A DNA stretch of 64,000 nucleotides, from assembly GCF_900109195.1 (NCBI RefSeq), contig NZ_FNZG01000001.1, forward strand, positions 1,178,001-1,242,000, written 5' to 3'. This document shows, piece by piece, positions 1 through 64,000 of the stretch (position 1 is its first letter; every line of letters begins with the position of its first letter). Source of the DNA: Pseudooceanicola nitratireducens (GTDB taxonomy: Bacteria; Pseudomonadota; Alphaproteobacteria; Rhodobacterales; Rhodobacteraceae). Below the pieces are notes generated by a model that worked only from the letters and a program-made list of their open reading frames with translations, made no database searches and was not told where the DNA came from. Position numbers and translations under genes: made by a program.

Positions 1-295
1 AATAGCGATCCTGGCCGGACTGATCCTGCCATTTGCGGGTTTCCAGCTGGCCCTCGATATAGACCTTGGAGCCCTTGCGCAGATATTGCTCGGCGATACG
101 GGCAAGCGGTTCCGAGAAGATCGCAACGGAATGCCATTCCGTACGCTCGCGCCGTTCACCGGTGTTGCGGTCTTTCCAGTTCTCGGACGTGGCGATCCGC
201 AGGTTGCAGACCTTGCCGCCATTCTGGAACGAACGCACCTCTGGGTCGCGGCCCAGATTGCCTACCAGAATGACCTTATTGACAGAACCGGCCAT
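1..295 (-). CDS. ssb: Single-stranded DNA-binding protein SSB (partial, C-terminus off the left edge)
   Basis: The reverse strand encodes 98 residues from an ATG at 295 and stays open to the window edge. The N-terminus [20 protein letters not shown] is typical of SSB and begins the OB-fold. Further in are the motifs [14 protein letters not shown] and [11 protein letters not shown], which lie in the single-stranded-DNA-binding face of the family. SSB binds as a tetramer to single-stranded DNA during replication, recombination and repair. The missing part would hold the disordered tail and acidic C-terminal tip that recruits partners. The gene is divergent from the lytic transglycosylase at 556. 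No GTTC-N7-GTTC SOS box is seen between them. Confidence 0.95.
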
Positions 296-555
296 CGCAG
301 CCCCCCATGCTTGTTCCTCAGATTTCGACGGTTACACCAGAGTGGCGGGGAAGAGTAAAGTTTTCGCAAAAATCTATTTTGTATGTCCCAAGGGTAAGCG
401 CACAAAACTGGCCACGCCGGGCCCGCCAACAGGCGGCAAGGCTTTGCCGATAAGGGGAATTTGCCAAAGTCGCCGGAAAAACGGGGTGGAAAAATCCGTA
501 AAATTCTGCCTAATCTGCGGCCGGTAAAGCGAGAAACGGACCGAGGGACAGCAAT

Positions 556-1173
556 TTGGCACAGAGGAAAGCCTGGCGTGGCACCGCGCTGATCGCCGCG
601 GCGCTTGGGGTTTGCGTGGTCCTTCCCGATCTTGCACAGGCCGAGATTCTGTCGTCACGCAACCGGGCCAAGCTGTTCGGCAGCCAGGTCGGCGTGCTCG
701 ATAACCGGGCGTCCCAGCAATACAACAACTCGGTCCGGCTGCAGCCGACGCGGATCGTCACGCCCTCGAAATGGGGGGATGAGACGGTCAAGGCCTGGCG
801 CGGTCGCTATCGCGGCCCGCATCTGTCCACCGCTCGCGCCGCCGCGCGCCGTCATGGCGTGCCCGAGGATCTGTTCCTGCGTCTCGTCCAGCAGGAAAGC
901 GGCTGGAACGATCAGGCACGATCGCACAAGGGGGCCATCGGCCTGGCCCAGCTGATGCCCGCCACGGCGCGCAAGCTGGGGGTCGATCCGCATGATCCGC
1001 GCGAAAACCTGGAAGGTGGCGCGCGTTATCTGGCCGAGCAATATCGCAAGTTCAAATCCTGGCGTCTGGCGCTGGCCGCATATAACGCGGGCCCCGGCGC
1101 GGTCGAAAAATACAATGGCGTGCCGCCCTACAAGGAAACCACCAACTACGTCCGGATCATCTGGGGCAGCTAG
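556..1173 (+). CDS. Lytic transglycosylase with SLT domain, exported
   Basis: This 205-residue protein cleaves peptidoglycan glycan strands in the periplasm by non-hydrolytic transglycosylation. A hydrophobic signal sequence covers about residues 10-29 and ends in LAQA. The SLT domain fills residues 95-205: the predicted catalytic Glu114 is in QQESGWN, followed by GLAQLMP (129-135) and AYNAGPGAV (175-183). The start is a TTG at 556 behind GAGGGA; no ATG upstream is in frame. At 205 residues it is essentially the SLT domain with a short spacer, so it resembles the small soluble lytic transglycosylases of alphaproteobacteria rather than the large E. coli Slt70. It stands alone, divergent from ssb. 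Confidence 0.88.
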
Positions 1174-1345
1174 CCGCAGCTGCCCGCGATTGGGCGCGAT
1201 CTGGTCCAGTCCTGCCGCGTCCGACCCGACGTCACGGGAACCTTTTCGATCCGTCGCAAGTTGTCCGTCCAGAAACGCAAATGATGCGAATGCTTAATGT
1301 CGGACCCTCCCCATGGGGTGTCCGCTTGGGCGGAAAGGACTGACA

Positions 1346-1864
1346 ATGTTCAAGAAAACAATGACCGCAATGGGCATCGCCCTGATTGCCGCCACCCCCG
1401 CACTGGCCCTGGAAGGCCCGTTCCCGATCAAGGACATCGACGCGGATACGAATTTCCAGGCGATGGAGAACCCGAATGCGCTGGACCATTACCCGGACCT
1501 CGCCAATGACATCGAGAACGCCATCCGCGCCCGTGCCGATCTGGCCGATGAGGACGATTATCGCCCGCTGAACCTGGACATTCAGGTCACGGCGCTGCGT
1601 CTGAACGACAACCCGGTGCTGACCGACGATGGGGAATTCAACATCCTCGAAGGCATCGTGAACGTCTACGACGAGGCCAACCCGCAGCCGATCCGGACCG
1701 AGCCGATCATCCTGGAGGCGATGGAAGCCGAAGTGCCGTACCCGGCCTTCTCGCCGGACAATGACGATTTCTACAAGGCGATGGTCTATGCCTTTGCAGA
1801 CCGCGCCGTGTCGATCGCCGGTGAGATCACCGAGCTTCCGGACGAAGCCGAAATCCGCAACTGA
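1346..1864 (+). CDS. Small exported acidic protein of unknown function
   Basis: This 172-residue protein is not recognised as a named family. Residues 1-22 form a signal peptide (MFKKTMTAMGIALIAATPALA), so the mature protein should be periplasmic or secreted. The mature part is rich in Asp and Glu, has no cysteines and no membrane segment, and shows no enzyme motif that I can see. The ATG at 1346 is preferred over an upstream in-frame start at 1313 because GGAAAGG lies just before it and it begins the signal peptide. The gene is monocistronic and is closed by the strong terminator at 1884-1913. Confidence 0.75.
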   Translation: MFKKTMTAMGIALIAATPALALEGPFPIKDIDADTNFQAMENPNALDHYPDLANDIENAIRARADLADEDDYRPLNLDIQVTALRLNDNPVLTDDGEFNILEGIVNVYDEANPQPIRTEPIILEAMEAEVPYPAFSPDNDDFYKAMVYAFADRAVSIAGEITELPDEAEIRN

Positions 1865-1883
1865 TCCAAAGCCCTGGATCGCG

Positions 1884-1913
1884 AAAGGCCCCCGCCATGT
1901 CGGGGGCCTTTTT
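1884..1913 (+). terminator. Rho-independent terminator after the small exported protein gene
   Basis: AGGCCCCCG and CGGGGGCCT form an inverted repeat around a short loop, followed by a T-run (CCTTTTTG). It lies 20 bases past the stop codon at 1864 and separates this gene from the convergent ABC transporter operon. Confidence 0.85.
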
Positions 1914-1935
1914 GCATGGGGCGTGCCGTCGGCGA

Positions 1936-4032
1936 TCAGCCCGAGGCCAGCTTGATCACCGGCTCCATCGCGGCCAGCTGTGCCTCGCTCAGGTGGCATT
2001 TGATCTGGTGGCCATCGACCTGGCGCAGGGGCGGCACCTGGGTGTCGCACAGGTCGCCGGGGACCTGGGATTTGCGATGGCAGCGGGTCTGAAACGGGCA
2101 GCCGGGCGGCGGGTTCATGGCCGAAGGGATGTCGCCGTCCAGCACGATATGCTGTTTCTTAACGCTGGTGCCGGCGATCGGGACGGCGGACAAAAGCGCC
2201 TCGGTATAGGGGTGGTAGGGGGGCGAGAAGACCTGATCGACCGTGCCCAGTTCGACCACATGGCCCAGGTACATCACCATCACCCGGTCGCTGAGATAGC
2301 GCACGATGGACAGGTCGTGGCTGATGAAGAGCAGCGTGGTCTTTTCTTCGCGCTGGATGTCCATCAGCAGGTCCGTCACCGCCGCCTGAACTGACACATC
2401 AAGCGCCGAGACGGGTTCATCCGCCACCACGATCCGCGCGCCGCCGGCAAAGGCGCGGGCGATGCCAACCCGTTGTTTCTGCCCGCCCGAGAGCTGACGG
2501 GGCATGCGATCGGCAAATTCGCGCGGCAGTTTCACCAGGTCGAGCAGGGTCAGCATCTTGTCGCGGCGTTCGGCGTCGCTGTCGCCGATGCCGAAGACCT
2601 CGAGCGCGCGGATGATCTGACGGCCCACGGACATTGACGGGTTGAGTGTGTCAAAGGGGTTCTGGAACACCATCTGCACATCGGCCACCGCCTTGGCCCC
2701 GCGGTCCTCGATCCGGGTGTTCTGGATTTCGCGCCCGTCCAGGGTGATCGTGCCGCCGCTGGCGGTTTCAAGCCCCATGAGAACCTTGGCGAGGGTGGAT
2801 TTGCCGCAGCCGGATTCGCCAACAATGGCAAGGGTTTCGCCTTCGCGCGCCTCGAACGACAGGCTTTCGTTCGCCTTGACCACCTTTGTCATGCCCGAGC
2901 CGATCAGCGCATTGGCCGAGACCTCGTAATACTTGCGCAGATCGTCGATCTTCAGCACGACCTCGCCCACCTCGGCGCGGAGTTTGCGGTCGCCTAGGTC
3001 CGGGGGCGTGTCCCAGTCGATTTCCGCGTGGCGCAGGCAGCGGGTTGTGTGGGGGTCATCGCCGGCGATGGCCTCCATCGGGATCGGGCGGGCATCGCAG
3101 CGGCCGGGTTCGAAATAATCGCAGCGCGGGCCGAAATTGCAGCCGGGGGGCCGTTCATGCGGCAGGGGGAAATTGCCGGGGATCGCCACCAGCGGGCGCG
3201 CGGTCTTGTCCGCGCCGGGCAGGGGGATCGACCGGAACAGCGCCTGGGTATAGGGGTGGCGCATCTGGTCGAAGACATCCCCGATCGAGCCGCGTTCGAC
3301 CGCCTCGCCAGAGTACATCACGCAGATCCGGTCGCAGGTCTCCAAGACTAGCCCGAGGTTGTGCGAGATGAACAGCATCGAGGTGCCGTATTTGCGGCCC
3401 AGGTCCTTGACCAGATCGACAATCGCCGCCTCGACCGTCACGTCAAGCGCGGTGGTCGGTTCATCCAGGATCAGCAGCGCCGGTTTTGACATCAAGGCCA
3501 TGGCGATCACGATGCGCTGCTGCTGCCCGCCGGAGAGCTGGTGCGGATAAGAGTTCAGGATGCGTTTCGGGTCGGGCAGCTTGACGTCGGTGACGACCTG
3601 CAGGGCGCGGGCCATGGCCTCGGGTCTGGAGATACCTTCGTGGATCATCGGCACCTCGATCAGCTGCTTGCCGATCTTCATCGCCGGGTTCAGCGAGGCC
3701 ATGGGCTCCTGATAGATCATGGCGATCTGGTTGCCGCGGATGTCGCGCAACGCCTGGGGTGAGAGTGCCGACAGGTCCTGGCCCTTGAAGCGGATCGTGC
3801 CGCCGGTGATCCGCCCGTTCACGCCGAGATCCTGCATGACGCCAAGCGCCACGGTGGATTTGCCGCAGCCGGATTCGCCGACGAGGCCGACCGCCTCGCC
3901 CGGCTGAACCTTGACCGAGAAGTCCATGACGGCGGGGATTTCGCCGTCGCGGGTGAAGAAGGAGATCGAGAGCTGGTCGATTTCCAGGATGGGGGTGTCG
4001 GTGGTTGGGGGGGCGGTGTCAGCTTGGGTCAC
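1936..4032 (-). CDS. Peptide/opine-type ABC transporter, fused double ATP-binding subunit
   Basis: The 698-residue protein joins the two ATPase subunits (DppD- and DppF-like) of an Opp/Dpp-family importer in one chain. The first half has Walker A GESGCGKST (52-60), signature LSGGQQQR (166-173) and Walker B LLILDEP (186-192). The second has Walker A GESGCGKST (405-413), signature LSGGQKQR (514-521) and VVADEP. Each half ends in the oligopeptide-transporter C-terminal region with a Cys cluster (PPGCNFGPRC; PPGCPFQTRC). The start is a GTG at 4032 with AAGGAG seven bases upstream. It is the last gene of the leftward operon; 191 bases of repeats separate it from the preceding permease gene. Confidence 0.92.
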   Translation of the reverse strand: MTQADTAPPTTDTPILEIDQLSISFFTRDGEIPAVMDFSVKVQPGEAVGLVGESGCGKSTVALGVMQDLGVNGRITGGTIRFKGQDLSALSPQALRDIRGNQIAMIYQEPMASLNPAMKIGKQLIEVPMIHEGISRPEAMARALQVVTDVKLPDPKRILNSYPHQLSGGQQQRIVIAMALMSKPALLILDEPTTALDVTVEAAIVDLVKDLGRKYGTSMLFISHNLGLVLETCDRICVMYSGEAVERGSIGDVFDQMRHPYTQALFRSIPLPGADKTARPLVAIPGNFPLPHERPPGCNFGPRCDYFEPGRCDARPIPMEAIAGDDPHTTRCLRHAEIDWDTPPDLGDRKLRAEVGEVVLKIDDLRKYYEVSANALIGSGMTKVVKANESLSFEAREGETLAIVGESGCGKSTLAKVLMGLETASGGTITLDGREIQNTRIEDRGAKAVADVQMVFQNPFDTLNPSMSVGRQIIRALEVFGIGDSDAERRDKMLTLLDLVKLPREFADRMPRQLSGGQKQRVGIARAFAGGARIVVADEPVSALDVSVQAAVTDLLMDIQREEKTTLLFISHDLSIVRYLSDRVMVMYLGHVVELGTVDQVFSPPYHPYTEALLSAVPIAGTSVKKQHIVLDGDIPSAMNPPPGCPFQTRCHRKSQVPGDLCDTQVPPLRQVDGHQIKCHLSEAQLAAMEPVIKLASG

Positions 4033-4060
4033 GTAAAGCTCCTTGGCGGACGTTGCGCAG

Positions 4061-4200
4061 GCGAGGGTGGCGCTGCCCCGTCACACCAAAGGCGTGCCGA
4101 CGTGGAAGGGGCGAGGGGGCGCTGCCCCGTCACGCCGAAGGCGTGCCGACGTAGAAGGAAGCGAGGGGGCTCTGCCCCCTCGCGCTCCCCCGGGATATTT
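4061..4200. repeat. 50-bp tandem repeat (2.8 copies) between permease and ATPase genes
   Basis: Units begin at 4061, 4111 and 4161, each opening with GCGAGGG. Units one and two share GCTGCCCCGTCAC, then GGCGTGCCGACGT. The third unit diverges after GGGGGCTCTGCC and runs into the intergenic core GGGATATTTCTGGCAAGAGG (4192-4211), which recurs at 11659 and 23561. It encodes nothing and sits inside the transporter operon, where it could form hairpins in the transcript. Confidence 0.8.
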
Positions 4201-4223
4201 CTGGCAAGAGGATGGGGCATGGG

Positions 4224-5420
4224 TCAGTCCTTCAGGCTTTCTTCGCGCAGGCCATCGGCGAGCAGGTTGAGGCCGAGGACAAGCGACAGCAGGGCGAAGG
4301 CGGGCACGATGGCGGGGTGCGGGTAGATCGACAGAAGCTTGCGGCCCTGGTTGATCGTCGTGCCCCAGTCTGGGCTGTCCGAGGGCAGGCCGAGGCCGAA
4401 GAAACCAAGCGTCCCGAGAAGGATGGTCGTATAGCCGATGCGCAGGCAGAAATCGACGAACAGGGGCCCGCGCGCGTTTGGCAGGATTTCCCACAGCATG
4501 ATGTACCATGGGCCTTCGCCACGGGTCTGGGCGGCGGCCACGTAGTCGCGCGTTCGCAGGTCAAGCGCGAGGCCGCGGGTGATGCGGAAAACCGTGGGCG
4601 CATTGACGAAGACCACCGAGACGAAGACCACGAGGATGCCGCCGGGGATGTCGAAGAGGTCGAGCGTGGCGGGCAGGATGTTGACGGGAGTGCCTGCGTC
4701 AGAGACCAGCGAGAGGTAGAGCCAGCCGAGGATCAGCAGCGTGCCTGCCACCAGCAGGTTGCGCCGTGTCGGTTGCGTGTGGAAGCGCGCGTTGATCATC
4801 ACCACGATGAAGAGGATCGGCAGCAGGAACAGCACCACGGCCATGTAGGAAGGGATGCCCGAGGCGACCATTTCCGGCGTAACCAGCAGGTAAAAGAGCA
4901 GGATCACCGGGAAGGCAAGGATCAGGTTGGCCAGGAACGAGAGCGCCGTATCCAGCCGCCCGCCGAAATAGCCCGCCGGCAGGCCCAGGGTGATGCCGGC
5001 CATGAAGGCGAACAGCGTGGCCAGCGGTGCGATGCGGATCACCACCCAGGCCCCCTGCACCATGCGAGAGAAGACATCGCGCGCCAGCGTGTCGCCGCCC
5101 AGCAGGTAATAGGGGTAATCGCCGTCTCCGGCCCCGCGCAGGGGCGTGCCGGGGACCTTGTTCTTCATTCCCGAGGCCGTGGACAGCGGATCATGCGTCG
5201 CGATCCAGTCGAAAAGCCCGGCAAAGACGGCCGTATAGACCCAGAACATGACGATGCCAAAGCCGATCATGCCGATCCAATTGTCGAAGAGTTTACCGTA
5301 GAGCCCCAGCCGCCGCTTGAAGGCGATGGACAGCGCGAAGGTCAGCGCAAGCGCGATCCAGACCGGGGTGAACTGAATGGCGAGGCGGAGGAGGATTTCC
5401 CCCCAGGACAGGGTTTCCAT
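4224..5420 (-). CDS. Peptide/opine-type ABC transporter permease (DppC-like)
   Basis: This 398-residue inner-membrane permease belongs to the BPD_transp_1 family. The cytoplasmic EAA-like loop that contacts the ATPase is near RDYVAAAQTRGEGPWYIM, followed by the PNARGPL region. It is about 100 residues longer than E. coli DppC. The extra length is an N-terminal extension and an added hydrophobic stretch at about residues 185-270, with two or three possible extra membrane segments. It follows the DppB-like gene by 8 bases, so the two are co-transcribed and presumably form the channel heterodimer. The substrate cannot be told from the sequence. Confidence 0.9.
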   Translation of the reverse strand: METLSWGEILLRLAIQFTPVWIALALTFALSIAFKRRLGLYGKLFDNWIGMIGFGIVMFWVYTAVFAGLFDWIATHDPLSTASGMKNKVPGTPLRGAGDGDYPYYLLGGDTLARDVFSRMVQGAWVVIRIAPLATLFAFMAGITLGLPAGYFGGRLDTALSFLANLILAFPVILLFYLLVTPEMVASGIPSYMAVVLFLLPILFIVVMINARFHTQPTRRNLLVAGTLLILGWLYLSLVSDAGTPVNILPATLDLFDIPGGILVVFVSVVFVNAPTVFRITRGLALDLRTRDYVAAAQTRGEGPWYIMLWEILPNARGPLFVDFCLRIGYTTILLGTLGFFGLGLPSDSPDWGTTINQGRKLLSIYPHPAIVPAFALLSLVLGLNLLADGLREESLKD

Positions 5421-5428
5421 GGGCGACC

Positions 5429-6472
5429 TCAGCTGATGCGGATGCGGGGGTTGAGATAGACATAGCCGATGTCGGAGATCAGCTGTGTCACCAGAACCAC
5501 GATGACCGACACGACCGAAATGCCCATGAGCAGGTCGATGTCATTGTTGCCCGCCGCCTGCACCAGCGCCCAGCCCAGGCCCTTGTAGTTGAACAGCGTC
5601 TCGACGATCACCACGCCGTTCAGCAGCCAGGGGAATTGCAGCATGATGACGGTAAAGGGCGCGATCAGCGCGTTGCGCAGCGCGTGTTTCAGAACGATGT
5701 TGCGGAAGGACACGCCCTTGAGCCGCGCGGTGCGGATGTATTGCGCCGTCATCACCTCGGCCATCGACGCGCGGGTCATGCGGGCGATATAGCCCATGCC
5801 GTAAAGCGCGATGGTCAGGACGGGCAGGAAGAAGTTCTCGAAGGTGGCGTTTTCCATCGCGCCGGTCGCGGTGCCCTTGAACCATTTCAGCCCCACGGCC
5901 GATGACGCAAAGACCGAGATCAGGATGACGCCCGAGACATATTCCGGCGTCGCCGTGGTGGCGATCGACAGGGTCGACAGGCCCCGGTCCAGCCGCGATC
6001 CTTCGCGCATGCCCGCCAGCACGCCGATCACAAGCGCCGTGGGCACCATCAGGATCATCACCCACAGCATCATCTTACCCGTCAGCGCAAGGCGGGTGCC
6101 GATGATCGTGCCGACCTCGTCCCGGAAGACGCGGCTGCTGCCCCAGTCGCCCTGAAGCACGCCGCAATGGCTGGGCGCGGTGGCGGCATCCTGACCCGGC
6201 GCGATGCAGCGGCCCTTGATGCTGTCGCCGTCGTCCTGGGTCCAGCCGGGCAGCACGCCCAGCCATTCGCCATAGCGCACCGCCATGGGCTGGCCAAAGC
6301 CGTTCTTGTCCAGGAACCGCGCGACCTCTTCGTCGGACATGCGCGCATTGCCTTCGAACTTGGCCACCTTTTCCAGCATCGCCGGCTGGTTGGTCAGAAA
6401 GAAGACCACGAAGCTGAGGCAGAGCGCCGTCAGCAGCATAGTCCCGATCCGCTTCAGAAGGAAAAGGAGCAT
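5429..6472 (-). CDS. Peptide/opine-type ABC transporter permease (DppB-like)
   Basis: This 347-residue integral membrane protein is the partner permease. It has an N-terminal membrane segment (LLLFLLKRIGTMLLTALCLSF, split here for length: about residues 2-28), a long periplasmic loop with two cysteines (CIAP, HCGV), and the conserved core from about residue 130. The cytoplasmic EAA-like loop is around YIRTARLKGVSFRNIVLKHA, typical of DppB and OppB. The ATG at 6472 lies downstream of the binding-protein gene with a 195-base GC-rich gap, so expression relative to the binding protein may be set by RNA structure there. Confidence 0.9.
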   Translation of the reverse strand: MLLFLLKRIGTMLLTALCLSFVVFFLTNQPAMLEKVAKFEGNARMSDEEVARFLDKNGFGQPMAVRYGEWLGVLPGWTQDDGDSIKGRCIAPGQDAATAPSHCGVLQGDWGSSRVFRDEVGTIIGTRLALTGKMMLWVMILMVPTALVIGVLAGMREGSRLDRGLSTLSIATTATPEYVSGVILISVFASSAVGLKWFKGTATGAMENATFENFFLPVLTIALYGMGYIARMTRASMAEVMTAQYIRTARLKGVSFRNIVLKHALRNALIAPFTVIMLQFPWLLNGVVIVETLFNYKGLGWALVQAAGNNDIDLLMGISVVSVIVVLVTQLISDIGYVYLNPRIRIS

Positions 6473-6667
6473 CGAAATCCCTGTCTGCCTGGGCGCGCGG
6501 CCGGGACCGCCGCGCCTGGGAACTTTGGTGAAGATTGCTCTCCGGTCCTATGGCCCGCTTTTGGCCGGGCGCGGTTCAGGCCCGCGCGCGGATGCGAAAG
6601 GGCCGGTTCCGAAACCCCGGGCCCGGGCCGCGAAACGGGGCACCCCGGGGGATGTCCCAAAGCCGGA

Positions 6668-8323
6668 TCAGGCCGAGACCCACCACTTGTAATGATGCAT
6701 CTCGAAGGTGGGGTGCATCTCGGTGCCGTGCACGTTCGATTTGTAGTGCCGGAACAGGGACCGCCAGTAGGGCTGCACCATGACGCCTTCGTCCAGCATG
6801 ATCGCTTCGAGCTTGGCCATGACCGCGCGCCGCTGGTCGGCATCGGCAATCGCCATCGCTTCATCCAGGAGGCCGTCGAATTCAGCGTTGGCCATGGCGG
6901 TTTCGTTCCAGGCGACGCCGCTGCGATAGGCCAGCGACAGGACCTGCACCCCAAGCGGACGCATGTTCCATTCGGTCGCGGACCAGGGATAGGTCAGCCA
7001 GTCGTTCCAGAAGGTCGAACCGGGCAGGATTTTGCGTTCCACGTTGATCCCGGCGTCGCGGATCTGGGCGGCAACGGCGTCACAGGTCTCGGACTGCCAC
7101 TGGTCGTCGATCGAGATCAGCTCGAACACCGTATCGCCATGGCCCAGTTCTTCCAGCTTGGCGCGGGCGGCGGCGGGGTCGGTCGGGATGCCGGGGATAT
7201 CCGCATATTCCGGGTGGATCGGGCAGACATGATGGTTTTCCGCCACGGTGCCATACCCGGCATAGCCCAGTTCCAGGATCACCGCGTTGTCGACGGCCTG
7301 GATCAGCGCCTTGCGGACCTCGCGGTCATTGTAGGGTTCATTCGCCTGGTTGAACCGCACGGTGATCGTTGCGGCGGTGACGGCCTCGGACTTGGTCCAT
7401 TCCATGGCGTCCAGCACCTCGATGAACTCACCGGTGGACTGGTAGGTCATGTCGATCTCGTCCGCGTCCGCCGCAGCCACCCAGGAGGCCATGTCGGTGC
7501 CGAAATCGATGAACTCAATCCGGTCAAGATAGGCACCTTCGCCCCACCACGTGTGGTCGGTGTTCTTCACCAGCACCTGTTTCACGCCCACTTCGTTCTG
7601 CTCGGGCAGGAAAGGGCCGGTGCCGATCGGGTTCGAGGCCGGGTCTTCCCCGTCATACGACGGATGCACCACCGCTGCCGGGTAATCGGCAAAGCCCGCG
7701 ATGATCGCGATGTCAGGCGTGGCCGGGCGCAGCACCACGGTGTGGTCGTCGATCTTTTCGGCCGCGCCGACGCGCAGCACGCCGGTTTCGCTGTCGATCA
7801 GCGACGCCATGCGCGAAGCCATCGAATTGCCTTCGACATTGGTTTCGCACCAGCGGGTGATGTTGAACAGCACGTCGTCCGCGGTAAAGGGATCGCCGTT
7901 GTTCCAGGTCACGCCCTTGCGGATGTTCAGCGTATATTCGGTGGCGTCGTCATTGGTGTCCCAGCTTTCCAGCAGCATGCCCTTGAACGACCCGTCGATC
8001 TGGTATTCCACCAGGTATTCCAGCCAGCCCCGGGCAAAGTTCGCCATCTCGGACCAGTCGAAATTGCGCGGGTCCTTCAGCGCCTTGGTCTGCATCTGCA
8101 CGCGCAGGGTGCCGCCGGCCTGCGGCTGCATGTGGCTTTCGGCGTGCGCCGGAGTGATCCCGCCCAGCCCGTAGATCGTCGCGCTGGCAACGCCAAGCGC
8201 CGAGGCGCGGGTGATGAATTCGCGGCGGCTAAGCTTGCCGGCCTTGAATTCCCGGGCATACATCCGGGCGGCCGGGTGCACGGGCGTTGCTTCCCCGGGC
8301 TTGTTTTCCTTGTGAAGACTCAT
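6668..8323 (-). CDS. ABC transporter periplasmic substrate-binding protein, family 5 (SBP_bac_5), Tat-type signal
   Basis: This 551-residue binding protein is the first gene of the leftward importer operon. A 31-residue hydrophilic lead precedes SRREFITRA (32-40), which fits a twin-arginine signal, and then a hydrophobic stretch ending PAHA (58-61). The mature part has the family-5 landmarks: FNWSEM-like start, the region [19 protein letters not shown], and GTGPF. Such proteins bind oligopeptides, dipeptides, opines or similar solutes. A good ribosome site (AGGGAG) precedes the ATG at 8323. Folded export through Tat is inferred from the RR motif only. Confidence 0.9.
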
Positions 8324-8757
8324 CGTCTACTCCCTGTGACACGTCTTGTTTCGCGGCGTTCTGGTTTTCTTCGGGTTTTGGGGCGGGCGCGGATCCTGCA
8401 TCGCGTCTTTGGCCCTGCGCTCCGCCGACCCGGGGCCGGATGCGTAACAGATAGGCCAGAGGGCGGCGCAGTCCCGTGGTTTCTTTCTGGCCGGTCGTGG
8501 GCTTGCCCCTCGCGACCTGGCCTTCAGGTTTGGCCTTTCGGCGATCTTCTCCCCCCCCTGGGCCCGGTCAGGCTGTTTGCGACGCGGGCCTATGTCCAAA
8601 ACCGACATTTCCAGCCAGCAGAAACGACATACCTTGAGATTGCAACAGGATTTCAAAGGCTTTGCAAATCACTTGACCGGCATGGAAAAAGGGCGCGCCG
8701 CTGGCACGCCCTTTGCATCCTGTCACGCGGGTCCGGCGGGGGCTGGTGCCGCTATCC
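8324..8757. other. 434-bp intergenic region between binding-protein start and AraC-type gene end
   Basis: This gap should hold the promoter of the importer operon on the minus strand and the terminator of the AraC-type gene (8685-8714). I see no convincing -35/-10 pair and no credible small gene; the ORFs here are shadows in GC-rich sequence. The part nearest the binding-protein gene is strongly G+C rich. Confidence 0.5.
8685..8714 (-). terminator. Rho-independent terminator after the AraC-type regulator gene
   Basis: On the minus strand AAAGGGCGTGCC and GGCGCGCCCTTT pair over 12 bases (one G-U) around a 3-base loop, followed by a T-run. It lies about 45 bases past the stop of the AraC-type gene, so the regulator and the importer operon are probably separate transcripts. 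Confidence 0.8.
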
Positions 8758-9591
8758 TCAGGGCCGCGCCTGCTGGCGCAGGGCCGAGGGCGTCTTGCCC
8801 GTCTGGTTCTGCACGAACCGCGTGAAATAGGCCGCCGAGGAGAAACCCAGCATCTCGGCGATCAGCCGGATCGGCAGGTCGCCGCTTTCCAGCATGTCCC
8901 GCGCCGCATAAAGCACCCGCTGCGTGATCATGTCCGCCGCCGTCAGCCCCGCGACCTGACGGCAGGCCCGGCTAAGATGCGTCGGCGTCACGCCCAGGGC
9001 AGCGGCGTAATCCGCCATCGGCTTGCCGGATCGGTAATCCTTTTCGACCAGCGCACAGAAGGCCCCGATCAGCCGGTCCGCCGCAGGGATCCGCGGGTTC
9101 GGCTTGTTGTCTTCCTGTGCCAGCATCCGGCGCATCCAGACCGCCAGCAGCCCGGCGTGGGCGCGCGCGGCTTCGTCCCCGAACGCGCGGTGCGTGGATT
9201 GTTCGCGCTGCATGTTGTCCAGAAGCGCGTTGACCTCGTTCTGGGCCATCACGTCGCGGATCCGCAGGTGCTGCGGCTCTTCCGGCCAGATGCCGCTTTC
9301 ATGGGCGGGCAGGTCGATGGCGATACCATAGCACTGCTTGCCCAGGTCCATGGACATCAGCGCCCCGGCCGGCACGAACAGCGCATTGTGCGCGCCGACA
9401 CCCCGGCGCTTGCCCAGGATCGTTGCACGCCCCTGGCCCTTGGTCAGCCACAGGAACAGATGCGAGGCCCGGGCGTGCTGTACCTCCAGCCGCCAGGGCG
9501 ACCCCATGGTCAGCTGACCCAGGCTTCGGATACGAGGAGAGGCCACCGACGCCTCATGCGGCGTCTGCGCCAGAATGTTCTGTATCTGCAT
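8758..9591 (-). CDS. AraC-family transcriptional regulator
   Basis: This 277-residue protein has an N-terminal cupin-like effector domain and a C-terminal double helix-turn-helix of the AraC/XylS type. The second helix-turn-helix reads RLIAEMLGFSSAAYFTRFVQ, followed by TGKTPSALR, a standard AraC signature. The ATG at 9591, preceded by AGGGG, is chosen over a longer frame from 9699 because the extra 36 residues overlap an AT-rich regulatory region. It lies just upstream of the importer operon on the same strand and is a reasonable candidate to control it, but that is inference from position only. Confidence 0.88.
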   Translation of the reverse strand: MQIQNILAQTPHEASVASPRIRSLGQLTMGSPWRLEVQHARASHLFLWLTKGQGRATILGKRRGVGAHNALFVPAGALMSMDLGKQCYGIAIDLPAHESGIWPEEPQHLRIRDVMAQNEVNALLDNMQREQSTHRAFGDEAARAHAGLLAVWMRRMLAQEDNKPNPRIPAADRLIGAFCALVEKDYRSGKPMADYAAALGVTPTHLSRACRQVAGLTAADMITQRVLYAARDMLESGDLPIRLIAEMLGFSSAAYFTRFVQNQTGKTPSALRQQARP

Positions 9592-9656
9592 GTCACACCC
9601 CTGTTGATGCACCAACGCTACGCCCTCATGTTCCAATTGGTAAAGCCCGCGACGAC

Positions 9657-9721
9657 TTATCCACAGTATTCCCACAGAAATCCGCCGCTCCCAAGGCATT
9701 TTGGGGATGGTTTGTGGATAG
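9657..9721. promoter_or_regulatory. Pair of inverted DnaA-box-like sequences
   Basis: TTATCCACA at 9657-9665 is an exact match to the DnaA box. TGTGGATAG at 9713-9721 is the reverse complement of CTATCCACA, one base off consensus. TTCCCACAG at about 9669 and GGGGATAAA at about 9725 are weaker relatives. All lie in the 172-bp gap between miaA and the AraC-type gene. Confidence 0.5.
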
Positions 9722-9763
9722 CTCGGGGATAAACACCCATGCGGGCGCGGCTGGCGTTAAGAA

Positions 9764-10654
9764 TCAACCCTTGGGTGTGTAGGGCCGCCAGTCCTTCATA
9801 CGGGCCCGGAACCAGGTGCGTTGTCGTTTTGCAAACTGCCGGGTGGCAATCGTGGCCCGGTCGCGGGCCTCGTCTAGCGTCAGCTCTCCTCGCAGATGGG
9901 CGATCAGCTCGGGCGCGCCAATGGCCTTGGAGGAGGGTAGGGCGGGATCCCATCCCTCCAGGTTTTCGCGCGCTTCCTCCAGCGCGCCCTGCTCCAGCAT
10001 AAGGTCAAAGCGCGCCTCGATCCGCGGGGTCAGCCAGTCCTTCGGAGCATCGACGACGATGGTCTCGGCCTCGGATGCGGGAAGGGCGGGCGGCGGCGTG
10101 TCGTCCTGCCAGGCGGCAAGCGGCCGCCCGGTGCTGCGCCAGACCTCCCAGGCGCGCTGCACCCGCATCGGATTGGCCTGGTCGATCCGCGCCAGGGTCT
10201 GCGGATCCAGATCCTTCAGCAGCGCGTCCAGCCCGTCCTCGGTCCGGATCCGGTCCGCCTCAGTGCGGATCTCGGGCGGTGTCGCCGGAATCACGGCCAG
10301 TCCTTCGGTCAGGGCCGCAAAGTAAAGCCCCGTGCCGCCGATGATGATCGGGCGCGGCCCGTCCAGAAGCGTCAGGACTTCTCGCAGCCATTCCCCGACG
10401 GAATAGGCATGATCGCGCGCCACGTGGCCATACAGCAGATGCGGAACCTTAGCTTCGTCCTCGGCCGGGGGGCGGGCGGTCAGAACGCGCCAGTTGTCGT
10501 AGACCTGGATCGCGTCGGCATTGACCACGACCCCGCCGTGACGTTCGGCAATGGCCAGGGCCAGCGCGGATTTTCCCGACGCGGTCGGACCGGCAATCAG
10601 CACGGGCCGGTCTTTCGACAGGCCATCAGGGATATCCGCGTGTGTCCCGCTCAT
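9764..10654 (-). CDS. miaA: tRNA dimethylallyltransferase MiaA
   Basis: MiaA transfers the dimethylallyl group of DMAPP to N6 of A37 in tRNAs that read UNN codons, the first step of the ms2i6A modification. The 296-residue protein has the P-loop GPTASGKS (22-29), then [20 protein letters not shown], the family's characteristic following stretch, and [10 protein letters not shown]. The C-terminal [12 protein letters not shown] is typical. The ATG at 10654 is preferred over a GTG or ATG further up because it precedes the conserved start; the longer frame overlaps the region ahead of pyrH. It is divergent from pyrH, with about 115 bases between their starts. Confidence 0.95.
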
Positions 10655-10769
10655 CTCGATCCGCCGATCATCGCCGAGCTTCGGCTTTTGTGACAAAGGT
10701 GCATTGAACTGCCCTGCATTTTCGACCATTTTGCGCGCAACTTATCCCCCCGCAAATACGGAGCGCAAC

Positions 10770-11498
10770 ATGGCCGCCGATCAGCCCCAAACCACCTACA
10801 AGCGTGTCTTGCTGAAAATCTCGGGCGAGGCGCTGATGGGCGACAAGGGCTTCGGGCTGAATCCCCCGACGGTGGAACGCATCGCGCGCGAGGTCAAATC
10901 GGTGCATGACCTGGGTGTCGAGATCTGCATGGTCATCGGCGGCGGCAACATCTTCCGCGGGCTCGCGGGCTCGGCCCAGGGAATGGAACGCACCACGGCC
11001 GATTACATGGGCATGCTCGCCACCGTGATGAACGCGCTTGCGATGCAATCCGCCCTCGAAGGGCTGGGCGTATTCACCCGGGTTATCTCGGCCATTCCGA
11101 TGGACCAGGTCTGCGAACCCTACATCCGCCGCCGCGCCGTGCGGCATCTGGAAAAGGGCCGCGTCTGCATCTTCGCCGCGGGCACCGGCAACCCCTATTT
11201 CACCACCGACACGGCCGCCACGCTGCGCGCCAACGAAATGGCCTGCGAGGCGATCTTCAAGGGCACCAAGGTGGACGGGGTCTACGACAAGGACCCGATG
11301 AAGCACGACGACGCCAAGCGCTATGACAAGGTGACCTATGACGAGGTGCTGGCCCAGCACCTGAACGTCATGGACGCCTCGGCCATCGCCCTGGCGCGCG
11401 ACAACAAAAAACCGATCATCGTCTTTTCGCTGGACGAACCCGGTGGCTTCCGCGGCATCCTTGCCGGCCAGGGCACCTATACGATCGTCCGCGACTGA
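10770..11498 (+). CDS. pyrH: UMP kinase PyrH
   Basis: This 242-residue enzyme phosphorylates UMP to UDP in pyrimidine nucleotide synthesis. It belongs to the amino-acid-kinase fold, not the eukaryotic UMP/CMP kinases. Landmarks are [12 protein letters not shown] near the start, [10 protein letters not shown], the [21 protein letters not shown] stretch (split here: about residues 122-142), and [10 protein letters not shown]. The ATG at 10770 follows CGGAGCG. It is followed by frr after a 393-base repeat-rich gap, the usual bacterial gene order, and begins the envelope/isoprenoid block. Confidence 0.96.
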
Positions 11499-11604
11499 TC
11501 CTCCGGGATGGTCGGATCGCCGCGCGTGGCCTCCGCCAGGCCGGAGCCCACGACGCCCCGCCCGCCATCCCGTAAACCGATCCAACCCAAGGGGCCGGTG
11601 CGCA

Positions 11605-11815
11605 ATAGGGGGCGCTGCCCCCTCAGCTCAAAGCCAGGGCTTTGAGCTTTCACCCCCGGGATATTTATCGCAAGAGGATGTCCTGAGGTCCGTCCCCAAA
11701 CATCCTCTTGCCGGAAATATCCCCGCCGGAGGCATCGCGACTGTCCTTCAGGACAGGCGCAATTGGATCGTGCGCGCCAAAGGCGCGCATTTGGATCAGC
11801 TGAGGGCTCGGGCCG
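11605..11815. repeat. Hairpin-rich intergenic repeat between pyrH and frr
   Basis: The 393-base pyrH-frr gap carries successive inverted repeats. CTCAAAGC / GCTTTGAG lie at 11628-11647. A long pair has GGATATTT..GCAAGAGGATG at 11659-11680 and its near-perfect reverse complement at 11701-11722 (20 of 22 positions). CTGTCC TTCA GGACAG lies near 11740-11755, and GCGCGCC AAA GGCGCGC near 11772-11788. The long pair contains the same core as 4192-4211 and 23561-23580. No credible gene lies in the gap. Confidence 0.8.
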
Positions 11816-11891
11816 GAGGATTGGTCCCTATACAAGCGCGGCGGGAAAGCTTAGAACGCCTGAGACCTGACAAAGACCGACGGGGAACCCA

Positions 11892-12455
11892 ATGTCTGAC
11901 GATTTCGAGCTGGATACAGACGACCTGAAACGCCGCATGGACGGGGCCATGAGCTCTCTGCGGACCGAATTCGCCTCTCTGCGCACGGGCCGCGCTTCGG
12001 CCTCCATGCTGGAGCCGGTGATGGTGGATGCCTATGGCAGCCCGACGCCGATCAACCAGGTGGGCACCGTCAACGTGCCCGAGCCGCGCATGGTCACCGT
12101 CAACGTCTGGGACAAGGGCCTTGTGAACAAGGTCGAAAAGGCGATCCGCGAATCCGGGCTTGGCATCAACCCGCAGCTCAATGGCACCATCATCATGCTG
12201 CCGATCCCCGAGCTGAACGAGGAACGCCGCCGCGAGCTGACCAAGGTTGCCGCTCAGTACGCCGAAAGCGCGCGGGTGTCCGTGCGCAACATCCGTCGCG
12301 ACGGCATGGACCAGATCAAGAAGGCCAAGGCCGATGGTCTGTCGGAAGATGACCAGAAATTCTGGGAAAGCGAAGTGCAGGACCTGACGGACACCTATGT
12401 CAAGAAGGTCGATGCCGCGCTTGAAACGAAGCAGGAAGAGATCATGCAGGTCTGA
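11892..12455 (+). CDS. frr: Ribosome recycling factor
   Basis: This 187-residue protein works with EF-G to split the post-termination ribosome. It is full length. Family marks are the [20 protein letters not shown] region (about 37-56), [14 protein letters not shown], and the C-terminal [12 protein letters not shown], where the conserved arginines lie in the long helical domain. It follows pyrH and leads 12 bases before uppS, consistent with a single transcript through the lipid genes. Confidence 0.96.
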
Positions 12456-12467
12456 CCTGCGATCATC

Positions 12468-13193
12468 ATGACCAAGCCCGAGGATATCCGGCGGGGGCCC
12501 CGCCATGTCGCCATCATCATGGACGGCAACGGAAGGTGGGCCACCTCCCGCGGTCGGCCACGTCTGTTCGGCCATCACGCCGGCGCGAAACGCGTCCGGG
12601 AGATCGTTGAGGCCTGCCCGGATCAAGGCGTCAAGTACCTGACGATCTTCGGATTTTCGACCGAGAACTGGAAACGCACCCAGATCGAGGTCGCCGGGCT
12701 GATGAGCCTCTTTCGCCGCTATATCCAGAAGGAAACCCGCGCGCTGAAGGCCAACAACGTCCGCGTGCGTTTCATCGGCGACCGGCCGGGGCTTGATCCC
12801 AAGCTGCAATGCCTGATGGACGACCTTGAGGAAGCCACCCGCGAATGTGACGGCACCAACCTGACCATCGCGTTGAACTATGGCGGGCGGGACGAGGTCG
12901 CGCGCGCCACCAAGCGGCTGGCGCGGGACGTGGCCGCAGGCAAGCTGAACCCCGAAGAGGTCAACGAGGAAACGCTTCCCAAGTACCTCGACACCCGCGT
13001 GCTGCCCGATCCCGACCTGGTGATCCGCACCAGCGGAGAGGCGCGGATCTCGAACTTCCTGCTGTGGCAGTCGGCCTATGCGGAATACGAGTTCATCGAC
13101 ACGCTCTGGCCGGATTTCTCGGAAGAGGTCTTTGCCAGGCTGATCGCCAATTACGCCGGGCGCGAGCGGCGTTACGGCGGGGTCAAGGCCTGA
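12468..13193 (+). CDS. uppS: Isoprenyl transferase (undecaprenyl-diphosphate synthase)
   Basis: The 241-residue cis-prenyltransferase condenses FPP with IPP units to make the undecaprenyl carrier lipid for peptidoglycan and O-antigen. The catalytic motif HVAIIMDGNGRWA is at residues 13-25, with Asp19 the predicted catalytic acid. Other conserved parts are TIFGFSTENWKR and the C-terminal DLVIRTSGEARISNFLLWQ with FIDTLWPDF. It sits between frr and cdsA, one base from cdsA's start region, and precedes dxr, which feeds isoprenoid precursors. Confidence 0.95.
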   Translation: MTKPEDIRRGPRHVAIIMDGNGRWATSRGRPRLFGHHAGAKRVREIVEACPDQGVKYLTIFGFSTENWKRTQIEVAGLMSLFRRYIQKETRALKANNVRVRFIGDRPGLDPKLQCLMDDLEEATRECDGTNLTIALNYGGRDEVARATKRLARDVAAGKLNPEEVNEETLPKYLDTRVLPDPDLVIRTSGEARISNFLLWQSAYAEYEFIDTLWPDFSEEVFARLIANYAGRERRYGGVKA

Positions 13194-13194
13194 C

Positions 13195-13980
13195 ATGGCG
13201 CGCTCCTGGGAGGATCTGACCGCCCGCGTGATCTCGGGCGTTGCCATGGTCGCCGTGGGGCTGACGGTCATCTGGCTGGGCGGCACCGCGCTGCGCCTGG
13301 GCTTTGCCCTGGTCGTGGGCGGCATGGTCTGGGAACTGGTCCGCCTTCTGACGCCCGAGGCGCGGAAATCCGCCCTGGCCATGGCGGGGACGGCGGGCGT
13401 GGCCCTGCTGGGGGCGCTGTATCTGCCGATGCTGATGGCATTGCCGCTGCTGCTGGCCCCGGCCATGGCGGGCATCGCTTGGGTGCCGCGCCACCGGGTG
13501 CTTTACCTGACATTCACCGCCATGATCCTTGTGGCCGCCTTCGGCATGGTCCAGCTGCGCGAGGTCTCGGGCATGGGCTGGCTGCTGTGGCTGGTGCTGG
13601 TGGTCGTGGCCACCGATATCGCGGGCTATTTCGCCGGGCGCGCCATTGGCGGGCCCAAGTTCTGGCCCCGCGTCAGCCCCAAGAAAACCTGGTCAGGCAC
13701 CGTTGCCGGCTGGATCGCCGCGGGCCTTGTCGGCGCGGTCTTTGCCGCGCAAAGCGAGGTTGGCTATTCCCTGATCGGCCTGTCCATCGCCGTGTCGATG
13801 GCGTCCCAAATGGGTGACATGGCGGAAAGCGCGATGAAACGGCGGGTCGGGGCCAAGGACAGTTCCACCCTGATCCCCGGTCATGGCGGTCTGCTGGACC
13901 GCTTCGACGGCATGCTGGGCGGGGCGGTCTTTCTGCTGCTGATCGGCCCCTGGGCCGGGCTGCCCGTGGGCACGTTCTGA
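13195..13980 (+). CDS. cdsA: Phosphatidate cytidylyltransferase
   Basis: CdsA makes CDP-diacylglycerol from phosphatidate and CTP, the branch point of phospholipid synthesis. The 261-residue inner-membrane protein has several hydrophobic helices and ends with the CDS signature (about residues 211-237), SAMKRRVGAKDS followed by PGHGGLLDRFD, with conserved Lys, Asp and His. It starts one base after the uppS stop and its TGA overlaps the ATG of dxr by one base, so translation is probably coupled. Confidence 0.94.
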   Translation: MARSWEDLTARVISGVAMVAVGLTVIWLGGTALRLGFALVVGGMVWELVRLLTPEARKSALAMAGTAGVALLGALYLPMLMALPLLLAPAMAGIAWVPRHRVLYLTFTAMILVAAFGMVQLREVSGMGWLLWLVLVVVATDIAGYFAGRAIGGPKFWPRVSPKKTWSGTVAGWIAAGLVGAVFAAQSEVGYSLIGLSIAVSMASQMGDMAESAMKRRVGAKDSSTLIPGHGGLLDRFDGMLGGAVFLLLIGPWAGLPVGTF

Positions 13981-15149
13981 TGCGCAGGATCTCGATTTTC
14001 GGCGCAACCGGGTCGATCGGGCAGAACACCATCGACCTGATCGACCGCAACCCCGGGGCCTATGACGTCGTGGCGCTGACCGGCGGCCAGAACATCGCCC
14101 GCCTGGCCGAGGATGCGATCCGCCTGAAGGCCGACCTGGCCGTCACCGCCGATGAAACCCGCCTGGACGATCTGCGCGCCGCGCTGAACGGATCGGGGGT
14201 TGAGGCCGCCGCCGGAACCGAGGCGCTGAGAGAGGCCGGCGCGCGTCCGGCCGACTGGGTCATGTCCGCCATCGTCGGGGCCGCCGGGCTGCCGCCCGGG
14301 ATCGCCGCGCTGGACCAGGGGGCGACCCTGGCGCTGGCCAACAAGGAAACGCTTGTCACCGCGGGGCCGCTGGTCATGCAGCGAGCCAAGGCTACCGGAT
14401 CGACCATTCTGCCTGTCGACAGCGAACATTCCGCAGTTTTTCAGGCGCTTGAGGGCGAGGGCCTGGAAAGCGTGGAACGTGTGATCCTGACCGCCAGTGG
14501 CGGTGCCTTCCGCGACTGGCCGATCGAGACGCTGCGATCTGCCACCCCCGCGCAGGCCGCCACCCATCCAAACTGGGACATGGGGCAGCGCATCACCATC
14601 GACAGCGCCTCGATGTTCAACAAGGCGCTCGAGGTGATCGAGGCCAAGGAATTCTTCCATCTGCGTCCCGACCAGATCGAGGTTCTGATCCATCCCGAAA
14701 GCATGATCCACGCCATCGTCGGCCACGTGGACGGCGGCATGATGGCGCATCTGGGGGCGCCCGATATGCGCCACGCCATCGGCTATGCCCTGCACTGGCC
14801 CGAACGCGCGCATCTGCCGGTGGAACGGCTGGACCTGGCCAAGCTGGGGCAGCTGACCTTCCGCGCCCCCGATCCCGACCGTTATCCCGCGCTGACCCTG
14901 GCCAAACGTGTGATGGAGCGGGGCGGCCTGGCCGGGGCGGCCTTCAACGCCGCCAAGGAACGCGCGCTGGATGCCTTCATCGCCGAACAGATCGGGTTTA
15001 CCGACATGGCGCAGGTGGTTGCACGGGTTCTTGATCGCCTTGATCCCGACCTGGGACCGATTGAAGCGGCCTTTGACCTTGATAACATCCTTGAAATGGA
15101 CCATCTCGCCCGGAGAGAGGCCGAAAAGGTCATGGCCCAGGCGCTGTAA
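13980..15149 (+). CDS. dxr: 1-deoxy-D-xylulose 5-phosphate reductoisomerase
   Basis: Dxr converts DXP to 2-C-methyl-D-erythritol 4-phosphate with NADPH, the committed step of the MEP isoprenoid pathway. The 389-residue protein starts with the dinucleotide fold GATGSIGQNT (8-17). It holds LANKETLVTAG and the metal/substrate region LPVDSEHSAVFQ, then the lid region TASGGAFRDWP. ispG of the same pathway lies at 52.3 kb. Its start overlaps the cdsA stop. Confidence 0.96.
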   Translation: MRRISIFGATGSIGQNTIDLIDRNPGAYDVVALTGGQNIARLAEDAIRLKADLAVTADETRLDDLRAALNGSGVEAAAGTEALREAGARPADWVMSAIVGAAGLPPGIAALDQGATLALANKETLVTAGPLVMQRAKATGSTILPVDSEHSAVFQALEGEGLESVERVILTASGGAFRDWPIETLRSATPAQAATHPNWDMGQRITIDSASMFNKALEVIEAKEFFHLRPDQIEVLIHPESMIHAIVGHVDGGMMAHLGAPDMRHAIGYALHWPERAHLPVERLDLAKLGQLTFRAPDPDRYPALTLAKRVMERGGLAGAAFNAAKERALDAFIAEQIGFTDMAQVVARVLDRLDPDLGPIEAAFDLDNILEMDHLARREAEKVMAQAL

Positions 15150-15196
15150 TCCGGCGCATTTGAAGCACGCAGTTTGTCACAGCAATAGGCAGGTTC

Positions 15197-16537
15197 ATGG
15201 AATTACTTCCTCAGTTCGGCAGCATTTTCATGACACTTCTGGCCTTTGTGGTGGCCTTGTCGATCATCGTCGCGATCCATGAATACGGCCATTACATCAT
15301 TGGCCGCCTGTCCGGCATCCGGGCCGAGGTCTTTTCGCTTGGCTTCGGGCCGGTGCTCGTGTCGCGGGTCGACAAACATGGCACCCGCTGGCAGCTGGCC
15401 GCGCTTCCCTTTGGCGGATACGTGAAATTCCTGGGCGACAGCGATGCTGCCTCGGGCAAGGACGGGGCGGCGATGTCGCATCTTTCCGACGCCGACCGTC
15501 GCATGACCATGCATGGCGCGCCGCTTTGGGCGCGCAGCGCCACCGTCGCGGCCGGGCCGGTCTTCAACTTCATCCTGTCAATCCTGATCTTCGGGGCGCT
15601 GTTCTTTGCCCGTGGCGACGTGGCCTATCCGCTGACCGTGGACCAGATGCGCCCGCTGCCGCCCAGCTATGCGCAGCTGGAGCAGGGCGACCAGGTGCTG
15701 CGCATCGGTGGCGTGCCGCTGCCCGAGGACGAGACCGCAAGCTTCGACGGCTTTGACGAGGCCCTGCCGCGCGAAAAGGCGCTGGACTATGACATCATCC
15801 GGGGCGGTTCCGAAATGACCGTTCCGGGACCTTACCCCTATCCGCCGCTGATCACCCAGCTGGCCCCGAATTCCGCCGCCTATGACATCGGCCTGAAGGT
15901 CGGGGACGTGATCGAGACCATCGACGGGACCGAGATCTTTGCCTTCGAACAGCTGAAGGACCGGGTCGAGGCCTCGAACGGGGCCCCCCTTGCGCTGACC
16001 GTCTGGCGCGACGGCGTTGCGGATCCGCTGGACTTTGTCCTGGCCCCGCGCCGCGTCGACGAACCCCAAGCCGAAGGCGGGTTCCGCACCGAATGGCGCA
16101 TCGGCATCGCCGGCGGCATGGCGTTCGAGCCGGGCACCGAAAGCGTCGGTCCCCTGGCGGCCCTGTCCAACGGTGTCAGCACGACCTGGCGGATCGCGGA
16201 AAGCTCGATCTCGGGGCTGTATCACATGATCACCGGGGCGATCAGCACCTGCAACATGACCGGCCCGATCGGCATCGCCCAGACATCCGGTGCGATGGCC
16301 AGCCAGGGCGCAGTCAGCTTCATCTGGTTCGTCGCGGCGCTGTCGACCGCCGTGGGCTTGCTGAACCTGTTTCCGATCCCCGTGCTGGACGGTGGCCACC
16401 TGGTGTTCTTCGGATACGAGGCCATCGCGGGCAAGCCGCCGTCGGACAATGCGCTGCGCATCCTGATGGGGGCCGGGCTGACGCTGATCCTGTCGGTGAT
16501 GATCTTCGCTTTGACAAACGATGTGTTCTGTCCCTGA
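15197..16537 (+). CDS. rseP: Site-2 intramembrane zinc protease RseP
   Basis: RseP cleaves transmembrane anti-sigma factors and leftover signal peptides inside the inner membrane. The 446-residue protein has the zinc motif HEYGH at 28-32 in the first membrane segment, a PDZ domain around YDIGLKVGDVIETIDGTEIF, and the third zinc ligand in PVLDGGHLVFF near residue 395 of the C-terminal membrane part. Position between dxr and bamA is the standard proteobacterial order. The start at 15197 is 47 bases after dxr. Confidence 0.95.
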   Translation: MELLPQFGSIFMTLLAFVVALSIIVAIHEYGHYIIGRLSGIRAEVFSLGFGPVLVSRVDKHGTRWQLAALPFGGYVKFLGDSDAASGKDGAAMSHLSDADRRMTMHGAPLWARSATVAAGPVFNFILSILIFGALFFARGDVAYPLTVDQMRPLPPSYAQLEQGDQVLRIGGVPLPEDETASFDGFDEALPREKALDYDIIRGGSEMTVPGPYPYPPLITQLAPNSAAYDIGLKVGDVIETIDGTEIFAFEQLKDRVEASNGAPLALTVWRDGVADPLDFVLAPRRVDEPQAEGGFRTEWRIGIAGGMAFEPGTESVGPLAALSNGVSTTWRIAESSISGLYHMITGAISTCNMTGPIGIAQTSGAMASQGAVSFIWFVAALSTAVGLLNLFPIPVLDGGHLVFFGYEAIAGKPPSDNALRILMGAGLTLILSVMIFALTNDVFCP

Positions 16538-16706
16538 TCGAACCCGGGTCGGGGCAGGGTGCCACAGCCTTTGCGGCCCGTCGCATCGGCCCTGAAATCG
16601 CTGCCCTGAAATCGTCACATTTGCCGTCCCAATTCCGCCCCAATCCTTGACGAGAGTAAGCGCAAAGGCGGCCCCTGGGCTGCGTGCACTTCAAGGCGGT
16701 GGCAGG

Positions 16707-16838
16707 ATGCAACTGATTCAGAACTCTTATTCCGGCGTTTCCCTTCTGGTGGACCTGAACCGTGATCGTCTGTTCACGGTCGGCATGATCGCAATGGCCC
16801 TGGCCGGCGGTTACTGGATGGCGTCGCTGGTCGCCTGA
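16707..16838 (+). CDS. 43-residue small membrane protein between rseP and bamA
   Basis: The peptide has a hydrophilic N-half (MQLIQNSYSGVSLLVDLNRD) and one predicted membrane helix from about residue 24 (FTVGMIAMALAGGYWMASLV). The ATG at 16707 follows AAGGCGGTGGCAGG, a fair ribosome site. A longer reading from 16647 lacks a better start. I do not recognise a named family. Its place after rseP and before the terminator at 16967 suggests it ends the rseP transcript. It could equally have its own promoter in the 169-base gap. Confidence 0.6.
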   Translation: MQLIQNSYSGVSLLVDLNRDRLFTVGMIAMALAGGYWMASLVA

Positions 16839-16966
16839 TCGACCGCCTTTCGGGCCCGGCCCTTCGCGCCGCAGCCCCTGATTTCACAAGTTCCCCCCGG
16901 CCGTGGCAGCGGCCGACCTCAGCAAGACCGGATTGGGCAGCACATCAACCCGGTCTTCAACTGAAC

Positions 16967-17003
16967 GGTGCGCATTCCACACGGTCTGCGCACCTTTTTC
17001 TTT
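16967..17003 (+). terminator. Terminator hairpin between the small membrane gene and bamA
   Basis: GGTGCGCA (16967-16974) and TGCGCACC (16987-16994) are perfect complements and are followed by TTTTTCTTTT. A second inverted pair just upstream, AAGACCGG (16924-16931) and CCGGTCTT (16950-16957), lacks a T-run. Together they should end the upstream transcript about 80 bases before the bamA start. Confidence 0.8.
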
Positions 17004-17019
17004 TCTGGCCCGGATGATT

Positions 17020-17048
17020 TTGACAAGCCCCGGCTCACGCGGTACTCA
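17020..17048 (+). promoter_or_regulatory. Candidate bamA promoter
   Basis: TTGACA at 17020-17025, a 17-base spacer, and a weak -10 TACTCA at 17043-17048, directly after the terminator and 37 bases before the bamA ATG. The -35 is perfect; the -10 is only a partial match. Confidence 0.5.
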
Positions 17049-17084
17049 CTTTCTCAACTGGGGGCATTCCATCCGGGTGGGACA

Positions 17085-19442
17085 ATGAAGAAAACAACGC
17101 AGAGCAGGGCTGCCAACCTGTCTTTCCGCACAATCGCAAACCGCGTTCTGATCGCAGCATTGTTGACCAGCGTCGCGCTGCCGTCACTGCCCGATCGGGC
17201 CCACGCGCAAAGCTACAGCTTCGGATCGGTACAGGTGCAGGGCAACGCCCGAATCGAAACCGGCACGATTCTGTCCTATGCGGGAATCGCCCGGGGCCAG
17301 ACCCTGTCCGCCGCCGAACTGAACGACGCCTACCAGCGCCTTGTCGCCTCCGGTCTGTTCGAGACCGTCGAGATCACGCCCCGCGGCGGCACCCTGGTCA
17401 TCAACGTCACCGAATATCCCACGGTCAACCGCGTCCGTTTCGAAGGCAACCGTCGCCTGAAGGACGATGCGCTGGAATCCATCGTGCAGTCCAAGCCGCG
17501 CCTGGTCTTCTCGCCCTCCAAGGCTGAAGCGGATGCCGCCAAGATCGCCGAAGCCTACGCCCAGCAGGGCCGCCTGGCCGCCCGCGTCACGCCCAAGATC
17601 ATCCGCCGGTCGGACAACCGCGTCGACCTGGTCTATGAAATCATCGAGGGCAAGAATTCCGAAGTGAACCGCATCGGGTTCGTCGGCAACACCGTCTATT
17701 CCGACCGCCGTCTGCGCCGCGTGCTGCAGACCAAGCAGGCCGGGCTGCTGCGCCAGCTGATCCAGCGCGACACCTTCGTGGAGGATCGCCTGCAGTTCGA
17801 CCAGCAGGTTCTGCGTGATTTCTACCTGTCGCGTGGCTACATCGATTTCCGCACCACCGCCGTGGACGCCGAACTGGCGCGTGAACGGGACGCCTATTTC
17901 GTCACCTTCAACGTCCAGGAAGGTCAGCAATTCCGCTTTGGCGAGGTCACGGTGGTCAGCGACTATCCCGCCGCCGACGCCGAGCTGTATGAAACCGTGC
18001 TGAAACTGCGCCCCGGCGTGGTCTATTCGCCCAGCCATGTCGAAAACGCCATCGCGCGGATGGAGACCTTGGCCGTGCGCGAAGGTCTGGACTTCCTGCG
18101 GGTCGAGCCGCGGATCACCCGCAACGACCGCGACCTGACGCTGGACGTGGAATTCGTGCTGACCCGTGGCCCGCGCATCTTCGTCGAACGCATCGACGTC
18201 GAAGGCAACACCACCACGCTGGACCAGGTCATCCGCCGCCAGTTCAAGATCGTTGAAGGCGACCCCTTCAACCCGCGCCAGATCCGCGAAGCGGCCGAGC
18301 GCATCCGCGCGCTGAACTTCTTTGAAAACGCCGAGGTCAACGCACGCGAAGGGTCGTCCCCCGACCGTGTCGTTGTCGACGTCGATGTGGCCGAGAAGCC
18401 GACCGGGTCGCTGTCTTTCGGCGGCACCTATTCGACCAACTCGGGCTTTGGTCTGGCGATCTCCTTCACGGAAACCAACTTCCTGGGCCGCGGCCAGTCG
18501 CTGAACCTGACGCTGTCGGGCGCGGAATCGAACCAGAACTATTCGCTGTCCTTCATTGAACCCGCCTTCCTGGGCCGTGACGTGGCCTTCAACTTTGACG
18601 CCGGCTATGTCGAAACCTCGACCTACAACGCGGAATACGACACCTCGGCCACGAACTTTGGCATGGGGCTGACCTTCCCGGTCGGCGAACGCGCCCGCCT
18701 GGGCCTGCGCTTCGGGCTTGAGGCTTCGGCGATGCGCGATCCGACCGGTGGCGGTTCCCCCGCCGTGGGCAGCATCATCAACAGCGAAATCGCCCAGGCC
18801 AACGTCTATGCCGGTGTGGTCGGCTACAACTACACCTTCGATACCCGCGATGCGGGCTTTGACCCGACCAAAGGCGTTCTGCTTGAATTCGCTCAGGATT
18901 TCGCGGTTGGCGGAGACGTTCAATTCGTTCGGACCCGCGCCCGCGCGGTGGCCGAGACCCGCATCCTGAACGAGGAAGTGACCCTGCGCGCCATCGTGAA
19001 GGGCGGCATGCTGAACTATTCCAAGGGCTCGTCCCGGACCATCGACCGTCTGGCGCTGCTGGGCGACGACCTGCGCGGCTTCGAAGCCGGCGGTGTCGGT
19101 CCGCGCCACATCGACGGCACCGCGAACAACACGCTTTACGGCAACATGTACATGGTTGGCAGCCTCGAGGCCGAATTCCCCCTGGGTCTGCCCGAGGAAT
19201 ACGGCGTGTCGGGTGGTGCCTTCTATGACATCTCGAACATCTGGGATGTGGGCGCATCGGCCAATTCGGTCGGCACCGGTACGTTGCTGTACAACAACGG
19301 CTCGGCCCGCCATGTGGTCGGCCTCTCGGTCTTCTGGGATACGCCGATCGGCCCGCTGCGCTTCAACTTCGCCAAGGCGCTGAAGAAAGAACAGAACGAC
19401 CGTGAACAGTTCTTCAACGTATCGATCCGGTCGGAATTCTGA
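17085..19442 (+). CDS. bamA: Outer membrane protein assembly factor BamA
   Basis: BamA inserts beta-barrel proteins into the outer membrane. The 785-residue product has a signal peptide (about 1-45, ending AHAQ), five POTRA repeats (about 46-440; for example FGSVQVQGNARIETGTI and FVERIDVEGNTTTLDQVI), and a C-terminal beta-barrel. The barrel contains SFTETNFLGRGQSLNL and ends in a Phe-terminal strand (ISIRSEF), the usual C-terminal signal. The ATG at 17085 follows GGGTGGGA and begins the signal peptide; longer readings run through the promoter and terminator. It is followed by an OmpH/Skp-like chaperone gene. Confidence 0.96.
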   Translation: MKKTTQSRAANLSFRTIANRVLIAALLTSVALPSLPDRAHAQSYSFGSVQVQGNARIETGTILSYAGIARGQTLSAAELNDAYQRLVASGLFETVEITPRGGTLVINVTEYPTVNRVRFEGNRRLKDDALESIVQSKPRLVFSPSKAEADAAKIAEAYAQQGRLAARVTPKIIRRSDNRVDLVYEIIEGKNSEVNRIGFVGNTVYSDRRLRRVLQTKQAGLLRQLIQRDTFVEDRLQFDQQVLRDFYLSRGYIDFRTTAVDAELARERDAYFVTFNVQEGQQFRFGEVTVVSDYPAADAELYETVLKLRPGVVYSPSHVENAIARMETLAVREGLDFLRVEPRITRNDRDLTLDVEFVLTRGPRIFVERIDVEGNTTTLDQVIRRQFKIVEGDPFNPRQIREAAERIRALNFFENAEVNAREGSSPDRVVVDVDVAEKPTGSLSFGGTYSTNSGFGLAISFTETNFLGRGQSLNLTLSGAESNQNYSLSFIEPAFLGRDVAFNFDAGYVETSTYNAEYDTSATNFGMGLTFPVGERARLGLRFGLEASAMRDPTGGGSPAVGSIINSEIAQANVYAGVVGYNYTFDTRDAGFDPTKGVLLEFAQDFAVGGDVQFVRTRARAVAETRILNEEVTLRAIVKGGMLNYSKGSSRTIDRLALLGDDLRGFEAGGVGPRHIDGTANNTLYGNMYMVGSLEAEFPLGLPEEYGVSGGAFYDISNIWDVGASANSVGTGTLLYNNGSARHVVGLSVFWDTPIGPLRFNFAKALKKEQNDREQFFNVSIRSEF

Positions 19443-19446
19443 TCCG

Positions 19447-20202
19447 GTGCACAGGGCCCGCCGCGTGCGGGCCGCAGGGCCGCGCCTGAGGGGGGCGGCC
19501 TTCGTGCTTGCGGGGGTTCTGCTGGGCCTTCCGTCCGGCCCCGTGCTGGCGCAGACCGCCCCTCAGGATCCGGCCGCAACCTCCCAGCCTCGGCTGCGCC
19601 CGACGGCAAGCCCCATCCTTGTTCTCGACAGTGAACGCCTGTTGTCCGACAGCGCGACCGGCCAGGCGATCGACGCCCAGCTGGCCGACCGCAGTGCCGA
19701 ACTGGCCGCGGAAAACCGCCGGATCGAGGCCGAGCTGACCGAAGAGGAAAAGGACCTGACCACGCGGCGCGCCACGCTTAGCGCGGATGCCTTCCGCGCC
19801 GCCGCCGCTGCCTTTGACGACAAGGTCCAGACCATCCGGGAAGAGCAGGACGCCAAGCTGCGCGCCCTTCAGGATCAGGCCAATACCGCCCGGCGTGAAA
19901 TCCTGTCCGCCGCCAACCCCGTGCTGGTGTCCATCATGCAAGAGGCCGGCGCCGTCGTGGTGGTGGAAAAGGCCAGCCTTCTGGCGTCTCTCCAGGCGAT
20001 TGACGTGACCGCGTTGGCCATCGCCCGCCTGGATCGTGCCATGGCCGGGGATACCTCCGTTGAGGGCGGGTTCGACCTTGGCACGCCCGATCCCTCGGCC
20101 CAGCCTTCCGAAACGCCCGCCCAGACGTCCATCCAGACGCCTGTAGCGCCCTCTGCGGCCCCGAATAGCACCGCCGGCCAGCCCTCGGTCAGCGGCAACT
20201 AG
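19447..20202 (+). CDS. OmpH/Skp-family periplasmic chaperone
   Basis: The 251-residue protein has a signal peptide (hydrophobic AAFVLAGVLLGLPSG, ending PVLAQ). An OmpH domain follows, from PILVLDSERLLSDSATGQAI through a long charged coiled coil (LAAENRRIEAELTEEEKDL). It closes with VVVVEKASLLASLQAIDVT, a typical Skp end. The C-terminal tail is rich in Pro, Ser and Thr. Skp holds unfolded outer-membrane proteins for BamA. The start is uncertain: a GTG at 19447, four bases past the bamA stop, is chosen; a GTG at 19465 is possible and no ATG sits near. Confidence 0.85.
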   Translation: MHRARRVRAAGPRLRGAAFVLAGVLLGLPSGPVLAQTAPQDPAATSQPRLRPTASPILVLDSERLLSDSATGQAIDAQLADRSAELAAENRRIEAELTEEEKDLTTRRATLSADAFRAAAAAFDDKVQTIREEQDAKLRALQDQANTARREILSAANPVLVSIMQEAGAVVVVEKASLLASLQAIDVTALAIARLDRAMAGDTSVEGGFDLGTPDPSAQPSETPAQTSIQTPVAPSAAPNSTAGQPSVSGN

Positions 20203-20328
20203 ACGCGCCCGGATTGCCCTTTGCACGGGTCACCCGATGGTGCGGCGGATGCGCCCCTCTCTTGCCGCCTGCCGCCCGGCTTGCTACGCAACACCAAACG
20301 AAAAGAACCGGACCCGATAGGAGATCCC

Positions 20329-20793
20329 ATGAGCGACAGCCTGAAATCCGCCGACATTGGCCTGATCCAGCGGATCATTCCGCATCGCTATCCCTTCCTG
20401 CTGGTCGACCGGGTCGAAGACATCGACGGCTATCAGACTGCTGTGGGCATCAAGAATGTCACCATGAACGAGCCGCACTTCCAGGGCCATTTCCCCGGCA
20501 AGCCGATCATGCCCGGCGTGACCATCGTGGAAGCCATGGCCCAGACCGCCGCCGTCATGGTGGGCGTCGCCATGGACATGGCCGACAAGGACCTGCTGGT
20601 CTATTTCATGGCCATCGACGGCTGCAAGTTCCGCCGCATGGTGGTGCCGGGCGACGTGCTGAAGATGAACCTGGAAACCGTGCGCGGCAAACCCGGCGGC
20701 AAGGTCTGGAAGTTCAAGGGCGTGGCCACGGTCGACGGTGAAATGGCCTGCGAGGCCGAGTTCACCGCCATGATGGACCTGCCGAAGGAGTGA
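20329..20793 (+). CDS. fabZ: 3-hydroxyacyl-ACP dehydratase FabZ
   Basis: FabZ removes water from 3-hydroxyacyl-ACP in fatty acid synthesis and supplies acyl chains for lipid A. The 154-residue hotdog enzyme has [13 protein letters not shown], then [14 protein letters not shown] with the catalytic His, and EAMAQTAA with the catalytic Glu. The ATG at 20329 has TAGGAG eight bases ahead. A frame reaching to 20221 has no ribosome site. lpxA follows at once. Confidence 0.95.
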
Positions 20794-20795
20794 CC

Positions 20796-21599
20796 ATGTC
20801 CATTGATCCCACAGCGCAGATCCACCCGTCTTCGATCATCGAAGAGGGGGCGGTGATCGGTGCCGAGGTCCGGATCGGCCCCTTCTGTCACATCGGTCCC
20901 AAGGTGCGCATCGCCCGCGGCGTGACCCTGCAAAGCCACGTGGTGGTGCAGGGCATCTGCGAGATCGGCGAAGACACCCTGGTGCATCCCTTTGCCGTGC
21001 TTGGCGGCATCCCGCAGGACAAGAAGTTCAAGGGCGAGGAAACCCAGCTGTTCGTCGGCGCGCGCAACCGTATCCGCGAACATGTCACCATGAACACCGG
21101 CACCGAAGGTGGTGGCGGCGTCACCCGCGTCGGCGATGACGGGCTGTTCATGGCAGGCTGCCACGTGGCCCACGACTGCCAGATCGGCAACAACGTCGTG
21201 GTGGTGAACAACGCCGCCCTGGCGGGCCATTGCATCATCGAGGATGACGTGATCATCGGCGGTCTTTCCGGCGTGCACCAGTTCGTGCGCATCGGGCGGG
21301 GCGCGATCATCGGTGCGGTGACCATGGTGACCAACGATGTGATCCCCCATGGTCTGGTTCAGGCCCCGCGCGGCGTGCTGGACGGGCTGAACCTGGTCGG
21401 GCTGAAACGGCGCGGCGTGGCGCGGGCGGACATCACCGCCCTGCGCGCCGCCTTCCAGATGCTGGCCCAGGGCGACGGCGCCTTCCAGGACCGCGCCCGC
21501 CGCCTGGGGGAAGAAACCGAAAGCGATTACGTCCGTGACATCGTCCGCTTTGTCACCGCCGAAAGCGACCGGTCCTTCCTGACGCCCGGAAAGGGCTGA
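20796..21599 (+). CDS. lpxA: UDP-N-acetylglucosamine acyltransferase LpxA
   Basis: LpxA adds a 3-hydroxyacyl chain to UDP-GlcNAc, the first step of lipid A synthesis. The 267-residue protein is a left-handed beta-helix of hexapeptide repeats, seen as IHPSSIIEEGAVIGAEVRIG and later VVVNNAALAGHCIIEDDVII. The conserved region around HVAHDCQIGNN carries the catalytic His. The ATG at 20796 is preceded by AAGGAG inside the end of fabZ, and is preferred over the GTG at 20790. It is followed by lpxI after one base. Confidence 0.95.
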   Translation: MSIDPTAQIHPSSIIEEGAVIGAEVRIGPFCHIGPKVRIARGVTLQSHVVVQGICEIGEDTLVHPFAVLGGIPQDKKFKGEETQLFVGARNRIREHVTMNTGTEGGGGVTRVGDDGLFMAGCHVAHDCQIGNNVVVVNNAALAGHCIIEDDVIIGGLSGVHQFVRIGRGAIIGAVTMVTNDVIPHGLVQAPRGVLDGLNLVGLKRRGVARADITALRAAFQMLAQGDGAFQDRARRLGEETESDYVRDIVRFVTAESDRSFLTPGKG

Positions 21600-21600
21600 C

Positions 21601-22407
21601 ATGTCCCGGATCGGTATCATCGCCGGGACAGGCGGCCTGCCGCTAGCCCTGGCCCAGGCCCTGCCGGACGCCCATGTGGTGGCCTTTGAGGGTGCCTCGG
21701 TCGCCGTGCCCGAGGATCGGCTGGACCGCCACCGGATCGAGAAGCTGGGCGGCGTCTTTGACGCGCTGCGCGCGGCCGGGGTGAGCCGGGTGGTTATGGC
21801 CGGGGCTATGTCGCGGCCCGCGCTCGATCCCTCGGCCCTCGACCCGGTGATGATGGCGCTGGCACCGCGGATCTTGATGGCGATGCAGGGCGGCGACGAC
21901 GCGCTGCTTCGGCTGGTGATTACCGTTTTCGAAGAACAGGGGTTCGCGGTTGTGGGCGCGCATGAGCTTTTGCCCGATCTGACCGCTGGCGACGGTCTTT
22001 TGGCCGGACCCGCGCCCTCGGATCGCGCCCGCGCGGACATCGCGCGGGGCAGGGACATCCTGGCCGCAATTGGCCCCATGGACGTGGGCCAGGGCTGTGT
22101 CGTGGCCGAGGGGCTCTGCCTGGGCGTCGAGACCCTGCAGGGCACCGACGCAATGCTGCGCTTCGTGGGCGAAACGCCCGGATCTTTGCGCGGCACCCGG
22201 CGCGGCGTTCTGGTGAAACGCCCCAAGCCGGGACAGGACCTGCGCGTCGACATGCCGGCGATCGGCCCCGCCACGGTGGAAGCCGCCGCCGCCGCCGGCC
22301 TTGACGGCATCGCCATCCAATCCGGTGCGGTGCTTCTGATCGACCGGGCGGAATTGCTCTCCATGGTCGAGGCCAGGGGCCTCTTCCTGCTCGCAGAGCC
22401 CGCCTGA
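21601..22407 (+). CDS. lpxI: UDP-2,3-diacylglucosamine pyrophosphatase LpxI
   Basis: LpxI cleaves UDP-2,3-diacylglucosamine to lipid X and UMP. It replaces LpxH in many alphaproteobacteria and is unrelated to it. The 268-residue protein begins IGIIAGTGGLPLALAQ, the mark of the DUF1009/LpxI family. The C-terminal part carries GVLVKRPKPGQDLRVDMPAIG and GPATVEAAAAAGLDGIAIQ. The start is one base after lpxA's stop, and its stop overlaps lpxB's ATG by one base, so the three act as a unit. Confidence 0.9.
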   Translation: MSRIGIIAGTGGLPLALAQALPDAHVVAFEGASVAVPEDRLDRHRIEKLGGVFDALRAAGVSRVVMAGAMSRPALDPSALDPVMMALAPRILMAMQGGDDALLRLVITVFEEQGFAVVGAHELLPDLTAGDGLLAGPAPSDRARADIARGRDILAAIGPMDVGQGCVVAEGLCLGVETLQGTDAMLRFVGETPGSLRGTRRGVLVKRPKPGQDLRVDMPAIGPATVEAAAAAGLDGIAIQSGAVLLIDRAELLSMVEARGLFLLAEPA

Positions 22408-23546
22408 TGCGCGTCTTCCTGATCGCGGGCGAACCCTCGGGCGATGCCCTTGGGCAGGCGCTGATGGCGGGGCTTAAGGCTCTGGTGCCGGATGTGCAGT
22501 TCTCGGGCGTGGGCGGCCCGCTGATGTGCGCGGAAGGCATGACAAGCCGCTTCCCGATGGATGAGCTGTCGGTCATGGGCCTGGCCGAGATCCTGCCGAA
22601 ATACCGCCACCTCAAGCGCCGCATCCATGAGACCGCCCAGGCGGTGCTGGATGAAAAGCCTGATGTTCTGATCACCATCGACAGCCCCGATTTCTGCCTG
22701 CGCGTGGCCCGGCTGGTCAAGGCGGAGTCCTCTATTCGCACGGTGCACTACGTGGCCCCGACGATCTGGGCCTGGCGGCCCGGCCGCGCGAAGAAGATGG
22801 TCGGCGTGATCGACCAGGTCCTTGCACTCTTCCCGTTTGAGCCGCCGCTGATGCAGGCCGCGGGCGTGACTTGCGATTTTGTCGGACACCCGATCGCGAC
22901 CCAGCCCCGCGCCACCTCTGACGACTGCGCGGCCTTCCGCGCCGCACATGACCTGACAGACACGCCCTTCGTCCTCCTCCTGCCCGGATCCCGGCGCGGA
23001 GAGGTCAGCCGCATGGCTCCGGTCTTTGGCGAAACCGTCGCCGCCCTGGCCCGCGCACGACCCGACCTGCGCTTTGTCCTGCCCGCCGCCGGACCCGTGG
23101 ACCAGATGGTGCGCGAGCAGACCGCGACCTGGTCCCAGAAGCCCCTCATCCTCGATCCCGCAACGACCACCCCCGCGATGAAGCGCGCAGCATTTGCCGC
23201 TGCGGACCTTGCCATCGCGGCCTCCGGCACGGTCTCGCTTGAACTTGCCGCCGCGCGCACGCCCATGGTCATTGCCTACCGGATGAACCCGCTGACCTTC
23301 GCCATCATCCGGCGCATGGCGATCACCGATACGGTGACGTTGGTGAACCACGTCACCGACAGCCGTGTCGTGCCGGAATTCCTGGGCCCCGAGTGCCAGG
23401 CCAGCAACATCGCCCCCGCCGCCCTGTCGCTGCTGAACGCCCCCGGCGAACAGCTGGAGGCGATGAACCTGACGACGGAGCGGCTGGGAGAAGGCCAGGA
23501 AGACCCTGGGGTGCGCGCCGCCCGGGCCGTGCTTTCACGGCTCTGA
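22407..23546 (+). CDS. lpxB: Lipid-A-disaccharide synthase LpxB
   Basis: LpxB joins UDP-2,3-diacylglucosamine with lipid X to form the lipid A disaccharide. The 379-residue GT19 enzyme begins RVFLIAGEPSGDALG, has the IDSPDFCLRVARLVK region, VAPTIWAWRPGRAKKM, and the conserved LLPGSRRGEVSRM and AASGTVSLELA. It ends the run of lipid A genes. Past its stop lies the repeat at 23552 and the convergent mnmA gene. Confidence 0.95.
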   Translation: MRVFLIAGEPSGDALGQALMAGLKALVPDVQFSGVGGPLMCAEGMTSRFPMDELSVMGLAEILPKYRHLKRRIHETAQAVLDEKPDVLITIDSPDFCLRVARLVKAESSIRTVHYVAPTIWAWRPGRAKKMVGVIDQVLALFPFEPPLMQAAGVTCDFVGHPIATQPRATSDDCAAFRAAHDLTDTPFVLLLPGSRRGEVSRMAPVFGETVAALARARPDLRFVLPAAGPVDQMVREQTATWSQKPLILDPATTTPAMKRAAFAAADLAIAASGTVSLELAAARTPMVIAYRMNPLTFAIIRRMAITDTVTLVNHVTDSRVVPEFLGPECQASNIAPAALSLLNAPGEQLEAMNLTTERLGEGQEDPGVRAARAVLSRL

Positions 23547-23551
23547 CAGGA

Positions 23552-23682
23552 CGCCTCCGGCGGGAGTATTTCTGGCAAGATGATCGGGGGAGGCCGAGCC
23601 CCCCTCTTTGGTTTTTACAAATATCCTCGGGGGTAGCCATGACTGCCCCTGGCAGTCGTGGCGCAGGGGGCAGACAGCCCCC
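23552..23682. repeat. Intergenic hairpin repeat between convergent lpxB and mnmA
   Basis: The stretch begins GCCTCCGGCGGGAGTATTTC with TGGCAAGATGA next, and carries a reversed partner ACAAATATCCTCGGGGGT further on. This is the same core as 4192-4211 and 11659-11722. A hairpin GCAGGGGGC AGACA GCCCCCTGC lies at about 23664-23686. No gene is present. As it lies between convergent genes it may act in ending transcripts. Confidence 0.75.
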
Positions 23683-23706
23683 TGCCTCCCTTGGCCAGAG
23701 AGCGCG

Positions 23707-24849
23707 TCAGCCCTTGTGGATCCAGCCGCCACCCAGGATGCGCGTGCCGCCCGTTTCATAGAAGACGCAGGCCTGCCCCGGAGAGATGCCTTCCTCGGCC
23801 GTCAAAAGCTCGACCGTGGCCTCGGTGGCCGAGATCGGGCGCAGGATCGCCTCGCGCGGGGGGCGGGTGGAGCGGACCTTGACCGAGATATGGCGCTCTG
23901 CTTCGTCGAGGAAATTGCCGTCGCCCAGCCAGTTGATTTCACGCACCGGGACCTGGCGGGTGGCCAGCATCTCTTTCGGGCCGACGATCACCTGCCGCGC
24001 GTCCACGTCGAGCTTCACCACGTAGAGCGGATCGGCAAGCCCGCCGATGCCAAGCCCGCGGCGCTGGCCGATGGTGTAATGGATCACACCCTCATGTTCG
24101 CCCAGAACGCGGCCGTCCGCATGCACGATCTGACCGGGTTCGGCCGCGCCGGGGCGCAGTTTCTCGATCACGCTGGCATAATTGCCATTCGGCACGAAGC
24201 AGATGTCCTGGCTGTCGGGCTTGTCCGCCACCGCCAGCCCGTATTTCGCCGCCAGTTCGCGCGTGGCGTCCTTCGAGGGCAGATGCCCGAGCGGGAAGCG
24301 CAGGAAGGACAGCTGTTCGGGCGTGGTGGAGAAGAGAAAATAGCTCTGATCGCGATTCGCATCTGCCGCGCAGTGCAGTTCCGGGCCATGATCGCCCATC
24401 TTGCGTTGAATGTAATGGCCCGTTGCCATGCAATCGGCGTCCAGGTCCTTGGCGGTTTCCAGCAGGTCCTTGAACTTCACCCTCTCGTTGCAGCGGATGC
24501 AGGGCACCGGGGTCGCGCCGGCCAGGTAGCTGTCGGCGAATTCGTCGATCACGGCGTCCTTGAAGATGTTCTCATAGTCCAGGACGTAATGCGGAAAGCC
24601 CATTTCCTCGGCCACCCGGCGGGCGTCATGGATGTCGATCCCGGCACAGCAAGCGCCCTTTTTTGCAAGGGCCGCACCGTGATCATACAGCTGCAGGGTC
24701 ACGCCGACCACGTCATAGCCTTCTTCGGCCAGCTGCGCCGCGACCACGGAACTGTCGACGCCGCCCGACATGGCGACGACCACGCGGGTTTCCGACGGCG
24801 GTTTTGCAAATCCAAGGGAGTTCAGCCCCGAAGTCCGATCAAGTGCCAT
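23707..24849 (-). CDS. mnmA: tRNA-specific 2-thiouridylase MnmA
   Basis: MnmA installs sulfur at C2 of wobble uridine 34 in tRNAs for Lys, Glu and Gln. The 380-residue protein has the ATP-binding PP-loop [12 protein letters not shown] near residue 25, the catalytic cysteine in [11 protein letters not shown], and the second conserved cysteine in [10 protein letters not shown]. The ATG at 24849 starts the conserved part; a reading from 24927 overlaps the divergent sciP promoter. It is convergent with lpxB and divergent from sciP. Confidence 0.95.
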
Positions 24850-24983
24850 GGCTCTGGCTCCGACGTATGTGAACGAAAGATTGCGACATAATCGAAAATG
24901 CGAACGAATAACAGCCCGCGATTTCATCCCCCGTTAAGCTCGAGAGGCAAGGATGCCTCGGGACGGAAAGGGGTTCGGTTGCG

Positions 24984-25256
24984 ATGTACCTTAAGAAAAT
25001 CTCGGGGCCAAGGGCGATCACCCTGCCGGACGGCTCGATCATGACACAGGCGGATTTGCCCCCGAAAGAGACGCGCAGATGGGTCGCCTCGCGCAAGGCG
25101 GCGGTGGTGAAGGGCGTCATGCACGGGCTGATCACCCAGGATCAGGCGCTGGAACGTTACGCGCTTTCGGCGGATGAGTTTCGTGAATGGGTCTGGGCCG
25201 TGACAAAACACGGCGAAGAAGCGCTGAAAGCAACGGCGGTTCAGAAATTCCGATAG
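24984..25256 (+). CDS. sciP: CtrA inhibitor SciP (DUF1153 family)
   Basis: This 90-residue DNA-binding protein is known in Caulobacter to bind CtrA at promoters and block its recruitment of RNA polymerase in G1. It begins MYLKKISGPRAITLPDGS and has RRWVASRKAAVVKGV, the DUF1153 core, with a helix-turn-helix around ITQDQALERYALSADEFREW. The start ATG has GGAAAGGGG ahead. Lying 115 bases upstream of ctrA on the same strand, it puts the regulator and its inhibitor side by side. Role here is inferred from the family. Confidence 0.9.
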   Translation: MYLKKISGPRAITLPDGSIMTQADLPPKETRRWVASRKAAVVKGVMHGLITQDQALERYALSADEFREWVWAVTKHGEEALKATAVQKFR

Positions 25257-25306
25257 GAAGTCTTGAAAATGACAACTTTGAGTTGTTGTAAATATTGTTC
25301 CGATCG

Positions 25307-25322
25307 GTAATTCTACGTTAAC
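25307..25322 (+). promoter_or_regulatory. Candidate CtrA-binding site upstream of ctrA
   Basis: GTAA at 25307-25310, seven bases (TTCTACG), then TTAAC at 25318-25322 fits the CtrA box TTAA-N7-TTAAC with one mismatch in the first half. It lies 50 bases before the ctrA ATG. A weaker TTAA-N7-TCAA is at 25337-25351. Autoregulation is the likely meaning. Confidence 0.5.
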
Positions 25323-25371
25323 CATTTGTGGGCAAGTTAATTGGTAATCAAACCTGATGGAGAGATCGGTT

Positions 25372-26088
25372 ATGCGTGTGCTGCTCGTCGAAGACGATCC
25401 AACTACCTCGAAAAGCATTGAATTGATGCTTAATCATGCCAACCTGAATGTTTACACGACAGATCTTGGCGAAGAAGGAATCGATCTGGCAAAGCTTTAC
25501 GATTACGATCTGATTTTGCTAGATCTGGGCCTTCCTGACATGAACGGACACGAAGTCCTGCGCCAGCTGCGCCTTTCCCGGATCGATACGCCGATCCTGA
25601 TCCTGTCGGGGGCCGATGACACGGACAACAAGATCAAGGGCTTTGGTTTCGGGGCTGACGATTACATGACGAAACCCTTCCACCGGGAAGAGTTGATTGC
25701 GCGGATCCATGCAATCATCCGGCGGTCCAAGGGGCATTCCCAATCCATTATCAAGACGGGCAAGGTTTCTGTTAACCTTGATGCCAAGACGGTGGAGGTC
25801 GATGGAAAATCGGTTCACCTGACCGGCAAGGAATACCAGATGCTGGAATTGCTGAGCCTGCGGAAGGGCACGACCCTGACCAAGGAAATGTTCCTTAATC
25901 ATCTCTATGGCGGGATGGATGAACCGGAATTGAAAATCATTGATGTTTTTATCTGCAAGCTGCGGAAAAAACTGTCGAATGCCACGGGCGGGGACAATCA
26001 TATCGAAACTGTATGGGGCCGTGGTTACGTCCTGCGCGATCCGCAGCCGGAGGAAATGGATGACCAGCGTCTGGCCGTCGGGGCCTGA
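25372..26088 (+). CDS. ctrA: Response regulator CtrA
   Basis: CtrA is the master cell-cycle response regulator of Alphaproteobacteria; in Rhodobacterales it mainly drives motility, chemotaxis and gene-transfer-agent genes. The 238-residue protein has a receiver domain with acidic pocket VEDD (7-10) and phospho-acceptor Asp51 in [10 protein letters not shown]. The OmpR-type winged helix runs from about residue 120 ([18 protein letters not shown], then [11 protein letters not shown]). The ATG at 25372 is used, behind GGAGAG, rather than the one at 25357. The sciP gene is directly upstream. Confidence 0.95.
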
Positions 26089-26110
26089 ACGCCCTGCGCA
26101 GATCAACTGA

Positions 26111-28464
<2,354 letters not shown>

Positions 28465-28465
<1 letters not shown>

Positions 28466-30549
28466 TGGCTGAGCGGCCGGAAATCCTGTTTCCCCTGTTC
28501 GGGCAGGTCCAGACCCTGCCGGGGATCGGCCCGAAATCCGCGAAAAGCCTTGAGAACATGGGCGTTTTTGCGCCCCGGGATTTGCTGTTCGTCCTGCCGC
28601 ACGGTGCGATCGACCGTCGGCTTAGGCCCTCGATCCGCGGGGCCGAGATCCCAGGCGTGGTCACGGTTGAGATCGCGGTTGGCGCGCATCGTCCGGCGGC
28701 CCGTCGCGGCGGTGCCTACCGGATCATGGTCGAGGACGCAGAGGAGAGTTTCGCGCTCGTCTTCTTTCATGCCCGCGGGGATTACCTGAAAAAGCTGTTG
28801 CCGGAGGGAAGCAGACGGATCGTTTCGGGCCGGTTGGAGCTGTTTGACGGTGTTGCGCAGATGGTGCATCCGGATCACGTCTTGCCGGTCGCGGAAGCCC
28901 GGGACCTGCCGGAATTCGAACCGATTTATCCATTGACGCAAGGGGTTAGCCAAAAGGCTATGGGGAAGGCGGCGCAGGCGGCACTGTCGCGCGCGCCGGA
29001 GGTTTCGGAATGGATCGATGCAGAGCTTGTATCGCAGCGGGCCTGGCCAACCTGGCGGGACGCCCTGAATCAGGCGCATGCACCAAATGACGACACGAGC
29101 GTTCTGGATAGGGCGCGGGCTCGCCTGGCCTATGATGAGCTGTTTGCGCACCAGGTGACGCTGGCCCTGGCGCGGGCGCAGTCGCGGCGCAAGAAGGGGC
29201 AGGCCACGGTTGGTCCCGGGCACCTTCGGGACAAGGTTCTGAAATCTTTGCCTTATGCCCCGACCGGCGCGCAGCAACGCGCGATCCAGGAGATCGCCAA
29301 GGACATGGGCGGTGACACGCGGATGTCGCGGTTGCTGCAGGGGGACGTGGGCGCGGGCAAGACGCTGGTCGCGGTCATGGCGCTGCTGATCGCGGTCGAG
29401 GCCGGAGGGCAGGGTGTCATGATGACCCCGACGGAAATCCTTGCGCGCCAACACCTTGAAAGCGTGCAGCCCCTGGCCGAAGCCGCCGGCGTGCGGGTCG
29501 AGATCCTGACGGGCCGTGACCGGGGCGCGGACCGGGCGGAAAAGCTGCGGGCGCTTCAGGCTGGGGACATCGACATCCTGCTGGGCACCCACGCCGTCTT
29601 TCAGGACGATGTGATTTTCCGCGACCTGCGGCTGGCCATCGTCGACGAACAGCATCGGTTTGGGGTGCGCCAACGGCTGCTGTTGGGCAAGAAGGGCGCG
29701 CAGGCGGATGTCCTGGTGATGACTGCGACGCCCATCCCACGGTCTCTTGCGCTGACGCAATACGGGGACATGGATGTCTCCGTCCTCGATGAAAAGCCGC
29801 CGGGGCGGAAGCCGATCAAGACGGCCCTCATTTCGACCGACCGGCTGGAAGAGGTGGTGAACCACCTGCGGCCCGCCGTTGCCGAAGGCAAACAGGCCTA
29901 TTGGGTCTGCCCCCTGGTCGAGGAAAGCGAAACGGTCGATCTGACGGCGGCCGAGGACAGGTTCAAACACCTGCGCGCAGCACTTGGCGAAGACGTCGTG
30001 GCGCTGGTCCATGGCCAGATGCCCGCCGCGGACAAGGACGCGGCGATGGCCAAGTTCGTTGCCGGTGATCGCCAGGTTCTGGTTGCCACGACAGTGATCG
30101 AGGTCGGGGTCAACGTGCCCAATGCCTCGATCATGGTGATCGAACGGGCCGAGACCTTCGGCCTTGCGCAATTGCACCAGCTGCGCGGCCGCGTCGGCCG
30201 GGGGGAGGCCGAGGCCACCTGCCTGCTGATGTATCGCGCGCCCATGTCAGAAACGGCTGAAAAGCGGCTGATCCTGATGCGCGAAACCGAAGACGGCTTT
30301 CGAATCGCGGAAACCGATCTTGAGATGCGTGGTGCGGGCGACATGATCGGCACGGCGCAATCCGGTCTGCCCCGTTTCCGGATCGCCGATCTGGAAAGGG
30401 ATGCGGGGCTGATGGCCCTGGCCCAAAGTGATGCACGCACCCTTCTGACGCTGGATCCCAAGCTGGAAGGCGACAGGGGCCGGTCCGTGCGCGTTCTTCT
30501 GTGGCTGATGGGGCAGGATGAGGCAATTCGTTTGATTTCAGTCGGTTAG
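28465..30549 (+). CDS. recG: ATP-dependent DNA helicase RecG
   Basis: RecG is a branched-DNA translocase that regresses stalled forks. The 694-residue protein begins with a wedge/OB domain (LPGIGPKSAKSLENMGV). It then has Walker A GDVGAGKT, DEQHRFG for motif II, TATPIPRSLA for motif III and QLRGRVGRG for motif VI. The ATG at 28465 shares its A with the ligA stop TGA. It is followed by the 40-residue membrane protein gene behind SOS boxes. Confidence 0.95.
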
Positions 30550-30556
30550 GATTTTT

Positions 30557-30592
30557 GTTCTCAAATGTTCTCACAAAGTTCTTTACAGGTTC
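30557..30592 (+). promoter_or_regulatory. Tandem LexA-type (SOS) boxes
   Basis: Four GTTC half-sites begin at 30557, 30567, 30578 and 30589. The second with the third, and the third with the fourth, have exactly seven bases between (TCACAAA and TTTACAG), matching the alphaproteobacterial SOS box GTTC-N7-GTTC. The first pair is N6. GAAC motifs on the same strand follow at 30605 and 30625. The array lies between recG and the small gene at 30646. Confidence 0.75.
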
Positions 30593-30645
30593 TGAAGGAT
30601 ATGAGAACAAAGGAGCAACAAAGAGAACACTGACAGGAGCCCACG

Positions 30646-30768
30646 ATGATCCGCCAGATTTCAGACCTTGCCCGCCGGTCCCGCAGCACGCTGATCGAAG
30701 ACATGGCTGGTGTTGCTGCCTTGACCGTTCTTCTTCTTGGGGCGCTTCATCTGCCCGGCCTGATCTAA
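30646..30768 (+). CDS. 40-residue membrane protein behind SOS boxes
   Basis: The peptide starts MIRQISDLARRSRSTLIEDM and then forms one predicted membrane helix (about 21-40) ending HLPGLI. It is basic at the N-terminus, so the N-side is probably cytoplasmic. CAGGAG lies six bases before the ATG. It is too short for most gene callers. The SOS boxes 54 bases upstream suggest DNA-damage control. By size and topology it resembles the damage-induced inner-membrane division inhibitor SidA of Caulobacter (29 residues), or TisB-like peptides. No sequence relation is claimed. Confidence 0.7.
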   Translation: MIRQISDLARRSRSTLIEDMAGVAALTVLLLGALHLPGLI

Positions 30769-30921
30769 GGACCTGCCCCCGATTTCTGCTTTTCTGCCTG
30801 CATGATCACGTCCGGCCTGTCCCGCATTCCCCGATGCGGAAGCTGCGACTGCCTGTCCCCTTTCCGGGTTGCCTCATCCCCGGTTCGACAGGCCGGTGTC
30901 CCACGTGAGCATGCTGACCTG

Positions 30922-30961
30922 CCGCCGCCATTCCTTCCCCGGATGTGCGGCGGTTCTTTTT
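30922..30961 (+). terminator. Terminator downstream of the 40-residue gene
   Basis: CCGCCGC (30922-30928) pairs with GCGGCGG (30947-30953) around an 18-base loop and is followed by a T-rich run. The 150 bases between the small gene and this hairpin hold no credible ORF. Confidence 0.6.
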
Positions 30962-31002
30962 TTGGGAAAGACCGTTGAGCCTGGATCCAAAGGGGCGAGG
31001 CG

Positions 31003-32457
31003 TCAGAACGTATAAGCCAGGCGCAGCCCGCCCCAATGGCGACCCTGAACCTTGATCGGGGCAGAGGCGTCCTTCATCAGAACGAATGATCCGCCACCCA
31101 TGTCGCGGCGATAGACCTGCAATAGGAAGGGGGCGAGATTGCGCCCGGCCTTCAGCCCGACGCGGTCGTTGAAAATCCGCCTGTTCCGGCAATTGGCGGT
31201 GTTCCAGACCGGATCGGCCCCCTGCGGTTGAGAGAACTTCTTGTTGTGAGTCGGCAGATACCCGTTCCGATCGACGGCGGCGCAAAAGGCGATGCGATCA
31301 TCCATCTCAAGCACCGGTTCCTGGATCGCGGGCAGCACCTGGTCGGTGAAGCGGGTGAACCGGGTGGTGACCTGCTGCGGGTTGGAATTCGCGACTGGCC
31401 GATAGTCGGAATCAAACAGATCTTCCAATGAGATACGTCCATCCGCCACAGCCTTGGCGAAGATGTCAGAGATCTGCGCGGCCCGATCCCGCACCTCGGA
31501 AATCCAGCGCGCATCGCCGGTATTGCCACCCAGGGAAACGGAATCCTGCACCAGTTTTTCCGAGGTGTCGATCATCCGGGACACCCTTTGATGCGCCTCC
31601 TGCACGCCGGAAACGCCCTGTGTCACGGATCCATCCATCGCGGCGATATTGGGCAGGAAATCCCGCAAGGCCCCGTCCGCCTGACGGGCATCGCCTGTAA
31701 TCAGCTCGGTCCGCTTGTGCGAGGCGCGCATATCTTCGAGCGCGTTGGACAGGGCCGTGCGGCTAAGCGTGCCACTGTCGCGCATCTCTCCGGCCTGGCT
31801 GTTCACCTGGCCGGATTCCGTCTGTAGTTCGGAAATCCAGGCGATCAGAGCGTTGACGTTCGTGCTGATATCCTCGGCCGCCTTGCCGGTGCGGTGCGAC
31901 AGTTCGTTGATCGCATCGGCCACAACCGCAAAGCCCCGGCCGGTTTCCCCGGCGCGCGCGGCTTCGATCTTGGCATTGATCGCCAGCATGTTCACCTGCG
32001 CGGCGATATCGGCGATCTGGTTGTTCGAGGATTGCACCGCGTCCAGCGTGCCCTGCACCGATTGCGACCGGTCATCCAGGCTTTGGACCCAGGTGGTGAT
32101 ATGGGCGGATTTCTCTTCGGTGTCCTGAAGCAGATCGTTGGCTTCGGTCAGCTTGTTCAGCGTGGCGGTGATGGTTTCCGACATGGCCGTCAGCGTTTCC
32201 ATGACCGAAGCGTTCATCTGAACCACATGCCCCGCGCCTTCGCGAAGGCTGCGCAGGGTACGCAATTGTTCGTCGGTCTGTTCTTCCAGCTGATCCAGGA
32301 ACCCGGCCACGTCGACGATTTCGCCCCCGAGGGCCGAGGCGCTTTGCGCCACGCGGTTCAGCGTGTCGGCATCGGCCTGGCCAGAACCGGCCTGGCCTGA
32401 ACCAGCCTGTCCAGAGCCGGTCTGGCCCTGTCGGAACCCGCTTTGATCGTGGTGCAT
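31003..32457 (-). CDS. Soluble methyl-accepting chemotaxis protein with C-terminal sensor-like domain
   Basis: The 484-residue protein has no membrane segment. Residues about 30-300 are the coiled-coil signalling domain, with the receptor tip around [40 protein letters not shown] (positions about 150-190). The C-terminal part (about 350-484) has GRISLEDLFDSDYRPV and an arginine- and aspartate-rich stretch with FLLQVYRRDMGGG, resembling PAS-like sensors of cytoplasmic receptors. It should form an internal array signalling to CheA. N-terminal repeats of Gly-Ser-Gly-Gln-Ala precede the coil. Confidence 0.85.
   Translation of the reverse strand: MHHDQSGFRQGQTGSGQAGSGQAGSGQADADTLNRVAQSASALGGEIVDVAGFLDQLEEQTDEQLRTLRSLREGAGHVVQMNASVMETLTAMSETITATLNKLTEANDLLQDTEEKSAHITTWVQSLDDRSQSVQGTLDAVQSSNNQIADIAAQVNMLAINAKIEAARAGETGRGFAVVADAINELSHRTGKAAEDISTNVNALIAWISELQTESGQVNSQAGEMRDSGTLSRTALSNALEDMRASHKRTELITGDARQADGALRDFLPNIAAMDGSVTQGVSGVQEAHQRVSRMIDTSEKLVQDSVSLGGNTGDARWISEVRDRAAQISDIFAKAVADGRISLEDLFDSDYRPVANSNPQQVTTRFTRFTDQVLPAIQEPVLEMDDRIAFCAAVDRNGYLPTHNKKFSQPQGADPVWNTANCRNRRIFNDRVGLKAGRNLAPFLLQVYRRDMGGGSFVLMKDASAPIKVQGRHWGGLRLAYTF
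32374..32433. repeat. 15-bp tandem repeat inside the chemoreceptor gene
   Basis: Three clear copies plus a diverged one encode Gly-Ser-Gly-Gln-Ala pentads at residues 14-28 of the soluble chemoreceptor. The copy number is a likely site of length variation. Confidence 0.7.
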
Positions 32458-32514
32458 GCTGATCCGTCCCCAATTCGTCCGGGGCAGGAATAGCGTTAAA
32501 TAAAGAACAAGCGG

Positions 32515-32967
32515 TTAAGCGCCCTGGGTTTCGCCGATCTGTTCCATCGCCTCGCTCAGCGCTTCAAGCGTCAGCAGGATCGAGGCATGGCGATTGCGGT
32601 ATTCCTTGGCGGGGCGCAGCACCTCGAGGCCGTCGAAGGGGGCAGGCGGGGTTGGCCCGTCTTCTTTCAGCATCGCCTTCAGCGCATCGCGCGCGGCAAC
32701 GATCTGATCCGCCGTGGTGCCGATGACCGCATGGCCGACCACGGCCGCCGCCGCCTGACCCAAGGCACAGGCCTTCACGTCCTGCCCATAGCCCGTAACC
32801 TTGCCGTCCTGCATGGTCACATCCACCGTCACAGTGGATCCGCACAGCGGCGCGCGGCGCTTGACGCTGGCGTCCGGTGCGTCCAGCCGGGCCTGGTGCG
32901 GGATGTCCGTGGCAAGGGCCAGGATGCGGTCCGAATAGAGCTTCACAAGATCGTTTTCGGCAGTCAT
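32515..32967 (-). CDS. NifU/SufU-like iron-sulfur cluster scaffold protein
   Basis: The 150-residue protein belongs to the IscU/SufU/NifU N-terminal family that assembles or hands over Fe-S clusters. Conserved pieces are CGSTVTVDV (first cysteine in PLCGS), VKACALGQAAAAV (second), with Asp and Gly nearby. It stands alone between hisI and the chemoreceptor, away from a suf cluster, so it may be the single-gene scaffold common in Rhodobacterales. Confidence 0.82.
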   Translation of the reverse strand: MTAENDLVKLYSDRILALATDIPHQARLDAPDASVKRRAPLCGSTVTVDVTMQDGKVTGYGQDVKACALGQAAAAVVGHAVIGTTADQIVAARDALKAMLKEDGPTPPAPFDGLEVLRPAKEYRNRHASILLTLEALSEAMEQIGETQGA

Positions 32968-33071
32968 GGCGGCCTTTCTAAGGTGGTGCTGCGGGGGGTG
33001 ACCCGATAGCTAGCCCGAGACGGCTAGATCCATTAGATAGCCCCCAGGACCCGGTTTGGAAAGGATGCCCC

Positions 33072-33428
33072 ATGCGCTTTGATGTCGCCACGCTGAAATT
33101 CGACGACAAGGGGCTGATCCCCGCCATTGCCCAGGACGAGGGCGGCGCCGTGCTGATGATGGCCTGGATGAACGCCGAGGCCGTGACCCGCACGCTGGAA
33201 ACCGGCCGTGTCACCTATTGGTCGCGCTCGCGCCAGAGCTTCTGGATCAAGGGCGAGACAAGCGGCCACGTGCAGGAGCTGGTGGAGATGCGGGTCGATT
33301 GCGACCGCGACTGTCTTTTGATGGTCGTTCGGCAGGAGGGGCCGGCCTGTCACACCAACCGCCGCAGCTGTTTCTATACCGCCATCCGGGACGGGGATGA
33401 GGTCGAGCTGATGGCCCCGATGGCGTGA
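33072..33428 (+). CDS. hisI: Phosphoribosyl-AMP cyclohydrolase HisI
   Basis: HisI opens the adenine ring of phosphoribosyl-AMP in the third step of histidine synthesis. The 118-residue protein is monofunctional, not fused to HisE. It has [35 protein letters not shown] and the metal-binding [12 protein letters not shown], followed by [13 protein letters not shown]. It lies apart from other his genes in this window, divergent from the NifU-like gene and convergent with gluQ. Confidence 0.95.
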
Positions 33429-33453
33429 TCGCCGGGGTCTGATGTTGGTGGCT

Positions 33454-34320
33454 TTACAGCCCGACCATACGGCGTAAGTCTGCGGGCGAGAGCCCTTCGT
33501 CCCGGTAGGTCGCGATGGCCCGCGCGTCGTCGCGCTTGGCCAGGCGCTTGCCCTGGTCGTCACGGATCAGGCGGTGGTGGTGATAGGTCGGGCGGGGCAA
33601 GCCCAGCAGGTCTTGCAAGACGCAATGGATCTGCGTCGCCTCGAACAGGTCCTGACCGCGCGTCACATGGGTAATGCCCTGCGCGGCGTCATCCACCACG
33701 ACCGACAGGTGATAGGACGTCCCCATATCCTTGCGCGCCACGATGATGTCGCCGGTGGCCGCCAGGATCTGATCGGCGGGCAGGGGAATCTTCCCGGTTT
33801 CGCCATTGGGTCCCGTGCCCTCTTCGGTGAAGTGCAGCGCCCCGGTCCGCGCCAGGGCCTTTCCCATGTTCAGCCGTAAAACGGCGTCTTGCGGCATCTG
33901 CTCGCCGAGCCCTGACGTGCCCGTCTCGCGGCAGGTTCCGGGATAGATCAGACCGTCCGGCCCGTGGGTCGGCGCGCCCTCTTGCGGGGCGGAGAGGGCG
34001 TTTTCGATGTCCTTCCGGCGGCAGGTGCAGGGATACAAAAGCCCGTCATCCCACAGCCGGGCCAGCGCCGCGCGGTAGCGGGGCAGGTGGTCGGACTGGC
34101 GCAGCACCGGTTCCTCCCACGTCAGCCCCAGCCAGGCGAGGTCGTCATAGATTTGTGCCTCCCACTCCGGGCGGGCGCGGGATTGGTCGATGTCCTCGAT
34201 CCGCAGCAGGAACCGCCCGCCCGCCTGCTGCGCCAGATCATGCGCCAGCAGTGCCGAATAGGCGTGGCCCAGATGCAGCGGGCCGGTCGGGGACGGGGCA
34301 AAGCGGGTGGTAAAAACCAT
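33454..34320 (-). CDS. gluQ: Glutamyl-Q tRNA(Asp) synthetase
   Basis: The 288-residue protein is a truncated glutamyl-tRNA synthetase catalytic core without an anticodon-binding domain. It attaches glutamate to queuosine 34 of tRNA-Asp. Motifs are RFAPSPTGPLHLGH near the start, CTCRRKDIE with a zinc-binding cysteine pair, and KRLAKRD in place of KMSKS. The ATG at 34320 is chosen over a TTG at 34332. It is convergent with hisI. Confidence 0.9.
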   Translation of the reverse strand: MVFTTRFAPSPTGPLHLGHAYSALLAHDLAQQAGGRFLLRIEDIDQSRARPEWEAQIYDDLAWLGLTWEEPVLRQSDHLPRYRAALARLWDDGLLYPCTCRRKDIENALSAPQEGAPTHGPDGLIYPGTCRETGTSGLGEQMPQDAVLRLNMGKALARTGALHFTEEGTGPNGETGKIPLPADQILAATGDIIVARKDMGTSYHLSVVVDDAAQGITHVTRGQDLFEATQIHCVLQDLLGLPRPTYHHHRLIRDDQGKRLAKRDDARAIATYRDEGLSPADLRRMVGL

Positions 34321-34583
34321 GAGTGATTTCAAACGGGGTTGTGGGGTGCAGCAGGGCTAGGACGAATTGAGCGGAGATTGAAGAGGAAAGTGGGTAAGTG
34401 AAAGGTGAGTTAAAGTGATCCGATTTGTCCAGAGGCGGCTGTAAGCGTCAGAATTTACGTGATTTCTGTTTGGTTTTTGCTTGCCTTCGCACAGCCGGTT
34501 TTGAGGATCCAGTGATGCCGTTTCCTGTACGGAGTTGGCCTTTGGCGCGGAGACCTTGCCCCCACGACAGTCGCCAGAAAGGC
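34321..34583. other. Intergenic region gluQ-trmFO without recognised gene
   Basis: About 263 bases of mixed composition upstream of gluQ and beyond the trmFO terminator (34584-34616). It should carry the gluQ promoter on the minus strand. I see no tRNA, no clear inverted repeat and no credible small gene. Confidence 0.5.
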
Positions 34584-34616
34584 AAAGAAAAAGGCCCCGG
34601 ACCTATGCCCGGGACC
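34584..34616 (-). terminator. Rho-independent terminator after trmFO
   Basis: On the minus strand GGTCCCGG and CCGGGGCC pair over eight bases around an 8-base loop and are followed by TTTTTC. It lies 53 bases past the trmFO stop. Confidence 0.8.
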
Positions 34617-34668
34617 CCTTGGTCGATCTGCAGATTCCGCGGGCACAAGCCCTGTGCGAGAGCTAAAC

Positions 34669-36048
34669 TTACTCCGTAAGCTCGCCCGCTTTCGCGTTGT
34701 CCAGCCAACCCTGCCACAACTCTTTCGCGCGGTCGGTGTAGCCCTTGTAGCGCTCCTTGCGGCCGCGGCGTCCGCCGCGCACACCGTCAAGCGGCGGGAA
34801 GAGCCCGAAGTTCACGTTCATCGGCTGGAAGGTCTTGGCCTCGGCCCCGCCGGTGATGTGGTTCACCAGCGCGCCCATGGCTGTCTCGGGCGGCGGGGCG
34901 GGCAGCTCGCGGCCCAGGATCTCGCTGGCGGCCATGCGGCCCGCCAGCAGGCCCATGGCCGCGCTTTCCACATAGCCCTCGACCCCGGTGATCTGACCGG
35001 CAAAGCGCAGGTGCGGGCGCGAACGCAGGCGCATCTGGTTGTCCAGCAGCGTGGGAGAGTTCAGGAAGGTGTTGCGGTGGATGCCGCCCAGGCGGGCAAA
35101 GCGCGCGTTTTCCATGCCAGGGATGGTCTTGAAGACCTCGGTTTGTGCGCCGTACTTCATCTTGGTCTGGAACCCGACGATGTTGTAGAGCGTGCCAAGG
35201 GCATTGTCGCGGCGCAGCTGAATTACAGCGTAAGCCTTCTGGTCCGGCTTATGCGCATTGGTCAGGCCGACGGGCTTCATCGGACCGTGGCGCAGGGTTT
35301 CACGGCCGCGTTCGGCCATGACCTCGATCGGCAGGCAGCCGTCGAAATAGCCCGCCGTCTCGCCTTCGTGGAACTCGGTCTTGTCGGCGGCCAGAAGCGC
35401 GTCGATGAAAGCCTCGTACTGGTCCTTGGTCATCGGACAGTTCAGATAGGCCTTCTGTTCCTCTTCCGTCTCGCCCTTGTCATAGCGCGACTGCGCCCAG
35501 ATCACATCCATGTCGAGGCTGTCGGCATAGACGATCGGCGCGATGGCATCGAAGAACGCCAGCGCGTCCTTGCCGGTCTCGGCGGCAATCGCCTGACCCA
35601 GACCTTCAGAGGTCAGCGGCCCGGTGGCGATGATCCAATGGCCATCCTCGGGCAGCGTTGAGATCTCGCCTTCCTCGACGCGCACCAGCGGATGGGCGCG
35701 CAGACGTTCAGTGACCCCGGCCGAAAAAGCATCGCGGTCCACGGCCAGCGCCCCGCCCGCAGGCAGGGAATGGGCATCGGCCATTTCCATGATCAGCCCG
35801 CCGGCGGCGCGCATTTCCCAATGCAGCAGACCCACGGCGTTCTGTTCGTCGTCATCCGACCGGAAGGAATTCGAGCAGACCATCTCGGCCAGGTCGCCGG
35901 TCTTGTGGGCAAAGGTTTCGACCTGCGGGCGCATCTCGTGGATGACCACGGGCACGCCCATTTGGACGGCCTGCCAGGCAGCTTCGGAGCCGGCCATGCC
36001 GCCACCGATGATATGCAGTTCGGGTGTGTGTTCAGCGCGTTTTGACAT
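34669..36048 (-). CDS. trmFO: Folate/FAD-dependent tRNA (uracil-54-C5)-methyltransferase TrmFO
   Basis: TrmFO makes ribothymidine 54 in the T loop of tRNAs using methylene-tetrahydrofolate and FADH2. The 459-residue protein starts with the FAD-binding fold ([17 protein letters not shown]) and has [21 protein letters not shown] (positions about 45-65) with the conserved cysteine. Further on are the conserved [20 protein letters not shown] and the C-terminal [20 protein letters not shown]. The ATG at 36048 begins the conserved part; an in-frame start at 36075 would add nine residues. Confidence 0.94.
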
Positions 36049-36089
36049 GGGCGCGATGTAGGGGATCGCGCGCACTTTGGGAAGGGCGC

Positions 36090-37403
36090 TTAGTTCAGGC
36101 GATCCATCGGTAGACCCGAGGGCACGCTGGACGGCGCGCCCAGCCGTCCGCTGCGGGCCTGCGGGTCGGTCAGCGCGCCGAGAAAGGCCAGCAGCGCGGC
36201 GATCTCATCTTCGCTTAGGCTGACAGGGGCGATTTCTGTGGCCTCGGCAATGCGCAGGACCTCGTCGAAGTCCTCCATCGCCTGCCAGTCGGGCGCATCG
36301 GGCAGGGCGTGCAGCCGCGCCTGGGACCGGTCGTACCCAGCCAGCGACCGAATGGGGGCAAGGTGGTGGCGCACCATCCCCTCAAGATCCGCATAGGCCC
36401 CGTTGTGGCCATAAGGCCCAGTGATCGCAACGTTTCTCAGCGACGGGGTGCGGAAGCGATAGCGGTCTTCGGGATCGCCGGTGACGGCGATGCGGCCGCG
36501 GTCTGCATATCCCCCGGCCTCTTTTCCGGGACCCAGCTGGGGCAGGCCGATGGCGTGGAAAGAATGGTCGGTCTGGAACGGGCCGGAATGGCAACTGGCG
36601 CAGTTTCCCTTGCCATAGAACACCTGCATCCCCGCGATCTGCTGCGTGTTCAGCGCGTCCGCGTCGCCATGCAGGTAGCGGTCAAAGGGGCTGTTAATCG
36701 ACTGGAATTCATAGGTCTCGAATTCCGCAAGGGCGCGGGCCACATCGGTGAAATGCAGCTTTCGCCCCGGCGGCAGAAGGCGGGCGAAGCGGTCGGCATA
36801 GGCGGGAATCGCCTCGATCCGCTGGCACAGCAGATCCCAGACACCGCCCTCACCACCGAACCGCTTGTCGCGCGCAGCCAGGGCAACGGGGTTTTCCTGA
36901 TCCTGCCCGGCCATTTCGTCGAAGCTGGTCGGCGGCATCATCGCCTGCGCCGTCAGGACCGAGGCGACGGGCCGCTCTAACGCGGCCCCTTCGGGCATGC
37001 GCATGCCGAAGGGCGCATGGGGATCGGCCTCGACCCGGCCGTCGTGGAACAGCGACCCGAATTCATAGGCCCCAAGGTTGAACAGCGCGGGCGCATTGCG
37101 CGGGATCCGCGCCTGGGGGGCATTGCTGGGATCGACCCTGCGATTGGGGCCCAGATCGACCGCCCCTTCGCCCAGCCCAAGCGACATGCCATCGGCGGAG
37201 GCCAGGCTGGGATGGTGACAGGTGGCGCAGGCGATGTTGCGATTTCCCGAAAGGATCGGATCGAAGAACAGGTCGCGGCCCAGCAGGACCAGCGCCGGAT
37301 CGGTCGGAGGGAAGTCCGCCTGGGTCACCGCTTTCGGCAGGTCGGCAGCCAGAGAGAGTGTGGCCAGGAGAGACAGAAAGCCGGCGGTGACCCAAGTGTG
37401 CAT
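36090..37403 (-). CDS. Di-heme cytochrome c peroxidase / MauG-family protein, periplasmic
   Basis: The 437-residue exported protein has a signal peptide ([12 protein letters not shown]) and two c-type heme motifs: CATCH at 59-63 and CASCH at 268-272. The family reduces hydrogen peroxide with cytochrome c or, like MauG, oxidises protein substrates. A Met ligand candidate and the region [20 protein letters not shown], typical of the family's C-terminal domain, follow. The ATG at 37403 begins the signal peptide. Peroxidase versus MauG-type activity cannot be told here. Confidence 0.9.
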
Positions 37404-37564
37404 GCTGTACCGTTTCGATACCTGGTGACCTTGGTACCCCATGGGGGACGGTCGAAAAATGCCAAATCGGGCAAAACTGTGGCGCGGTCCTGGAAACGAT
37501 GGCCAATACCAGCAGGATTATTCGCGTCCGCCTAAAGAACTGGATCTGCGCCCGGGGGGGACGG

Positions 37565-38350
37565 TCAGTCTGCCCAATCGGGGCTGCGTTTTTCAAGAAA
37601 GGCGTTGATCCCTTCTTCGGTGTCGCGCAGCAGCATGTTCTGCACCATGACCTCGCCGGTGTAGGCATAGGCCTCGTCCACGGGCATCTCGACCTGATTA
37701 TAGAAGGCCTCTTTCCCGATGGCGACGGCGGCCCCCAGTTTGCCGGCGACCAATTCGGCCAGGGCCTGGGTTTCTGCCATTAGCTCGTCCTCGGGCACGG
37801 ACCGGTTGATCAACCCCAGCTCCTGCGCGCGGGTGTCGTCGATGAACTGGCCGGTGGTCAGCATCTCGAACGCCTGCTTGCGTGGGATATTGCGGCTAAG
37901 CGCGACCATGGGCGTGGAACAGAACAGCCCGATGTTCACCCCGTTCACGCCAAAGCGCGTGCCGGTTGCGGCCACGGCCATGTCACAGGTGGCCACCAGC
38001 TGACAGCCGGCGGCAGTGGCAATGCCGTGGGGCATGGCGATCACCGGCTGGGGCAGGGTACGGATTGACTGCATGACCCGCGCGCAACGGGTGAAAAGAT
38101 CGGCGAAATAGGCGGCCCCGCCATCCGGGGCCTGCCGTCCGGCCTGCATTTCCTTCAGGTCATGGCCGGCGCAAAAGGCCTTGCCCGCGCCCGACAGGAT
38201 CACCGCCCGGACGTCGCGATCGCCGCGCAGCTGATCCAGCTGATCCTGCAGCGCCGCCAGCATCGCATCGCTGAGCGCGTTCAGCTTTTCCGGCGTGTTC
38301 AGCCGCAGGTGCGCGACCCGGTTTGTGTCGTGACGTTCCAGAATTGCCAT
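37565..38350 (-). CDS. Enoyl-CoA hydratase/isomerase family protein
   Basis: The 261-residue crotonase-fold protein has the oxyanion-hole pieces AFCAGHDLKEM (first) and ATAAGCQLVATCDMAVAA (second), with the crotonase pattern. A GAP-type catalytic Glu pair is not obvious: the position after the second motif reads CDMAV rather than a Glu-bearing helix, so the reaction is uncertain. GGGAGG lies eight bases before the ATG at 38350. Divergent from the thioesterase gene, with which it may act in acyl-CoA turnover. Confidence 0.88.
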   Translation of the reverse strand: MAILERHDTNRVAHLRLNTPEKLNALSDAMLAALQDQLDQLRGDRDVRAVILSGAGKAFCAGHDLKEMQAGRQAPDGGAAYFADLFTRCARVMQSIRTLPQPVIAMPHGIATAAGCQLVATCDMAVAATGTRFGVNGVNIGLFCSTPMVALSRNIPRKQAFEMLTTGQFIDDTRAQELGLINRSVPEDELMAETQALAELVAGKLGAAVAIGKEAFYNQVEMPVDEAYAYTGEVMVQNMLLRDTEEGINAFLEKRSPDWAD

Positions 38351-38408
38351 CTTGTGCCTCCCCTCGCTTTGGCGAAGTCTAGGCCGCGAACAAGGGAGAG
38401 GAAAGCAC

Positions 38409-38852
38409 ATGTCCGCAGCAGGCCCGGTGATGACCACCGATGAGCTGAACGAATTCCTGGCGGCGGAATTTCCGCAGGTCCGCAACGATTTCCTGGTGGA
38501 AGAGGTGCGCCAAATGGGCGTCCGCGTGCGCCTGAAGGTCGAAGACAAGCACCTGCGCCCGGGCGGCACGGTCTCGGGCCCGACGATGTTTGCCCTGGCG
38601 GATGTGGCGGTCTATTTGGGCGTGCTTGGCATGATCGGACCCAAGGGGCTGGCGGTGACGACCAATTGTTCGATGGATTTCATGCGCAAACCGGCGGCGG
38701 CGACGGATCTGGTGGCCGACTGCACGATCCTGAAACTGGGGCGCGTGCTGGCCGTGGGCGACGTGATGATCCGATCCGACGGGCAGGAGGCCCCGGTGGC
38801 CCGCGCCACGATGACCTATTCGATCCCGCCTGAAAGGGCACCGCAGGGCTAG
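38409..38852 (+). CDS. PaaI-family hotdog thioesterase
   Basis: The 147-residue protein has the hotdog thioesterase pattern: HLRPGGTVSGPTMFALADVAVYLG (about 55-78) and LAVTTNCSMDFMRKPAAATDL (about 84-104). Members hydrolyse acyl-CoA or phenylacetyl-CoA thioesters. The ATG at 38409 follows GGAGAGG. It is divergent from the crotonase-type gene, whose promoter it shares. Confidence 0.82.
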   Translation: MSAAGPVMTTDELNEFLAAEFPQVRNDFLVEEVRQMGVRVRLKVEDKHLRPGGTVSGPTMFALADVAVYLGVLGMIGPKGLAVTTNCSMDFMRKPAAATDLVADCTILKLGRVLAVGDVMIRSDGQEAPVARATMTYSIPPERAPQG

Positions 38853-38900
38853 GCACCTGGCCGGCTTCGGGCGGTGGTTGGGAAGGTCGGCGTTACCGGG

Positions 38901-39386
38901 TCAATCGGCCAGCTCGATCACGATCTCTTCGTTGCGCGCGGCATAGGTCCAGAAGTCCAGCGCATCGGCGACGGCGTTGGACAGAAGCGACACGATCATC
39001 TCGAAGGAGCGGGGGCGGGGATCGCCCTTGATCTCGGCCACCTGCTTGGCATGCACCAGGCGCGAGGCCTGATGATCCAGGTAGGTGCAGAACAGCGTCG
39101 CGGGCGGTGGCGGCCGGTGATAGACCGGCAGGTCGATCACGGCGGGCGTGACGAAACCGCTGTCGATTTCAGTCGACCGCAACCCGCAGACCGCCCCCGT
39201 GACCGGAACACCGTTCAGCGTGGTGGTGACACGGGCATAGGTGTAATTCTGCACCCGGTCCGCGGCCTCGGGCGGCACGCTGACCGCAAACTGGCTGGGC
39301 GGCGGGCTGAAGGTGATCGGTCCCGTATAGCCGCAGCCGGCCAGGGCCGTAAGACCGGCCAGAAGGGCAATCTGGGAGCGATGCAT
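38901..39386 (-). CDS. Putative lipoprotein of unknown function
   Basis: The 161-residue protein has a lipoprotein signal: MHRSQIALLAGLTALAGC with the lipobox LAGC and Cys18 as the lipid site. The rest is soluble, with two further cysteines (AVCGL, FCTYL) that could form a disulfide. No family is recognised. It lies between the thioesterase and the ribosomal operon, divergent from rplM. Confidence 0.7.
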   Translation of the reverse strand: MHRSQIALLAGLTALAGCGYTGPITFSPPPSQFAVSVPPEAADRVQNYTYARVTTTLNGVPVTGAVCGLRSTEIDSGFVTPAVIDLPVYHRPPPPATLFCTYLDHQASRLVHAKQVAEIKGDPRPRSFEMIVSLLSNAVADALDFWTYAARNEEIVIELAD

Positions 39387-39570
39387 GAAGGGCCTGCTTT
39401 GCGTTGTCCTGCTTTACCTATTGGGTTGGTCCACGCGAAAGAAGCCGGCCGGGGAAATTTGGGAAAGCTGTTGCCCCAGAGACTCGCATTGTGACCCGCA
39501 TTTTGTGGGGTAATATGATACCTATTTTGCAAGGTGTTGTTTTTGCTTGTGTAATCCGTGCGCGGTGCGC

Positions 39571-39598
39571 TTGACTGGCTGCGCGCGCCCTGTATAAC
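39571..39598 (+). promoter_or_regulatory. Candidate rplM-rpsI promoter
   Basis: TTGACT at 39571-39576, a 16-base spacer and TATAAC at 39593-39598 make a near-consensus sigma-70 promoter 68 bases before the rplM start. Confidence 0.75.
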
Positions 39599-39665
39599 CC
39601 GCCCATCAATCTGCCCGGTCGGCATCATACCCGTCCGGGCTGCCATATTCCAAAGGGCACCCGAT

Positions 39666-40127
39666 ATGAAAACCTTCTCTGCTACTCCGGCAGACATCGA
39701 GAAGAAATGGATCGTGATCGACGCCGAGGGCGTCGTTCTGGGCCGTCTCGCCTCGATCGTTGCCATGCGCCTGCGCGGCAAGCACAAGGCGACCTTCACC
39801 CCGAACCAGGACATGGGCGACAACGTCATCGTGATCAACGCTGACAAAGTCCAGCTGACGGGCAACAAGCGCGCCGACAAGAAATATTACTGGCACACTG
39901 GCCACCCGGGCGGCATCAAACACCGCACCGCAGGTCAGCTGCTGGAAGGCAACTTCCCCGAGCGTGTCGTGACCGCCGCGGTCAAGCGCATGCTGCCGGG
40001 CAACCGCCTGTCCCGCAAGCAGATGACCAACCTGCGCGTCTACGCCGGTGCCGAACATCCGCACGAGGCGCAAGCCCCGGAAGTGCTGGATGTCAAATCC
40101 CTGAACTCCAAGAACACGCGGAGCTGA
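39666..40127 (+). CDS. rplM: 50S ribosomal protein L13
   Basis: The 153-residue protein is a component of the large subunit. Conserved parts are [35 protein letters not shown] and [12 protein letters not shown], followed by [14 protein letters not shown]. It is full length and followed by rpsI after three bases, the universal rplM-rpsI order. The start follows AAGGGCAC. Confidence 0.97.
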
Positions 40128-40130
40128 TAG

Positions 40131-40631
40131 ATGGCTGACCAGATCAATTCGCTCGAAGAGCTGAAGGGCGCCGTGACCGAGAACGTCGGTGGTGTGGCCG
40201 CAGCCGCAGAACCCGAAACCCCGCGTGAGCCCGTCCGGGACGAGCTGGGCCGTTCCTATGCGACCGGCAAGCGGAAAGACGCGGTTGCCCGCGTCTGGAT
40301 CAAGCCGGGCTCCGGCAAGGTCACCGTGAACGGCAAAGAGATGGACAAGTACTTTGCCCGTCCCGTTCTGCAGATGATCCTGCGCCAGCCCTTCACCATT
40401 GCCGGTGTGGAAGGCGAATTCGACGTCTACGCAACCGTCACCGGTGGCGGCCTCTCCGGTCAGGCCGGCGCGGTCAAGCACGGCATCTCCAAGGCGCTGC
40501 AGCTGTACGATCCGTCGCTGCGCGGTGCCCTGAAAGCCGCTGGCTTCCTGACCCGCGACAGCCGCGTTGTGGAACGTAAGAAATACGGCCGCCGCAAGGC
40601 ACGCCGGAGCTTCCAGTTCTCCAAGCGTTAA
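40131..40631 (+). CDS. rpsI: 30S ribosomal protein S9
   Basis: The 166-residue protein has a 36-residue N-terminal extension (acidic, Ala/Glu rich), common in alphaproteobacteria. The standard core begins at [20 protein letters not shown]. It ends [17 protein letters not shown], whose C-terminal Lys-Arg tail reaches the P-site tRNA. It is the second gene of the operon and is followed by a clear terminator. Confidence 0.97.
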
Positions 40632-40663
40632 GCTGCCAACGCACCTGCGTTGTATCATTCCGA

Positions 40664-40696
40664 GGGTTCGCAAGAGATTGCGGACCCTTTTCTTTT
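40664..40696 (+). terminator. Rho-independent terminator after rpsI
   Basis: GGGTTCGCAA and TTGCGGACCC (one G-U pair) form a 10-bp stem around GAGA, followed by TTTTCTTTT. It closes the rplM-rpsI transcript. Confidence 0.9.
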
Positions 40697-40836
40697 GCCG
40701 CCCTTTGGGGTGTGTCGGGATCTTTGTGGTGTCGGTTGCTTGCGCAAAGGGCGGTTGCGGGTCTGACGCCCCGCGGCGGGGCCCTCGTCGCGCCGTTCGC
40801 CCTGCGGGCGGCCTGCGCGCCTCGGGCGGTGGTGCC

Positions 40837-42672
40837 TTAGGCCGATCTTAGGCGCGGGGCGGCTGGCGTTGGATCGGCGCGGGTGGTCAGCGGCTGCGTC
40901 CTGTTGCCGACCTTGAACTGGCCCACGAGCTCCGCCAGCCGGCGCGCGTTTTCGGACAGGACGGCATTTGCGGCGGTAGTTTCTTCGAAGCGGGCGGCGA
41001 ATTCCTGGGTGACATTGTCGAGGTCCGAGATCGACTGATGCACGCCGACCAGGCCGTTCGATTGTTCCCCTGTCGAGGCGGCGACCGTGCCCATGCGTTC
41101 GGCGATCGTGTTGACCGAGGATTGGATTTCATCCAGCGCCGTGCCGGTTTCCTTGACCAGGCGCACACCGTCGGTGATCTGCGAAACGGAGGTATTGATC
41201 AGGTTGTCTATCTCGCTTGCGGCATCGGAAGAGCGTTGCGCCAGCGCCCGGACTTCGGTGGCGACCACGGCAAAGCCGCGACCGGCGTCGCCGGCGCGCG
41301 CGGCCTCGACCCCGGCATTCAGGGCCAGCAGGTTGGTCTGAAAGGCGATGTTTTCGATCACGCTGATGATCTTGCGGATTTCCGTAGACGAGGTTTCGAT
41401 CGCATCCATGGCCGTGACCGTGCGCCCCATGATTTCCGTTCCGGTTTCCGCCTGCTGCCGCGTGCCTTCCGCCTGGCTGCGCGCGCCCTTGGTGTCATCG
41501 GCCACCCCGGTGATCAGCGAGGTCAGCTGTTGCAGCGAACCGGCGATATCGGACAGGGTCGCGGACTGCTGTTCGATCCGTTTCGCCAGATTGTCGGAGG
41601 TGTTCGAGATTTCACGCGATCGGGTCTGGATGGAGTCTGTTTCCGCCAGCACGTCGCATAGCGCGACTTCAAGACTGTCGACCGCTTCGTTGAAGATATC
41701 GCCCAGCCGTTGATAGCCCGGGGGCAAGGGTTCGGTGATCCGCACGCGCAGATCGCCCGAGGCCAGGCCCGCAAGCTTCTTGCTGAGCAACTCGAGCAGT
41801 TCCGCGACCTCTGCGTCATGTTCGTCGCGCAGCGCAGCGGTCTTTGCATCCGATGCGCGGGCGGTTTCGGCCGCCTGATGCGCGGATTTCAGGGCCTCTT
41901 CGGCTTCGGACTGGGCGGTGGCGGCTTTGGCCAGGGCGGCATCGGCGCGGGCGCGGGCGGCCTCGGCCTCTTTCTTCTGGGCCTCGGCTTCTTTCAGGGC
42001 GGTTCGTGCATCCTGCATCGTGCCTTCCAGCCGTCGCGCGTGCCGCTGCGCAGAGGCGGTCTGGGCGAGGCGCACCCAGACAATCAGCATCAGGTTGCCG
42101 GTGGCCAGCGCGATGGTCACCGCATGCACGGACACGCGGGCAAGGTTGAAGCCCAGGTCACTGGAAAGGAAAAGGAATTGCGGCGCGACAACCACCATCG
42201 AGGCATGATGCAGCGCAACCAGACCCGCGGCTGAAAGCAGGGCGGCGCGGCAGGCATAGGTGGCGATTGCTGTCAGCGCGACGAAGAAGACCATATGCAT
42301 GTCGGGCTGCATCGGATGGCCGCGTAGCGCGGCGGTCAGCATGACGACCTGCCCGATCAGCGCCAGGGCGACGGTGATCCGCGCCGCACGCCCCTTCATG
42401 CGAAGGCCCATCAGGCCCGTGCCCGCCATCAGCAGCGATCCAAAGGCGACGGGCAGCCACATGCCGCTGCGCGCAAGAAGCGCGGCAAAGATCGTGATCA
42501 GCGGAGAGACCAGAACGACATAGACGACAAGGCGCAGCGCATGACGGCGGTGCGCTTCGAACCGGTCGCCCAGGGTGTCGCTGTTGAATATCAGCTTCGC
42601 AGGCCGCGCGGTGCCGGGATCATGCCCTGCCGCAGCCGTGGAAGCCGTCGTATCGATCCTGTCCGCGCCCAA
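40837..42672 (-). CDS. Membrane methyl-accepting chemotaxis protein
   Basis: The 611-residue protein has about six hydrophobic segments at residues 45-195 with no large periplasmic domain, so the sensor is probably membrane-embedded. A coiled-coil follows (about 205-290, rich in Ala and Glu), then a HAMP-like stretch ([10 protein letters not shown]) and the signalling domain. The tip around [31 protein letters not shown] (positions about 445-475) is the CheA/CheW-binding hairpin. The start is a TTG at 42672; no better start is in frame. Confidence 0.88.
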
Positions 42673-42755
42673 AAGAGCCCCCGCAATCTGTCCGTCACGG
42701 GCAGCTTTGACAGATTCGTCTTGATCAGGGCTTAACGCGGCAGGCCAAAGGCTCT

Positions 42756-43373
42756 TTAACCGTCGCCGTCGATCAGCCCCAGGCCGCGCAGGTAGACGCC
42801 GATGCCGGATTCCAGCAGATCCTCGGGCGGGAAAGGCGAATGCCGCCCCGGAGAGTTCCGCGCAAAAAGTTCGACCACACCGTGGCTTAGCGCCCAGATA
42901 TGCGCCGAGAACATCGAGGCGGGCGGGCGTTTTTCAGGCGGGATATGTTTCGACAGATCCTCGGCCGCGCGTTCCAGAACGGCGTTCGCCCGGTTGGCGA
43001 CAGATGCCAGTTCGGGCGTTCTGTTAACGGAAATCCCGCTTTCGAACATCGCGATGTAATGGCCGGGATACTTGCGCGCAAAGGCCAGATAGGCGCGGCC
43101 CGTGGCCTCGAAGGCCGCCAGCGCCGAGGGCTGGCCCTTGTCATAGGCGTATTGCATCACGTCCGAGAAGATCTCGTACCCCTGGCGCGCGGCCTCGGCG
43201 ATCAGGTCGTCGCGGCCTTCGAAATGGCGATAGACGGCGGCGGGGGTGACGCCCGCGACCTTCGCGGCCTCGGACAGGGTGAAGCCCGTGGGGCCTTTCT
43301 CCTCGATCAGCTTCAGCGCCGCGTCGACAAGGGCTTGCCGGAGATTTCCGTGATGATAACCGCGTTTAGGCAT
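42756..43373 (-). CDS. TetR-family transcriptional regulator
   Basis: The 205-residue protein has an N-terminal helix-turn-helix: [21 protein letters not shown] (about 30-50) with a leading [15 protein letters not shown]. The C-terminal ligand domain (TetR_C-type, WHG) includes [21 protein letters not shown]. The ATG at 43373 is placed at the conserved start. It overlaps the last bases of the upstream PPK2 gene, whose stop is at 43366, so it is likely its translational partner. Confidence 0.88.
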
Positions 43374-44235
43374 CCCAGATGTCCGGGCCTCCGCAGATCT
43401 TGCTGTCGACCTCGCCCAGGGCCCTGGCGTCCTTGCGGGCATAGTCCAGATGGCTCAGCACCTGGCGGATGGCGGCCAGACGGGCCCGTTTCTTGTCGTC
43501 TGACCGGATCACCGTCCAGGGCGCGACATCCGTGTGCGACCGGTCGAGCGTTTCGCGGATCGCATCGGAATAGGCATCCCATTTCTTCAGCCCCTCGACG
43601 TCGATCCAGGACAGTTTCCACTGTTTCAACGGATCGCTTTCGCGGGCAAGGAAGCGGCGCAGCTGTTCGGCCCGGCCGACGTTCAGCCAGAACTTGAACA
43701 GGTGGATGCCTTCATCCACCAACATCTTTTCGAAATCGGGAACCTGGGTGAAGAAATGTTCGCGCTGCGCCTCGGTGCAGAAGCCGAAGACATGTTCGAC
43801 AACGCCCCGATTGTACCAGGAGCGGTCGAAAAACACGATTTCCCCGGCACTTGGCAGATGGTCGATGTAGCGCTGGAAATACCACTGGCCCTGTTCGGTT
43901 TCCGTGGGCTTCGAAAGCGCTACGACCCGCGCACCACGCGGGTTCAGGTTTTCGCGGAACCGTTTGATCGTGCCGCCTTTTCCGGCGGCATCCCGACCTT
44001 CAAAGACACAGACGACCCTTGCGCCAGTCTCCTTGGCCCAGGCCTGCATCTTGACCAGTTCGATCTGAAGCGCCTCGAGCTCATCCTCGTAGGCCTTTTT
44101 CTTCATCTCTTCGTCGTAGGGATAGGAGGGGCTGAGGATGTCGTCCTTGCCAGCGTCCGCAATGGCCTTGCGAACCTCCTTCGGGGCGTCCTGATCGTGG
44201 AAGGCGCTGATTGCGCCGTCAAAGGGCAAGTCCAT
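43366..44235 (-). CDS. ppk2: Polyphosphate kinase 2 (PPK2 family)
   Basis: The 289-residue enzyme uses polyphosphate to phosphorylate nucleotides, or makes it. It has Walker A in [15 protein letters not shown] and Walker B in [16 protein letters not shown], with the lid region [23 protein letters not shown] (about 115-137). It is a single-domain member, of the class-I type that phosphorylates nucleoside diphosphates by general family knowledge; the class call is tentative. Its end overlaps the start of the TetR gene by eight bases. Confidence 0.88.
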
Positions 44236-44347
44236 GTCTCCCGGTCCTTTTTTTCCCGATGTGCTTTGATCCAATATGGCGGGCGCGGGCCCGGCATGCA
44301 ACGGCTGGCATGTTTGAAGCGGTCGGGATGGCCGCCTGGCCAGAGGC

Positions 44348-45289
44348 TCAGGCGCGGCCCAGCCCGGCCCGAGCAGCAGCCCGGTCGATGGCGGCGATCA
44401 CGTGATCCTGGGACACGTGATGCGGCATGTGGCCGACGCCGGGCAGGCGGGTCAGCACAGCGCCGGGGACATCGCGGGCCATGGCCTCGGAATGGATGGT
44501 CAGGGACACGGTGTCATCGGCGTCCCCATGCACGATCTCAATCGGCAGGGTTAGGCCCGCATAGGCCGGAGAGAGGTCTTCAAGATGGGCGCGCAGATCG
44601 GTGCGCTGCTGGGCATTGGCCATCAGGCTGTGCGGCCGCGCCACCAGCGGGGCCCCGATATGGCCGGCATAGCCGAAGGGCGCGCTTTGCGGGGCGAAGA
44701 CCCCTTCGATGGCGTCCTCGATATAGTCATCGCTGACCCAGGCCCCGATCACATGCGCCAGAACCGGGCCGATCACGGGCCGGGACAGCGTTGCATAAAG
44801 CCGGTCCAGCGCCCCCGGCCAGGGGTAGGTCGCGCCCGAGACATTGACCACCGCAGCCACCGAAGGGTGGTGAACCGCCCAGGCCATGGCGACAGCCCCG
44901 CCAAAGCTTTGCCCCAGAAGGATCGGATCCTTTACGCCCAGGCGCTGCGCGGCCTCGGCCAGCAGGTCGGCCTGATCGCGCAAAGTCACGCCACGCCGGG
45001 CCAGCCGGGGCGAATGCCCCAGTCCCGGACGGTCGAAGATCGTCACGCGATAGCGGTCGGACAGCGCATCCATCAGCGCAAAGGTGAAATCGCGCGTATT
45101 GCCGGACGCCCCGTGGATCAGCACCAGATCCGGGCCCTTGCCCTTCTGGACATAGTGCACGCGGTTCTCGCCGAAGTGCAGGAACAGCCCCTCGGGCGGG
45201 AAATCAGCCTCGGCCCGGCGGGAACGGATCCGCACGCGCCACAGGGTCACCAGCGCCAGAAGCGCCAATAGCGCAAGGATCCAGATCAT
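44348..45289 (-). CDS. Alpha/beta hydrolase with N-terminal membrane anchor
   Basis: The 313-residue protein has one membrane segment ([16 protein letters not shown], 2-17), then the hydrolase fold. Family features are [14 protein letters not shown] (about 55-68), the nucleophile Ser128 in GQSFGG, an acid in VHGDADDTV and His in GVGHMPHHV. The substrate is unknown. Its start lies three bases past the metA stop, so it is probably co-transcribed with it. Confidence 0.82.
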
Positions 45290-45292
45290 CGA

Positions 45293-46216
45293 TCAGCTGC
45301 CGATGTCTTCGATCTTGAAGGGCGTCGTCTGGTAGATCTCGTTGATCCAGTTGCCGTACAGCAGATGCGCATGGCTGCGCCAGCGGTTCTGCGGCGGCTG
45401 GCTGGGATCGTCGTCGGGGTAGTAGTTCATCGGCACGTTGATCTTGGTCCCGGCGGCGACGTCGCGGTCGTATTCCTGCTTCAGCGTGTCACTGTCGTAT
45501 TCGAAGTGATTGAAGACATAGAGCGCGCGATGCACGGAATCCTCGACCAGGCAGGGGCCTGTCGTCTTGTCGCCCAGCAGGGTGGTCAGCCCGCCCGCCG
45601 CGTCAATTTCAGACTGCTTGTTCTCGGTCCAGCGGGACACGGGCACGACGCAGATATCCGAGAACCCGCGCAGGTAGGGCGAGGATTTCGCAAGGTTCTT
45701 CTGCGGATAACAGCCGAACAGCTTGTGCGGCAGGATATGCTTGGGCACGTTGTGGAAGTAATGGATCATCGCCATCGCCCCCCAGCAGACGCCGAAGGTC
45801 GAATGCACGTGGCTTTGCGTCCAGTTCATCACCTCGACCATCTCGTCCCAATAGGTCACATCCTCGAACTCAAGATGTTCGATCGGCGCGCCGGTGATGA
45901 TCAGGCCATCGAATTTCTCGCCGCTGTCGCGCACCTCGGAAAAGGGGCGATAGAAGCTTTCCATGTGTTCGGCCGCGGTGTTGCGGGTCTGGTGTTCCGA
46001 CATCCGGATCAGCGTCAGTTCGATCTGCAGGGGCGTGGCCCCGATCAGCCGGGCGAACTGGTTTTCCGTCTGGATCTTCTTGGGCATCAGGTTCAGCAGG
46101 GCGATCCGCAGCGGGCGGATGTCCTGACGCGCCGCCTGATCGTCGCCCATGACCATCACGCCTTCGCGGTTCAGAACGTCGAAAGCAGGAAGGTCGGAGG
46201 GAAGCTTGATCGGCAT
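45293..46216 (-). CDS. metA: Homoserine O-acyltransferase MetA (predicted acetyl-CoA type)
   Basis: MetA acylates homoserine in methionine synthesis. The 307-residue protein begins [15 protein letters not shown] and has [14 protein letters not shown]. The catalytic Cys is in FGVCWGAMA and the conserved His-Glu in FNHFEYDSD. At the position equivalent to E. coli Gly111, which sets acyl-donor choice, this protein has Glu113 (GAPIEHLEF). In studied homologues Glu there means acetyl-CoA, so homoserine O-acetyltransferase is predicted rather than succinyltransferase. Confidence 0.92.
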
Positions 46217-46290
46217 TGGCTTGGCCTTGTTCAGAAGCAGGGGTCAGGTACGAAGAATTGGCTGGGGGTTCTGGTCACATAAGGGACGGG

Positions 46291-47148
46291 TCACCGGGTC
46301 TCAAGTGCGTTCCGGATCATCGCATCAAAGGATTGCGCATCCGTAACCGTCGCCATCTGGTCCATGGTAACGGTCACGCCGCGCCGCGCCATGGCGGCAT
46401 AGCGGGGCTGGCGGTGATCCAGCGCGCGGGCATAGGTCCAGCGCACGAAGTCGTCGGGGTTGACGCGATCGTCGGGCAGGCCGGTTTCAGTGCGGTAGTC
46501 ATCCCAGGCCTTCAGAAGGAAGTCGGGCTGGTAATACATCGGCTTGGGGGCGCGGTCGAAGCGGCGGATCAGCTTTTCCCGGTGCGCCTCGTCCCCCTTG
46601 AGCCAGACCATCAGGCCCAGATCGGACAGGGAATCCAGCACCGGATCCTCGTCATCCTCGGGATCGACGACCTCGCAGATCGACCCGCCGCAATCGCAGA
46701 CGAAATGCGGGTAACCGTAAAGATCCACGGCCCGCTGTGCGAAACGTTCTGCATCTAGCAGGGCCGAGATTTCGGCCATGCGGTGCTGATCCTGGCGCAG
46801 GCAGTATTCGTCAAAGGGCAGACCGCCCTTTTCCGGATCGCCCGGCTTGCCCAGGTAGGTCGACAGCGGCGCAAGGTTGTCGAAGGTGATGTTCGATCCG
46901 ATGTAGATCGAATCCGACATCAGCAGTTCGCGCAGGAAGGGCACCTGCATGGCATGGGCCTTGGCGTTGTCGGCGATCAGCTCTCCCATGTAGCGGGTGC
47001 CGATGCGGTAATCGATCGAATAGTGGAACCAGGCCCCGGTGTCGCGCAGCATATTCGCCAGGTAGGTCTTGCCCAGACCCGACATGCCGAACAGGATCAC
47101 GCGTTTCTGCGTCGCCGCGTCCCAGTCCTGAGGCGTTTGATAAAGCAT
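46291..47148 (-). CDS. P-loop ATPase/kinase-like protein of unknown function
   Basis: The 285-residue protein has a Walker A motif FGMSGLGKTYLANML near residue 20. After it come DYRIGTRYMGELI and a stretch with paired cysteines (VCDCGGSICEV). The ATG at 47148 follows GGGAAGA; a longer reading from 47298 runs into the neighbour. The shape resembles small nucleotide kinases or AAA-like ATPases, but I do not recognise a named family. Lying between metA and an EamA gene on the same strand, it has no functional context. Confidence 0.6.
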   Translation of the reverse strand: MLYQTPQDWDAATQKRVILFGMSGLGKTYLANMLRDTGAWFHYSIDYRIGTRYMGELIADNAKAHAMQVPFLRELLMSDSIYIGSNITFDNLAPLSTYLGKPGDPEKGGLPFDEYCLRQDQHRMAEISALLDAERFAQRAVDLYGYPHFVCDCGGSICEVVDPEDDEDPVLDSLSDLGLMVWLKGDEAHREKLIRRFDRAPKPMYYQPDFLLKAWDDYRTETGLPDDRVNPDDFVRWTYARALDHRQPRYAAMARRGVTVTMDQMATVTDAQSFDAMIRNALETR

Positions 47149-47206
47149 GAGTATCTTCCCTTGGTCCGCGCCTTTGCTACGCGCGGGCCGGGCGTGCGTC
47201 AAACGC

Positions 47207-48130
47207 CTATTGCGCGCGGCCTTTCGGGCGGCGCAGGGCCCGCAGCAGGCGGCCATCCAGAATGACCAGTCCAAGGGCGATGATGCCAAAGCCCGCAAGG
47301 TGGCGGGTCAGCAGCACCTCGTCCAGGTAGACATGTCCCAGAAGGATCGCCACAGGCACCAGAAGCAGGGTCACCAGCATCAGGTTGCCGCTGCCGGCCT
47401 TGGACAGGATGGAATAATACAGCAGATAGGCGATGCCCGTCGCGACCAGCGAATAATAGGAAATCGCAAACCAGGTGCGCGGCAGCAGATCCAGGCTTGG
47501 CACGCCCTCGGTCAGGATGGCGACAGGGATCATGATCAGGGTCGAGGCCGTCAGCATCCCGGCCGAGGCGGTGATCGGCGGCAGATGCGACAGCTTGGCC
47601 CGGCCAAAGCTGCCCGCCAGCGCATAGCACAGCGTCGCCCCCAGAACGGACAGTTGCGCCAGTGACCGCAGGTCGATCTGCGTCAGCGTCTCAAGCCCCA
47701 TAGCCGTGGCCACGCCCAGCACGCCGCAGGCGACACCGATGGCCTTGGGCGCGGTCAGCTTCTCGTCAGCAAAGGCGATGGCGGCGACGACCACGCCGAA
47801 GACGGCGGTGAAGGAATTGAAGATCGCCGTCAGCCCGCTTTCGATATGCAGCTGCCCCCAAGCCAGGAAGGAAAAGGCCAGGGCGTTGTTCAGCAGCCCC
47901 ATGATCAGGAAATAGCCCCAGATCTTCGCGCCCCGCGGCACCGGCTTGCCGGTCACCAGGACCACGGCCCACAGCACGACCATCGCCCAGAGACAGCGGT
48001 GCATCACCGCCGTGAAGGGGCCGATTTCGTCCAGCGCTACGCGGACGGAAGGAAAGGACCCGCCCCAGATCAGGGCCAGAAGGATCAGTTGCGCCCAGGC
48101 GGTGCCGGACATGGTCTTTTGCTGTGTCAT
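47207..48130 (-). CDS. EamA/DMT-family transporter
   Basis: The 307-residue inner-membrane protein has ten predicted helices in two EamA halves. The first half starts LILLALIWGGSFPSVRVAL and the second AQLSVLGATLCYALAG. The C-terminal GFGIIALGLVILDGRLL is typical. Such carriers export amino acids or metabolites; the substrate cannot be told. The ATG at 48130 has no strong ribosome site, so the start is less sure. Confidence 0.85.
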   Translation of the reverse strand: MTQQKTMSGTAWAQLILLALIWGGSFPSVRVALDEIGPFTAVMHRCLWAMVVLWAVVLVTGKPVPRGAKIWGYFLIMGLLNNALAFSFLAWGQLHIESGLTAIFNSFTAVFGVVVAAIAFADEKLTAPKAIGVACGVLGVATAMGLETLTQIDLRSLAQLSVLGATLCYALAGSFGRAKLSHLPPITASAGMLTASTLIMIPVAILTEGVPSLDLLPRTWFAISYYSLVATGIAYLLYYSILSKAGSGNLMLVTLLLVPVAILLGHVYLDEVLLTRHLAGFGIIALGLVILDGRLLRALRRPKGRAQ

Positions 48131-48181
48131 GGCAGCATTAGCCGCAGCACGGGGCGATCCGGCAACCCGTTTCCTGTGCAA

Positions 48182-49081
48182 TCACGGTGATGTCGGGACC
48201 GTACGGTCGCCGCGGATATTGGCGTAATTGGCACCAAAGATGATCGCGGCGCCGATCAGCACATAGGGATCCAGCGCTTCGTTATACAAAAGCAGCCCAA
48301 GCACGGCGGCCGAGGGCAGGCGCAGGAAATCCATCGGCGACACGACCGAGGCCGGGGCGATCGACAGCGCCGTCGTCAGGCAGAAATGCGCAAACAGCCC
48401 AGCCAGCCCGACCAGCACCGCCGCCGGCCAGAGCGCGGCGGAAGGCGCGGCAAAGTCCATGTCGTAGCCGCCGCAGATCAGCCCGAAGACGGCCTGCATC
48501 GCGGTCAGCCAGAACAGGATGTTGATCGTCGGCGTGTCGCGGGTCAGCCGTTTCGTCGAAATGATCGTTCCGGCAAAGCAGATCGCCGCCAGGGCCGCCG
48601 CGATCAGACCGGGGCTGAGCGGTTGCGATCCGGGGCGCGTGATCAGCAGGATGCCGGCAAAGCCGGTCAGCGCCGCCAGCACCCGCCGGCGCGACATCTT
48701 CTCGCCCAGCAGCAGCGGCGACAGCACCAGCACCCAGAGGGGGGCGGTGAACTCCAGCGCGAAGACCTGCGCCAGGGGCACCACGGTGATGGCGTAGAAC
48801 CACAGGTTCTGCCCGGCGAAATGCGCCACGTTGCGCAGCCCGTGCAGGGGCAGGTGGCGCGTGCTGATCTGGTCCCATCTGCCGCGCAGGGTGATCACGC
48901 CCAGAATGATGATGACGCCAGTGAAACTGCGCCAGGTCATGATCTCGAAGGTGTCCAGCTCGGCCGCAAGGATCCGCCCCGCCACGGCCATGGTCAGGAA
49001 GGACGCAATCGCCCCCAGCATCCAGATCGCGGCCCTGAGGGTCGGGGACAGGGCAGGCGCGGCGGTTTGGGATGAGGACAT
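48182..49081 (-). CDS. EamA/DMT-family transporter
   Basis: The 299-residue protein has ten hydrophobic segments in two EamA repeats (AAIWMLGAIASFLTMAV; later RDTPTINILFWLTAMQAVFG). It is a paralogue of the next gene (47207-48130), only in fold and not in close sequence. The start ATG at 49081 is chosen over a longer reading from 49168. It is divergent from hemA, about 340 bases away. Confidence 0.85.
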   Translation of the reverse strand: MSSSQTAAPALSPTLRAAIWMLGAIASFLTMAVAGRILAAELDTFEIMTWRSFTGVIIILGVITLRGRWDQISTRHLPLHGLRNVAHFAGQNLWFYAITVVPLAQVFALEFTAPLWVLVLSPLLLGEKMSRRRVLAALTGFAGILLITRPGSQPLSPGLIAAALAAICFAGTIISTKRLTRDTPTINILFWLTAMQAVFGLICGGYDMDFAAPSAALWPAAVLVGLAGLFAHFCLTTALSIAPASVVSPMDFLRLPSAAVLGLLLYNEALDPYVLIGAAIIFGANYANIRGDRTVPTSP

Positions 49082-49272
49082 GTCGGATACTCTGATCTTG
49101 GGCTGCGCGACCCTATCAGGGGCCGACCAAAGGTCCAGAGACGAAAGTCTAGGTTGACATATTCGCATTTGTTAATTCATTCTTGACCAGATCCTGCCAG
49201 GCTGACCGGACAGCGGCCGTCAGCACGCGGGAAAAGGGGAGGATGGAAAAAAGATACGCGTTCGGAACACCT
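49082..49272. other. Upstream half of the 343-bp EamA-hemA intergenic region
   Basis: This part lies between the divergent EamA gene and the FNR box. It is AT-rich around 49150-49185, with TTGACA at 49154, which may belong to a plus-strand promoter, but I find no good -10 at the right distance. The rest of the region is described under the FNR box and hemA. Confidence 0.4.
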
Positions 49273-49286
49273 TTGATTCAGATCAA
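49273..49286 (+). promoter_or_regulatory. Perfect FNR/FnrL box upstream of hemA
   Basis: TTGAT-TCAG-ATCAA matches the FNR consensus TTGAT-N4-ATCAA at all ten defined positions. It is centred about 145 bases before the hemA start. A possible -10, TTGTAA at 49306-49311, would place the box near -40 of that promoter, the position for class II activation. FnrL control of hemA under low oxygen is known in Rhodobacter sphaeroides. Confidence 0.8.
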
Positions 49287-49424
49287 GGGCCGGGGGGGCG
49301 GCAATTTGTAACCTCGCCGTGAATGGAAGCGCGACTTAAAACCATTCCAATTCGGAACCGACGGTGTTAGCACCGGCTCGCCCGGGCCCCGCGCGGCCCG
49401 GACGTCGACCAAGGAGGATCGCCC

Positions 49425-50648
49425 GTGACCTACGAGGCTTATCTGGATCAGGCCATCGGCCAGCTGCACGAAGAAGGACGCTATCGCACCTTCATCGATA
49501 TCGTGCGTCACAAGGGGCAATTCCCCCATGCGACCTGGCGCAAGCCCGACGGATCCGAACAGCCCGTGACCGTCTGGTGCGGCAATGACTACCTTGGCAT
49601 GGGCCAGCACCCCGTCGTGCTGGAGGCCATGCATGACGCGATTGATTCTGTTGGCGCCGGTTCCGGCGGGACGCGCAACATCTCAGGCACGACGCTGTAT
49701 CACAAGGCGCTCGAGGCCGAGCTGGCCGACCTGCACGGCAAGGAATCGGCGCTGCTGTTCACCAGCGCCTATATCGCCAACGACGCGACCCTTTCGACGC
49801 TGCCGAAACTGTTCCCCGGTCTGATCATCTATTCGGACGAATTGAACCACGCCTCGATGATCGAAGGCGTGCGCCGCAACGGCGGGGCCAAGCGGATTTT
49901 CCGCCACAATGACGTCGAACATCTGCGCGAACTGCTGCAGGCCGATGACCCGGCCGCACCCAAGCTGATCGCCTTCGAATCCGTCTATTCGATGGATGGC
50001 GATTTCGGCCCGATCAAAGAAATCTGCGACCTGGCCGACGAATTCAACGCGCTGACCTATATCGACGAAGTGCACGCCGTCGGCATGTACGGCCCGCGTG
50101 GTGGCGGTGTCACCGAACGCGACAACATCGCGCATCGCATCGACATCATCAACGGCACCCTGGCGAAGGCCTATGGCGTGATGGGCGGCTATATCGCCGC
50201 CTCGGCCAAGCTGTGCGATGCCATCCGGTCCTATGCGCCGGGCTTCATCTTCACCACCTCGCTGCCGCCCGCGGTGGCCGCGGGCGCTGCCGCTTCGGTC
50301 AAGCACCTGAAGACCGACCAGGCGCTTCGCGACCTGCACCAGCAGCAGGCGAAGATCCTGAAAACCCGGCTGAAGGGCCTGGGCATGCCGCTGATCGACC
50401 ATGGCACCCACATCGTGCCCGTGATCGTCGGCAACCCGGTGCACACCAAGATGCTGTCCGACATGCTTCTGGACGACCACGGCATCTACGTGCAGCCGAT
50501 CAACTTCCCGACCGTCCCCCGCGGGACGGAGCGCCTTCGCTTTACCCCGTCGCCCGTGCACGGCCCGGACGAGATCGACAAACTGGTCCGCGCGATGGAT
50601 GCGCTCTGGTCGCATTGCGCGCTGAACCGGCAGGAACTCGCCGGGTAA
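49425..50648 (+). CDS. hemA: 5-aminolevulinate synthase
   Basis: HemA condenses succinyl-CoA with glycine to make 5-aminolevulinate, the first step of tetrapyrrole synthesis in alphaproteobacteria. The 407-residue PLP enzyme has [24 protein letters not shown], and [15 protein letters not shown], and the PLP lysine in [15 protein letters not shown]. The start is a GTG at 49425 behind AAGGAGG. The perfect FNR box upstream suggests oxygen control. A strong terminator follows at 50743. Confidence 0.96.
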
Positions 50649-50742
50649 GGGCGGCACACCCCGTGGACTGCCCGTAGCGGTCACCAGGGGCAGGGCACAC
50701 AACCCCTTGTGTGCAGGCCTTTTGATAGCAGAAACGGCGAAT

Positions 50743-50776
50743 GGGCGCTTATACGTGGTATGAGCGCCCGTTTTTC
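50743..50776 (+). terminator. Rho-independent terminator after hemA
   Basis: GGGCGCTTATAC and GTATGAGCGCCC pair over 12 bases (one G-U) around a three-base loop and are followed by GTTTTTC. It ends the hemA transcript about 100 bases past the stop. Confidence 0.85.
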
Positions 50777-50875
50777 TGGAATACTCCTTGAATCGTGTTA
50801 GGGTCGTGTAAACAAAGTGCATGACTCGAATCGGGGAAGATAACGAGTTCTGCAAACATCGGACGGGGCAGCAGC

Positions 50876-52117
50876 ATGATTCTGCGCAAGGCAAGACCCA
50901 AGCAGGTGGACACGGACGTCCAGCCGAAGGGTTTTGATGACTATGAGCTGAAGCTGGGGGATCTCATGCGGGGCGAACGCGCCACCATGGGGAAATCCCT
51001 GCTGGATGTTCAACGGGAACTGCGCATCAAGGCCTCCTATATCTCTGCGATCGAGAATTGTGACCCCGAAGCCTTTGAAACCCCTGGGTTTATCGCGGGC
51101 TACGTGCGGTCCTATGCACGCTATCTGAAGCTGGATCCGGACCGGGCCTTTGCCCAGTTCTGTGCCGAAAGCGGTTTCGCCACCGCCCATGGCATGTCCG
51201 AGGAAGCCTCGGGCGTGAAGACCCGCGCGCCGGAACCGAAGAAAAAGCCGATCGGGGCCGATGCCCTTGGATCCTCGACCGCCTTCCTGCCGGAAAAGGA
51301 AAGCTTTTTCAGCCGGGTCGAACCCGGTGCCCTGGGGTCGGTCGCCGTGTTGGTCGCCCTGATCGCGGCACTTGGCTATGGCGGCTGGTCTATCCTGACC
51401 GAGGTGCAGCGCGTGCAATTCGCGCCCGTCGAACAGGCCCCCGATGTGCTTAGCGACCTGGACCCGATCCAGGCCGTGCCCGGTGGCACCCTGCCGACCG
51501 CGCCTGAACTGGTCTCGACCTCGCCGCGCGCCAACGAAGGGCTGGACCGCCTGTATCGTCCGCAGGCGCTGGACGTGCCGGTGCTGGTCGCGCGCGATGC
51601 GCCGATCTCGACCCTGAACCCGAACGAAGGCGGGGCCTTTGCCACCGCCGATGCCTCGGACCCCGTGGATACTTCGACCGCCGAGGATCGCGCCGTGGCC
51701 GCCGCCCTGGCTGGCCTGGCGCAGGAAGACACCGCACCGCAAAGCACCACGCCCCGCGTGACCGAAGCGGTTGGCCCCGGCGTTACCCTTGTGGCCGTGC
51801 GTCCCGCCTGGGTGCGCGTCAGCGCGGCAGACGGGTCGGTGATCTTTGAAAAGATCCTGGACGCGGGCGAAGAATACCAGGTGCCGCTGACCCAGGAACC
51901 GCCGCTGCTGCGCGCGGGCATGTCCGGGTCGATCTACGCCTCGGTCAACGGAGAGCTGCGCGGCCCGCTTGGTCCCGGCACTTCGACCATCCGGGGCGTC
52001 GCCCTGACCTCCGAGGCCGTGACGCAGGGCTATGCCGTGGCCGATCTGACCACCGATCCGGTGGCCGAAAAGGTCATGCTGGCCAAGGCACGCCAATTGG
52101 AAGTCCCGACCGAATAA
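50876..52117 (+). CDS. rodZ: RodZ-like helix-turn-helix membrane protein (DUF4115)
   Basis: RodZ links the MreB cytoskeleton to cell-wall growth. The 413-residue protein has an N-terminal HTH_25 domain (about 26-90: [20 protein letters not shown], then [18 protein letters not shown]), one membrane segment at about 150-172 ([19 protein letters not shown]), a low-complexity linker rich in Ala, Thr, Pro and Asp, and a C-terminal DUF4115 domain. It precedes ispG, a common rodZ-ispG order. Roseobacters lacking rod shape still keep such genes, so the role may vary. Confidence 0.88.
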
Positions 52118-52137
52118 ACGCCCGGTCCCGTCCAGGC

Positions 52138-52181
52138 AAAGACATCATCCCGGCACCGCAAGGTCGCCGGGATTTGTCTTT
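52138..52181 (+). terminator. Terminator-like hairpin between rodZ and ispG
   Basis: AAAGACA (52138-52144) pairs with TGTCTTT, and the inner arms ATCCCGGC and GCCGGGAT pair as well. The total is two stacked stems around a 12-base loop. A T-run is nearly absent, so strength is uncertain. It lies 20 bases past the rodZ stop. Confidence 0.6.
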
Positions 52182-52298
52182 CCTCGCGCGGACGTGAGCC
52201 GCAGACCGCCGCCCGACAGCCATTGCACCGCCACGCCGCATTGCCCCGGACCGCCTGTCGCGCTATGCCTCGGCCAACAGCGCAGATCCGAGGCCCCA

Positions 52299-53426
52299 AT
52301 GTCCCACAATCCCGTGCGTCCCTGGCGTAACATCGACCGCCGCAAGAGCCGCCAGATCATGGTCGGCAACGTGCCCGTTGGCGGCGATGCCCCGATCTCG
52401 GTCCAGACGATGACCAACACCGATACTTCGGACGTGGCGGCCACCGTCGCCCAGGTGCAGCGCGCCGCCGAGGCCGGGGCGGATATCGTCCGCGTCTCGA
52501 CGCCCGACGAATCCGCGACCCGGGCGCTGAAAGAGATCGTGCGCGAAAGCCCGGTGCCGATCGTGGCCGACATCCATTTCCACTACAAACGCGCGATCGA
52601 GGCCGCCGAGGCCGGGGCCGCCTGTCTGCGGATCAACCCGGGCAACATCGGTGACGAAAAGCGCGTGGCCGAGGTCGTGCGCGCCGCCAAGGACCATGGC
52701 TGTTCGATTCGTATCGGCGTGAATGCCGGGTCGCTGGAAAAGCACCTGCTTGAGAAATATGGCGAACCCTGTCCGGACGCGATGGTGGAATCCGGGCTGG
52801 ATCACATCCGCATCCTGCAGGACCACGATTTCCACGAGTTCAAGATTTCGGTGAAGGCCTCGGACGTCTTCATGTCTGCCGCCGCCTATCAGCAGCTGGC
52901 CGATGCCACGGACGCCCCGATCCATCTGGGCATCACCGAGGCCGGCGGGCTGATGTCCGGCACGATCAAATCCGCCATCGGTCTGGGCAACCTTCTGTGG
53001 ATGGGCATCGGTGACACCATGCGCGTGTCCCTGTCCGCCGATCCGGTGGAAGAGGTGAAGGTTGGTTTCGAGATCCTGAAATCCCTTGGGCTGCGGCACC
53101 GCGGCGTCAACATCATCTCGTGCCCGTCCTGCGCCCGCCAGGGGTTCGACGTCATCAAGACGGTGGAAACGCTGGAAAAACGGCTGGAGCACATCAAGAC
53201 GCCCATGTCGCTGTCGATCATCGGCTGCGTCGTCAACGGCCCCGGAGAGGCGCTGATGACCGACGTCGGCTTCACCGGCGGCGGAGCGGGGTCCGGCATG
53301 GTCTATCTGGCGGGCAAGGCCAGCCACAAGATGTCCAACGACCAGATGATCGAACATATCGTCGAAGAGGTCGAGAAGAAGGCCGCCCAACTGGACGCCG
53401 AGGCCGCGCAGGACGCCGCCGAATAA
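52299..53426 (+). CDS. ispG: (E)-4-hydroxy-3-methylbut-2-enyl-diphosphate synthase IspG
   Basis: IspG (GcpE) converts MEcPP to HMBPP in the MEP isoprenoid pathway using a [4Fe-4S] cluster and reduced flavodoxin or ferredoxin. The 375-residue protein has the TIM-barrel start [20 protein letters not shown] (split region 21-41). Its cluster cysteines are in [11 protein letters not shown] and in [13 protein letters not shown]. The ATG at 52299 begins the conserved part; a longer reading from 52194 has no good ribosome site. With dxr at 14 kb it gives two MEP-pathway genes in this window. Confidence 0.95.
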
Positions 53427-53453
53427 TAGACCGAATAAGTCACCTCAGCGCCC

Positions 53454-54128
53454 CTAGCGGCGCAGGTGCTTTTCCAGAACGATTGCGGGCATGGCCCCGC
53501 GCAGGATCAGCCCCGGCAGCACGTAGGACGGGGCGACATCCAGATCCAGCGCGGCAAAGGCCTGCGCCTCCATCTCCGGGGCGGGGCGCAGCATGCGATC
53601 CTGAATCCAGCGGTTTTCCGTCAGAACCTGCGCCATGGCGTCCTCGTCCGGTGCCGCCAGAAGTTTCAACCGCGCGGCGTGATAGGCGTCCGGCCCTTCG
53701 CGATCCAGCAGCGACAGAAGCAGCTGCGCGGGGCCGGTGGCCTCGGCAAAGCGCGCCTCGACCCTGAGGTCGGGGATGTCTTCGATCAGCTTGGTCAGAT
53801 CCTGCCAGCTGCGCGCGCAATCGGGGCAAGGAAAGCGATCAAAAACCACCAGCGTGACGCGGGGGCTGTCGGACCCGATGCCGCGCGCCGTCGGTTGAAA
53901 CAGCGGTGCAAGCTGATCCAGCAGGGCGCGATCTGCCGCGGCCTCTTCGCTGAATTGCGCCGCCTCGGGGCGCAGTGCGGCGATCACTGGGGTTGGGTCG
54001 GCCAAAAGCGCCGCGCGCACCTCTGCGCCGAAAGCCGCGCGGTCGGCGGCCGAAAGGTCCAGCCCTTCGGCCTGGGCGGATCCGGCGACCAAAGCCGCCA
54101 GAACCCATGTTCTGAATAGAAGGGTCAC
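53454..54128 (-). CDS. DsbA-like periplasmic thiol-disulfide protein (second copy)
   Basis: The 224-residue exported protein has a signal peptide (LLFRTWVLAALVAGSAQA), a region like ScsC's N-terminal dimerisation stretch, then a thioredoxin-fold active site RFPCPDC (CPDC). Near the C-terminus is APSYVLPG with the cis-Pro candidate. It starts inside the stop of the upstream Dsb-like gene (54125-54128, four-base ATGA overlap). Its sequence is diverged from that partner, with the CPDC rather than CGYC active site, so redox potential or partner may differ. Confidence 0.8.
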   Translation of the reverse strand: MTLLFRTWVLAALVAGSAQAEGLDLSAADRAAFGAEVRAALLADPTPVIAALRPEAAQFSEEAAADRALLDQLAPLFQPTARGIGSDSPRVTLVVFDRFPCPDCARSWQDLTKLIEDIPDLRVEARFAEATGPAQLLLSLLDREGPDAYHAARLKLLAAPDEDAMAQVLTENRWIQDRMLRPAPEMEAQAFAALDLDVAPSYVLPGLILRGAMPAIVLEKHLRR

Positions 54129-54868
54129 CCTTCGCGCTGCTCTTCCACGATCTGTTCCATCGCGTTCAGCGGCACGTAGCCGCGCAGCAGCTGATCGCCA
54201 AAGACAAAGGTCGGCGTGCCGTTGATCTGCAGCTTCTGCGCCAGGTCGTGGTTGGCACGGATGGCGGCATCGACCTGCGGATCCTTCAGTGCGGCGACGA
54301 TCGGCTCCGGGTCCAGACCCAGGCTGGCGGCCAGACGCGACAGCGCCGCCGGTTTGGTCGAGCCGCGGTATTTCATCAGCGCCTCGTGCATCAGGTCATA
54401 GGCCTCGTCCCCGGCGGCGATCTTGGTCGCCACGGCAAAGCGTGAACTGTCCAGCGACGCCTGGCCGAGGATCGGGAACTCCTTGACGATAAAGCGGATA
54501 TTGCCGTCAGCGGTGATCAGTTCCTTGACCTCGTCAAAGGCCTTGGCGCAATAGCCACAGCGGTAGTCGAGGAATTCGACCACCGTCACGTCGCCCTCGG
54601 GATTGCCACCGACCCAGGAATAGCCGTCGTTGAAGATCGCATCGGCATTGTCCGAGACAAGCGTCAGATCGGCGTTCTCCTGCGCGGCGGCATTGCGTTC
54701 TTCCAGCACCGCGACCGCATCCAGGATCACCTGCGGGTTCTCCATTAGATAGGCGCGGACTTCGGCGCGGAACGCCTGCCGTTCGGCATCGCTCATTTTG
54801 GTCAGGTCCAGCGCCTGCACGGGGGCGGCCATCAGGCCGATCAGGGCAAGGGGGGCGAGGCGGGTCAT
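54125..54868 (-). CDS. DsbA-family thiol:disulfide interchange protein (Com1/ScsC-like)
   Basis: The 247-residue exported protein has a signal peptide (APLALIGLMAAPVQA), a helical N-terminal part (LTKMSDAERQAFRAEVRAYL), and the thioredoxin-fold active site DYRCGYCAKAF with CGYC. The cis-Pro loop is INGTPTFVFG. Members oxidise or isomerise disulfides in periplasmic proteins. The ATG at 54868 follows AAGGAA. It is translationally coupled with the smaller Dsb-like gene downstream and lies after an M48 protease gene, an envelope-quality cluster. Confidence 0.88.
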   Translation of the reverse strand: MTRLAPLALIGLMAAPVQALDLTKMSDAERQAFRAEVRAYLMENPQVILDAVAVLEERNAAAQENADLTLVSDNADAIFNDGYSWVGGNPEGDVTVVEFLDYRCGYCAKAFDEVKELITADGNIRFIVKEFPILGQASLDSSRFAVATKIAAGDEAYDLMHEALMKYRGSTKPAALSRLAASLGLDPEPIVAALKDPQVDAAIRANHDLAQKLQINGTPTFVFGDQLLRGYVPLNAMEQIVEEQREG

Positions 54869-54895
54869 GGCGTGTTCCTTGAGCATCAGGGTCAT

Positions 54896-56221
54896 TCAAT
54901 CGTCTACAGCATTGAGCACATCCTGCGCCCGCCGCCAACCAGGAGAGCCGCGCGGCAGAAGGTCTGCCGCCCGCTGTGCGAGGATTTTCGCTTCTTTCTG
55001 CCGACCATGCATCGCGTGACGTTCGGCCGTGACCATATTGGCCATGCCGGTCTGTCCCAGCTGGGCATAGGCCTGTCCCAGATCGCGCAGCGCAAGGTCG
55101 TTGCGCCAGTCGCGGGCGGTGGATGTTTCAAGCAGGCTGACGGCCTGTTTCAGCCGCTGTTGCCCGCCCAGAGCGATCAGGGACCGGGCATAGCCGGCCA
55201 TGATCAGCGTGTTCTGCGGCGCGCGGTTGAGCGCCCGCCCATAGGTCTGCGAAGCGGCGGCCCAGTTGCGGCTTTCCATCAGGATCTGCGCGCGCAATTC
55301 GTCATACAGCGGATCGCCAGGGCGGGCGGATTGGGCGCGGTCCATGGCCGCCAGCGCCTTTGCGGTCTGGTTGCGTCGGTGCAGCGCCACGGCCTCGCGC
55401 ATGGCGCGCACGTCCGGATAGGGGCTTTCCTTCATCCGCTGGAAGGTCCACTTGGGGTTGCGGATAAAGGCCGACAATTTGCCCTTGGCCCGGTCGAACC
55501 AGTAATCGGCATTGGGATCGGGCTTGGCCACCTTGCCATAGCTGACGGCCAGCGCCTTGATCTGGCGCAGCCGGTCGCGCGACAGCGGATGCGACTGGGC
55601 GTAGATGTCCTGACGGTTGGTGGGAAGCGCTTCCTGGCCCGCGAAAAGCTCCATCACCGAGACGGCGCCGGCGGTATCGACCCCGGCGGCGGCCATGTAG
55701 CGGATGCCGGATTGGTCGGCGGCGGATTCTTCGGCCCGGGAATGGCCAAAGAACACCCGCTGCGCGGAGGACGCGACACCAACGGCGATCCCGCCCGCGG
55801 CCCCGGCATTGCCTGACAGCGCCCCGGCGGCGACCGACAGCGCGGCCCCAAGCGCCATGGCGTTGCGCGCGGACTGGCGGTTGGCATAGCGGCGGGTCAG
55901 ATGGCCGTTGGCGATATGCGCGGCCTCATGGGCGATCACGGCCTGAAGCTCGGACGCCTTGGTCAGCCGCAGGATCATGCCGGAATGGATATAGATCGCC
56001 TCTCGGTCCAGGACGAAGGCGTTCATCTGGTTGTCCTGCACCACATAGATGCCGACCCGCGACGGGCTAAGCCCCGCAGCCCGCAGCACCGGCGCGGCCA
56101 GCTGTGTCAGCGCATGTTCGATATCGGGATCGCGCACCAGGGATCCGGCCGCGACTGTGCGCGGCAGCAGGGTCGCAGCCAGCGCCACGGCAAAAATAAA
56201 CAGGCGGAGGAAGGGCCTCAC
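54896..56221 (-). CDS. Periplasmic M48-family zinc metalloprotease with TPR-like repeats (BepA-like)
   Basis: The 441-residue protein has a signal peptide (LFIFAVALAATLLP), a peptidase M48 domain with zinc motif HEAAH at 98-102 and the third ligand Glu in AEESAADQSG near 170, and a C-terminal region of helical repeats (for example LMESRNWAAASQTYGRALNR). BepA degrades or assists outer-membrane assembly intermediates in E. coli. It lies 27 bases before the start of the DsbA-like gene, so the three genes are probably one transcript. Confidence 0.88.
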   Translation of the reverse strand: MRPFLRLFIFAVALAATLLPRTVAAGSLVRDPDIEHALTQLAAPVLRAAGLSPSRVGIYVVQDNQMNAFVLDREAIYIHSGMILRLTKASELQAVIAHEAAHIANGHLTRRYANRQSARNAMALGAALSVAAGALSGNAGAAGGIAVGVASSAQRVFFGHSRAEESAADQSGIRYMAAAGVDTAGAVSVMELFAGQEALPTNRQDIYAQSHPLSRDRLRQIKALAVSYGKVAKPDPNADYWFDRAKGKLSAFIRNPKWTFQRMKESPYPDVRAMREAVALHRRNQTAKALAAMDRAQSARPGDPLYDELRAQILMESRNWAAASQTYGRALNRAPQNTLIMAGYARSLIALGGQQRLKQAVSLLETSTARDWRNDLALRDLGQAYAQLGQTGMANMVTAERHAMHGRQKEAKILAQRAADLLPRGSPGWRRAQDVLNAVDD

Positions 56222-56258
56222 ATTGTGCTCCGATCCTTAGGTGCTAATAGTCTCAGAC

Positions 56259-57413
56259 ATGCAGACACGGGTTTCAAGACGCGGGGATGTCGATCCCTTC
56301 ATTGTGATGGAAATTCTGCGCCTAGCCGCGCAGGCCGAGGCCGCGGGACGGCACGTGATCCACATGGAGATCGGCCAGCCCGGTACGCCCGCGCCCGAAG
56401 TGGCGCGCGCCGCGCTTGGCACGGCCATGGGGCAGGGATCGCTTGGCTATACCGAAAGCCTGGGGCTTCCGGCGCTGCGCCAGCGGATCGCGGGCCTGTA
56501 TCGCGACTGGTATGGCGTGGACCTGGACCCGGACCGGATCCTGGTTACGCCGGGGTCCTCGGGCGGCTTCCTTCTGGCGTTCACGTCGCTGTTCGATCCC
56601 GGCGACCGCGTCGGCATCGCCAATCCGGGGTATCCGGCCTATCGCCAGATCCTGAAGGCCCAGGGGCTGGAGCCTGCGCTGATCACCACCGACCTGGCCG
56701 ACGGCTATCAGCCGCGCCCAGACCAGATCGAAGGCGCGGGGCTGGACGGTGTGCTGATCGCGTCGCCTGCAAACCCCACGGGCACCATGCTGGATCATGA
56801 CGCGCTGAAGGCGCTGATCGAGGCCGCAGAGCGGTCAAACACCGCCTTCATCTCGGACGAGATCTATCATGGGCTGAACTACCAGGGGCGCTGTACCTCG
56901 GCGCTGGAGATCACCGACAACGCCTTTGTCATCAACTCCTTCTCGAAATACTTCTCGATGACCGGATGGCGGGTCGGTTGGATCGTCGCCCCGCCCAACC
57001 ACATCGACCGCGTGAACAAGCTGGCCCAGCACATGTTCATCTGTGCGCCCCATGCCAGCCAGATCGCCGCCCTTGCGGCGCTGGATGCGGCGGATGAGCT
57101 TGAGGCAAACCGCGCCACCTATTCCCGCAACCGCGACATCGTGCTGAAGATGCTGCCCAAGGCCGGCATCACCCGCTTTGCGCCGCCCGATGGCGGGTTC
57201 TACGTCTATGCGGACATCAGCCATTTGGGTGACGACAGCCTGACGCTGGCCCGCGCCCTGCTGGACGAGGAAGGCGTGGCCGTCACCCCGGGGCATGACT
57301 TCGACCCGGTGCGCGGTGGATCAACCTGGCGTCTGTCCTACGCCGCATCGACCGCGGATGTGGAAGAGGGAATGGCGCGCATCGCCCGGTTCACGGAGCG
57401 ACGCGCGCGCTGA
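56259..57413 (+). CDS. PLP-dependent class I/II aminotransferase
   Basis: The 384-residue fold-type I aminotransferase has IEIGQPGTPAPE-like start (MEIGQPGTPAPEVAR), the ASPANPTGTML region, and the PLP lysine in INSFSKYFSMTGWRVGW. It ends GSTWRLSYAAST. The exact amino-acid substrate cannot be told. The ATG at 56259 is chosen; a GTG at 56241 would add six residues. It is divergent from the M48 gene and convergent with the XRE-type regulator. Confidence 0.88.
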   Translation: MQTRVSRRGDVDPFIVMEILRLAAQAEAAGRHVIHMEIGQPGTPAPEVARAALGTAMGQGSLGYTESLGLPALRQRIAGLYRDWYGVDLDPDRILVTPGSSGGFLLAFTSLFDPGDRVGIANPGYPAYRQILKAQGLEPALITTDLADGYQPRPDQIEGAGLDGVLIASPANPTGTMLDHDALKALIEAAERSNTAFISDEIYHGLNYQGRCTSALEITDNAFVINSFSKYFSMTGWRVGWIVAPPNHIDRVNKLAQHMFICAPHASQIAALAALDAADELEANRATYSRNRDIVLKMLPKAGITRFAPPDGGFYVYADISHLGDDSLTLARALLDEEGVAVTPGHDFDPVRGGSTWRLSYAASTADVEEGMARIARFTERRAR

Positions 57414-57438
57414 TCTGTCAGCCAGGGCCGGTCGGGCC

Positions 57439-58260
57439 CTAGCGGAAAGGTTCGTCCAGGCGCAGCAGGCGCTGGTGGAACTTGGGCAGCTGATCAAAGG
57501 GGATCAGACCACCGTTCCGCGCCGTATGGCGGATCGCGGACAGGTTGGTGCCCAGGTGTTCATAGACCGTGCGTTCAACCCGGCGGCTGCGGATGGTTTC
57601 CCGCACCGACCGCGCCGAATAGCCTTCCAGGAAATGCCCATCCATCGACGGATAGCGGGACAGGAACTGGTAGGAACAGGTGATCGACCCGCGCCGCGCC
57701 GCTATATTGGCAACCCCTTCTTCCTGCAGCAGGAAAATGCCGCGGAATTCACGCGCGGGGCCGGTCGTGGGCAGGCCCTGCTGCTCCATCGCGTCCTTTG
57801 CCTCGTATCCGCGCAGGAAGGTGTAGCCGTCTTCGCGGAAGACCAGCAGCATGCCCATCATCGCAACGGTGTCGTCGACGAAGGACCGGCGCGAAAAGCG
57901 GTACAGCCCCGAGGGCACCGTTTCTTCGGGCACGTTGGTCGAGTTCTGGCCAAGGAATTCACGGATCGACGGATGGTTCAGCAGTTCGCTGTTGCCATCG
58001 GGAATGGCATCCACCGGTTCCAGAAGGATCCGCGCATCCTTGTTGAAGAATTCGCATATTCGATGAAGCACGTCAGGCCGGGGAAAGCTCTCTCCCGAAA
58101 GATACCTGTTGTACTGTGTCCGGTTGATCCCAAGTTCGCGGCACAGGCCCGCGATCGACGGATATTGCGAACTAAGCTGACGCAGGTTCGCGCCAAAGAT
58201 GTTCCTGATCCCGGCCGGATCCATCGGAACCTGTCGGTTGATATTGGCAGCTCTGGACAA
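57439..58260 (-). CDS. XRE-family helix-turn-helix transcriptional regulator
   Basis: The 273-residue protein has an N-terminal helix-turn-helix (about 25-70: SIAGLCRELGINRTQYNRYLSGES, split across 36-58). A long C-terminal region with no recognised domain follows, aromatic-rich around GLYRFSRRSFVDD and TCSYQFLSRYPSM. The start is a TTG at 58260, favoured by GGAGCGAGG upstream; the ATG at 58224 is an alternative. It is divergent from the 134-residue gene at 58481 across a region with a TGACGCCA / TGGCGTCA pair. Confidence 0.8.
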   Translation of the reverse strand: MSRAANINRQVPMDPAGIRNIFGANLRQLSSQYPSIAGLCRELGINRTQYNRYLSGESFPRPDVLHRICEFFNKDARILLEPVDAIPDGNSELLNHPSIREFLGQNSTNVPEETVPSGLYRFSRRSFVDDTVAMMGMLLVFREDGYTFLRGYEAKDAMEQQGLPTTGPAREFRGIFLLQEEGVANIAARRGSITCSYQFLSRYPSMDGHFLEGYSARSVRETIRSRRVERTVYEHLGTNLSAIRHTARNGGLIPFDQLPKFHQRLLRLDEPFR

Positions 58261-58296
58261 TGCCTCGCTCCGCTTCTTCTTGTCTTACCTTCCTTA

Positions 58297-58346
58297 TGAC
58301 GCCATTAAGCGCCAAAATCAAACCTGATTGACGTTATTTGGCGTCA
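58297..58346. promoter_or_regulatory. Inverted TGACGCCA / TGGCGTCA pair in the divergent region
   Basis: TGACGCCA at 58297-58304 and its exact reverse complement TGGCGTCA at 58339-58346 are 34 bases apart. The right arm is also part of TGACG-N8-CGTCA (58329-58346). It lies just upstream of the XRE gene start at 58260 and could be its operator. Confidence 0.45.
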
Positions 58347-58480
58347 GTGGATGCACCATATAGCGACAGGTCTTAAAATGCACGACACAATTTGCCGGTA
58401 AAATGAACAGGATTGGGAATTTGCGGACGCTACTCGCTCAACCACACTGGGGTGGGAGCAAAATTTTTCCGGAGAAACAG

Positions 58481-58885
58481 ATGTTTGGCGTCGTTCTGTG
58501 GAGCAATGGGGTCAGTGGTAAGGCCGTGATCTGGTGTGAGGACCAGGGCGATCTTGCCTTCATGAACATGCGGGATGACCTGGCCGAGGGTACGGCCGAG
58601 GTCTCGCCCGGAGATCTCTTGCGATTTGAACTATTTACGGAAGAGTCGATCCGCCGCGCGCGCAACGTATGCGTGATAGAAACGCAGCACGCACCGGATC
58701 TGGCAGACGCGCTTGAGGGCGTGGATGCCGTTTCCAGGGCGACGCAACGTCAAGCTGCGCCCTCTGGTCAAATTGTGTGCGAACCGGCAACAATCCTGCC
58801 ATTTCCGGGCGGATCTGTTCCGAATGCGCATCAGGCCGGGTCCGACAAACAACAACAGCGCCACATGGGCGCCGTTCTGGCCTGA
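58481..58885 (+). CDS. Conserved-looking 134-residue protein of unknown function
   Basis: The product begins MFGVVLWSNGVSGKAVIWCE and has a compact N-half with LAFMNMRDDLAEG, then a Gln-rich C-terminal tail. No family is recognised. GGAGAAACAG directly before the ATG at 58481 is a good ribosome site; a longer reading from 58403 is less likely. It is divergent from the XRE regulator and convergent with ilvN. A cold-shock or phage-repressor-like role cannot be supported. Confidence 0.65.
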   Translation: MFGVVLWSNGVSGKAVIWCEDQGDLAFMNMRDDLAEGTAEVSPGDLLRFELFTEESIRRARNVCVIETQHAPDLADALEGVDAVSRATQRQAAPSGQIVCEPATILPFPGGSVPNAHQAGSDKQQQRHMGAVLA

Positions 58886-58952
58886 GCTGATTCAGGCAAT
58901 TCAATGAACTGGAATTCCAGGGGCGGGGGCTCTCTTGGATCCGGGCCTGGAT

Positions 58953-58977
58953 GCGGGGGACCGAACCGGTCCCCCGC
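58953..58977. terminator. Strong hairpin between convergent genes
   Basis: GCGGGGGACCG and CGGTCCCCCGC pair over 11 bases around AAC. No T-run follows on either strand. It lies between the 134-residue gene and ilvN and may slow or end transcription from both sides. Confidence 0.55.
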
Positions 58978-59012
58978 GTCCTTCACCCAGGTGCTGGCCC
59001 CGTGCGGTGACC

Positions 59013-59579
59013 TTACGCCTCGGCCCCGCGCGACAGGGCGGCGACGCCCGTACGCGCCATTTCGATCAGCCCCAAGGGGCGCATCAGGTCCGCGAAGGCG
59101 TCGATCTTGTCCGGCGCGCCGGTGATTTCGAAAACAAAGCTGTCCAGCGTGCTGTCCACGACATTGGCGCGGAAGATATCGGCCAGGCGCAGCGCCTCGA
59201 CCCGCTTGTCGCCGCCGCTGGCGACCTTGAGCAGCGCCAGTTCACGCTCGACCGAGGGGCCCTCGACCGTCAGATCATGCACTTGGTGTACGGGGACGAT
59301 CCGGCCCAGCTGCGCCTTGATCTGTTCGATCACCTGCGGCGTGCCGCGGGTGACGATGGTGATGCGCGACAGATGACCCAGATGGTCCACCTCGGCCACG
59401 GTGAGGCTTTCGATATTGTAGCCCCGACCCGAGAACAGGCCGATCACGCGGGCCAGAACGCCGGCTTCGTTGTCGACCAGAACGGCCAGGGTGTGGGTCT
59501 CGACCTGGTCCGAGAAGTTGGGGCGCAGGTTGTAGGCCGAATGCTTGTTCGAGCCCTTCTTGATATGTAGTGCGTTCAT
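59013..59579 (-). CDS. ilvN: Acetolactate synthase small (regulatory) subunit
   Basis: The 188-residue protein has an N-terminal ACT domain: HTLAVLVDNEAGVLARVIGLF then GYNIESLTVA, and a C-terminal ALS small-subunit domain (about 95-185). It binds valine or similar amino acids to regulate the catalytic subunit encoded next door. The start ATG is at 59579. It is separated from ilvB by 102 bases with a GC-rich hairpin and is likely on the same transcript. Confidence 0.93.
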   Translation of the reverse strand: MNALHIKKGSNKHSAYNLRPNFSDQVETHTLAVLVDNEAGVLARVIGLFSGRGYNIESLTVAEVDHLGHLSRITIVTRGTPQVIEQIKAQLGRIVPVHQVHDLTVEGPSVERELALLKVASGGDKRVEALRLADIFRANVVDSTLDSFVFEITGAPDKIDAFADLMRPLGLIEMARTGVAALSRGAEA

Positions 59580-59681
59580 TTTGGTTCGTCCTTGCTGACG
59601 GGCGTTGGTCCGGTGGAAGGGCGGCCCCTTGGGCCGCGCCTTCGATGGGGCGCAGGGCGGGGCAGGCCCGCCCGTCGCGCG

Positions 59682-61436
59682 TTACACCAGAACCGCGCCT
59701 CCCTCTTTGATGGCGTCCTTGGTCGAAGCGTCGCCAAGCAGCATCTTGTTGTGCGGCTCGCCCGACGGGATCATGGGGAAGCAGTTTTCATGCTTCTCGA
59801 CCAGGCAGTCGAAGATCACCGGACCGTCGTAGTTGATCATCTCCATGATCGCGTCGTCCAGGTCGGCAGGATCCTTGCAGATGATGCCCTTGGCCCCGAA
59901 GGCCTCGGCCAGCTTGACGAAATCGGGCAGCGCCTCGCTCCAGGACTGGGAATAGCGTTCGCCGTGCAGCAGCTGCTGCCACTGGCGCACCATGCCAAGC
60001 CGTTCGTTGTTCAGGATGAACTGTTTCACCGGCAGGTTGAACTGCATCGCGGTGCCCATTTCCTGCATGTTCATCAACCACGAGGCCTCGCCGGCCACGT
60101 TGATCACCAGCGCGTCACGATGCGCCATCTGCACCCCGATCGAGGCCGGGAAGCCATAGCCCATGGTGCCCAGGCCCCCGCTGGTCATCCAGCGGTTGGG
60201 GTCTTCGAAGTGCAGGTACTGCGCGGCCCACATCTGGTGCTGGCCGACCTCGGTCGTGATATAGCGGTCGTGATCCTTGGTCAGCGCCTGAAGACGTTGC
60301 AGCGCGTACTGCGGTTTGATCACGCTGTCCGAGCCCTTGTAGGTCAGGCAGTTGACGGCGCGCCATTCCTCGATCTGTTTCCACCACTTGGCGACAGCTT
60401 CGGAATTGGTCTTGCGGCCGCGGGCCTTCCAGACCTTCAGCATGTCTTCCAGCACATGGGCCACGTCGCCGACGATCGGGATATCGACATGGATCACCTT
60501 GTTGATCGACGAGGGGTCGATGTCGATATGCGCCTTGCGCGAATTCGGGCTGAAGGCGTCGATCCGGCCAGTGATCCGGTCGTCAAAGCGCGCGCCGATG
60601 TTGATCATCAGGTCACAGCCGTGCATGGCCATGTTCGCCTCGTACAGCCCGTGCATGCCCAGCATGCCCAGCCATTTGTCACCCGAGCCGGGATAGGCCC
60701 CGAGGCCCATCAGCGTCGAGGTGATCGGGAAACCGGTCGCCTCCACCAGTTCGCGCAGCAGCTGGCTGGCCGCAGGGCCAGAGTTGATGACGCCGCCGCC
60801 GGTGTAGAAGATCGGTTTCTTCGCCGTCTCCATGGCTTCGACCAATTCCTTGATCGTCTCCATGTCGCCCTTGACCTGCGGCTGATAGCGGTGCTGCGTC
60901 GCCTTGGTCGGGGGCGTGTAGCTGCCATTGGCGAACTGCACATCCTTGGGGATGTCGATCAGCACCGGGCCGGGGCGGCCGCTGGTGGCGACGTGGAAGG
61001 CCTCGTGCAGGGTGGCGGGCAGGGCGTCGGTGTCCTTCACCAGCCAGTTGTGCTTGGTGCAGGGGCGGGTGATGCCCACGGTGTCGGCTTCCTGGAAGGC
61101 GTCCGAGCCGATCATGAAGGTCGGCACCTGGCCGGTCAGAACCACGATCGGGATCGAGTCGAGCAGCGCATCCGCAAGCCCGGTCACCGCATTGGTGGCC
61201 CCGGGACCCGAGGTGACAAGAACGACGCCCGGCTTACCGGTCGAACGGGCATAGCCCTCGGCCGCGTGCACCGCGCCCTGTTCGTGACGCACCAGGATGT
61301 GCTGAATGTCGTTCTGCTGAAAGATCTCGTCATAAATGGGTAGGACCGCGCCGCCCGGATAGCCGAATACGGTGTCGACGCCGTGATCCTTCAGCGCTTG
61401 CACCACCATTCTTGCACCAGTCATCTGCCGTGCCAT
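59682..61436 (-). CDS. ilvB: Acetolactate synthase large (catalytic) subunit
   Basis: The 584-residue TPP enzyme forms acetolactate or acetohydroxybutyrate, the first step of valine, leucine and isoleucine synthesis. It begins with VFGYPGGAVLPIYDE and the activating Glu in RHEQGAVHAAEGYAR. The central domain has GLGAYPGSGDKWLGMLGMHG. The TPP/Mg motif is read as INVAGEASWLMN, where the usual Asp after the first Gly is Glu. FAD binding is expected. The gene is preceded by the attenuator described separately. Confidence 0.94.
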   Translation of the reverse strand: MARQMTGARMVVQALKDHGVDTVFGYPGGAVLPIYDEIFQQNDIQHILVRHEQGAVHAAEGYARSTGKPGVVLVTSGPGATNAVTGLADALLDSIPIVVLTGQVPTFMIGSDAFQEADTVGITRPCTKHNWLVKDTDALPATLHEAFHVATSGRPGPVLIDIPKDVQFANGSYTPPTKATQHRYQPQVKGDMETIKELVEAMETAKKPIFYTGGGVINSGPAASQLLRELVEATGFPITSTLMGLGAYPGSGDKWLGMLGMHGLYEANMAMHGCDLMINIGARFDDRITGRIDAFSPNSRKAHIDIDPSSINKVIHVDIPIVGDVAHVLEDMLKVWKARGRKTNSEAVAKWWKQIEEWRAVNCLTYKGSDSVIKPQYALQRLQALTKDHDRYITTEVGQHQMWAAQYLHFEDPNRWMTSGGLGTMGYGFPASIGVQMAHRDALVINVAGEASWLMNMQEMGTAMQFNLPVKQFILNNERLGMVRQWQQLLHGERYSQSWSEALPDFVKLAEAFGAKGIICKDPADLDDAIMEMINYDGPVIFDCLVEKHENCFPMIPSGEPHNKMLLGDASTKDAIKEGGAVLV

Positions 61437-61494
61437 CGTGTCTCTCCATCTCGCGGCGCTGTTGCGCCCATCTTCGATTGCCTAATCCACAAAC

Positions 61495-61567
61495 AAAAAA
61501 GCCCCCGGTGGTTTTCCGGGGGCGCATGGGGTCCTAATCAGGTTCCGGTGTTACCGGCCCATGCGCC
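61495..61567 (-). promoter_or_regulatory. ilvB transcription attenuator (terminator/antiterminator)
   Basis: On the minus strand the terminator stem is GCCCCCGG / CCGGGGGC (61523-61501) with loop AAAACCA and T-run to 61495. Alternatively, GGCGCATGGG (61567-61558), overlapping the end of the leader peptide, pairs perfectly with CCCATGCGCC (61530-61521), which overlaps the terminator's left arm. A ribosome stalled early in the leader would leave the antiterminator free; a ribosome reading to the stop would cover it and let the terminator form. Confidence 0.85.
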
Positions 61568-61598
61568 TTACTCCTACGATGACGACTAGCGTTGCCAT
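61551..61598 (-). CDS. ilvB leader peptide (15 residues)
   Basis: The frame reads MATLVVIVGVRRMGR then TAA, with Leu, four Val and one Ile in the first ten codons. AGGAGG lies ten bases before the ATG. The peptide is too short for a gene caller. Its codons are the branched-chain amino acids made by the operon, the classic design of an attenuator. It lies between the promoter and the terminator of the ilvB leader. Confidence 0.85.
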   Translation of the reverse strand: MATLVVIVGVRRMGR

Positions 61599-61632
61599 GC
61601 CCGAAGGGCCTCCTGATCATTGGTAATGGATG

Positions 61633-61659
61633 ATTATGGCCTTGGTGCACCAAGGTCAA
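61633..61659 (-). promoter_or_regulatory. ilvB promoter with a 16-bp palindrome in the spacer
   Basis: On the minus strand TTGACC (61659-61654) and CATAAT (61638-61633) are -35 and -10 with a 15-base spacer, slightly short. CCTTGGTGCACCAAGG at 61640-61655 is a perfect palindrome lying between and overlapping the -35. It is placed like an operator. The leader-peptide start is about 35 bases downstream of the -10. Confidence 0.6.
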
Positions 61660-61899
61660 CCGCAATTCTGCGGCTAAAATGTCGCGTATCGGTCAAAATC
61701 TTTGCGAAAGTTGCGTGACGTGGCGGCATTGCGAAGGAAATGGAAATTTGCGTGGTTCGGCCCGCTGTCTGCCTGACCTTTGGGCAATCTGCCGGGGCTT
61801 TGGGGGAGTCTCTGATCGGGCAGGGCAGTGCCCGGCCCGATCATGGCGCAGCGGCTGGCCGCGGACCCGATGGTCCCGGCGGGGCGGATGCTGGCGGGG
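61660..61899. other. Intergenic region beyond the ilvB promoter
   Basis: About 240 bases between the ilvB promoter and the end of the carbonic anhydrase-like gene. It should hold any upstream ilvB activator sites. I see no ORF of note, no strong inverted repeat and no terminator with a T-run. Confidence 0.4.
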
Positions 61900-62757
61900 T
61901 CAGTCGATCGGCGACAGAAGCTCGGGCGCGGTGACAAGGGCGCGCACCCCGTGGGAGTGGTCTTCTTCGAAGACGTTCCCCTCTAGCGCCCATTCGTAGA
62001 TCGAGGTGATATCGACCCGCGCACAGCGGGGGCGCACCGACCATGTCACCTGAAGGGGGGAGCAGGTCGCCTGATCGTACTTGGGCCCCGTGGTCGATCC
62101 GGCGAAGACCACGGGCGTGCCGGTATCCAAGGGCAGGCTGCGCGGCTGCGACCGCCCCTCGACCTGGTGGCCGCCATGGGCAAAGGCCATGAAGTCCAGC
62201 GCATGGGGATCGTTCACCACCAGGAAGACCTGGGATTCCACCCGCAACGTGGGATTGGCGCAGGCCGGTGACAGGCAGGACCCAAGGCCTGGGCCGGGTG
62301 ACACATCGCAGGAGGAATAGACCCAATGAACCTCGATCGTGTCGCCGGGTTTCACCCCGTCAAAGGTGCCGTGACCAAAGGCGGGATCCTCAAGTTCGGC
62401 CGGGGTCAGCTGATCGGCGTTGTTGCAGATGTAACCGCCGGCCCCGGAGGAGCCATCCGTCACGGCAGCAGTCATGAAGCCGGGGCCGCGATGTTCGGCG
62501 TTGGTGTGCATGTGGATATTGCACAGGTTCATCTGGTCAGGTGGCGGCGCGGCGGGAAAGCGGACGGGATTTCGTCCCTGGGCGTTCCCGATATCGCGCG
62601 GCGTCTGGGGGCCGAACCCCTGGCACAATGCGCCCGGCGCGGCCTCCGACACCGGGGCGGGGGCAGGCGTATCCCCGGCCGCGAGGCCCGGCAGGGGGAG
62701 ACAGGACAGCATCAGGGCAAGTACCGACAGTTGCGACAGAATCTGGGGCGGGATCAT
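61900..62757 (-). CDS. Putative secreted delta-class carbonic anhydrase
   Basis: The 285-residue protein has a signal peptide (LSVLALMLSCLPLPGLAAG) and a mature part with LCNIHMHTNAEHRGPGF, a cluster of histidines like the zinc site of carbonic anhydrases. Further on are EVHWVYSSCD and EEDHSHGVRALVTAPELL. I recognise the pattern from proteins annotated as delta-class carbonic anhydrases in marine bacteria; the class call is tentative. Such an enzyme would interconvert CO2 and bicarbonate in the periplasm. Six or more cysteines may form disulfides. GAGGAGG precedes the ATG. Confidence 0.65.
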   Translation of the reverse strand: MIPPQILSQLSVLALMLSCLPLPGLAAGDTPAPAPVSEAAPGALCQGFGPQTPRDIGNAQGRNPVRFPAAPPPDQMNLCNIHMHTNAEHRGPGFMTAAVTDGSSGAGGYICNNADQLTPAELEDPAFGHGTFDGVKPGDTIEVHWVYSSCDVSPGPGLGSCLSPACANPTLRVESQVFLVVNDPHALDFMAFAHGGHQVEGRSQPRSLPLDTGTPVVFAGSTTGPKYDQATCSPLQVTWSVRPRCARVDITSIYEWALEGNVFEEDHSHGVRALVTAPELLSPID

Positions 62758-63018
62758 CCGATCCTCCTCTTTCGGGTAGGTAGGAGAAGCCTATCCCCAA
62801 GTCCTTTCCAAAAGATGAAACCGACACGTATTTTTCCCATAGTCTCAATAAATAAGGGGCAAAAGCTATTCCAGGTCACCCGCGGCGGCTAACCATACGG
62901 CAGCGTCAAAGAAAATGTTTGCGCTCGCTCACGGCATCTGTAGGTTTGGGCCACTAAATAAGGCCGGGAGACCTGTTTGGGGAGAGCCGGCCAGATTGAT
63001 CTGTTGGGAGGAAACAAG

Positions 63019-64000
63019 ATGGATCGTCGTTCTTTTCTGAAAACTTCTGCTCTGGGTGGCTCTGCAGCTGCCGCGACCACGCTGGCCGCGCCTGCGATCG
63101 CACAGGGCAACACCACGCTGACCATGGTCACCACCTGGCCGCGCGGCCTGGCAGGCGTCTGGGATTCGGTCGAGCGTTTTACCAATAACGTCAACACCAT
63201 GTCCGGCGGCACCCTCACCATCGACCCCAAGGGCGCAGGTGAGCTGGTCGGCGCGCTGGAAAGCTTCGACGCCGTGACCTCGGGTCAGGCCGACATGTAC
63301 CACGGTGCAGACTACTACTGGGTTGGCCAGCACCCCGCATGGGCCTTCTTCACCGCCGTTCCCTTTGGCATGACCGCGCCGGAAATGATGGTGTGGTACT
63401 ACGCTCAGGACGGCATGGCGCTGCACCACGAGCTGGGCGAAGTCTTCGGTATCAAGGGCTTCATTGCCGGTCAGACCGCCGCACAGGGTGGCGGCTGGTA
63501 CCGCAACGAAATCAAGTCGGCAGAAGACTTCAAGGGTCTCAAGTTCCGTATGCCCGGCCTTGGCGGCAAGGCGCTGGCCGAATTGGGCGCATCCGTGCAG
63601 AACATCCCTGGCGGCGAGATCTACCAAGCGCTGTCCACCGGCGCGCTGGACGGCACCGAGTGGATCGGCCCCTGGTCGGACGAGAAGTTGGGCCTGCAGG
63701 AAGTCTGCGACCACTACTACCCCGCCGGCTTCCACGAGCCGGGCGCGGCGCTGTCCGTCGGCTGCAACCTCGACGTCTTCAACGGCCTGTCGGCCGAGCA
63801 CCAGGAGATCATCAAGGTCGCCGCGGCAGATGCGCATCAGCACAACTACGCGGTCTTCATCGCCAACAACGGTCCGGCGCTGCAGCGTCTGAAGGACGGC
63901 GGCACGCAGATCCACCAGTTCTCGGACGACGTGTGGGATGCCTTCGGCGCGGCCTCCAAGGCGGTTCTGGACAGCTCCATGGATGATGAGCTGTTCGCGA
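63019..64000 (+). CDS. TRAP transporter solute-binding protein (DctP/TakP-like), partial at right edge
   Basis: At least 327 residues are present and the frame is open at the window edge. A signal peptide with RR (MDRRSFLKTSALGGSAAAA) suggests Tat export. The mature part has the DctP pattern: AGELVGALESFDAVTSGQAD, the YYWVGQHPAWAFFTAVPFG region, GGWYRNEIKSADDFKGLKFR, and the substrate Arg in LKFRMPGLGG. ALSTGALDGTEWIGPWSDEK (about 210-230) is close to TakP of Rhodobacter, which binds 2-oxo acids. The two membrane subunits (DctQ, DctM) would be just beyond the edge. Confidence 0.92.
   Translation, partial: MDRRSFLKTSALGGSAAAATTLAAPAIAQGNTTLTMVTTWPRGLAGVWDSVERFTNNVNTMSGGTLTIDPKGAGELVGALESFDAVTSGQADMYHGADYYWVGQHPAWAFFTAVPFGMTAPEMMVWYYAQDGMALHHELGEVFGIKGFIAGQTAAQGGGWYRNEIKSAEDFKGLKFRMPGLGGKALAELGASVQNIPGGEIYQALSTGALDGTEWIGPWSDEKLGLQEVCDHYYPAGFHEPGAALSVGCNLDVFNGLSAEHQEIIKVAAADAHQHNYAVFIANNGPALQRLKDGGTQIHQFSDDVWDAFGAASKAVLDSSMDDELFA

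What the first reader, a model, noticed from the sequence alone, without database searches (positions are those of the whole stretch)
30557..30768. Tandem SOS boxes drive a 40-residue membrane protein right after recG
Four GTTC half-sites at 30557, 30567, 30578 and 30589, two adjacent pairs with exact N7 spacing, sit between recG and a 40-residue gene with a ribosome site and one membrane helix. This is the alphaproteobacterial LexA-box form, and array placement suggests tight repression with strong induction. By size and topology the peptide is like SidA, the SOS-induced inner-membrane division inhibitor of Caulobacter, or like TisB-type toxins, but no sequence relation was seen. It may be an undescribed SOS effector of the Rhodobacterales.
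Basis: partly seen in the sequence, partly recalled or inferred. Interest (0 to 1): 0.78.

Follow-up and report, generated by a model that had tools for sequence, protein, structure and literature searches.

The report
SOS membrane peptide with RNA tail
After the recG gene, one large family of bacteria carries what looks like a DNA-damage-controlled gene for a tiny membrane protein whose message ends in a folded RNA that matches no listed RNA family; what either part does is not yet tested.

Summary
The 40-residue ORF after recG (window 30646-30768) is a real gene of a conserved family seen only in the window's bacterial family (Rhodobacteraceae, broad sense, judged by record names). A profile finds it in 344 of 395 family genomes. 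GTTC-N7-GTTC lies within 200 nt upstream in 94 of 94 peptide-selected loci. recA and lexA of the same genome share the downstream box, so LexA control is very likely. All 28 modelled pairs show compensatory changes; no shuffle of 500 reached the covariation score. Rfam has no match. Most likely: damage inactivates LexA, the peptide binds an inner-membrane partner, probably the divisome, and the RNA acts through pyrimidine-rich loops. Both functions are inferred.

The parts
28441..30549 (+). recG, the conserved upstream neighbour (not part of the unit)
   Evidence: NCBIfam NF008164 1089.7 bits; recG precedes the unit in 93 of 94 peptide-selected loci and 118 of 119 promoter-selected loci
30557..30560 (+). 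extra upstream LexA half-site GTTC, N6 from the next
   Evidence: GTTCN6GTTCN7GTTC in 85 of 94 loci
30567..30581 (+). conserved LexA box GTTCTCACAAAGTTC, ending next to a -35-like TTTACA
   Evidence: GTTCN7GTTC within 200 nt upstream in 94 of 94 loci; coordinates
30578..30592 (+). second, overlapping N7 box GTTCTTTACAGGTTC; its 3' half-site is not in the family consensus
30582..30587 (+). -35-like TTTACA (TTGACA in diverged loci L232, L236, L240; TTGACG in L235)
   Evidence: sequence; conserved TTTAC. The tool's sigma-70 consensus scan found no promoter here; start site not mapped
30605..30619 (-). reverse-oriented LexA-like box, GTTGCTCCTTTGTTC on the - strand, over the presumed -10/start region; 38 bp after the first box as in most relatives
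   Evidence: GAACN7[CG]AAC in 91 of 94, whole fixed-spacing composite in 83 of 94; similar sequence context at recA and lexA
30646..30768 (+). 40-residue bitopic inner-membrane peptide (N-terminus in, predicted)
   Evidence: 344 of 395 family genomes; mean pN 0.17 < pS 0.49 over 127 pairs; a 17-residue hydrophobic stretch in 190 of 190 peptides of 36 aa or more
30794..30921 (+). multibranched structured RNA (long closing helix P1 and hairpins P2, P3, P4)
   Evidence: cmsearch R1 40.6 bits, E 8e-7, window not among the seeds; covariation; fold z -4.76
30921..30963 (+). terminator-like hairpin and T-run GCCGCCGCCATTC...GGATGTGCGGCGGTTCTTTTTTT
   Evidence: helix coordinates; my terminator pattern in 145 of 201 downstream regions; the tool's stricter terminator scan found none here

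Best explanation
One LexA-repressed transcription unit sits behind recG. LexA covers the -35 side (GTTC-N7-GTTC plus an extra half-site) and the -10/start side (reverse box), which should keep it tightly off. DNA damage leads to RecA-stimulated LexA cleavage and a transcript of about 340 nt that ends near 30963. Its 5' part is translated into a 40-residue peptide: a positively charged amphipathic N-terminal helix lying on the inner face and one transmembrane helix with a conserved face (T15, D19, G22, L26, L30, L34, P37). I propose that this face docks on a transmembrane partner, most likely the FtsW/FtsI/FtsN complex, and delays division until repair is done, as SidA does. The 3' part is a conserved branched RNA that shows strongly conserved pyrimidine-rich loops (CUGCC, CUGUCCC, UGCCUGUC, UGCCUC) on covarying stems; I propose that it acts, as the mRNA tail or after processing, as an SOS-induced base-pairing sRNA on ribosome-binding sites. 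Shown by sequence: unit, boxes, coding, topology signals, RNA fold, linkage. Inferred: LexA binding and induction, a single transcript, partner, division arrest, RNA targets.
For: Boxes and peptide together: 94 of 94 peptide-selected upstream regions. RNA-selected sample: 20 of 20 fetched places with peptide, box and recG. recA and lexA of the same genome carry a similar -10/start composite. Coding: pN<pS in 124 of 127 pairs, third-position excess. Topology: K/R before the membrane segment, none after. Conserved helical face: moment 8.91 against shuffled mean 3.56, 14 of 5000 shuffles as high, best angle 100 degrees. RNA: 367 cells with a compensatory change and 90.8% of cells paired against 62.3% in shuffles on A8; 360 cells, 91.9% against 62.2% on A6; no shuffle of 500 reached these values. 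Precedents from passages: SidA binds FtsW, and the Caulobacter lexA mutant filaments because of sidA; EcpR1, a rhizobial stress sRNA with a conserved loop, causes cell elongation when overproduced.
Against: No expression, binding or phenotype data. The division target is by analogy only. 51 of 395 family genomes gave no profile match; of 20 examined, 4 have recG with no recognisable unit after it, 4 gave no recG match at the cut-off, and 12 hold a diverged (11) or doubtful (1) small ORF with boxes. RNA loops do not pair better with the peptide's own ribosome site than those of other species, and no conserved trans target was found. R2 missed 10 of 93 distinct peptide loci and 24 of 80 promoter loci (5 of the 24 hold under 170 nt after the stop or end before it). 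Helix P3 is the weakest (73.9-80.1% paired). A25 and L36 of the peptide are conserved but lie off the proposed face.
Confidence: 0.45

Rival explanations
1. The peptide is an SOS toxin of the TisB or DinQ kind that depolarises the membrane and causes dormancy.
For: Small, probably LexA-controlled, single membrane helix; TisB (29 aa) and DinQ (27 aa) are SOS-controlled inner-membrane peptides (passages).
Against: No charged residue after position 19 in 129 of 130 peptides, and a membrane-segment moment below shuffled (0.052 against 0.097), unlike TisB's charged strip. SD-like motif close to the start in 92 of 94. One match per genome in 342 of the 344 matching genomes (G384 and G399 had two), no match in plasmids or phages. 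Loops do not favour the peptide's own ribosome site.
Confidence: 0.15
2. The peptide modulates another membrane process of the damage response (recombination at the membrane, nucleoid organisation, DNA uptake or gene transfer agent activity, a sensor kinase) and does not act on the divisome.
For: The conserved helix face predicts a membrane partner but does not name it. In D. shibae in-silico LexA sites lie at recombination, pilus and GTA genes (passages of PMC6473078).
Against: No linked gene of such a process was seen, but neighbours other than recG were not surveyed; the unit persists where recG is not within 1.5 kb (L029).
Confidence: 0.25
3. The RNA has no target of its own: it is a stabilising 3' end or folding scaffold for the short mRNA, and the peptide is the only effector.
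For: All 20 RNA places fetched lie behind the peptide, one match per genome in 63 matching genomes. No target was found.
Against: A terminator alone would stabilise an mRNA. The loops keep their sequence while the stems change by compensation, as for RNAs that contact something by their loops.
Confidence: 0.25
4. The RNA is a cis antitoxin that masks the peptide's ribosome-binding site.
For: In the window GACAGG of the leader could pair with CCUGUC of P3; type I toxin mRNAs are controlled by RNA (passages).
Against: Tested over 157 loci: own -9.88, other species -10.09, shuffled leaders -10.21 kcal/mol; own stronger than other in 66 of 157.
Confidence: 0.05
5. The boxes serve a regulator other than LexA.
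For: One N6 pair and an inverted box are not the plain GTTCN7GTTC; spacing is rigid.
Against: recA, lexA and uvrA of the genome carry the same half-sites, recA and lexA in a similar -10/start context.
Confidence: 0.04

Closest known systems
SidA of Caulobacter crescentus (29 aa, SOS-induced, inner membrane, interacts with FtsW; passages of PMC4211646)
   Same: Alphaproteobacterial, LexA-type box, tiny single-helix membrane peptide encoded on the chromosome.
   Different: No SidA sequence was compared; this one is 40 aa, kept after recG, and followed by a conserved branched RNA. In a class sample of 290 genomes the 5 matches all lay in the window's family.
TisB/IstR-1 and DinQ/AgrB of E. coli (SOS type I toxins; passages of PMC8309996)
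   Same: LexA control and tiny inner-membrane peptide, with RNA involved.
   Different: Non-amphipathic uncharged membrane segment; RNA lies downstream on the same strand and does not preferentially pair with the leader.
EcpR1 of Sinorhizobium meliloti (abstract and passages of PMC4414408)
   Same: Alphaproteobacterial stress-induced sRNA with a conserved C-rich loop; its overproduction causes cell elongation.
   Different: EcpR1 has its own transcription unit after divK-pleD, two stem-loops, Rhizobiales; no relation tested.
Dual-function mRNA/sRNA transcripts such as SgrS/SgrT (recalled, from no call)
   Same: One transcript carrying a small ORF and an RNA domain.
   Different: Predicted LexA control, membrane peptide, branched RNA; RNA function unproven.

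Membership tests
LexA (SOS) regulon | GTTCN7GTTC box in the promoter region | tested here: met
   94 of 94; same half-sites at recA, lexA, uvrA
LexA (SOS) regulon | LexA binding and RecA-dependent induction | not testable with these tools
   no expression or binding data
SidA-type SOS division inhibitor | tiny single-helix inner-membrane peptide | tested here: met
   by hydrophobicity only: 190 of 190 peptides of 36 aa or more
SidA-type SOS division inhibitor | sequence relation to SidA | not tested
   no SidA sequence was in hand; class sample gave no hit outside the family
SidA-type SOS division inhibitor | arrest of division through FtsW/FtsN | not testable with these tools
   none
TisB-type SOS toxin | amphipathic membrane helix with charged strip | tested here: not met
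   moment 0.052 against 0.097 shuffled; no charge after residue 19 in 129 of 130; TisB features
Type I toxin-antitoxin | RNA pairing with the toxin leader | tested here: inconclusive
   the downstream RNA shows no preference for the own leader; antisense RNAs elsewhere were not sought
Any Rfam RNA family | covariance-model match | tested here: not met
   no match up to E 1 on window 30450-31020; relatives' RNAs were not scanned
Any Pfam or NCBIfam protein family | profile match of the peptide | tested here: not met
   0 families up to E 1 for the window peptide; PHROGs and PADLOC not searched

The most novel reading that the evidence does not exclude
A LexA-controlled bifunctional transcript is the lineage's own division checkpoint: a membrane peptide that stalls the divisome and, in the same molecule, a new class of branched RNA that reprograms translation of several mRNAs through repeated CUGCC/CUGUCCC loops, so that one SOS message acts at once on the membrane and on ribosome-binding sites.
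Probability: 0.25. Interest if true: 0.92.

Novelty: new variant of a known kind. Interest (0 to 1): 0.8.

Why it matters
SOS division inhibitors differ between lineages (passages), and I met none named for the Rhodobacteraceae in the ten paper searches listed. This unit is nearly universal there, small enough to delete or express in one step, and comes with a strongly covarying RNA that Rfam does not name. It makes two questions directly testable: how these bacteria stop dividing after DNA damage, and whether an SOS message can carry both a membrane effector and a regulatory RNA.

Tried and rejected
Cis-antitoxin reading of the RNA: not supported. TisB-like pore: not supported. Mobile or viral origin: no match of the window peptide in plasmids or phages, no promoter match in viral contigs. 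Target search with the loop complement: exact GGGACAGGCA gave 14 places in the own genome (reversed control 9), one being the RNA itself; in 3 of the other 13 the motif starts 9-16 nt before an ATG of a long ORF (L299, L300, L308), and L303 has an ATG 4 nt before it. GGGACAGG-N1-13-ATG exceeds its reversed control in the own genome (59 against 16) and in the 20 other rows, but the motif is itself Shine-Dalgarno-like, so this is not evidence of targets. The tool's promoter and terminator scans found nothing in 30450-31020: the -10 is not consensus, and the terminator stem has a bulge and a C in its T-run. A first sequence-only alignment of the RNA (A4, RNAalifold) gave 20 pairs, 8 with a change on both sides, and a weak covariation term (-0.42); a hand-given structure and model realignment were needed, which leans counts towards the structure, hence the slid and shuffled controls. 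The count 'pairs with a change on both sides' is itself weak: shuffles average 23.6 and 24.6 of 28, and 1 and 2 of 500 reach 28; the cell counts and scores carry the case. AlphaFold never ran. LexA occurrence across genomes was not used as a test. My readings for loci on the minus strand were wrong way round and were replaced.

Papers: searches were (listings with abstract starts). Passages only were seen of PMC6473078, PMC4211646, PMC12700426, PMC4809877, PMC2864571, PMC5107571, PMC8309996, PMC13384398; abstract and passages of PMC4414408. Supplements were not available. 'Not in print' means only: not met in these searches of an open-licence library.

Full report
1. What is there. The window lies in a 4.06 Mb genome. 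Its genus is most likely Pseudooceanicola: the contigs of L134 (P. batsensis) and L119 (Pseudooceanicola sp.) have the lengths of G002:C2 and G001:C59, two same-genus genomes. recG ends at 30549. GTTC half-sites start at 30557, 30567, 30578 and 30589. The spacings are N6, N7, N7, so the N7 boxes are 30567-30581 and 30578-30592 and overlap. A reverse box GAACAAAGGAGCAAC lies at 30605-30619. The ORF runs 30646-30768 (40 aa). No Pfam or NCBIfam family matches the window peptide up to E 1.

2. The peptide is a conserved gene. A BLAST-type search finds it in 45 of 100 genomes, own included, and a 27-sequence profile in 344 of 395 genomes of the family and 291 of 329 genera. In a class-wide sample of 290 genomes 5 had a match, all in the window's family. 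Peptides of 40 aa: over 127 pairs with 70-95% nucleotide identity mean pN is 0.17 and pS 0.49, pN<pS in 124, and differences by codon position are 1134/603/2142. Of the 51 family genomes without a profile match, 20 were listed and examined: 16 gave a recG match and 4 none at the cut-off (G051 gave two places, the weaker without unit). Of those 16, 11 carry a diverged small ORF with boxes (profile E up to 0.006, for a search of one short stretch each), one (L246) a doubtful ORF with a box, and 4 (L237, L239, L242, L243) nothing recognisable. The other 31 negatives were not examined.

3. The promoter. Peptide-selected loci (95 ids, 94 distinct upstreams; none chosen by promoter): GTTCN7GTTC within 200 nt in 94, reverse box GAACN7[CG]AAC in 91, third half-site 10 bp upstream in 85, the whole composite at fixed spacing in 83, recG upstream in 93. 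These loci are the best matches plus 40 taken down the listed part, which shows only the better matches, so they lean to well-conserved peptides. Consensus: tttGTTC.CaAATGTTCTcAaAAAGTTCTTTACa(N11)AtaTGAGAACAAAggggCAACAaa (77 loci with the forward box and GAAC at fixed spacing). All 119 have the same 53-bp length, although gaps of 14-18 were allowed (18 was the upper limit, so longer gaps would be missed). 118 follow recG and 117 show the peptide; four of these have weak profile scores (E 3e-6 to 0.015), and six are 31-aa short forms, at least three from Paracoccus records; the two others are cut off after 53 and 40 held bases. In the same genome recA has ATATGAGAACAAGAGGCGAACAAAG, lexA has GAACACGTATAGAAC plus GAACAAACGGCAAC, and uvrA has GTTCCCTGTTTGTTC. 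The reverse box therefore has the sequence context of those of recA and lexA, and the forward box ends beside a -35-like TTKACA. Steric repression by LexA at both promoter elements is the natural reading; binding is inferred, the start site is not mapped, and the tool's sigma-70 consensus scan found no promoter.

4. The peptide's likely shape. All 190 distinct peptides of 36 aa or more have a strongly hydrophobic 17-residue stretch (mean 2.35, lowest 1.75 on the Kyte-Doolittle scale); K/R lie before it (mean 2.7) and never after it, which predicts N-terminus in. In 130 peptides of 40 aa, residues 2-18 are amphipathic (moment 0.416, shuffled 0.258, higher in 126), the membrane part is not (0.052, shuffled 0.097), and no charged residue follows position 19 in 129. 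Conservation along residues 15-38 is periodic at 100 degrees (moment 8.91, shuffled 3.56; 14 of 5000 shuffles as high): one face carries T15, D19, G22, L26, L30, L34 and P37, while A25 and L36 are conserved off it. That is what a helix docking on a conserved membrane partner would show, and not what a TisB-like pore shows. AlphaFold could not be run.

5. In the first 200 nt after the stop codon CTGCCTG occurs in 154, CTGTCCC in 141, GCGGCGG in 135 and GTTTTTT in 127 of 194 loci; my terminator pattern is met in 145 of 201. Many of the folds that I printed show one plan: a long closing helix P1, hairpins P2, P3 and P4, then a terminator-like hairpin. In the window P1 is 30800-30821 with 30887-30914 (interrupted), P2 30822-30839, P3 30847-30857, P4 30864-30883, terminator-like stem 30921-30954 and T-run 30957-30963; the fold of 30769-30965 is -77.5 kcal/mol, z -4.76. 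The tool's terminator scan, with stricter rules, found none. Model R1 (15 seeds, window not among them) finds 68 of 95 sources, which is 51 of 78 distinct non-seed loci when the same DNA under two ids (window/L009, L012/L046) counts once, including window 30794-30921 at E 8e-7. It also finds 52 of 79 promoter-selected loci given (L130 left out; the 39 loci L145-L183 were not searched with the model) and 0 of 12 control loci. R2 (68 sequences, so most of the next set is its training) finds 83 of 93 distinct peptide-selected loci (84 of 94 sources; L019 left out), and 56 of 80 promoter-selected loci with 0 of 11 controls.

6. Covariation. On A6 (52 promoter-selected sequences, no seeds and none with the same DNA as a seed): all 28 pairs have a change on both sides that keeps the pair (shuffles 23.6 on average, 1 of 500 reached 28), 360 such cells (shuffles 96.4), 91.9% of cells paired against 62.2%, the last two reached by 0 of 500; slid controls 35.9-43.6%. 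On A8 (56): 28 pairs (shuffles 24.6, 2 of 500), 367 cells, 90.8% against 62.3%. On A5 (68, seeds included): 317 cells, 90.6% against 69.0%. These alignments were fitted to the structure, nine loci have the same DNA in both locus sets, and P3 is weakest (73.9-80.1%). The margin over all controls is still very large. Loops and 5' tail keep their sequence while stems change: CUGCC, UCCC of P2, UGCCUGUC of P3, UGCC of P4. Rfam has no match up to E 1 for the window stretch.

7. One unit. In whole genomes the RNA model matched 63 of 150 family genomes, once each (stricter filters, which lose weak matches), and 3 of 143 in a class sample, all in the family. Of those 63, 20 places, mostly ones whose peptide had not been listed before, were fetched: peptide 20, LexA-type box 20, recG 20. 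The unit also occurs without recG in the 1.5 kb upstream (L029) or with a 545-bp gap from recG to box (L065), so it is not simply a recG tail. Promoter, peptide and RNA thus travel together, presumably as one transcript of about 340 nt starting near the reverse box.

8. How it probably works. Background: LexA is inactivated after DNA damage, and lineages add their own SOS division inhibitor (passages). By analogy with SidA the peptide most likely holds the late divisome inactive; I give the whole proposed mechanism 0.45, LexA control alone about 0.95 and the RNA fold about 0.98. For the RNA a trans-acting sRNA is most likely, because loops stay fixed while stems vary and because stress-induced EcpR1 shows such a link in Rhizobiales. 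A cis role on the peptide's ribosome site is not supported: own -9.88, other species -10.09, shuffled leaders -10.21 kcal/mol over 157 loci. No trans target was established.

9. Novelty. SOS-induced membrane peptides are a known kind, and dual-function transcripts are a known idea (recalled). New here, as far as the searches reach, are this near-universal Rhodobacteraceae peptide family, its rigid double LexA-type promoter, and a branched RNA family behind it. I file it as a new variant of a known kind; if the RNA acts in trans from an SOS message it would be more than that.

Noticed in passing
L085, L124, L138, L150, L161, L176: Short forms of the peptide (31 aa; the first three from Paracoccus records) keep the membrane part but lack the amphipathic N-terminal helix. 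Of the four re-examined, the RNA model matches L085 weakly (E 0.019), L138 and L176 not significantly and L124 not at all.
   Followed up: partly
L246 downstream of recG: An AT-rich, 2.5-Mb family member has a GAACN7GAAC box and a small membrane-type ORF after recG with hardly any sequence likeness: position and box may outlast the peptide sequence.
   Followed up: no
GGGACAGG-N1-13-ATG in 21 genomes of the genus: The complement of the RNA's commonest loop motif is frequent just before ATG (59 against 16 reversed control in the own genome); it is also a plausible ribosome site, so the meaning is open.
   Followed up: partly
L029: The unit stands without recG in the 1.5 kb upstream, suggesting that it moves or survives independently of recG.
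   Followed up: no
L187, between P3 and P4: An extra hairpin (GGCGGATCTGCCATCCGCC) appears in the branched RNA of one genome, so the junction may tolerate added arms.
   Followed up: no
window 31003-32457, - strand: Convergent gene for a protein with an MCP signalling domain; not examined further.
   Followed up: no
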